Below are positions 1-29,856 of a stretch of DNA of 29,856 nt, piece after piece. The stretch comes from Candidatus Rifleibacteriota bacterium (GTDB lineage: Bacteria; Riflebacteria; Ozemobacteria; Ozemobacterales; Ozemobacteraceae): the NCBI GenBank assembly GCA_029565415.1, contig JAKQOH010000023.1:1-29856 (forward strand), written 5' to 3'. The notes below the pieces were generated by a model. That model did no database searches. It was not told the DNA's origin and worked only from the letters and a program-made list of their open reading frames with translations. Each line of letters begins with the position of its first letter. Positions within the stretch are counted from its first letter, which is position 1. The position numbers were made by a program, and so were the translations under genes.

Positions 1-42
1 AGTTAATCAAATTACCATGCCCGAATTGCAAAGGAGAATAAC

Positions 43-2991
43 ATGCCTAAAACAAGTTCTGCTGTGGCGCAAGCGTGCGCCAAGATTGAAATCAGTACTG
101 ACGGCACTACCTGGGTTGACATCGGCTCGGAAACGACCACCGCTCTGTCAGGGACGCATGTCCGGGAGCGGATGTCGCGGCTCGAGACGACGGTCGGAAG
201 AGTCTGGCTGTTCGACGGGGCAGGGCGGATGGCGTATGGAACGGCTTCCGAGCCGGCCGTCATCGAGCGCGTCTTCCGGACCCTGCGCCGTCCCTGGTAT
301 GAGAGAACTGATATACATCATGATACATATCCCGGCAGCGTCGATCAGCTCGGTGGATTCAACTGGATCGATCTGATCGACCGGAACCGCCGGTTTTCCC
401 CCGTGAATGGCAGGGTGACATCGGGATGGGGCTACTGGGCCTGGCGTGACAATCTTGCCTCGGACACGATCGGGGGCCTGCTCGTTCTCCTCGACCGGAG
501 GGCTTTGGAAGGCGAAGCCGTGCTCGACTGGGTGACGGAGGATCTGCGCCGGTCGGGGATCGAGGTCGGTTGGCTTCACCGGCTGAATCCTGGCAGGAGC
601 CGGCTTCCCAGGGGGGTGTCCCTGGCCGCCGCGAAGGAGTTCGAACGGGCGCATCATGCGCAGGGGCTGGATGCCGTGCGCCTCGGCGATGCGGATGCCG
701 TGCTGCGGGGGTACCGCGACCAGAGCCTCCTGATACGGATCGTACCGGCCAGTTCGCCGCGCCTTCCCGCGGTCTCGTGGCTTCTGCTGCTTGTCTGGCT
801 CACCCCGGTCATCCGTTGGGTGCTGTTCGGTTCGGCATCGCCGGCAGCGGGAAGCGGGACTACGGCGCCCCGGCTTGCGACCCTGCTGCTTCTCGCCGTG
901 TCGGCCGCCGGGATCCTCCCCCTCGGGCTTTCACTCCTTCTCTGGCGGGAAGTCGCCGGGCGCCGCACGCTGGCCGTCACCACCGCCCTGTGCCAGGAAC
1001 TCGAACAGCGGCTGGTCCGCATCGACCGCAAGTTTCCCGCCCTGATCGAGCGGCTTGCCGCCCGCTACCGTGACTGGCGCGGCCGGCTCGAGGCGCAACT
1101 CGCGCGCGATCCGGCATTCCCCGACCTCCTGCAAACCTCCAGCCATGGCCTGGAGGTGCGGCGGTTCCCGGCGGAATCCCCGAAGGCACGCCTCATCGAC
1201 GAGACCCTGGAATGGGAAGAGCGGGGAACTCTCGACACCGTGTTCGTCGTCGACCGGAACGGCCGGTTCTGGCGGCCGCACAACGACAGCATGATGCTGT
1301 TCCGCCGGATGGCGCGGTGGCCCCGCGATCGCATGATGCGCACCCTTGCCAGCCTCTACGAGCGTCAGACGAACCGCTCCTGGCAGGAGTTCGAGTGGCT
1401 CCTCCGGATGCCGCCCGAGGGCTATCCGCGGGAACGGTTCTTCGGGGACAGCCTGTTTGGCCGCGGCGTCACGTCGCGGCTCTCCTCTCAGTTGAGCCGT
1501 GCGGCAATCAATAAATATAATATATGGAAAAACATATCAGATGATGTTTCCGGGCGAGAGGATGTCGCTGCGCTTGCGGTGACCGATATGGCCGTCTCGG
1601 CAGGGGGGGAGGATGTCGTCGCGACGATGCTGCGCCGGCTCGGGACGTTCACGATCAACTCGAACGAGGCCGGTGCCGCCGCCATGTTCGTCGATGTCAT
1701 CCGGGGCGCGACCGGCGCCGCGATCGGGTGTCTCACCGTTTTTCACCACTCCGGCGGGCTGGCGGCCCTGTTCTTCGACGAGCTCTACGCGACCTGGCCC
1801 GAACGAGCGGATGGGATGCGCCTGTATGCGATCTCCGAGTTCCCCTGCACCCTCCTGTATCCGGGGCTGCACGACGATCGGAAATTCTCGCGCCTGTTCC
1901 GTCGCCTCGAACCGCCCCACGTGATGCTGAGCCAGGCGGCCGTGGTCGACGGCAAGCCGGTCATCCTGGCGGCCCTCAACTGCCGCCAGATCTGGAACTA
2001 CTCCCTGGTCGGCACCCTGCCCTGGACACACGTCGAGGAACGGGTCGGCGCGTTCCGGAACCGCCTGCTCGGCGGAGCCTGTGCGATGAGCCTCATCCTC
2101 GGCCTGCTGTGCCTGCGCGTCTGGCGCGGGGTTGCCCGCCCCGTCGCGGCGCTCGTCGATGGCGTGGAAGCGATGGAACACCGCCGGCTCGAGCACCGGA
2201 TCGCGATCTCGACCGGGGATGAGCTCGAACGGCTTGCCGAGACGTTCAACGCTACCCTGGCGGGCATGGAGGAGCTGGAAGTCGCGCGGGTCGTGCAGCA
2301 GAAACTCCTGCCGGCCGGAGAGGTGACGTCGGGCCGCTGGCGATACCGCGGCGTCAGCGTCATGTGCAGCGAGGTCGGCGGCGATTATCACGATGCGCGG
2401 CTGTGCCCCGACGGGAGTATCGCGTTCTTCCTCGGCGACGTGTCGGGCCACGGGGTCTCGGCGGCGCTGGTCGTGGCGATGGCGAAGGCGGCGTTCGGAA
2501 ACCTCGTCCGGTCGGGCTGCGCCGAACCCGGGGAGCTGCTCGGCCGCCTGAACGAGGTCATCATCGGCACGGTGCGCAAGCGGAAGATGATGACCGCCGT
2601 GGCCGGCCTGGCAAAACCCGATGGAACGCTGCTTCTGGCGAACGCCGGCCATTGTTATCCGGCTCTGCTGCGCAGCGACGGGAGCGTCGAGCTCCGGCCC
2701 TGGCAGGGAAGCCTGCCGCTCGGCGTCCGGCTCCGCGGAAGCTGGACCACCCTCGGTCTTGAATTTGGCCCCGGCGATCGCCTGCTGCTGTACACCGACG
2801 GGATTCCCGAGGCCGTCGATCGCGACGGGGTGCAGCTCGGATACTCCCGCTGGGAGGAGTTCCTTCGGGCCGAAGCCGCCGAGCCCGATGCCGCACAGCT
2901 CATCTCGCGGCTTCACGACCGGATCCGGCGGTTTACCCAGCCGGTCGGCTGGACGGATGACGTGACGATCACCGTTCTTTCGTATAATTAG
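43..2991 (+). CDS. Membrane sensor with HAMP and SpoIIE/PP2C-type serine/threonine phosphatase; N-terminus appears chimeric
   Basis: The C-terminal domain (about 740-982) is a PPM/SpoIIE phosphatase expected to dephosphorylate Ser/Thr-phosphoproteins such as anti-sigma antagonists; no such partner lies nearby. The metal-binding aspartates are all visible: D781 in GGDYHD, D799 in GDVSGHG, D919 in YTDG and D972/D973 in WTDDVT, so it should be active. Membrane segments lie near 244-263, 278-300 and 675-693, followed by HAMP (about 694-755). The region between the second and third segments is probably extracytoplasmic. The two sensors downstream have a similar plan but begin with an extra membrane segment that is missing here. 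Instead, residues 1 to about 38 resemble the start of a phage tail protein and are AT-richer than the rest. A strong ribosome site (AAGGAG, 31-36) precedes ATG 43. Phosphatase call is firm; the natural start of the host protein is unknown. Confidence 0.85.
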   Translation: MPKTSSAVAQACAKIEISTDGTTWVDIGSETTTALSGTHVRERMSRLETTVGRVWLFDGAGRMAYGTASEPAVIERVFRTLRRPWYERTDIHHDTYPGSVDQLGGFNWIDLIDRNRRFSPVNGRVTSGWGYWAWRDNLASDTIGGLLVLLDRRALEGEAVLDWVTEDLRRSGIEVGWLHRLNPGRSRLPRGVSLAAAKEFERAHHAQGLDAVRLGDADAVLRGYRDQSLLIRIVPASSPRLPAVSWLLLLVWLTPVIRWVLFGSASPAAGSGTTAPRLATLLLLAVSAAGILPLGLSLLLWREVAGRRTLAVTTALCQELEQRLVRIDRKFPALIERLAARYRDWRGRLEAQLARDPAFPDLLQTSSHGLEVRRFPAESPKARLIDETLEWEERGTLDTVFVVDRNGRFWRPHNDSMMLFRRMARWPRDRMMRTLASLYERQTNRSWQEFEWLLRMPPEGYPRERFFGDSLFGRGVTSRLSSQLSRAAINKYNIWKNISDDVSGREDVAALAVTDMAVSAGGEDVVATMLRRLGTFTINSNEAGAAAMFVDVIRGATGAAIGCLTVFHHSGGLAALFFDELYATWPERADGMRLYAISEFPCTLLYPGLHDDRKFSRLFRRLEPPHVMLSQAAVVDGKPVILAALNCRQIWNYSLVGTLPWTHVEERVGAFRNRLLGGACAMSLILGLLCLRVWRGVARPVAALVDGVEAMEHRRLEHRIAISTGDELERLAETFNATLAGMEELEVARVVQQKLLPAGEVTSGRWRYRGVSVMCSEVGGDYHDARLCPDGSIAFFLGDVSGHGVSAALVVAMAKAAFGNLVRSGCAEPGELLGRLNEVIIGTVRKRKMMTAVAGLAKPDGTLLLANAGHCYPALLRSDGSVELRPWQGSLPLGVRLRGSWTTLGLEFGPGDRLLLYTDGIPEAVDRDGVQLGYSRWEEFLRAEAAEPDAAQLISRLHDRIRRFTQPVGWTDDVTITVLSYN

Positions 2992-3011
2992 TACTATAGA
3001 AGGAGACTGGC

Positions 3012-3563
3012 ATGCGTGTGTTCGAGATCTTCTGCGAAATCGAGGGCGTGACTCCTCCCGTCTGGAGGCGGATGGAACTGGCCGAGACGCTCTCGCTGAA
3101 GGGCGTTCACGCGGCTCTACAGGCGGTGATGGGCTGGCGCGGCGAGTATCCGGCCTGCTTCTCGGCCGCCGGAACGCTCTGGCCCATCGGCGACTGGCCG
3201 GATCCCGGACGGGACGCGGCTGGCCTGACGCTGGGCGGTCTGCGCGATCTTGCGGGCGACGAGTTCTTCTACGATTACGAGCCGGACGATCCGTGGCGCG
3301 TCCGGTGCCGGTTCGAGGCAGAGAGCAGGGCCGATGCGATCCGGCCTCCCACCTGTCTTGCCGGCGGGCGCGCGGCCCCGCCCGACGGGGTCGGCGGTCG
3401 CGAGGGATACGCCGACTTCCTGCGCATGCTCGGGGATCCCGAGGCCGACCCGGACGAGGTCGAGGATATGCTGGAATGGGCCGGCGGCGCGTTCGATCCC
3501 GATGCGTTCGATCTCGCGGCGGCAAACCGCCGTCTGGAGCGTATCGGCGTGAACCGTCTCTGA
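3012..3563 (+). CDS. Plasmid pRiA4b ORF-3-like family protein
   Basis: 183 residues. The opening, with an IxGVTPPVWRR-like motif followed by a helix and the phrase AVMGW, matches the pRiA4b ORF-3 family (MM3350-like fold), whose biochemical role is unknown. The DYEPDDPWRVR stretch (about 89-99) corresponds to the family's conserved Y-D-x-G/P-D-x-W block. The C-terminal half is acidic (DPEADPDEVEDMLEW). A ribosome site AAGGAG lies just upstream of ATG 3012, about 20 nt after the phosphatase stop. A TATAAT at 2983-2988, within the last codons of the phosphatase, could be a -10 element, but no clear -35 accompanies it. The gene sits between the sensors and is probably co-transcribed; nothing shows a functional link to them. 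Confidence 0.8.
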   Translation: MRVFEIFCEIEGVTPPVWRRMELAETLSLKGVHAALQAVMGWRGEYPACFSAAGTLWPIGDWPDPGRDAAGLTLGGLRDLAGDEFFYDYEPDDPWRVRCRFEAESRADAIRPPTCLAGGRAAPPDGVGGREGYADFLRMLGDPEADPDEVEDMLEWAGGAFDPDAFDLAAANRRLERIGVNRL

Positions 3564-3609
3564 GGCGGAAGGCGGTTTGCCCCCGGGCGGAATGATATAC
3601 TGACGCCCC

Positions 3610-6600
3610 ATGGCCGAACGACCCGCTTCCCCCGCCCACGACCGCCGGCTCCTCATTCCCGTCCCGCCTCCCGGCGGCATCGTCGTCGCCGTCTGGCTGT
3701 TTCTGCTCGTTCTGCCCCTGCTCTGGCTGCTCGTCTGGGTGAACCGGTGGCTCGATCTCGAGGAGCAGTGGCGGGAGCTCGCTGCCCGCCGCGCGATGAT
3801 GAACGAGATGCAGGAACTCCGGCCCCGCCTGAACCCGACGAAGCGTCTGGAAGAAGCCCTGCGGGAGATCGAGGTGGGGCTCGGCTTTCCGGCGGTGCGT
3901 GGCGGCGCCTCATGGAAAGCCGCTTCGGGAACCCCCGGTCTCGATTCCGCCCGGCTGAACCGGGAGTTTTGTCTCGAGTGCCGGCGCAGGATCGGGTGTG
4001 AGCCCGTCTTCCTGCTCACGGCCGGTGCCGACGGCCGAACTCCCGAGCTTTCGATCCACCCCGGGCTGATGCCGGGGGCGCCGCCCCGGCCGGCCACCTG
4101 GCTGCCACTCTGGCTTGCCCTCGCCGGCTGGCCCGACCGCACCGACTGGATCGACGATCAGGAAACCCGCCGTCTGCGCCGTCGGTGGTCCGGTTCCATG
4201 GGACGGGAAGAGCTGGCTCGACGCTGTTCCGGGCTGCTGACGAGCCTGTTCGGCGGTGATCCCTTCACCGCGGAAGGGTGGGGGCTCGTTCAGCCCTTCA
4301 TCCGCATGCGGCCGGGCGGCGGGGCATTTCTTGCCGTCGCGAATTTCGTCGCGAGCCGGCCGGGGCCGTCGGCGGCCGTTCTTGGCGGGTATGTGGCCGT
4401 GTTCCGCAGATCCGAGCTTTCGAGGCGGTTCCTTCTCGAGCCGCTCCTGAAAAGGCCGGGTGGGGGGATCGCGGAGGGGTTCACGATCGTTCCCGCCGAA
4501 CGCCGGACCCCGACCCACATTGTCCTCACCTCCGGAGCTCCGGCAGAGCTTCTGCAGGAGTGGAGCCAGCGGCTCGGCCAGCGCCCCTTCCGTCTCGTGC
4601 TCCGCCGGGAACGGGCCGCGCTGCGCCACCCGTTTCGCGACTGGCAGCCCTGGCTGCGAGGCCTGTTCCTGATGGCCACCTTCGGCAGCGGCCTGTTCCT
4701 GCTGCTGAAAGACCGGGGGTCGAGTCTGCCTCTGAATATCCGCGGCCAGCTTGCCGCTGCGGTTGGCGTGGCAACGGTGTTGCCGCTCCTCGCGGGAGGG
4801 GGGGTGGTGATCTCGTATCTCGATTTCCGGCGTGAGATCGACCATGAGCTTCGGGGCAGGGGGGTCGCCGAACGGCTCGAGCTTCTGGAAAACGGGCTTG
4901 CCGGCCATCTCGAGGCATTGAAACATCGCATCGGCCGGCTCAAGGAAGGGGTTGCGGCGGGTCTCACCGCCGGGCCGTCCGAAACGAACCGTCTCGTCGG
5001 GCGGATCCGGCGGCGCGCATCAGCCCAGATGGCTCTTCTGATCACCGATGATGGGCAGGATGCGTTCGACGCCGACGCAGCGTTGCAGCCGCGGACCGGG
5101 CGGCTTGCCGACAAGCTTGCGGAGATGGCGCGCACGATCTCGATGCGCGTATTCCTCGCCGCCGGCTGTTTCGCCGAGGAGGAGCTCGATCGACCGCCGC
5201 GTTCAGGCCTCTGGACACGCCGCCGCCGGGCCGTCGCCTCGAACATCAGCATGATCGATATCGCCACCCTCCTCGAATCCGACGGCAAAGCCCTGGACCC
5301 GAAATTTTCCGGCATCACCGACAGCATCCTGTTCCAGTACATGGTGAAACACCCGCGAACGAAACGGATCCAGGCGCTGCTGTACGTGATGTATGACCGG
5401 GCCGGGCTGGTGCGCATGTATCTCGACAGCCTCGAACGCCGCAGGGAGCCGGCGAGCGAGTTCCTGTCGGGATCGGTGACGGACGTCGCCCTGTTCGGAA
5501 CCCTCGATCTCACCCGCCGTCAGCTCGATCCCGCCGTCGCCTGGCCACGGGCTGCCGAAGCCGACCCGGAACTGTTCGACCTCGCCCGGCATGCGTTGAC
5601 GATCCCAGCCGGAACGTTCCGGGAGCGGAGCCCGGCCGCGGATGTCGTGGCTCTCGTCCGGTCGTTTTCCGGATTCGGTGTCGTCGCGGTTGGCCGCTCC
5701 TCTCCCCTGTTTCCCGGCTGGGCGGTGTGGGAGGACCGACTTGTCATCGCGATCTGGAGCGGGTATGCGATTCTGCTCACGATGGTCGTGACCACGTATC
5801 TGACCCGGAACTTCCTCCGGCCGATCCGGACGATCGCCGATGCCGGCAACGAGGTTGCTGCGGGCCGGTATGACGTCACGCTGCATCTGCCGACCGGGGA
5901 TGAGTTCGGCGGTCTTGCCGACGAGTTCAACGCGATGACGGCGGGGCTGCGCGAGCGTGAGCGACTGGCCCGGTTCGTCTCGAAGGAGGTGCTCGAGACG
6001 GTGCGGTCGGACGATACGGCAAGCCTCGATCCCGGAGGCGAGCGGCGCCGGATCGGGATCCTGTTCGCGCATATCGTCGGTTTCGACCGGATTGCGGCCG
6101 GACTTGCCGTCGATGGAGTGTTCGAGCTGCTCAACGATCTCCTTCCGCGCCTGGAACGCAATCTCCACGACCATGGAGGAAGCCTCGACAAGGTCGTGGG
6201 AGACGGGGTGATGGGCGTGTTCCACTCCGGTCCGATTCCCGCGGCTACCCGGGCATGCCGCGCCGCGATGGCGATCCGGCAGACGATCGGACAGGTCAAC
6301 GCTGCGGGGCTGCGTACGGGGCTCGAACCGCTTCGCGTCTCGATCGGTCTCGCCTCGGGAAGTGCCGTCTGCGGGCGGATCGGCTCACGAACTGGGCGAC
6401 TCGATTTCACGGCGATCGGCGATCCCGTGAATCTCGCCGCCCGGCTCGAGGCCGAAAGCCGCAGCCGTCCCGGCGCTCCGGTGCTTCTCGATGAAGAGAC
6501 CGCGAGGGAGGCGGAGGCGGAAGTGAACTGTACACCGCTTGATATCATTCAGGTGCGCGGAAGGGTCAAGCCGGTCCGCCTCTTCACGATCGCATCCGGC

Positions 6601-6615
6601 GGTGAGATCCCATGA
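3610..6615 (+). CDS. Membrane sensor with HAMP and class III nucleotide cyclase domain of C2-like type (first metal Asp replaced by His)
   Basis: 1001 residues. Membrane segments lie near 25-45, 349-366, 381-404 and 711-731. HAMP (about 732-785) follows, then a class III adenylate/guanylate cyclase homology domain (about 805-990). The first metal-binding position, normally Asp in an FxDIxGF motif, is His821 (FAHIVGF). The second metal Asp is present (D865 in VVGDG). The substrate-side residues are all kept: K861, T934 (the Lys/Thr pair of CyaC and soluble adenylyl cyclase), N941 and R945 in the DPVNLAARLE block. A homodimer would therefore lack normal metal binding, while the subunit could supply the purine-binding half of a heterodimer. 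The stop codon overlaps the next gene's start as ATGA (6612-6615). No strong ribosome site precedes ATG 3610. Substrate (ATP or GTP) is not proven; Lys/Thr favours ATP. Confidence 0.85.
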   Translation: MAERPASPAHDRRLLIPVPPPGGIVVAVWLFLLVLPLLWLLVWVNRWLDLEEQWRELAARRAMMNEMQELRPRLNPTKRLEEALREIEVGLGFPAVRGGASWKAASGTPGLDSARLNREFCLECRRRIGCEPVFLLTAGADGRTPELSIHPGLMPGAPPRPATWLPLWLALAGWPDRTDWIDDQETRRLRRRWSGSMGREELARRCSGLLTSLFGGDPFTAEGWGLVQPFIRMRPGGGAFLAVANFVASRPGPSAAVLGGYVAVFRRSELSRRFLLEPLLKRPGGGIAEGFTIVPAERRTPTHIVLTSGAPAELLQEWSQRLGQRPFRLVLRRERAALRHPFRDWQPWLRGLFLMATFGSGLFLLLKDRGSSLPLNIRGQLAAAVGVATVLPLLAGGGVVISYLDFRREIDHELRGRGVAERLELLENGLAGHLEALKHRIGRLKEGVAAGLTAGPSETNRLVGRIRRRASAQMALLITDDGQDAFDADAALQPRTGRLADKLAEMARTISMRVFLAAGCFAEEELDRPPRSGLWTRRRRAVASNISMIDIATLLESDGKALDPKFSGITDSILFQYMVKHPRTKRIQALLYVMYDRAGLVRMYLDSLERRREPASEFLSGSVTDVALFGTLDLTRRQLDPAVAWPRAAEADPELFDLARHALTIPAGTFRERSPAADVVALVRSFSGFGVVAVGRSSPLFPGWAVWEDRLVIAIWSGYAILLTMVVTTYLTRNFLRPIRTIADAGNEVAAGRYDVTLHLPTGDEFGGLADEFNAMTAGLRERERLARFVSKEVLETVRSDDTASLDPGGERRRIGILFAHIVGFDRIAAGLAVDGVFELLNDLLPRLERNLHDHGGSLDKVVGDGVMGVFHSGPIPAATRACRAAMAIRQTIGQVNAAGLRTGLEPLRVSIGLASGSAVCGRIGSRTGRLDFTAIGDPVNLAARLEAESRSRPGAPVLLDEETAREAEAEVNCTPLDIIQVRGRVKPVRLFTIASGGEIP

Positions 6616-9563
6616 GCCTTCGACGCTTCGAGCTCGACCGCGACGCCGGAACCCGCGGCATGATGATCATCCTGGCATGGCTCGTGTTCCTGGCCCTGCC
6701 GGCGATCGGCCTGCGTTCGGCCGTGTTCCTCTGGCTCCAGAACGAGGAAGCCGGCCTCCGGTCCACGGTTCGGCGACAGATGCTCGAGGAGATGCGCCTC
6801 TTTCGGGATGACCTCCAGATCCCGCATGCTCTCGATGCTCTTTGCCGGCCGGTGCTTGCAGCCCACGGATGTTCCGAAAACGGGTCACCGGCCTCCGCGG
6901 CCGCGCTGATGCAGGCCGGACCGGAGGAGTTCGACCGGCTGTGCCGGGATCTGCGCACCAGAACTGCCTCACGGCCTTCGGTCTGCGCCCTGCTGATCCC
7001 TTCCCGCAAGGCCCTGTTCCTGCGGATTGATCCCGCCACCTTTCCGGGAAAACGGCCCGCCGAGGTCGAACGCGATCTCCGCGTCATTCTCGAGCCCCTG
7101 ATGACGCTTCGCGCCTCGCTCGATCGGTACACCCCCGGGGAGCAGAAAACGCTGGATCGCTCCCGGCAGGTATCGGAGAAGCTGTTCGGCGGGGATTTCC
7201 ATCTCGCTGCCAGCCTGAGAGGCGTCAGGACCGACGTTGCGCACTACTGCGGCACCGGCAACGTGTTCTGCCTCGTCGACTGGGCCGACGTGGCCGGACC
7301 CCGACCGCAGTATGTCGCCCGAGATGCGGCTCTGTTCCTTGCCCTGTTCCACGACCGCTTCGTCGATCGGGCGCATCTGCTGCCCGTGCCGCTTGCCGCC
7401 ACGGTGCACTCCTCTCTCCGGCGGCGTATCGCGCTTGCCGGGACCCGGGACCTTCCGCGCTTCGTGCGGGCGGGCGAAGCGCTCGCCATCCAGGATGTGC
7501 CGCCCTTCGAGTGGCCCGATGCCCTGCTGTGGCGCTCTCTCAGAAAACGGCCGAGTTCCGGTCTCCGGCCGGTCCTTGCCGTGACAGCCGATGCCGCCGC
7601 GTTCCGCCATCCCTGGCGGGCAAAGCTGCCCCTGTTCGATCTGGTTCTCTTCCTTTCCGTAGCCGTTTCGGCGCTTATCTGTTTCCGGGCGGCCTGGTTC
7701 GGGGAATCGCCGGGTACGGGACTGCGGCATCGCATTGCCTGGGGATTCGCGTTCGGAGCCGTGATCCCCTGCATCGGGCTGGCCCTTCTCGGGGTTGCCT
7801 CGGCCAAAACCGGCGAAACCCGGCTCCCCAGGGCCGTTCTCGCACATCTGTCGCGCCAGATGCATCGGCTGGACGACGCCCTGCGCATGGCCCGCATCAT
7901 CCGTGCCCGGACTCTCCAGAACCATGCCGATCGGTTGGCGCGGATCGGCAGCCGGCAACGGGATCTGGTCGAACGGGAACTGGAAACGGTGATCCGTCGC
8001 CGTCTGACACGCTCCATCCTGACGTTTTTCGCCGACGGGACGGATGCCGCCAGATCAAGTTATGGCGCTCGCGAGAGTGATGCGGGGCTGCGGCATATCA
8101 TGCGCGGGATCGTCCAGGATTCTCTGCAGAAACTGGGAGGTGCCGATTCCGCCAAGGCGGCCGGAGAGGGCCGCAATATCCAGGCGAGCATCGACATCGC
8201 CCGCTCGATCACCGCCGAATATCTCGACGATGCCTACATCGACGATCTGCTGACTCATGCCCCGGGAGTGATCGGCAACCCCTTCGCGACCGAACACCAG
8301 TTCATGGGCGTCCAGGTCTCTCCCCCCCTGGGATCCGGCCGTCCGCCGGCGATGATGAACGTCATCTGGGGCGGATGGGACACCATCTCGAACGACTGTT
8401 TCCACCATCTGAAAAGCCGGAGCCGGCCCGACTTCGCCGAACGGCGCTCGCAATGGAATATAACGTATTATTTATATAATATTGAATCTGTCGATCCTCC
8501 GCGACTCGCCTGGAACGAACTGTCGGCCGATCAGGACGGGTGGAGCCGGTACCGCCGGCTGGCGGATGTCTGTCTGCGCCAGTCCCTGGGCAGGGAATAC
8601 GACGGACTGCCCGACGAGCCCGAAACGCTTGCCGTGTCGAAATCCTTCGCCTATGGCAATGTCGTGGGTGTGGCCGTCGCCGTCCCGAACGGTCGTGACG
8701 CCGGGCCCGGCTGGGGTGGGGCGGCTGCGGCCATCGTCACCGCCTGGCTTGTCGTGACGATGGCAACGGCGTTTTTTCTGACCCTGCCCTTCCCCCCGTT
8801 CCTCGAGGCGACACGGCTGACGGCGCGGGGAGAGTATGGCTGGCACCTGGCGGTCCGCCGTGCCGACGAGTTCGGCCGACTGGCCGACGTGTTCAACGGT
8901 ATCGCTCGCGGCCTGCGGGAGCGGGCCGGCATGGCGAGGTTTGTTTCCGAAGGGGTCCTGACGGCCGTGCGGGCGGCCGACACGGGGACTGCCGGTATGA
9001 CCGGAGGCGGGGAGCGGGTTGGTGCCGCCGTCCTCTGCTCCGATATCCGCGGCTTCACCACGCTGTCCGAATCCCATGAGCCCGAACAGGTTGTCACGCT
9101 CCTGAACGGGTATTTCACCCTCATGGAAGAACCGATCTCGGCTGAGGGGGGCAGCATCGAGAGTTATCTCGGCGATGCGATCGTCGCGGTCTTTCCGGCA
9201 AGGCCTGGTTTTGAAGAGCCTGAAATTCGCGCCGTCCGGGCCGCCTTCGGCATGCGTGCGGCTCTCGAGCGGTTCAATGCCCGCCGACGCGCCGAAGAAG
9301 CATTCCCCATCGAGACGGGCATCGGTATCGCAGCCGGAACGCTGTTGTGGGGCCGGCTCGGCGGGGAAGACGGGCGGCTCCTGCCGGCCCTGATCGGGGA
9401 TCCCGCCGATCGTGCCCCGCGCTACGAAGCGGCCACCAAGGGGCGGGGCGGCTCGGGGATCCTCGTGGATGCACGCGTTCGGGAACGGCTCGGGGAACGG
9501 TTCCCGGGGGGGGAGATCGATCACGAGGGCGAAACCCTGTATCTCCTCGACAGGCCCCGATGA
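6612..9563 (+). CDS. Membrane sensor with HAMP-like linker and class III nucleotide cyclase domain of C1-like type (metal site kept, base-binding residues lost)
   Basis: 983 residues with the same plan as its upstream neighbour: membrane segments near 17-38, 340-360, 375-398 and 707-727, a HAMP-like stretch (about 735-785), then a class III cyclase domain (about 800-975). Both metal-binding aspartates are present: D811 in SDIRGFT and D855 in YLGDA. The base-contacting Lys is Ser851, the Asp/Thr position is Ala926 and the transition-state Asn is Asp933; Arg937 remains. This is the mirror image of the lesions in the preceding protein. The start overlaps that gene's stop by 4 nt, which suggests translational coupling. 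Residues 616-626 are encoded by an unusually AT-rich codon run. Cyclase homology is certain. Activity as a homodimer is unlikely, and heterodimer activity is inference. Confidence 0.85.
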   Translation: MSLRRFELDRDAGTRGMMIILAWLVFLALPAIGLRSAVFLWLQNEEAGLRSTVRRQMLEEMRLFRDDLQIPHALDALCRPVLAAHGCSENGSPASAAALMQAGPEEFDRLCRDLRTRTASRPSVCALLIPSRKALFLRIDPATFPGKRPAEVERDLRVILEPLMTLRASLDRYTPGEQKTLDRSRQVSEKLFGGDFHLAASLRGVRTDVAHYCGTGNVFCLVDWADVAGPRPQYVARDAALFLALFHDRFVDRAHLLPVPLAATVHSSLRRRIALAGTRDLPRFVRAGEALAIQDVPPFEWPDALLWRSLRKRPSSGLRPVLAVTADAAAFRHPWRAKLPLFDLVLFLSVAVSALICFRAAWFGESPGTGLRHRIAWGFAFGAVIPCIGLALLGVASAKTGETRLPRAVLAHLSRQMHRLDDALRMARIIRARTLQNHADRLARIGSRQRDLVERELETVIRRRLTRSILTFFADGTDAARSSYGARESDAGLRHIMRGIVQDSLQKLGGADSAKAAGEGRNIQASIDIARSITAEYLDDAYIDDLLTHAPGVIGNPFATEHQFMGVQVSPPLGSGRPPAMMNVIWGGWDTISNDCFHHLKSRSRPDFAERRSQWNITYYLYNIESVDPPRLAWNELSADQDGWSRYRRLADVCLRQSLGREYDGLPDEPETLAVSKSFAYGNVVGVAVAVPNGRDAGPGWGGAAAAIVTAWLVVTMATAFFLTLPFPPFLEATRLTARGEYGWHLAVRRADEFGRLADVFNGIARGLRERAGMARFVSEGVLTAVRAADTGTAGMTGGGERVGAAVLCSDIRGFTTLSESHEPEQVVTLLNGYFTLMEEPISAEGGSIESYLGDAIVAVFPARPGFEEPEIRAVRAAFGMRAALERFNARRRAEEAFPIETGIGIAAGTLLWGRLGGEDGRLLPALIGDPADRAPRYEAATKGRGGSGILVDARVRERLGERFPGGEIDHEGETLYLLDRPR

Positions 9564-9567
9564 AAAC

Positions 9568-9590
9568 GGCGCCCCGCATCGCGGGGCGCC
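9568..9590 (-). terminator. Perfect hairpin terminator between convergent genes
   Basis: A 10-bp perfect stem (GGCGCCCCGC / GCGGGGCGCC) with a 3-nt loop lies between the stops of the cyclase (9563) and rubrerythrin (9612). Read on the minus strand it is followed by GTTTTC, so it best fits termination of rubrerythrin transcription. It may also act for the plus-strand sensor transcript. Confidence 0.75.
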
Positions 9591-9611
9591 GAAGGGGTCA
9601 GAGGGCGTGAA

Positions 9612-10202
9612 TCAATAATTCTCGGTCCAGACCTGGAAATGCTCCTGCGCATGATCGCAGACCGGGCACTGCTTGGGGGCGCCCTCACCCTCGTGGATGT
9701 GGCCGCAGTTGCGGCAGATCCAGGCGGTCTTGGTTTCCTTCTTGTACACCTTCTGGTTCTTCACGTTCTCGAGAAGCTTGCGATACCGGGCTTCATGATG
9801 CTTTTCGACCTTGGCGACCATGCGGAACGCCGTCGCGACATCCTTATAGCCTTCCTTCTCGGCGATCTCGGCGAAGGAGGGATACAGCTCGCCCCACTCC
9901 TCTTTCTCGCCGTTCGCAGCATACTCGAGGTTCTTGGCCGTGTCGGCGAGGGCGACCGGGTAGCCGGCCTCGTGAATCGTCACGACCTGCTCGTTCATGC
10001 CGTGGTGGAGAAGCCGCTTGAGGAAGATCTTTGCATGTTCCTTCTCGTTCTCGGCCGTCTCGAGGAAAAAGTCCGAGATCTGCAGCAGGCCTTCCTTGCG
10101 GGCGACCGAGGCGTAATAGGTGTATCGGGTTCTCGCCTGGGACTCCCCGGCGAACGCTTTCAGAAGGTTTTCACAGGTTTTCGAGTTCTTGAAATCCGAC
10201 AT
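9612..10202 (-). CDS. rbr: Rubrerythrin (diiron peroxidase with C-terminal rubredoxin domain)
   Basis: 196 residues, the usual rubrerythrin length. The N-terminal four-helix ferritin-like domain carries diiron ligands at family positions: E20 in AGESQAR, E53 and H56 in ENEKEH, further Glu residues around 99-105 and 115, and the KVEKHHEARY segment. The C-terminal rubredoxin-like domain has two CxxC pairs (CRNC and CPVC) for an Fe(SCys)4 centre. The family reduces hydrogen peroxide to water in the cytoplasm of anaerobes and microaerophiles with electrons from rubredoxin or an NAD(P)H-rubredoxin reductase; a candidate reductase is encoded at 17771-18979. A GAGGAG ribosome site lies shortly upstream of the ATG, and the gene has its own candidate promoter and leader inverted repeat. 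Confidence 0.95.
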   Translation of the reverse strand: MSDFKNSKTCENLLKAFAGESQARTRYTYYASVARKEGLLQISDFFLETAENEKEHAKIFLKRLLHHGMNEQVVTIHEAGYPVALADTAKNLEYAANGEKEEWGELYPSFAEIAEKEGYKDVATAFRMVAKVEKHHEARYRKLLENVKNQKVYKKETKTAWICRNCGHIHEGEGAPKQCPVCDHAQEHFQVWTENY

Positions 10203-10230
10203 CAGCTTGTCTCCTCGTGTGGAATATATG

Positions 10231-10248
10231 CCGGTTCATATAAACCGG
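10231..10248. promoter_or_regulatory. Inverted repeat in the rubrerythrin leader
   Basis: CCGGTT-CATATA-AACCGG is a perfect 6-bp inverted repeat with a 6-nt centre, about 30 nt upstream of the rubrerythrin start and downstream of its predicted transcription start. It could be an operator for a dimeric repressor or a small mRNA hairpin. It does not match a PerR box that I recognise. Confidence 0.35.
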
Positions 10249-10274
10249 ACGGTGTCCTTGCGGAACACGCCGAC

Positions 10275-10303
10275 ACTTTACACAAACGCCCCGGATTTTA
10301 CAA
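10275..10303 (-). promoter_or_regulatory. Candidate sigma-70-type promoter for rubrerythrin
   Basis: On the minus strand TTGTAA (10303-10298) and TAAAGT (10280-10275) are separated by exactly 17 nt, giving a start near 10268 and a leader of about 65 nt. It lies just after the stop of the hydrolase gene, so rubrerythrin can be transcribed independently. Confidence 0.45.
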
Positions 10304-10310
10304 GCCGCTC

Positions 10311-11207
10311 TCACCGCGGCGCCGGCAGAACCCCCGAGCGTCGCAGGAAGTCCAGGACGACGGGTTCGAAGGGTGCCGGCGGCGGCTGGTGCCCGCGCAC
10401 GTGGGGTGCGTCGGGGATGACCAGCTCCTCGGCATGGGGAACGGCGGCGCGCAGTCGGTCGTGGTCCTCCCGGGTCGCCCGCACGTCGAGGGCGTCGTGG
10501 ATCAGCAGGATGGGGCGGCTTGCCACCCCCCGGATTCCTTCCACGGGCCGGTTCGAGGCGTAGTCGTACCCCGTTCGCCAGCGGGAGAATGCGAACAGGA
10601 TGTCGATGAGAGGGGAGTCGGGAATCCCGCTCACCCGGAGGATGTCCCGGGCCGCGATGATCCGCAGCTCGGCGAAGCTGGACTCGAGAAGGAATGCGGT
10701 GATCCTCGGAAGGCGGCCCGAGCCGTTCGCCAGGGCCGCCGCCCCCATCGACCGCCCGTAGGCGGCGAGAGGCATTCCGGCCGGCAGCAGCCCCTGCGTT
10801 TCCGCGGCCGCGATTACCGCCGCGATGTCGTCCCCCTCGTGAAGCCCGATCGAGGTGTAGGCACCGCCGCTTTTCCCATGAGCCCGGAAATCCAGTGCTA
10901 AAATATTATATCCATTCGAATGTAAAAAATCGGCCATATCCATCAGGTGCCGGTGGTCGACGCAGTGGCCGTGGCACAGGAGAACGGCGCCGGCATCCGG
11001 ATGCCCCGGGAACCACCGGCCGGCGATCCTCGTTCCGTCACGGTTCAGGCAGGTGAACGCCGTTCCTGCGAGGCTGCTCGGCTTCGAGGGAGGTCCGACC
11101 CTGCGGGGCGTCGTCAGGATGTTCGAGACGGCAACGGCGAGGAGACTTCCGCCGGCACCCAGGAGCGTGAGGGCCAGCGCAAGCCGGAACAGGGTGCCAT
11201 GCTTCAT
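10311..11207 (-). CDS. Membrane-anchored alpha/beta hydrolase
   Basis: 298 residues. An N-terminal hydrophobic segment (about 8-30) suggests a signal anchor, so the catalytic domain is probably outside the cytoplasm. The fold is the alpha/beta-hydrolase type often annotated BAAT/FrsA-like or YqiA-like: HGHCVDHRH oxyanion region, nucleophile S153 in GRSMG, acid D241 in HDALDV and base H269 in DAPHVRGH. The substrate is unknown. The ATG overlaps the stop of the upstream histidine kinase by 4 nt (ATGA), so the two are translationally coupled, an uncommon pairing. Codons for about residues 92-104 (10896-10932) form an AT-rich island unlike the rest of the gene. Confidence 0.85.
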   Translation of the reverse strand: MKHGTLFRLALALTLLGAGGSLLAVAVSNILTTPRRVGPPSKPSSLAGTAFTCLNRDGTRIAGRWFPGHPDAGAVLLCHGHCVDHRHLMDMADFLHSNGYNILALDFRAHGKSGGAYTSIGLHEGDDIAAVIAAAETQGLLPAGMPLAAYGRSMGAAALANGSGRLPRITAFLLESSFAELRIIAARDILRVSGIPDSPLIDILFAFSRWRTGYDYASNRPVEGIRGVASRPILLIHDALDVRATREDHDRLRAAVPHAEELVIPDAPHVRGHQPPPAPFEPVVLDFLRRSGVLPAPR

Positions 11208-14200
11208 CGTGTCGGCTCCTTGAAATCCTGGGAATCGGGGCCGGTGCCGTCGAGGCTCGCGGCAAGGGCTTCCAGTTCGGTCGCGAACGCCTGGGACAGG
11301 GGAACGAACGCCGCCATTGCGGTTTCGACGCCCGCGGCATCCCGTGCCCGTGCGGCGCGCTCGACGGCGCTGACCGCTTCGAACACGCGTTCGGCGGCGA
11401 ATGTGCCGATGGTGCCCTTGAGGGTGTGGGCGCGGCTCGAGACGCGGTCGAGATCCTGCGCAGCGGTGGCAGCTTCGAGTTCGCCCAGCATGCCGGGATA
11501 CTTGCCCAGAAAGATGGAGATCAGCTTCCGCAGCACATCGGTCTGGCCGCAGACCCGCCGGAGCAGATGATCTGTATCGATAAGAATAGAATGGTCGTCC
11601 CGGTTGCGGCAGCTGGTCAGGGTCGCGGCGATCACGGCCAGCAGACGCTGCGGGGTGTAGGGCTTCGGGAGATAGCCGTCCATGCCCGCGTCGAGACAGG
11701 ACTGCCGGTCGGATGGCGAGGCGCTGGCCGTCACGGCAATGATCGGCAGATGGCCACCGGCTGCCCGTTCCCGTTCACGGATGGTGCGGGTCAGGGTCAG
11801 CCCGTCGGTGTCCGACACCTGCAGATCTGTCAGCAGCAGGTCGAAGGGCGTGGCGGCGGCCTGTCGTGCCGCTTCGGAGCCGCTCGTCACGAGGGTCACG
11901 TTCCAGCCGTGCTGGGTGAGAATCGTTTCGGCCAGTTTCCCGTTGATTTCGTCATCCTCGACGAGCAGGATGGAACCGGCAGGCCCGGTTCTGACCGGTG
12001 GCGCGTCGTCGGCGGCGATGGCGTCGACCGTTTCCTGCCGGTGGCGCCGGAGGCGAATCGTGAACCGGAACGTCGACCCCTCGCCGGGCTGCGAGATCAC
12101 GTCGATCTCCCCCCCCATCAGATGCACGAGATGGCGGCAGATTGCCAGGCCCAGCCCCGCTCCTTCGCGCCCGGCCGAACCGCCGTGGTGAACCTGGGAG
12201 TAGGAACGGAACAGATGGGCCATCTGGTCCGAAGGGATGCCGATTCCCGTGTCGCGCACGGCGAAGGCGATGACGGCCGGGCCGTCCTTCTCATCCGTGG
12301 GGAGAGTCGCCGAAAGCCGGACACTGCCTCGCTCGGTGAATTTGATCGCATTGTTCAGAAGATTGAGCAGAATCTGGCGCAACCGGAACTGGTCCCCCAC
12401 GACCCAGCGCGGGACAGCCGCCTCGATCGAGCTGACCAGCTCGAGATGCTTGGCGGCGGCTTTTCCGGAGAGGAGTTCCAGGGTGTTGGAAAGCAGTGCG
12501 TGGAGATCGAAGGGGGTTTCGTCCAGCTCCATCCGGCCGGCGCCGATGCGGGAAAAATCGATGATGTCGTTGAGGAGGGCGAGCAGCGATTCGCCGGCAT
12601 GGCGGATGAGCTCGAGATAATGCTGCTGCCGCGGAACCCTGATCTCGGCATGGAGGACGTCGATCAGGCCCAGCAGAGCATTCATCGGTGTGCGGATTTC
12701 GTGGCTCATGTGGGCGATGAACCGGCTCTTCTCCTGGTTGGCGGCTTCGGCGACTTCCTTGGCGCTGGCGAGGGCCTGCTCCATTCCCTTGCGGTGGCGG
12801 ATGTCGATGAAGCTTTCCAGAAGATGGGGGACGCCGCCGAGTTCGAGCTGCGTGACCTGCTTGAGGATGGGGATCCGGGAGTTGGCCGGCCCGATCAGAA
12901 TCCGTTCGGCGTTGTCGATCTGCTGGCCCAGATCGGTGATCGGGCATTTGCCGGCTTCGGAAGGGCAGATGAACCGGTGGCAGACCCGTGCGATGACTTC
13001 TTCCCGCTTTTTCCCGAGGAGCGCGAGAGCCGCGGGGTTCGCGTCGACGATCGTGTGGTCGCCGGCCCGGATCAGCAGCATCGCGTTGGGAGCGGCGGCA
13101 AACAGTTTTCCGAACCGTTCTTCGCTTTCGTTGTGCATTTTCTCGAGCAGATGGCGGGAAGCCAGATCGTGGACGAACAGCAGATACACGTCGCGGTCAC
13201 GCAGCTTGAGGCAGGAGCCGGTGACCGCGGCCGTCAGTTCCGGCTGACCGGGGCCCTGAAACCGGCGTTCGACCATGGCGAACGCGGGGCCCGAAAGGCG
13301 GGGGAAAAACTCCGTGGCATCCGCCTCCCCGTTCATGCAGATCTTTTCGTAGGTCTGCTTCTGCAATTCCTCGGTTGACGGCGCCCCGAGAGCCCGACAG
13401 ATGAAGGGATTCGCCTCGAGAATGCGGTGCGTCAGCGCATCGATGATCAGAATGCCTTCCGGAGCGTTTTCGAAGATGGCACGGAACTGGCGCTCGACTT
13501 GCATGACCTGCCAGCTCCCTTCCCGGATGCGTGCCGTGCCGATGTGGAATGCCAGAACCAGCATCAGCAGCACAAGGATGAGGGCGAGGGGAAAATATCG
13601 CGCATGGAACAGGGGCGTCGCGTCGGTCATGACGAGAATGCGCCACCCGGGCGGATTGACCGGAACGGCCAGACAGAACGCAGGTTGCATCGGGAGATTG
13701 GTATATCCTGGAATATTGAAAGGGGTCGGGAAGATCGCCGAGGAGGCGATGATTCCGAACTGCCTGGACGCGGTGAGCTCGGCCATTCGCTGGGGGGGAA
13801 GGGGAAAGAGCGGCTTCAGGTCCCAGGTGGGCCGACTGCCGAAAAAAACGATGCCGTCCGGGCTGAGGAGGAGGGCGATCGCATGCCGGTGGAACAGATC
13901 GCCGAGAAACTCGATGTCGCGCTTGATGACGGCGACGCCCAGCAGGCTGCCGTCGGAGGCGATGAGGGGCTTCGATGTGTAGTGGCCGCGAACCCCGGAT
14001 GTGACGCCGAGCGCGAAATACGTATCCAGCTTGCCGGAAAGGGCGCTTCCGATGTAGGGCGGGTGCACGTAGGAATGGCCGACGAAGCTCGTCGGCTCGT
14101 TCCGGTTGGAAGAGGAGATCACGGTTCCGGAGTTGTCCGAGAGGAGGCAGACCGAGTTCGGGATCGCGGCGGAGAAGCGTTCGAGGAGCTCGGCGCAGGC

Positions 14201-15112
14201 CTGCGTTCCCCTTCCCGAGATCGCTTCGGTGACGACGGGGTGCGTGACGAGGAGCGCGGCCAGCCGCTCGTCCTCCCGGAGCCGGTCCGAGACGGCGCTG
14301 GACAGGATCTCTGCTCTGTTGCGTGTTTCGGCTTCGAGCACGTTCTTGGCACGTGATTCCAGGTGGGCTGCGGACAGGATGCCGGCAAGAGAGAGCGCCA
14401 GGCTCACGACGACGATCCAGCGGCCTATCAGGGGGGGCGGCGAGGGGAGACCATCGAAGGTCATCCGGTTGAAATGCACATGGAGACACAGGGCGGCGAG
14501 ATACGAGGAGACGACGCCGAGAAGGATCCCGGCCAGGATGGTCGGGGTGTGCATCGGCAGGGTGGTCAGGAGGGGAAGCCTGTCGACGTAGGCGAGAAAA
14601 CTCGACACGCCGAGAAAGAAGAAACTTGGAAGGACGCAGACAGGAGCGCGTTTGAGCCCGGGAAGTGTCGGGGCGAGCCGATGGAGCGTGATGCCGATGC
14701 CGATCGTGCCGAGACCGAACACGAGGTGGGATGCGGGATGGAGAAAGGAGGACGGCAGCGCGATCAGAAAGGCGATGCCGATGATGATGACGACGCCGAA
14801 GGTCGCCTGGTGGTGGCTCGAGGCGAACGCCGTGTTACGATGAAACTCGGCGAGCAGCAGACCCGCCGTCAGCAGCAGAGTCGTATGGAGGGGCAGACTC
14901 GCTCCCGCATGAGGGGGGGCGGACGAGAACACCATTACCAGATAGTTGATGCCTGCAATGGCGAACGCCGGCCAGACGCAGTTCCAGGAATATTTGCGCC
15001 GCAGCGCCGAGGGCATGCTGAGAACGATAGCCGAAATCAGCAGCCAGCCGATTCCCTGGAAAAATGCCAGCGCAAAAGGCTTGGTGATGGCTTCGAGCAC
15101 GAATGCCGTCAA
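11204..15112 (-). CDS. Tripartite hybrid sensor histidine kinase (membrane domain, Cache, two PAS, HisKA, HATPase, REC, HPt)
   Basis: 1302 residues. Domains in order: a polytopic membrane region with about eight segments (about 10-250); a probable double Cache extracytoplasmic sensor (about 265-515); a membrane segment (about 517-540); PAS 1 (about 555-670); PAS 2 (about 675-780); HisKA with phospho-acceptor H804 in HMSHEIRTP; HATPase with N box LLNNAIKF and G boxes DTGIGIP and GLGLAI; a receiver with D1096 and a KP motif; and an HPt with H1229 in AHTLKG. All phosphorelay residues are intact, as in ArcB/BarA-type kinases; the final response regulator is not in the window. PAS 2 holds C711, C716 and C723 in a CHxxxCPxxxGxCP pattern. 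The start is TTG (15112-15110), needed to include the first membrane segment, with AGAGG 10 nt upstream. Confidence 0.92.
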   Translation of the reverse strand: MTAFVLEAITKPFALAFFQGIGWLLISAIVLSMPSALRRKYSWNCVWPAFAIAGINYLVMVFSSAPPHAGASLPLHTTLLLTAGLLLAEFHRNTAFASSHHQATFGVVIIIGIAFLIALPSSFLHPASHLVFGLGTIGIGITLHRLAPTLPGLKRAPVCVLPSFFFLGVSSFLAYVDRLPLLTTLPMHTPTILAGILLGVVSSYLAALCLHVHFNRMTFDGLPSPPPLIGRWIVVVSLALSLAGILSAAHLESRAKNVLEAETRNRAEILSSAVSDRLREDERLAALLVTHPVVTEAISGRGTQACAELLERFSAAIPNSVCLLSDNSGTVISSSNRNEPTSFVGHSYVHPPYIGSALSGKLDTYFALGVTSGVRGHYTSKPLIASDGSLLGVAVIKRDIEFLGDLFHRHAIALLLSPDGIVFFGSRPTWDLKPLFPLPPQRMAELTASRQFGIIASSAIFPTPFNIPGYTNLPMQPAFCLAVPVNPPGWRILVMTDATPLFHARYFPLALILVLLMLVLAFHIGTARIREGSWQVMQVERQFRAIFENAPEGILIIDALTHRILEANPFICRALGAPSTEELQKQTYEKICMNGEADATEFFPRLSGPAFAMVERRFQGPGQPELTAAVTGSCLKLRDRDVYLLFVHDLASRHLLEKMHNESEERFGKLFAAAPNAMLLIRAGDHTIVDANPAALALLGKKREEVIARVCHRFICPSEAGKCPITDLGQQIDNAERILIGPANSRIPILKQVTQLELGGVPHLLESFIDIRHRKGMEQALASAKEVAEAANQEKSRFIAHMSHEIRTPMNALLGLIDVLHAEIRVPRQQHYLELIRHAGESLLALLNDIIDFSRIGAGRMELDETPFDLHALLSNTLELLSGKAAAKHLELVSSIEAAVPRWVVGDQFRLRQILLNLLNNAIKFTERGSVRLSATLPTDEKDGPAVIAFAVRDTGIGIPSDQMAHLFRSYSQVHHGGSAGREGAGLGLAICRHLVHLMGGEIDVISQPGEGSTFRFTIRLRRHRQETVDAIAADDAPPVRTGPAGSILLVEDDEINGKLAETILTQHGWNVTLVTSGSEAARQAAATPFDLLLTDLQVSDTDGLTLTRTIRERERAAGGHLPIIAVTASASPSDRQSCLDAGMDGYLPKPYTPQRLLAVIAATLTSCRNRDDHSILIDTDHLLRRVCGQTDVLRKLISIFLGKYPGMLGELEAATAAQDLDRVSSRAHTLKGTIGTFAAERVFEAVSAVERAARARDAAGVETAMAAFVPLSQAFATELEALAASLDGTGPDSQDFKEPTR

Positions 15113-15157
15113 GCGGTCGGAACCTCTCGGGTGAAGAATGAATCTCTCGTTCCCTCC

Positions 15158-15186
15158 ATTCTACCCGTTTTCTGCGGCGAAGTCAG
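15158..15186 (-). promoter_or_regulatory. Candidate promoter for the hybrid histidine kinase
   Basis: On the minus strand CTGACT (15186-15181) and TAGAAT (15163-15158) are spaced by 17 nt. It lies about 45 nt upstream of the TTG start, in the 211-nt divergent region shared with the esterase gene. Confidence 0.4.
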
Positions 15187-15265
15187 CCGGATATTGCAGA
15201 AGCCTGCCCCGCCAGGGAAGGGGCTCCGTACCGGTGTCGCCGTTCGCGGGACGATCGCAACGGGG

Positions 15266-15294
15266 TTGACGGGGCGGGAATCTGCTGGTATTCC
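15266..15294 (+). promoter_or_regulatory. Candidate promoter for the esterase gene
   Basis: TTGACG (15266-15271) and TATTCC (15289-15294) are separated by 17 nt. The implied start of transcription (about 15301) lies after the in-frame ATG at 15297 and before the ATG at 15324, supporting the latter as the start codon. Confidence 0.5.
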
Positions 15295-15323
15295 TCATGC
15301 CAACTACATCCTGGAGAAACAGC

Positions 15324-16490
15324 ATGCCACGAATTCCGACTCCCGCGCGCCGTGCGCCGCTCGTACCCGTCACGATCCGCGTGCATCTCGCCGCCGCCCG
15401 GCCGCGGGGGAGCACGATGTATCTCGGGGGGAACCTGCCGGCCCTCGGCGACTGGAAGCCCGATCGCATCCGGTTGGAGAGGATCTCGGCCGGCACGTTC
15501 GAACACCGGTTTGCCGCACCGGCCGGAACCGTCGCCGAGTTCAAGGTGACGCGGGGAAGCTGGCGGACCCAGGCCGTATACGGCGAGTCTGCCGACGAGG
15601 TGCCGCCGGACAATCGCGCGTTCCGCGTCGAGGGGCCCGACTGTCTGTTCGAGACCACGGTCACGGACTGGCTCGACAAGCTGCCGGTTTCGTGTGATCC
15701 GATCCAGGGGGAGCTGCGGTTCCATCCGGGGATGGCCGGCGACGGCCTGGAATACCCGCGCGATCTGATCGTCTGGCTCCCGCCCTCGTTCGGAAAGATC
15801 CGGAAACGGTATCCGGTGCTGTACATGCACGATGGGCAGAACCTGTTCGATCCGGCGACCTCGTTCTGCGGCCAGGACTGGAAGCTCGACGAGACCGCGA
15901 TGCGCCTGATGAAGCGCAAGAAGATCCGCGAGTTCCTCATCGTCGGCCTTGCCAACACCCCCGACCGGATGGAGGAATACAACCTGTTCAAACCGAAAGG
16001 GGAAGCCTACGCCCGGTTTTTGATCGATGTGGCCAAGCCGTTCGTCGACGCCTCGTATCCGACCCTGCCGGGGCCCGAGCATACCGCGGTGGGGGGCTCG
16101 TCGATGGGAGGGCTCTGCTCGTTCCAGCTCGCCTGGCTGCATGCCGACGTGTTCTCGAAGGCGGCGTGCCTCTCGCCGGCCTTCTGGTTCAGCCGCGGCC
16201 GCATGTACCGGCTCGTCCGGGAAGGCCCGCCGCCCGCCCGCCCCGTGCAGCTGTATCTCGATGCCGGAGATCTCGAACCGCCGATCTGGCGCGGTTTCCA
16301 CAAGATGGCCGGCCTGCTGCGCGAGCGCGGCTTCGTCGACGGGAAGGATCTGCTCGCCTATCCCGACGTCGGAGCCGTCCATTCCGAGGCCGCGTGGGCC
16401 GCCCGGCTCCACCATCCGCTCGAGTTCCTGTTCGGCCGGCCTCCTGCGGCGAGGTCCGGCCGGCAACGCGGAAAGAAGGAAAATGTATAA
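15324..16490 (+). CDS. Esterase (enterochelin esterase/esterase D-like) with N-terminal starch-binding-like domain
   Basis: 388 residues from ATG 15324, chosen because GGAG lies 7 nt upstream and the candidate promoter would start after the alternative ATG at 15297. Residues about 10-110 resemble a CBM20-like beta-sandwich: a VTIRVHLA strand, then YLGGNLPALGDW, typical of starch-binding domains. Residues about 135-375 are a putative esterase of the Fes/IroE/esterase D type: YPVLYMHDGQNLFD, nucleophile S260 in GSSMGG, and probable acid and His in LDAGDLEP and the AVHSEAAW region. No signal peptide is visible, so it is probably cytoplasmic. The family cleaves carboxylic esters, including siderophore and feruloyl-polysaccharide esters. 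The substrate here is unknown, and the sugar-binding domain favours a carbohydrate ester. It overlaps the next gene by 8 nt. Confidence 0.88.
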   Translation: MPRIPTPARRAPLVPVTIRVHLAAARPRGSTMYLGGNLPALGDWKPDRIRLERISAGTFEHRFAAPAGTVAEFKVTRGSWRTQAVYGESADEVPPDNRAFRVEGPDCLFETTVTDWLDKLPVSCDPIQGELRFHPGMAGDGLEYPRDLIVWLPPSFGKIRKRYPVLYMHDGQNLFDPATSFCGQDWKLDETAMRLMKRKKIREFLIVGLANTPDRMEEYNLFKPKGEAYARFLIDVAKPFVDASYPTLPGPEHTAVGGSSMGGLCSFQLAWLHADVFSKAACLSPAFWFSRGRMYRLVREGPPPARPVQLYLDAGDLEPPIWRGFHKMAGLLRERGFVDGKDLLAYPDVGAVHSEAAWAARLHHPLEFLFGRPPAARSGRQRGKKENV

Positions 16491-17679
16491 ATATATATCG
16501 ATAGTTGTATTGATGGCCGCCTGCATGTTTGCGCCCGTTCGGGCGGCCCTGGCCGGGGATCTTCTGCTGGTGCCAATGGACCGGGGTCAGGCGAACCATT
16601 GCCGGGCGTATGGGATCGTATGGCAGGCCCTCGATCGGAAAGCCCCGGATGTCTTCTGGGCGATCAATTATCGGGGCGGCAGCTTCGTCCTGCCGGATGA
16701 TCCTGCCATCCGCAGCCAGGCCGGCGCCGCCGGCGTGACGTTCGAGCCGCTGCCGCGAAAGGCATTTGACGAGCTGCTGGTCACGGTCCAGAGCGAGAAC
16801 ATGGATGTCGTGCCTCTCGAGACGGCGCCGCGCATCGGCATCTACCTCGCATCGCCGGGAGAAGGGGGCAGCGACGTCGTTGCGCGGCTCCTGACCTGGA
16901 TCGGCATTCCCTACAAGCCGGTCTACGACGGGGAAATCCTCGACGGCGGGCTGAAGGAGATCGACTGGCTGCACATCCACCACAAGGATTTCACCGGTCA
17001 GGCCCACAAACGCGGTCACGACGGCGGTGACAGCGGGCTGGCGGCTTCCCGCGGCTTCGGGAAACGCTGGCAGATGAAACAGGCGGTCGCCACCCGCATC
17101 CGCGACTTCGTGAACGACGGCGGCTTCCTGTTTGCCATGTGCTCGGCCGCCGAAACCCTGGATATCGCGCTTGCCGCCGACGGCAACGACATCGTGGCCG
17201 ACCGGTTCGACGGGGATCCGACCGTGTCCGATCCGAACGGCTGTCTGAACTTCGCGCGCAGTCTCGCGTTCGGCGGCTTCACCGTGCTGCCCGACTCGAC
17301 GTTCGCCTACTCGGATATCGATGTTCCCGAGGCGGGCGAGGGAACCCTGTTCACCCTGTTCGAGTTCTCGGCGCAGGTCGATGCGATCCCCTGTCTGCTG
17401 AACCAGAACCACGAAACCGAGATTCCGGGCTTCGCGGGCGAGACCACCTCGTTCCGCAAGTCCCTCGTGAAGAAGGACGTGACGATCCTGGCCGAGAACA
17501 ACGACGGCGTCTCGGTGCGCTACCTCATGGGCACCCTCGGCAAAGGCATCTTCAGCTACTACGGCGGCCACACCCCGGACGGTGGCGACGCGGATTACCG
17601 TGGAGCCGCGGCCGGCTACCGGCTCATCCTGAACAATGTGCTGTTCCCCTCGGCAAAGGTGCGCCGCCGGAAAACCTGA
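16483..17679 (+). CDS. Secreted protein of the family commonly annotated asparagine synthetase B-like
   Basis: 398 residues. ATG 16483 follows a GAAGGA ribosome site and overlaps the esterase stop by 8 nt. Residues 1-24 form a signal peptide ending in an ALA-type cleavage site. The mature start, with LLVPMDRGQANHCRAYGI and then NYRGGSFVLPDD, matches proteins labelled asparagine synthetase B in Bacteroidetes and related groups. I see no Cys-2 glutaminase or ATP-pyrophosphatase motifs, so that name is probably a misannotation. The region around C220 (GGFLFAMCSAAE) and the terminal YYGGHTPD segment recall the class I glutamine amidotransferase/ThuA-like fold. The function is unknown. The first ten codons are unusually AT-rich, including ATA codons. 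Coupling to the esterase suggests an extracytoplasmic carbohydrate or peptide role. Confidence 0.8.
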   Translation: MYKYISIVVLMAACMFAPVRAALAGDLLLVPMDRGQANHCRAYGIVWQALDRKAPDVFWAINYRGGSFVLPDDPAIRSQAGAAGVTFEPLPRKAFDELLVTVQSENMDVVPLETAPRIGIYLASPGEGGSDVVARLLTWIGIPYKPVYDGEILDGGLKEIDWLHIHHKDFTGQAHKRGHDGGDSGLAASRGFGKRWQMKQAVATRIRDFVNDGGFLFAMCSAAETLDIALAADGNDIVADRFDGDPTVSDPNGCLNFARSLAFGGFTVLPDSTFAYSDIDVPEAGEGTLFTLFEFSAQVDAIPCLLNQNHETEIPGFAGETTSFRKSLVKKDVTILAENNDGVSVRYLMGTLGKGIFSYYGGHTPDGGDADYRGAAAGYRLILNNVLFPSAKVRRRKT

Positions 17680-17700
17680 CCACCGGTTCCCGCGCCGGCG

Positions 17701-17730
17701 TTGCCGAACCGCCTTCCCGCCGTGTATCCT
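17701..17730 (+). promoter_or_regulatory. Candidate promoter upstream of the flavoprotein
   Basis: TTGCCG (17701-17706) and TATCCT (17725-17730) are spaced by 18 nt, about 40 nt upstream of the flavoprotein ATG and just after the preceding gene. No clear terminator separates the two genes, so read-through is also possible. Confidence 0.35.
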
Positions 17731-17770
17731 GTGACGTCAGAAAACGATACGCTCTGGAGGTCGAGAAACG

Positions 17771-18979
17771 ATGACGGGAAGCGGACAGATGGCGGTGATC
17801 ATTGGGAACGGCGTGGCCGGTGCGGCCGCGGCGGTGGCGTTGCGCGATTCCGGGTATACAGGGAAGATCCTTGCCGTCACGGCCGAGCCCTGGCCGGTGT
17901 ATTTCCGGACGAGACTCCCAGAGCTGATTTCCGGTGGCGTCACGATCGAGAGGATCGTCATGACGCCGGTCGAGAAGTTTGCCGAAAAAGGGATCGAGCT
18001 GAGGCTCGGCACACGGGTCGAGTCGGCGGATCCGAAGGCCCGCACGATCCGGCTTTCGGGCGGCGAGACGCTCGGCTGGGATCAACTGCTGCTCGCGACC
18101 GGCTGTGACGCTTTCATGCCGCCCATCGAGGGCCGGGAATGCTGCACGAACCTGTTCACGCTGCGGGATGCGGCGGATGCCCAGGCGATCCATGCGGCGG
18201 CCACCGGAAAGAAGCGTGCCGTCTGTATCGGCGGCGGCGTGCTCGGTCTCGAGGCCGCTTTCCATCTGACGAAGCTCGGCCTGGCCGTCGAACTGGTCGA
18301 GGTGGCGCCGCGCCTGATGCCGCGTCAGCTCGATGCGGCGGGTGCCGCGGTGCTCCAGAAGCTGCTCGAGCGCCAGGGCTTCCGGTTCCACCTCGGGGCG
18401 AAGGTCGGCTGCCTCGGAGAAGGCCATCTGAAGCTTCAGAACGGGGAGATTCTGGACGGGGACGTGCATCTCGTCTCGGCCGGCGTCGCCCCGCGCCTCG
18501 ACCTGGCGAAGCAGCTCGGCGTCCCCTGCGGCCGGGGTGTCCAGGTCGACGCGGCCTGTAGCACCGGGGTCGAAGGGGTGTTTGCCGCCGGCGATGGCAT
18601 CGAGTATCAGGGGCGCACCTGGGGAACCTGGCTGGCTGCCCGTCACTGGGGCAACCGGGCCGGTCAGAGCATGGCGGGAAAGGCTTCCCCGCTCACGATG
18701 CCGCCCGAGAGTTTCCGGCTCAAGCTGACCGGGGTGGACCTGCTGAGCGTCGGCGAGATGGATCTCGAGGGCGCCCTCGCGGCCAGAGGCGAGGCCGTCG
18801 CCCACGTGATCGCCTCGAAGATCGACGAGGGGATCTACCACAAGGTGGTCGAGCGGGACGGCGTCGTCGTGGGGGCGATCCTGCTCGGGGCCTGTACGGC
18901 CGGCCGGGCGATCGAGAAGGCTGTCGCCGAGGTCCGCTCCTGGAAGGAGCTTGCGACCGAAATCGGCGTGGCCTGCTGA
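17771..18979 (+). CDS. FAD-dependent NAD(P)H oxidoreductase, rubredoxin-reductase-like
   Basis: 402 residues. The N-terminal FAD-binding Rossmann motif is GNGVAGAAAA (about 12-21), the central NAD(P)H-binding motif is GGGVLGLEAAF (about 153-163), and the second FAD signature is GVFAAGD (about 272-278). This is the Pyr_redox_2 arrangement of NADH:rubredoxin oxidoreductases and of the N-terminal part of nitrite reductase NirB. The C-terminal 100 residues match the small rubredoxin-binding/dimerisation domain. No redox-active CxxxxC disulphide is seen after the first glycine motif, which excludes the glutathione/lipoamide group. A likely role is delivering electrons from NAD(P)H to rubredoxin-type centres such as the rubrerythrin at 9612-10202, a family-based inference. 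GGAGG lies 10 nt upstream of ATG 17771; a second ATG six codons later is possible. Confidence 0.85.
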   Translation: MTGSGQMAVIIGNGVAGAAAAVALRDSGYTGKILAVTAEPWPVYFRTRLPELISGGVTIERIVMTPVEKFAEKGIELRLGTRVESADPKARTIRLSGGETLGWDQLLLATGCDAFMPPIEGRECCTNLFTLRDAADAQAIHAAATGKKRAVCIGGGVLGLEAAFHLTKLGLAVELVEVAPRLMPRQLDAAGAAVLQKLLERQGFRFHLGAKVGCLGEGHLKLQNGEILDGDVHLVSAGVAPRLDLAKQLGVPCGRGVQVDAACSTGVEGVFAAGDGIEYQGRTWGTWLAARHWGNRAGQSMAGKASPLTMPPESFRLKLTGVDLLSVGEMDLEGALAARGEAVAHVIASKIDEGIYHKVVERDGVVVGAILLGACTAGRAIEKAVAEVRSWKELATEIGVAC

Positions 18980-19048
18980 ACCACCTTCACGGTTCCGCGA
19001 TTCCTGCCGATAGGGAAACCGCCGGAGCAGACAAGGAGGTGGTTGCGC

Positions 19049-19192
19049 ATGAGAGTGCTGGCTACCATCCTGGTTCTCGTGACCAGTGTCATCGGATTCA
19101 TCTTCAGTTATCAAATGGCCTATCGCAATGTCGTTCGACTCATGAACGCGCCCGTCAGTCAGTCCCAGACGACCATGGAAGCAGCGAAATAA
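19049..19192 (+). CDS. Small single-span membrane protein (47 residues)
   Basis: ATG 19049 is preceded by a near-perfect ribosome site AAGGAGGT (19033-19040) at 8 nt spacing. The product has an N-terminal hydrophobic span (about 3-20, VLATILVLVTSVIGFIFS) and a short polar tail rich in Gln, Ser and Thr. A terminator-like hairpin follows 17 nt after the stop. It is not a family I recognise. The strong ribosome site and the following hairpin make it a credible gene despite its size; the function is unknown. It lies 69 nt after the flavoprotein stop and could be read from the same transcript. Confidence 0.6.
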   Translation: MRVLATILVLVTSVIGFIFSYQMAYRNVVRLMNAPVSQSQTTMEAAK

Positions 19193-19208
19193 CACGCCCC
19201 GGCACCAG

Positions 19209-19249
19209 TGCGGCGGCGGTTTCCCAGACGGGAGGCCGCCGCCGCCGCA
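19209..19249 (+). terminator. GC-rich hairpin after the small membrane protein gene
   Basis: TGCGGCGGCGG (19209-19219) pairs perfectly with CCGCCGCCGCA (19239-19249), and an inner TCCC/GGGA stem lies in the loop. Only TTT follows, so intrinsic termination is plausible but weak. Confidence 0.5.
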
Positions 19250-19272
19250 TTTGGGGTGCATCCGGAGGATGC

Positions 19273-19301
19273 TTGACGGGGAGGGGAGGGGTTGCTATAA
19301 T
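19273..19301 (+). promoter_or_regulatory. Near-consensus sigma-70 promoter of metK
   Basis: TTGACG and TATAAT are separated by exactly 17 nt, the best promoter match in the window. Transcription would start near 19308, giving a leader of about 30 nt, too short for a SAM riboswitch. Confidence 0.8.
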
Positions 19302-19338
19302 CGCCCCGCTTCTCTAACCACATTTTTGGAGGCTCACC

Positions 19339-20520
19339 GTGAGCGAACGGTTCTTTTTCACATCCGAATCCGTCACCGAAGGACATCCCGACAAGGTTGC
19401 CGATCAGATTTCCGACGCCGTCCTCGATGCGATCCTGGCTCAGGATCCCCGCGGCCGCGTCGCCTGCGAAACCGCTGTCACCACCGGCCTCGCCGTCGTC
19501 ATGGGCGAGATCACGACCAAATGCTACGTCGACGTCCAGTCGGTCGTCCGCAAGACGATCTGCGACATCGGCTACACCAACTCCGACTGGGGCATCGACG
19601 GCAAGAGCTGCGGCGTGATGGTCGCGCTCGACGAGCAGTCGCCCGACATCGCCCAGGGCGTCAACAAGGCCTCGGACGGCACCGACAAGGACGCCGACCT
19701 GAACATCGGCGCCGGTGACCAGGGCATGATGGTCGGCTTCGCGGTCAAAGAAACCCCCGAGCTGATGCCCGCCCCCCTGTATTATGCCCACCTGATCTGC
19801 CGCCGCACCGCCGAGATGCGCAAGAACGGCAAACTGCCGTATCTGCGCCCGGACGGCAAGGGCCAGGTCACCGTCGAATACGTCGACGGCAAGCCCGCCC
19901 GCGTCGATGCGGTCGTGCTCTCGGCCCAGCACAACCCCGACGTCAGCCATGCCCAGCTCACCGAGGATCTGGTCACCCAGGTCATCAAGCCGGTGTTCCC
20001 GGCCGAGCTGCTCGACAAGAACACCAAGTATTTCGTCAATCCGACCGGCCGGTTCGTGGTCGGCGGACCTCATGGCGACTCCGGCCTCACCGGCCGCAAG
20101 ATCATCGTCGACACCTACGGCGGCATGGCTGCCCACGGCGGCGGCGCCTTCTCGGGCAAGGATCCGACCAAGGTCGACCGGTCCGGCGCCTATATGGGTC
20201 GCTATATTGCCAAAAACCTCGTCGCCGCCGGCGTTGCCGACAGCATCGAGATCCAGATCGCCTACGCCATCGGCGTCGCGAAGCCCCTCTCGGTCCACGT
20301 CCAGACGAACGGCACCGAGAAGATGGATCCGCGCAAGATCGAGAAGCTGATCTGGGACATCTTCGATCTCCGGCCGGGCGCCATCATCAAGAACCTCGAC
20401 CTGCGCCGCCCGATCTTCAAGCAGACGGCCGCCTACGGCCACTTCGGCCGCTCCGACCTGAACCTGCCTTGGGAGAAACTCGACAAGGTCGAGGCGATCC
20501 GCAAGGCCGCCGGGCTCTGA
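19339..20520 (+). CDS. metK: S-adenosylmethionine synthetase (methionine adenosyltransferase)
   Basis: 393 residues, typical of bacterial MetK. It makes S-adenosylmethionine from methionine and ATP in the cytoplasm as a homotetramer. Diagnostic motifs are present: TEGHPDK (13-19) at the N-terminus, the [12 protein letters not shown] loop near 115-126 and [16 protein letters not shown] near 265-280. The start codon is GTG (19339), with GGAGG at 6 nt spacing. It has a consensus promoter and is followed by an intrinsic terminator that lies inside the next reading frame. Third codon positions are overwhelmingly C or G, as expected for a highly expressed gene in this genome. Confidence 0.98.
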
Positions 20521-20528
20521 ACCACGCT

Positions 20529-21353
20529 ATGACCGAGACGGGCGCTCCTCCCAAAGGGGCGCCCGTTTTGGCTTTTTTTGCCGTTCTCGTCGCTGCGGGG
20601 CTGATCGCCGTGTTCGGCGTCGCCCTCGCCCGGCCCGACGAACATCTCGCGGTGCTCGTCTACCACCACATCGAGGAGCCGGCCCGCTCGGATGTCTCAT
20701 GTACTCCCGCCCAGTTCGCGGACCAGATGGCGACGCTGCTGGCCGAGGGGTTCACCCCCCTGCGTCTCGACGAGGTCGACCGCTACCTCGCCGGACGGCT
20801 GCCCGACGTGAAGCGGCCCGTGCTGATCACGTTCGATGACGGGTACGAGAGTCTGCATGCCCATGCGCTGCCCGTCGCGAAACGCCTCCGGATCCCGATG
20901 ACGGTGTTCGTCGTGACCTCGCGCATCGGCCGCCGCCCCCAGTTCGCCGCCTATCTTTCCGAGGGGCAGATCCGGGAAATGGCCGGCTCGGGGTTTTTCG
21001 AGTTCGGCTCCCACACCGACGATCTGCATACCGACCTGATGCGCATCTGGAACGCGTTCGACCCGGCTTCCCCGCCGCCTCTCGCCTCGGCCGTGGCCGC
21101 GGACCTCGCCCGTTCGCGGGATCGTCTCGCGCCGCTGATCGGCACGGATCCCGTCGCCATCGCCTGGCCCTACGGGAAGTTCAACGCGGAAACGCGCGAC
21201 ATTGCGGCGGCGACCGGCTTCGATCTGCATTTCACCAGCCGCTCGGGATACAATCAGCCCGGGGACGACCGGTTCTGCCTCCGGCGGGTCCCCGTCACCT
21301 GCCGCGACACCCCGCAAAGCGTCATCCACAAGGCCGTCGGGGGCTGGTTGTGA
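20529..21353 (+). CDS. Polysaccharide deacetylase (IcaB/PgaB-like NodB domain), membrane-anchored
   Basis: 274 residues from ATG 20529, 8 nt after the metK stop. A hydrophobic segment (about 13-34) acts as signal anchor, placing the enzyme outside the cytoplasmic membrane. The NodB deacetylase domain has catalytic D103/D104 in TFDDGYES and metal ligands H162 and H167 in SHTDDLH, the spacing seen in poly-N-acetylglucosamine deacetylases, plus AWPYGKFN (about 215-222). The N-terminal VLVYHHI motif is typical. It probably removes acetyl groups from an exported or cell-wall amino sugar polymer; synthase genes are not nearby. No ribosome site precedes the start, so re-initiation after metK is likely. 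The metK terminator lies in codons 4-17, so expression needs read-through. Its stop overlaps nadB by 4 nt. Confidence 0.88.
   Translation: MTETGAPPKGAPVLAFFAVLVAAGLIAVFGVALARPDEHLAVLVYHHIEEPARSDVSCTPAQFADQMATLLAEGFTPLRLDEVDRYLAGRLPDVKRPVLITFDDGYESLHAHALPVAKRLRIPMTVFVVTSRIGRRPQFAAYLSEGQIREMAGSGFFEFGSHTDDLHTDLMRIWNAFDPASPPPLASAVAADLARSRDRLAPLIGTDPVAIAWPYGKFNAETRDIAAATGFDLHFTSRSGYNQPGDDRFCLRRVPVTCRDTPQSVIHKAVGGWL
20540..20579 (+). terminator. Intrinsic terminator of metK lying inside the deacetylase reading frame
   Basis: GGGCGCTCC (20540-20548) pairs with GGGGCGCCC (20556-20564) around a 7-nt loop; the single non-Watson-Crick pair is G-U. It is followed by TTTT and, after GGC, by seven T. It sits 20 nt after the metK stop and within the first codons of the deacetylase. 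Confidence 0.75.
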
Positions 21354-22972
21354 ACGAGAGGACGAGCCGGCCGGAGGGCATGGAAAATATATCTTGTGAT
21401 ATTGCTATCATCGGTTCGGGCCTTGCCGGGCTGTTCGCGGCTCTGACCGCCGCCGAAACCGCCTCGGTGCTGGTGCTGACGCGGCAGGATATCAAGGCCT
21501 CCAACTCCTGGTTCGCCCAGGGCGGCATCGCCGCCGTCTGGGACCACGCCGACTCGGCCGCCGAACACGCTGCCGATACGCTCGGTGCCGGTGCCGGGCT
21601 GTGCGATCCCGAGGCCGTGCGCGTGCTGGTCACCGAAGGTCCGGACCGGGTTCGCGACCTGATCGGCTTCGGCGCCCGATTCGATGCCTCGGCGGGGGGC
21701 GATCTGCTGCTGACCCGCGAGGGCGCGCACGGCCGGCGCCGCATCCTGCATGCCCACGGGGATGCGACGGGCCGCGAACTGGAGAGCACCCTCATCGACC
21801 GCGTCCGGAGCCATCCGCGCATCCGGTGTCGCGAGAACTTCCAGGCCGCCGATCTGCTCAAACGCCGTTCCGATGGGCGCGTCATCGGCGTGCGCGGCTT
21901 CGACGGCCCCGACCGCCGACCCGTCGAGATCCGCGCGGGGGGGGTGATCCTCGCCTGCGGCGGACTGGGGCGGCTGTTTCCCGAAACCACGAATGCCGAA
22001 CAGGCGACGGGGGACGGGGTCGCGATCGCGTGGGCGGCCGGCGCGCGCCTGGCCGATCTCGAGTTCGTCCAGTTCCATCCGACCGTGTTCGTCGCCCCGG
22101 GCCGGCCCCGGTTCCTCGTCTCGGAAGCCGTCCGGGGGGAAGGGGCGTATCTGCGAAACGCGGCCGGCGAACGGTTCATGCCCCGCCACCACCCGATGGC
22201 CGAGCTGGCGCCCCGGGATATCGTTGCCCGTGCCGTTCTGGATGAAATGAGCCTTGCGGGAACCGATCACGTGCTGCTCGATGCCCGGCATCTCGGTGCC
22301 GAGCTGCTGACGGTGCGGTTCCCCGGTATCGAGGCGGAGCTGAACAAAGCGGGCCTTTCCCTCGTGCGAGATTTGATTCCGATCGCCCCGGCGGCGCATT
22401 ACACCATGGGCGGCGTCTGGACCGGCCACGACGGCCGGACCAGCCTGGCCGGCCTGTATGCCGCCGGCGAGGTGGCCTCGACCGGTGTCCACGGGGCCAA
22501 CCGGCTTGCCTCGAACAGCCTGCTCGAGTGTCTCGTGTTCGGAAAACGCGCCGGTGAAGCCTGCCTGGCGGATATTGCCGGGGTGCCCTCCGCCGACGAA
22601 GCAGGGGAGGAGGGGGTGGACCCCGGCTGGGATCTCGAGGGCGCACCCGGCTTCGGGGAGGTCCAGGCCTGCCTCGGCCGGCATCTCGGCGTCCGTCGAA
22701 GCCGGGAGGGGCTCGATGCGGCCGTCGGCTTCCTGAGCGGCTGTCTCGGCCGGCGCATCGCTCCCGACTGGCATCGGATTTCCCCCGACCGCCTTGCCGC
22801 CAGGAACGCGACGGCCGTCGGCGGGGTGATGGCCCTGATGGCAGCATCCCGCCTGGAGAGCCGGGGGGCGCACTTCCGCACCGATCTGCCCCGGCCTGAC
22901 CCTGCCTGGTGCTTCCGACAGTATCTCACGGGCCTCACTCCCGGGCGATCGGAAATATATTTGCAAAAATAA
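21350..22972 (+). CDS. nadB: L-aspartate oxidase
   Basis: 540 residues, the same length as the E. coli enzyme. It oxidises L-aspartate to iminoaspartate with FAD, the first step of de novo NAD synthesis; nadA and nadC are not in the window. The N-terminal FAD motif is IIGSGLAGLFAAL (about 20-32). SWFAQGGIAAVW, the REGAHGRRRILHA block, EFVQFHPT, RGEGAYLRN, HYTMGGV and GVHGANRLASNSLLECLVFG are hallmark stretches of the succinate dehydrogenase/aspartate oxidase flavoprotein family. The start is GTG 21350 in a GTGA overlap with the deacetylase stop; ATG 21380 (residue 11) is the alternative, with a GGAGGG placed too close to it. Codons just after residue 11 and the last six codons are AT-rich with ATA. 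Confidence 0.95.
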   Translation: MNERTSRPEGMENISCDIAIIGSGLAGLFAALTAAETASVLVLTRQDIKASNSWFAQGGIAAVWDHADSAAEHAADTLGAGAGLCDPEAVRVLVTEGPDRVRDLIGFGARFDASAGGDLLLTREGAHGRRRILHAHGDATGRELESTLIDRVRSHPRIRCRENFQAADLLKRRSDGRVIGVRGFDGPDRRPVEIRAGGVILACGGLGRLFPETTNAEQATGDGVAIAWAAGARLADLEFVQFHPTVFVAPGRPRFLVSEAVRGEGAYLRNAAGERFMPRHHPMAELAPRDIVARAVLDEMSLAGTDHVLLDARHLGAELLTVRFPGIEAELNKAGLSLVRDLIPIAPAAHYTMGGVWTGHDGRTSLAGLYAAGEVASTGVHGANRLASNSLLECLVFGKRAGEACLADIAGVPSADEAGEEGVDPGWDLEGAPGFGEVQACLGRHLGVRRSREGLDAAVGFLSGCLGRRIAPDWHRISPDRLAARNATAVGGVMALMAASRLESRGAHFRTDLPRPDPAWCFRQYLTGLTPGRSEIYLQK

Positions 22973-22973
22973 T

Positions 22974-22997
22974 ACCGGCGGTCGTGCGACCGCCGGT
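22974..22997. terminator. Perfect inverted repeat between convergent nadB and HAMP-protein genes
   Basis: ACCGGCGGTCG and CGACCGCCGGT form an uninterrupted 24-nt palindrome immediately after the nadB stop. On the minus strand it runs into ATTATTTTTGC, so it fits termination of the HAMP-protein transcript and probably serves both directions. Confidence 0.65.
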
Positions 22998-23022
22998 GTC
23001 ATTCATGGGAATGGTCTGTGGA

Positions 23023-23643
23023 TCAGACTTTGGCTTCCTTTTCCGTCTCTTCGGCCGCCGTCGGGGCAGCCACCATCTCGCGTTCGAGGATGAAGCCCTT
23101 GCAGGTCGTCTCGATCAACGCGGCCGCTTCCAGAACCTCAGCATCGATCTTGCCGCCAGATTTCATGCGGTTCAGGCCGGTCTGCAGCTTCTGGACGGCG
23201 TCGCGGATGCTCGTGACGCGGGTGCGAAGCCCCATCGTCATCTCGTTCATCGCATCGGCCAGATCCTTCAGCTCGTCTTTCGGCCGGAGCTTGATGAAAT
23301 TGGTCAGATCACCTTCGCCGATGCTGTGGGAAACCCGTTCCATACGGTAGACGGGCCCGGCGATCGTGTGTGTGACGAAAATACAGATGAATGCCGTGAC
23401 GAGAATGCTCACCAGTTCCGCGATGACGACCCCAGGAAGCAGGGCCTGGCCGAGCTGGGACGTATCGATGGGCAGCTTCGACTCGACGACGAGTTTGTTC
23501 TCGAGTTTCTCGATCGAGAAGCCATATACCAGCGCTCCGACGATGTTCGCGACGATGATGACGATCAGGATGAAGATCGCCGTCAACCGGCTCTGGAATC
23601 CTGGCTTGATGAAATACCGCTTGCGGCGGCGGATCTGGTTCAT
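23023..23643 (-). CDS. HAMP-domain membrane protein without a recognisable output domain
   Basis: 206 residues from ATG 23643, preferred over an ATG 12 codons upstream because GGGAGG lies about 11 nt before it. A first membrane segment (about 20-42), a short extracytoplasmic loop of about 30 residues and a second membrane segment (about 70-92) are followed by HAMP (about 93-145, with DELKDLADAMNEMTMGL). A short helical tail with EVLEAAALIETTCKGF ends in a Glu/Ala/Lys-rich stretch. It resembles the front half of a chemoreceptor but lacks the signalling hairpin and any kinase or cyclase domain. It may work as an adaptor, or be a degraded receptor. It is downstream of, and collinear with, the acidic exported protein gene. 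Confidence 0.75.
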   Translation of the reverse strand: MNQIRRRKRYFIKPGFQSRLTAIFILIVIIVANIVGALVYGFSIEKLENKLVVESKLPIDTSQLGQALLPGVVIAELVSILVTAFICIFVTHTIAGPVYRMERVSHSIGEGDLTNFIKLRPKDELKDLADAMNEMTMGLRTRVTSIRDAVQKLQTGLNRMKSGGKIDAEVLEAAALIETTCKGFILEREMVAAPTAAEETEKEAKV

Positions 23644-23699
23644 GTCAGGCACACCCTCCCCTTCGATTTTCTGCATCACGGCCGCGGACGGCCGATGGT

Positions 23700-24161
23700 C
23701 TACTCACTTGCCCCACCCGGATTCTGCCGGGCCGCGGGATCATCCACCAGGTCGAGGTAATCCGCGTCGGGGACGCCGGAATCCTGGTCCGGGGCCGCTT
23801 CGTCGGGATCACTCCAGCTCAGCGGCTCTTCCGCCGCCGGGGTGTCCCACTCTTCGAGCATCCGGTTGAACGGCTCGGTTCCGGTGGCCACGGGGGAACC
23901 CCGCGACCCGTCGACCGATTCCGCCGCCGGAGTCTTGGCTCCGCCCACCAGCATCTCGATCGCGCTCCCGTCCAGAAACTCACCCGAGCCCTGAGCGGCA
24001 GCCCCGTCGACACGGTAATCACTGGTCGGTACCCCGAGGGCGGGTGTGTGATTCCCGCTCCAGGCCAGCCACATGCCGGTTGCGACGGCAAGGAACCGCC
24101 CGTATCGACCGAAGTCCATTCTAATGGAACGCCAGAGGGGTGTCAAGAATGTTAGGCCCAT
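23700..24161 (-). CDS. Hypothetical exported acidic protein
   Basis: 153 residues from ATG 24161, selected because AGGAGA lies 7 nt upstream. A basic N-terminus followed by FLAVATGMWLAW looks like a signal peptide or anchor. The remainder is low-complexity and strongly acidic, rich in Asp, Glu, Ala, Pro and Gly (for example DPDEAAPDQDSG), with no recognised fold and no cysteines. An alternative ATG at 24119 coincides with the last bases of a near-consensus minus-strand -10 element, so the true start is uncertain. It lies 56 nt upstream of the HAMP protein and may be co-transcribed. It is divergent from the gene at 24273. The function is unknown. Confidence 0.5.
   Translation of the reverse strand: MGLTFLTPLWRSIRMDFGRYGRFLAVATGMWLAWSGNHTPALGVPTSDYRVDGAAAQGSGEFLDGSAIEMLVGGAKTPAAESVDGSRGSPVATGTEPFNRMLEEWDTPAAEEPLSWSDPDEAAPDQDSGVPDADYLDLVDDPAARQNPGGASE
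24118..24146 (-). promoter_or_regulatory. Near-consensus promoter-like sequence at the start of the acidic protein gene
   Basis: On the minus strand TTGACA (24146-24141) and TAGAAT (24123-24118) are spaced by 17 nt. Transcription would start near 24111, inside the predicted reading frame. It could drive a shorter form of the gene plus the downstream HAMP gene, or be fortuitous. Confidence 0.4.
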
Positions 24162-24175
24162 GGCCGGCTCTCCTG

Positions 24176-24205
24176 TTGCGCCCGTCGGGGGGGATGACAT
24201 ATACT
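24176..24205 (+). promoter_or_regulatory. Candidate promoter for the secreted-protein/HAD pair
   Basis: TTGCGC (24176-24181) and TATACT (24200-24205) are separated by 18 nt, giving a start near 24212, about 60 nt before ATG 24273. It overlaps the upstream region of the divergent acidic protein gene. Confidence 0.4.
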
Positions 24206-24272
24206 TCACCATCGGCCTGTTCACGCGTTTCATGAAGAAATTCCGCCTCGGCCGAACGAAAGAATCGAACCC

Positions 24273-25091
24273 ATGAACCGACGTTTCCCCCGCACCGCTC
24301 ACGAAGCCGGACGAGCGCCCCTCGGCCGGATCGTGGTTTCCCTCTTCGCCCTGCTGGTTTTCTGCTGCATTGGAGGTCCCGCCATGTCCCAGGATGACAC
24401 CACCCGGACGTTCCGTTACGACTGGACGAAAGGCCAGAAGCTGTTCTACCTCGTCACCGTGCGCGGTGGCGTCGAGGTCGAGACCCCGATGGGGGTTCAG
24501 AGCAACCCGGTGCATATCGAGATGCAGATCCGGCAGAGCGTCGAGGAGGCGAGCAAGGACCTGGCGACGATGTCAATGCTGATCCTGGTGGCCCGTATGA
24601 TCCAGGACGGCGACTCCGCGCCGCTTCCCGAGGAGGGCCAGACCAGCGTGCTGTGGCTCGACCGGCGCGGCAAGGTCGAGATCGTCTCGGGCACCGGGGC
24701 CTGGCAGGGCTCGGAAGTCGCGCAGATGCACTTCCCGGAGCAGCCCCTGAAGCCGGGCGACTCGTGGGTCCAGAAAAACCGCACCCAGGGCCAGGTCGTC
24801 ACCGAGACCGCGACGCGCTACACCTACACCGGCATGACCGCACGCGACGGGAAGCGACTCGCCGAGTTCGAGTCGGAGATGCTGCTCGAGCCCGGCCAGA
24901 AGCAGGTGGGCGACCCCAGCGCCATCAGCCGGGGCCGAACCTGGTTCGATCCCGAGCTGGGCCAGGTCGTCGAGACGATCGCCGATTCCCGATTTACCTT
25001 TTTCGTGCCCGTGCCCGACCAGCCCAACATGCTGGCCCGCTCCTCGACGACGCTTCACACCGAGATGAAGCTGACGAAACGGGAGCCGTGA
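24273..25091 (+). CDS. Secreted protein of unknown function (possible DUF6263-like)
   Basis: 272 residues. A signal peptide is visible: basic start, hydrophobic core near 20-35 (IVVSLFALLVFCCIGGPA) and a likely cleavage near AMS-QDD. A cysteine pair in the core could alternatively indicate a lipoprotein, but no clean lipobox is seen. The mature part is a predicted beta-rich domain beginning FRYDWTKGQKLFYLVTV and including a LKPGDSWVQ turn, then alternating strands to the end. This recalls DUF6263-type exported beta-barrel-like proteins, a tentative match from memory. No strong ribosome site precedes ATG 24273. The following HAD phosphatase begins 5 nt after the stop, so the two exported proteins form an operon. 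Confidence 0.65.
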   Translation: MNRRFPRTAHEAGRAPLGRIVVSLFALLVFCCIGGPAMSQDDTTRTFRYDWTKGQKLFYLVTVRGGVEVETPMGVQSNPVHIEMQIRQSVEEASKDLATMSMLILVARMIQDGDSAPLPEEGQTSVLWLDRRGKVEIVSGTGAWQGSEVAQMHFPEQPLKPGDSWVQKNRTQGQVVTETATRYTYTGMTARDGKRLAEFESEMLLEPGQKQVGDPSAISRGRTWFDPELGQVVETIADSRFTFFVPVPDQPNMLARSSTTLHTEMKLTKREP

Positions 25092-25096
25092 AGCCG

Positions 25097-26188
25097 ATGA
25101 AACGCACCCGACACGCCTCTCCGGCGCCGCAGGATGTGGCGGCCGCGCTCCTGGTCCTTTTCCTTCTGGCAGGCTTCGTTCCTGTTTCTGCCCTGGAACG
25201 CGTCTCGGCGCGGCTGGCAGCCTCCTACCCGCACTGGGGGAGCGGCCGGATCGCCGAACTGGTGCTCATCGACCGGTTCATCGAGCGTCATGCGGGGCGG
25301 GGGGCGGTGGCCGTGTTCGATTTCGACGGCACGATCATCAGCGAAGAATGGCCCGAAGCCGGCGGAACGCGCCGGAGCGGCCAGTCGGCCTGGCGGATCT
25401 GGTGCGCCCGGCACCTGAACGAGGTGCCGTTCGTGTTCCCCCGGCTCGATCTGGGCTTCGGGAGCGAGAACCATCGCGACACCATCCTGCGGCTCGACGC
25501 CATTCTCGAGGGACAGACGCGGGTCGAGGCGGCGGGCTGGCTCAAGTTCACCGGCCTGACCTCGTTCGAGGCCGGAATGACGCCGGATGACGTCCGCCGC
25601 GCCGTGGAGGCCTTCCTCTCGGAGCAGCCGCCTGCCGGCAAGGTGTTTTTCCCGATGCTCGACATCATGCAGCGCATGATCGACCGCGGCTGGCATGTCT
25701 GGATCGTCTCGGGCAGCAGCCCGCACTTCATCACGGCCGTGCTGGAGCATGTCGCGCGGACCTGCGAATACACGCCCGGCCGCCGGTACGATTTCCGGGG
25801 GATCCTGGCCGGAGCGTGGAACCCGTGCACGGCCGGTACCCCCGCAGGCGCCCGTCTCCTGGGCAACACCTCGAAGCTCGATGCGACGGGGCGGTTCTCC
25901 CTGGTTTACGACGATGCCTTCACCCAAAACCCCGCCAACGAGCCTTTCGTTCTCGAAAAAGAAGGGAAGCGCATCGCCCTCGAGTCCTGGATCGAGCCCG
26001 CCGAGCGGAAGCGCGCCATGTTCTGTGCCGGAAACAGCGATGGGGACGCCGTTCTCATGGAATTCATCACCGGCCGGGCGTCGGACACCCTCGGCCTGTT
26101 CGTCAATCCGCGCGGGAAGGCGTTCCAGGCTCTTCTGGGAAAACGGCAGTCCGTCCAGCTCGAGATGCACCCTGCCGTCGACCGGTGA
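25097..26188 (+). CDS. Exported HAD-superfamily phosphatase
   Basis: 363 residues from ATG 25097 (GGGAG 11 nt upstream); GTG 25088, overlapping the previous stop as GTGA, is the alternative. An N-terminal hydrophobic stretch (about 15-35, with LLVLFLLAGFVPVSA) is a signal peptide. The HAD core is complete: motif I VFDFDGT with nucleophile D75 and acid D77, motif II VSGSSPHF, a candidate motif III Lys in the NTSKLDA region, and motif IV GNSDGD with D315/D317. Spacing resembles the phosphoserine phosphatase-like subgroup with an alpha-helical cap between motifs I and II. It probably hydrolyses a phosphomonoester outside the cytoplasm; the substrate is unknown. Confidence 0.85.
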   Translation: MKRTRHASPAPQDVAAALLVLFLLAGFVPVSALERVSARLAASYPHWGSGRIAELVLIDRFIERHAGRGAVAVFDFDGTIISEEWPEAGGTRRSGQSAWRIWCARHLNEVPFVFPRLDLGFGSENHRDTILRLDAILEGQTRVEAAGWLKFTGLTSFEAGMTPDDVRRAVEAFLSEQPPAGKVFFPMLDIMQRMIDRGWHVWIVSGSSPHFITAVLEHVARTCEYTPGRRYDFRGILAGAWNPCTAGTPAGARLLGNTSKLDATGRFSLVYDDAFTQNPANEPFVLEKEGKRIALESWIEPAERKRAMFCAGNSDGDAVLMEFITGRASDTLGLFVNPRGKAFQALLGKRQSVQLEMHPAVDR

Positions 26189-26198
26189 TCCGCAGGGG

Positions 26199-26621
26199 CT
26201 AGCGCAGCAGGCCTTTCGCCACCATCCGCTCCGGGTTCTGGAACCGGCCCATCGCCGTCGGCATCGGCTGGAATCCGAGACCGGCATAGAACCCTTCCTT
26301 GCCGGGATTCGCGTAGAGAATGACGTTGCAGCCGGCCAGCCGGTCGAGCAGGCGCGTCATCAGCAGCTTTCCGAGGCCTTTTCCCTGATACGCGGGCAGC
26401 ACCACGATGTCATAGATCGCCGCCTGCGTGGTGCCGTCCGAGATCGCGCGGCCGAAGCCGGCCAGACGGGCCTCGTCGAACAGGAAGACGCGGCAGAAGC
26501 TTCCCTCGAATGCCCGACGGTGTTCCTCCGGCTCCCGGAAGGCCATCCCGACGAGGCGCAGCGAGTTGCGGACCTCTTCCCAGTCGATGTTTTCACAGGT
26601 TTCCCGGATCGTGATCGGCAT
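26199..26621 (-). CDS. GNAT-family N-acetyltransferase
   Basis: 140 residues from ATG 26621, which has GAAGGG 9 nt upstream; an ATG three codons earlier (26630) is possible. The acetyl-CoA-binding motif A is clear: IVVLPAYQGKGLGKLLM (about 71-87), with the QGKGLG pyrophosphate loop. The end, with FYAGLGFQP, is the usual motif B of small-molecule acetyltransferases. The family moves an acetyl group from acetyl-CoA to an amine; the acceptor is unknown. It converges with the HAD phosphatase gene, whose stop is 10 nt away, and lies just upstream of the tRNA-Leu that marks the edge of the mobile element. Confidence 0.88.
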   Translation of the reverse strand: MPITIRETCENIDWEEVRNSLRLVGMAFREPEEHRRAFEGSFCRVFLFDEARLAGFGRAISDGTTQAAIYDIVVLPAYQGKGLGKLLMTRLLDRLAGCNVILYANPGKEGFYAGLGFQPMPTAMGRFQNPERMVAKGLLR

Positions 26622-26644
26622 GAATTTCATCCCTTCATGAGGTG

Positions 26645-26673
26645 TTGCAATTTTTGGTAAGGTGTGGTATCGT
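26645..26673 (+). promoter_or_regulatory. Candidate promoter of tRNA-Leu
   Basis: TTGCAA (26645-26650) and TATCGT (26668-26673) are spaced by 17 nt, about 36 nt upstream of the tRNA 5' end. The AT-rich spacer contrasts with the GC-rich surroundings. Confidence 0.5.
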
Positions 26674-26709
26674 AATCAACAAGCAACCGGTTCGCAAGGC
26701 CGGTCACCC

Positions 26710-26794
26710 GCCCGGGTGGTGAAATTGGCAAACACGTAAGATTCAGGATCTTATGCCTATTACTGGCTTGCGGGTTCAAGTCCCGCCCTGGGCA
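26710..26794 (+). tRNA. tRNA-Leu (anticodon CAG)
   Basis: A class II tRNA of 85 nt. The 7-bp acceptor stem is GCCCGGG with CCTGGGC. The anticodon stem TAAGA/TCTTA closes loop TTCAGGA, giving anticodon CAG at 26744-26746. A long variable arm, as expected for leucine, is followed by the T arm GCGGG-TTCAAGT-CCCGC. The discriminator base is A; CC then G follows, so CCA is not fully encoded. An integrase gene lies immediately downstream, so the 3' end is the likely attachment site. Confidence 0.95.
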
Positions 26795-26799
26795 CCGTT

Positions 26800-26818
26800 G
26801 GACAATATGATATTGTCC
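26800..26818 (+). other. Perfect hairpin just after tRNA-Leu
   Basis: GGACAATA-TGA-TATTGTCC is an 8-bp perfect stem with a 3-nt loop, 5 nt after the tRNA. No T run follows. It may help 3' processing of the tRNA or be part of the recombination region. Confidence 0.5.
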
Positions 26819-26831
26819 GAATTCATCCGAG

Positions 26832-26857
26832 AACCCGCCTAAACAGCGGGTTTTTTT
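26832..26857 (+). terminator. Intrinsic terminator of the tRNA-Leu transcript
   Basis: AACCCGC (26832-26838) pairs with GCGGGTT (26846-26852) around a 7-nt loop and runs directly into seven T (26851-26857). This is a textbook factor-independent terminator, separating the tRNA from the integrase. Confidence 0.9.
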
Positions 26858-26900
26858 GTTCTCATCACCCTATATCGTCCGGTTTCGTCCTTTGAAATAT

Positions 26901-26959
26901 GGGGGTAAGTGGGGGTAACTTTGGGGGTAGCTGACCAACGAGCGAGAGGAGTTACCCCC
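26901..26959. repeat. GGGGGTAA repeats upstream of the integrase
   Basis: GGGGGTAA occurs at 26901-26908 and 26911-26918, a GGGGGTAG variant at 26923-26930, and the inverted form GTTACCCCC at 26951-26959, next to the integrase ribosome site (AGAGGAG, 26945-26951). The same 9-mer reappears after the integrase gene. These may be integrase arm sites or operators. Confidence 0.5.
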
Positions 26960-26961
26960 AG

Positions 26962-28170
26962 ATGGCGCTAAGTGATGTCCTGATCCGCACGGCGAAGGCG
27001 ACCGACAAGGTTTTGAAATTGTTCGACGGCGGCGGGCTGTTCCTTCAAGTTACCCCCGCCGGCGGAAAATGGTGGCGACTGAAATACCGTTTCGCCGGCA
27101 AGGAAAAGCTTCTCGCGATCGGGACTTACCCCGACATCAGCCTGAAGGAAGCACGGCACCGCCAAGGCAAGGCAAAGGAACTTCTTGACGCCGGCATTGA
27201 TCCGAGCGACGAGCGGAAGGCAGTCAAAGCATCGGCGGCGGAGCGGGCGGCGAACAGTTTCGAGGTGATCGCCCGCGAGTGGTTCGCAAAATACGGGGCG
27301 GAGTTCTCCCCGGGCCACGCCGAACGGGTAGAGGTCCAGTTGACGAAGGATGTATACCCTTGGCTGGGTGGCCGGCCGGTGTCCGAGATCTCACCGCCGG
27401 AGCTGCTGCGGGTGGCGCGTCGGGTTGAAGACCGTGGCGCGATCGAGACGGCACACAGAATACTCGGGATCTGCGGCCGGATATTCCGCTATGCCGTGGG
27501 ATCGGGCCGGGCCGATCGTGACCCAACGGCCGACTTGCGCGGCATTCTGAAGCCGAAGCCGAAGGCGCAGCACCGTGCCGCCGTCACGGAACCCGATCGG
27601 GTGGGGGATCTCTTGCGGGCCATCGAGGGATACCACGGCAACATCACCGTGAAAATGGCGCTCGTGCTTGCGCCTCTCGTCTTCGTCCGTCCTGGGGAAC
27701 TGCGAAAGGCGGAATGGAAGGATATCGATCTCAACGCGGCGGAATGGAAATTCATCGTCACGAAGACGAAAACACAGCTCGTCGTGCCGCTGTCACGTCA
27801 GGCCGTGGCGATCCTCGAGGAACTTCATCCCCTGACCGGCGGCGGGCGGTATGTCTTCCCGAGTGCTCGAACGACGGAACGGCCGATGAGCGACAACGCC
27901 ATTCTTTCGGCGATGCGCAGGATGGGCATACCGAAAGATGAAATGTGTGGTCACGGCTTTCGTGCCATGGCTCGAACGCTGCTTGACGAGGTTCTACACT
28001 TCCCCGCCGATATCATCGAGCATCAGCTTGCCCACGCCGTTCGTGATCCGCTGGGCCGGGCGTATAACAGAACCACCAAGATCGACGAGCGCAGGAAGAT
28101 GATGCAGGAATGGGCGGACTACCTGGACGGCCTGAAAAACCAGAACATCCGACCGGGCCGGGTGGCGTGA
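26962..28170 (+). CDS. int: P4-type tyrosine integrase
   Basis: 402 residues, normal for P4/CP4-57-like integrases. The N-terminal DUF4102 arm-binding domain is recognisable (TDKVLKLFDGGGLFLQVTP and IGTYPDISLKEAR), followed by a SAM-like core-binding domain (about 95-190) and the catalytic domain. Catalytic residues visible are R243 in VRPGEL, H331-x-x-R334 in HGFR, H354 or H358, and nucleophile Y368 in AYNR. The RRKMMQEWADYLD tail is typical. It catalyses site-specific insertion and excision of the element at the adjacent tRNA-Leu. ATG 26962 has AGAGGAG 10 nt upstream. The protein looks intact, so the element may still be mobile if an excisionase is present; the AlpA-like protein is a candidate. 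Confidence 0.96.
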   Translation: MALSDVLIRTAKATDKVLKLFDGGGLFLQVTPAGGKWWRLKYRFAGKEKLLAIGTYPDISLKEARHRQGKAKELLDAGIDPSDERKAVKASAAERAANSFEVIAREWFAKYGAEFSPGHAERVEVQLTKDVYPWLGGRPVSEISPPELLRVARRVEDRGAIETAHRILGICGRIFRYAVGSGRADRDPTADLRGILKPKPKAQHRAAVTEPDRVGDLLRAIEGYHGNITVKMALVLAPLVFVRPGELRKAEWKDIDLNAAEWKFIVTKTKTQLVVPLSRQAVAILEELHPLTGGGRYVFPSARTTERPMSDNAILSAMRRMGIPKDEMCGHGFRAMARTLLDEVLHFPADIIEHQLAHAVRDPLGRAYNRTTKIDERRKMMQEWADYLDGLKNQNIRPGRVA

Positions 28171-28175
28171 CCTGT

Positions 28176-28202
28176 AAGGTGCTCAAGGTGCTCAAGATGC
28201 TC
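28176..28202 (+). repeat. Three tandem 9-bp repeats after the integrase
   Basis: AAGGTGCTC occurs twice (28176-28184, 28185-28193), followed by AAGATGCTC (28194-28202). The last copy pairs with GTGAGCA at 28214-28220 to form a 7-bp inverted repeat around GTTTTTGGT, which may also act as a weak terminator. Confidence 0.55.
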
Positions 28203-28214
28203 ACGTTTTTGGTG

Positions 28215-28254
28215 TGAGCAAGTTACCCCCGTCGGTGATGAGCAAGTTACCCCC
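28215..28254 (+). repeat. Two direct 16-bp repeats carrying the GTTACCCCC motif
   Basis: TGAGCAAGTTACCCCC occurs at 28215-28230 and 28239-28254, a 24-bp period. The core is shared with the motifs upstream of the integrase. Its place just before the ribosome site of the next gene suggests an operator or integrase arm-site cluster. Confidence 0.6.
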
Positions 28255-28277
28255 AAAATTCAACCGGGAGGAAAACC

Positions 28278-28577
28278 ATGGAACATCAATACCCTGTCCT
28301 TCTTCATCCTGCCGAACGCGCGGCCGGCTGGTTCGCGATACAGGCACCGGATAACACCCTGGAACCGGCGATAAAGGCCGGGGATATCTGCTACTTCGAT
28401 CCGACAGCCGCACCGGAAGCGGGTGATATTGTCGCCATAGGTGACGCGGCCGGCGGCGTGTCGATCCGCCACGCGGTCAACCAGGGCGGGCCGGTGCTGG
28501 GTGTTCTGGACCGACGGGTAAGATACCACAAGCGGGGCGATGTAACCCGAACGACCGAGGCGAAGGAAACGCCGTGA
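28278..28577 (+). CDS. Stand-alone S24 (LexA/CI C-terminal)-like protein without the catalytic dyad
   Basis: 99 residues with a good ribosome site (GGGAGG, 6 nt upstream). Residues about 18-66 match the S24 peptidase fold of LexA and phage repressors: WFAIQAPDNTLEPAIKAGDICYF corresponds to the usual V-x-G-D-S-M-E-P-x-x-x-x-G-D segment, and GDIVAIGDAAGGVSIRHA to the strand holding the catalytic Lys. The Ser is replaced by Thr (T27) and the Lys by Arg (R64), so normal self-cleavage is unlikely. There is no DNA-binding domain. Such small proteins occur in satellites and may act as dimerisation partners or antirepressors of full-length repressors, which is speculation. The stop overlaps the next start by 4 nt. 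Confidence 0.75.
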   Translation: MEHQYPVLLHPAERAAGWFAIQAPDNTLEPAIKAGDICYFDPTAAPEAGDIVAIGDAAGGVSIRHAVNQGGPVLGVLDRRVRYHKRGDVTRTTEAKETP

Positions 28578-29257
28578 TCAGGGGGCGGCCACGAAAAGAG
28601 CCACCGCCGGCGGCATGGTTCGACTTGAAAAAGTATGCCGGGGCTGGGGATCTCAGTATCGAGGAGTGGCGCATTCAGTTTTGCGCGCGGGCGCTCATCG
28701 GCAGCGTCCAGGCCGGCGACTCTTCCGCCGTTGACGAGCTTCGCGAGCGAGTTCGGGAGCGGGGCATCCTTGGCGCCTCGGACATTCCGAAAGGCTACTT
28801 CAATTCTCCGGCGCCCTGCGGCATCGAGGAACTGACCTTCGAAGAGATGAGGGAACGATCAGGGAACAAAGCATTCGAGCGCGAACGGGCGGCCATCGGG
28901 GACGGCTATATCGTGGTGAACTTGCGTCTGCCGCTGCGAGAACTCCAAAAGCAGTTCGGCGCCACGGTGAAGCGCATGCAGCGCTCATACACTGCTGATC
29001 TGAAAAAGCAGATAACGCCCGAAGAATGGGCCGGGTTGAAGGTCTTGCCGTATATCGACCTGCAACAATGGGCGATGGAGGCGCACGGGAAGCGGCTACC
29101 GCCTTCGGTAATGACCAGACTGCTGTTCCCGTATAAAGGCGATCGGGCAGGCGGAGAGAACGAAGACGCCGTGCGCCACCTTGCGGAGTTGACGCCGAAG
29201 CTGCTGGACAGCCGTTTCCTTTTGTCGATGCGGGTTATAAAACCGGACGAAAAATAA
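28574..29257 (+). CDS. DUF6387-like protein of the mobile element
   Basis: 227 residues. GTG 28574 lies in a GTGA overlap with the previous stop, with AAGGA 6 nt upstream. Residues 14-32, with WFDLKKYAGAGDLSIEEW, resemble the opening of DUF6387 proteins, often found in phages and islands; the match is from memory. The rest is helical and charged, including a segment around 118-140 (LRLPLRELQKQF) and a C-terminal helix-rich region. No catalytic motif is visible. The function is unknown; element regulation or replication is possible. Confidence 0.65.
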   Translation: MIRGRPRKEPPPAAWFDLKKYAGAGDLSIEEWRIQFCARALIGSVQAGDSSAVDELRERVRERGILGASDIPKGYFNSPAPCGIEELTFEEMRERSGNKAFERERAAIGDGYIVVNLRLPLRELQKQFGATVKRMQRSYTADLKKQITPEEWAGLKVLPYIDLQQWAMEAHGKRLPPSVMTRLLFPYKGDRAGGENEDAVRHLAELTPKLLDSRFLLSMRVIKPDEK

Positions 29258-29272
29258 ATATTTTCGTTCCGG
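29243..29272 (+). terminator. Inverted repeat over the stop codon of the DUF6387-like gene
   Basis: CCGGACGAAAA (29243-29253) pairs with TTTTCGTTCCGG (29261-29272) with one bulged T. The TAA stop (29255-29257) lies in the loop. No T run follows, so it is a possible but weak terminator. Confidence 0.4.
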
Positions 29273-29291
29273 GTAATTCGATGCCTCGGTG

Positions 29292-29332
29292 AATACCTTC
29301 GTGTGTAGTCCAATATAAAACACGGAGGTATT
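29292..29332 (+). promoter_or_regulatory. Hairpin that would sequester the AlpA ribosome site
   Basis: AATACCTTCGTGT (29292-29304) pairs along 13 bp with ACACGGAGGTATT (29320-29332); the only non-Watson-Crick pair is G-U. The 3' arm contains the GGAGG ribosome site (29324-29328) of the AlpA-type gene, and the 15-nt loop contains TATAAA (29314-29319). It could be an RNA switch on translation or a protein-binding operator around a -10 element. Confidence 0.55.
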
Positions 29333-29335
29333 TTT

Positions 29336-29530
29336 ATGTCTGATCTTCCCACGACCGGCTTCCTGCGACTTCCGCAAGTTCTTCAATTCATCCCGGTATC
29401 GCGGTCCACGTGGTGGGCGGGGTGCGCGTCGGGCCGTTATCCGAAGCCCTGCAAGCTGGGACCGCGCACGACCGCATGGAGGGCCGAAGACATTCGCGCA
29501 CTGATCGAGACGGCGGGGGCGGCAAAATGA
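29336..29530 (+). CDS. AlpA-family transcriptional regulator/excisionase-like protein
   Basis: 64 residues, a typical AlpA length. The sequence GFLRLPQVLQFIPVSRSTWW followed by G-R-Y-P-K-P-C-K-L and TTAWRAEDIRALI is the winged-helix (MerR-like) AlpA fold: a turn helix choosing the site, a wing, then a short helix. AlpA of the CP4-57 element activates its integrase, and relatives act as excisionases, so this protein probably controls integration and excision of the element. GGAGG lies 7 nt upstream of ATG 29336 inside a hairpin. The stop overlaps the next start as ATGA. Confidence 0.93.
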   Translation: MSDLPTTGFLRLPQVLQFIPVSRSTWWAGCASGRYPKPCKLGPRTTAWRAEDIRALIETAGAAK

Positions 29531-29655
29531 GCAAAAAAAGAAGCCGCACGCCGAAGCGCACGACTCATCATATCAAGAGATATCGTATCAGGTTTCAGCC
29601 CATGTTTCAACCCTGGTTTCAAGAGTTCACGCGCGGGCTGGGGGTGGGGCGATGA
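29527..29655 (+). CDS. Small basic protein of the mobile element (42 residues)
   Basis: ATG 29527 overlaps the AlpA stop by 4 nt. The 42-residue product is very basic, starting MSKKRSRTPKRTTHH, with aromatic residues and Gln near the end (FQPMFQPWFQ). It has no recognised family. Short basic proteins downstream of AlpA are common in satellites; nucleic-acid binding is a guess. Translational coupling to AlpA is the main support. Confidence 0.5.
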   Translation: MSKKRSRTPKRTTHHIKRYRIRFQPMFQPWFQEFTRGLGVGR

Positions 29656-29720
29656 ACGTTGCCGAACGGCAGGTATCTTGCTTCCAGAACTCGTTCAATG
29701 ACATACCCATCAAAACGTAA
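29652..29720 (+). CDS. Possible 22-residue reading frame, perhaps a truncated gene
   Basis: ATG 29652 overlaps the previous stop by 4 nt (ATGA), continuing the coupled series, and the frame ends at TAA 29718-29720. The peptide is too short to assign. It may be a leader, or the start of a gene broken by a frameshift or stop. An overlapping frame (29698-29808, 36 residues) follows. Confidence 0.25.
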   Translation: MNVAERQVSCFQNSFNDIPIKT

Positions 29721-29808
29721 GCGGATAATAAACACCACCTTTTCAGGTGATGTTCAGGCGGGAACGATCGAGATACTGCGGAAGCAGGGCTCGTCGCTCG
29801 GTATCTGA
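29698..29808 (+). CDS. Possible 36-residue basic reading frame near the window edge
   Basis: The frame from ATG 29698 to TGA 29806-29808 encodes MTYPSKRKRII and continues to a short helical tail. It overlaps the preceding 22-residue frame and has no good ribosome site. It could be an independent small protein or the remains of a disrupted gene. The last 48 bases of the window show nothing I can assign. Confidence 0.2.
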   Translation: MTYPSKRKRIINTTFSGDVQAGTIEILRKQGSSLGI

Positions 29809-29856
29809 TGTTGCCTTCGGAACCTCTGTGAATAGAAGCCGTAGATAGGTATATGG

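Follow-up and report, generated by a model that had tools for sequence, protein, structure and literature searches.

Two overlapping genes of the window (the whole stretch of DNA that was analysed, 29,856 nucleotides) code for predicted membrane receptors that end in a class III cyclase domain, and in each of the two domains part of the catalytic site is lost. The question raised by this locus is whether the genes specify two enzymes or two subunits of a single one.

Layout of the gene pair

The upstream gene (3610..6615, plus strand; defined by open reading frame and domain searches, hydropathy and a structure model) encodes a subunit of 1001 amino acids, and the downstream gene (6612..9563, plus strand) one of 983 amino acids. 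The stop codon of the first and the start codon of the second overlap in an ATGA sequence (6612..6615, plus strand). A GC-rich hairpin of 11 pairs, whose T-rich tail is found on the minus strand only, lies just past the second stop codon (9567..9591) and is a possible transcript end.

Hydropathy and models gave the same order of parts for each chain: from the N- to the C-terminus a helix, a region of about 300 residues, two helices, a second region of about 300 residues, a helix, a HAMP-type segment and the cyclase domain. In the upstream protein the predicted extracytoplasmic regions (residues from about 43 to 340 and from about 405 to 705) are followed by a HAMP domain with a Pfam match (residues 731-782; 5800..5955, plus strand) and by the cyclase domain (residues 805-994; 6022..6591, plus strand). 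The downstream protein is laid out similarly, with a profile match to the cyclase domain at residues 797-968 (9000..9515, plus strand). Four hydrophobic segments were detected downstream and three upstream by the hydropathy scan, the second upstream helix (residues 341-368) appearing in the model only; the predicted topology has about four membrane helices per subunit.

Both cyclase domains have the class III fold and scored above the curated cut-off (21.9 bits) of the PF00211 profile, with 55.9 bits for the upstream and 34.4 bits for the downstream protein. The monomer models of the two chains had a mean pLDDT of 75.2 each, and the match lists obtained from fold searches with these models were filled by cyclase domains. 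An hhalign comparison showed homology along the whole length of both chains (926 columns, E 4.3e-90, 21% identity), which makes them diverged paralogues. A preliminary description of the locus had placed different sensors on the two halves. By the same alignment these sensors are not unrelated domains, though they may still respond to two different signals.

Catalytic residues and proposed mechanism

In animal transmembrane adenylyl cyclases the C1 domain contributes the metal-binding Asp residues, and the C2 domain the Lys, Asn and Arg. The upstream protein is C2-like. At the position of the first metal Asp it has H821 (6070..6072, plus strand), and it retains the purine-binding K861 (6190..6192, plus strand) as well as the purine and transition-state residues T934, N941 and R945 (6409..6444, plus strand). 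The downstream protein is C1-like: D811, the first metal Asp (9042..9044, plus strand), is kept, S851 replaces the Lys beside the retained second metal Asp D855 (9162..9176, plus strand), and A926 and D933 stand at the positions of the Thr and the Asn, followed by a retained Arg, R937 (9387..9422, plus strand). Every residue named in the preliminary description, and the ATGA overlap, was found as described. One chain thus has both metal Asp residues and the other the Lys, Thr, Asn and Arg, neither chain being complete by itself. Combined, K861, T934, N941 and R945 of the upstream and D811 and D855 of the downstream chain make a complete composite site; the mirror composite (H821 and D865 with S851, A926, D933 and R937) is incomplete.

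We predict that the two proteins together form an adenylyl cyclase that is an obligate heterodimer and has a single active site, and assign to this reading a probability of about 0.9. On this view the genes specify the unlike subunits of a single membrane-bound receptor cyclase. Each subunit would combine two predicted extracytoplasmic sensor regions (about 300 residues each) with a relay of the HAMP type and a class III cyclase domain. We infer that the cyclase domains would dimerise head to tail. The downstream chain would then hold the two metal ions by D811 and D855 and supply the phosphate-binding loop. In the upstream chain, K861 and T934 would bind the adenine, N941 and R945 would serve in the transition state, and a basic RGR motif would hold the triphosphate. 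ATP would be converted to cyclic AMP at this single composite site. The mirror-image site would be dead, possibly with a regulatory role like that of the forskolin site of the animal enzymes, and neither chain would work as a homodimer. Because both sensor halves would set the geometry of the one site, its output could depend on both inputs.

The product might also be cyclic GMP or another nucleotide, and a guanylyl cyclase, Cya2 (by title), is among the nearest solved relatives. However, the purine-specifying positions of the composite site, K861 and T934, carry the residues of an adenylyl cyclase and align with Lys and Thr in CyaC, an enzyme of that type, whereas guanylyl cyclases have Glu and Cys or similar residues there; a product other than cyclic AMP is considered unlikely. 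Receptors for cyclic AMP are likely to be present in the three genomes searched for them, in which 17, 19 and 24 cyclic-nucleotide-binding domain matches were obtained.

Conservation in orthologues

Orthologues were collected at 50% identity or more from about 8000 scored candidates per search. Counting the window proteins, 8 upstream and 10 downstream orthologues were found. A profile search for further full-length relatives, with the candidate list limited to 7990, returned the same 8 upstream orthologues plus domain-level matches. Candidatus Ozemobacteraceae is the name given for two close relatives of the upstream protein. The six catalytic positions read His-Lys-Asp-Thr-Asn-Arg in 8/8 upstream orthologues. 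All ten downstream orthologues retain both metal Asp residues, with Ser or Thr at the Lys position, Asp at the Asn position and Ala, Thr or Met at the Thr position; the Arg position is occupied by Arg, Lys or Thr (Lys or Thr in 3/10). In neither set (8/8 upstream, 10/10 downstream) did the lesions vary independently, in agreement with the complementary losses claimed in the preliminary description.

Sorting of half-sites in the wider family

Each of the 39 genomes of the same phylum that were searched gave matches at E 1e-20, and the best 80 of 572 matches were kept from a scan of genome contigs. Loci were read with a profile built in this analysis. The Riflebacteria group as used here comprises the 39 genomes and the contig-scan loci so titled, and includes one locus (L002) titled Candidatus Methylomirabilis. 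Cyclase domains are numerous in these bacteria, six genomes (G001-G006) having 31 to 87 class III domain matches each, a large expansion.

Domains were sorted by the metal Asp, Asn and Arg positions, leaving out Lys and Thr. The 305 non-redundant domains of the group fell into 99 complete, 98 C2-like, 96 C1-like, 9 partial and 3 other domains. Lys and Thr, neither of which had been used for sorting, were both retained in 98/98 C2-like domains. Their first metal position was occupied by His (26), Ala (25), Gly (17), Ser (16), Gln (5) or Thr (3), more rarely by Arg (2), Glu (2), Lys (1) or Val (1), and the second was still Asp in 70/98. The C1-like domains had 16 different residues at the Asn position and 15 at the Arg position. 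Among domains of other bacteria from the same scan, 73/73 had both metal Asp residues, Asn and Arg; 9 were without the Lys.

Two features outside the sorting positions were scored after alignment rows with more than 40 gaps had been dropped. The Thr of the phosphate loop, which presumably binds phosphate, was present in 95/96 metal halves, 7/97 substrate halves, 92/97 complete domains and 64/64 domains of other bacteria. The motif [KR]G[KR] near the C-terminus, which we take to hold the equivalent of the triphosphate Lys of the soluble guanylate cyclase beta chain, was found in 2/96, 96/97, 74/97 and 61/64, respectively. In the metal halves the region of this motif is missing or unalignable, and in the downstream window protein it was not recognisable past the cyclase match. 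As the unsorted positions split in the same way as the sorted ones, whole half-sites, beyond single residues, are retained or lost. A further alignment column was taken by us as equivalent to the position of an extra C1-type gamma-phosphate Arg. It holds Gly in 95/96 metal halves but also in 59/97 complete domains and 61/64 domains of other bacteria, and this residue (position 4 in PMC3591389) was rejected as a mark of the split.

These data bear on a different explanation, in which each protein homodimerises: the upstream protein would be catalytically dead and serve as a receptor or scaffold, the downstream protein would be a cyclase of weak or altered activity, and the pairing of the genes would reflect shared regulation only. 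A dead domain would have no need of the Lys and Thr kept in 98/98 C2-like domains, and the wide variation of the Asn and Arg positions in the metal halves and the recurrence of the same split in fused chains also speak against it. In its favour it can be said that adjacent genes need not form a complex, that the downstream protein has both metal Asp residues and the Arg, and that domains without Asn or Arg occur in other proteins too. On balance, separate homodimers are regarded as very improbable. Among the counterpoints to an obligate heterodimer are the retention of R937 in the downstream protein and of the Lys in 65/96 metal halves.

Linkage of the two half-types

Genes on the same strand with a gap of up to 300 bases, or fused, were counted as a cluster. 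A complementary domain was adjacent or fused to 87/96 C1-like and 87/98 C2-like domains. There were 80 clusters of two or more domains, 62 of which consisted of one metal and one substrate half. The others contained two of each (8), three of each (1), a partial domain (3), two metal halves and one substrate half (2), one metal half and two substrate halves (1), or a pair plus a complete cyclase (3). With uneven numbers in some clusters and an extra complete cyclase in others, the halves may not be paired strictly one to one.

The preliminary description had proposed a C1/C2-type pair with one composite site. Surveyed for the two variants together, the relatives bear this out: both half-types were present in 77/77 clusters with full data from the selected loci, none containing one type only, and in the full census of one genome given below. 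Loci outside the census genome were chosen from match lists, and the proportions are biased for this reason. If 62 metal and 62 substrate halves were paired at random, only mixed pairs would arise with a probability of about 10^-17.5, a figure not to be taken literally since the clusters share ancestry and are not independent events. A linked pair or fusion was found in 21 of the 23 genomes with long contexts, and none in the short stretches read from the remaining two (G016 and G024). In the preliminary description the ATGA overlap of the window pair would keep the ratio of the two subunits equal. The two-gene pairs overlapped by four bases in 32/76 cases and by four bases or one base in 34/76; the metal half came first in 50/76 and the substrate half in 26/76.

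Among the 99 complete domains, 3 adjoin a C2-like gene and 96 show no neighbour, but for 57 of the 96 the flank on one side is shorter than 2.7 kb. The half-types outside clusters (9 substrate, 6 metal) lie mostly at contig or locus ends; among them is the L002 pair, which is separated by more than 300 bases. Two half-types show no partner, one of 245 amino acids (L203) and one of 669 amino acids with 1.2 and 3.2 kb of flank (L266).

Several arrangements were more elaborate. Arrays of alternating half-site genes, four to six in a row, occur at L144, L183, L208 and L254, and in L010 (6893-16775) two metal-half genes are followed by one substrate-half gene. In three genomes (L261, L262 and L263) the orthologous pair is directly preceded by another cyclase gene, whose product has a complete site (DKDDNR) and exceeds 1000 amino acids where not cut. 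The apparent exceptions L112-L114, in which a complete gene seemed to be paired with a C2-like one, proved to be cut views of these three-gene clusters.

Fused chains and stand-alone receptors

Receptors of the group occur in three forms: stand-alone complete proteins, adjacent complementary pairs and fused chains of about 2000 residues. Eleven distinct fused frames were found in four genomes, ten of them complete (1976-2321 amino acids) and one cut by the end of the stretch, and the metal half preceded the substrate half in 11/11. All ten fused chains with full data had exactly one composite site and no self-complete domain. Seven to eleven hydrophobic segments were detected in seven fused chains; two had exactly eight, with four in front of each cyclase domain. 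In alignments of the first half of these chains, 907 columns were covered with the upstream family and 628 with the downstream family. For two second halves the alignment with the upstream family was confined to the final 278 and 312 columns, which take in the last helix, HAMP and the cyclase; their sensor regions may have diverged or be different. The stand-alone complete receptors (about 1000 amino acids) aligned over 925 columns.

Cyclase census of one genome

All cyclase domains were read in the genome of Candidatus Rifleibacterium amylolyticum (G003, which contains locus L009), a relative of the window organism. Of its 61 PF00211 matches, 18 are metal halves and 18 are substrate halves; a further 23 domains are complete, and 2 (L247 and L260) are odd. 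The 36 half-sites were organised in 18 units, 13 of two genes and 5 fused proteins. No complete domain of this genome was beside another cyclase gene on the same strand. One substrate half (L255) has lost the second metal Asp, not the first. The odd domain of L260 (3343-5670) belongs to a lone cyclase-like protein of 775 amino acids that has lost residues of both halves (ERDSAT).

Evolution of the half-types

A FastTree phylogeny was calculated from an alignment from which the six catalytic positions had been removed. One branch had 83/84 metal halves on one side, together with two foreign rows, and another had 82/83 substrate halves together with one foreign row. A further branch separated all 167 halves, accompanied by six complete domains (four from receptors of about 1000 amino acids), from the other rows. 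In a mixture-model tree of 84 rows, which had less resolution, the substrate halves were scattered. Separate origins of the substrate half, as this scatter might imply, were not adopted, because a single clade was not rejected (p-AU 0.542); the trees favour one origin.

Distances between partners were correlated (r 0.783 for 84 pairs; the maximum of 2000 shuffles was 0.143), as expected if pairs have been inherited together. This is relevant to the specificity of pairing. The presence of 18 halves of each type in one genome, clusters with uneven numbers and alternating arrays of up to six genes would be compatible with a combinatorial system, in which any metal half pairs with several substrate halves in the cell and no private enzyme exists. 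Private pairing is favoured by adjacency, by gene overlap (34/76), by the correlated divergence of partners and by fusion in four genomes, and we consider the combinatorial system possible but doubtful.

For the family as a whole, a somewhat better than even chance is given to the following history. A homodimeric receptor cyclase was duplicated, the copies lost opposite half-sites, and some pairs were fused in the order C1-then-C2. An adenylyl cyclase of the animal pseudo-heterodimeric type would then have evolved independently in the Riflebacteria group, its stages coexisting in one genome and yielding up to 18 single-site, two-sensor detectors of two inputs.

Comparison with known cyclases

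The half-site split itself is already known from animal adenylyl cyclases and soluble guanylate cyclase. The animal transmembrane adenylyl cyclases likewise have one composite site, as predicted for the window pair, and their C1-then-C2 order is common to the fused Riflebacteria-group chains. They differ in being one fused chain, whereas the window pair consists of two open reading frames. They have six helices per half, whereas the window proteins have about four predicted helices, large extracytoplasmic regions and HAMP; with three and four hydrophobic segments, two six-helix bundles were not found in the latter. Animal C2 has Asp at the position where the window substrate half has Thr.

In searches at E 0.001, alpha chains of soluble guanylate cyclase came up for the downstream protein, and beta chains as well as C1-type chains of animal adenylyl cyclases for the upstream protein; whole-domain similarity alone does not, then, make the upstream protein a C2. 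Like the window pair, soluble guanylate cyclase consists of two separate homologous chains, but it is eukaryotic, has a soluble haem sensor and produces cyclic GMP. In the passages available from PMC3591389, the beta chain uses a Lys and an Arg for the triphosphate (K593 and R552) and the alpha chain two Asp residues for the metal (D486 and D530), and homodimers are inactive. The chytrid RGC1/2 proteins with NeoR, according to the available passages of PMC7655827, are receptor halves with different sensors that are active only as a heterodimer; they resemble the window pair in having two receptor halves, but are eukaryotic and light-driven and make cyclic GMP. Rv1625c/Cya of Mycobacterium tuberculosis, as far as the available text describes it, is unlike what is predicted for the window pair, being a homodimer with two nucleotide-binding sites and six helices per chain.

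Complementary losses were also seen elsewhere. Among domains outside both orthologue sets (n=258 with full data), 208 were complete, 36 lacked Asn or Arg (14 of the 36 in two-domain chains) and 14 lacked a metal Asp. These tandem cyclases resemble sAC (ATPase and TPR regions). In 14 such proteins the second domain has lost a metal Asp, and the first keeps both but is without Asn or Arg. They differ from the window pair in being single chains without a recognised membrane sensor, and the Lys is lost in the second domain of 11/14. Such chains (P0227, P0230, P0238, P0239, P0242, P0255 and others) lie outside the Riflebacteria-group family, and by their sequences they count against full uniqueness of its split.

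In the available part of a 2022 review (PMC9552081), bacterial class III cyclases are said to homodimerise, fused dimeric species are described as unknown in bacteria, and the advantage of cyclase duplication and fusion is posed as a question. Among the titles and beginnings of abstracts listed by searches of the open full-text literature, none described a bacterial membrane class III cyclase that is heterodimeric. Since all three forms (stand-alone, two-gene and fused) are found side by side here, the question posed in the review can be tested within one bacterial family. Naturally split cyclases with one predicted active site should also be useful for studying half-site function and two-input cyclic AMP sensing. 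Annotation as two ordinary cyclases would hide one enzyme that is probably encoded by two genes.

Other genes of the window

Upstream of the pair, window positions 43-2991 encode a protein of 982 amino acids with HAMP and a SpoIIE-type phosphatase domain, whose first 690 residues are without a Pfam match and gave no match to the sensors of the cyclases. It was considered as a third paralogue or shared sensor and rejected, its matches starting only at the last helix and HAMP region. A PRiA4_ORF3-like protein (3012-3563) is encoded between the phosphatase and the cyclase pair. A hybrid histidine kinase (PAS, HATPase, receiver and Hpt domains) is encoded on the minus strand at 11204-15112. At 26962-28170 there is a phage-type integrase with a DUF6387 protein after it, which may mark an integrated element where the window ends.
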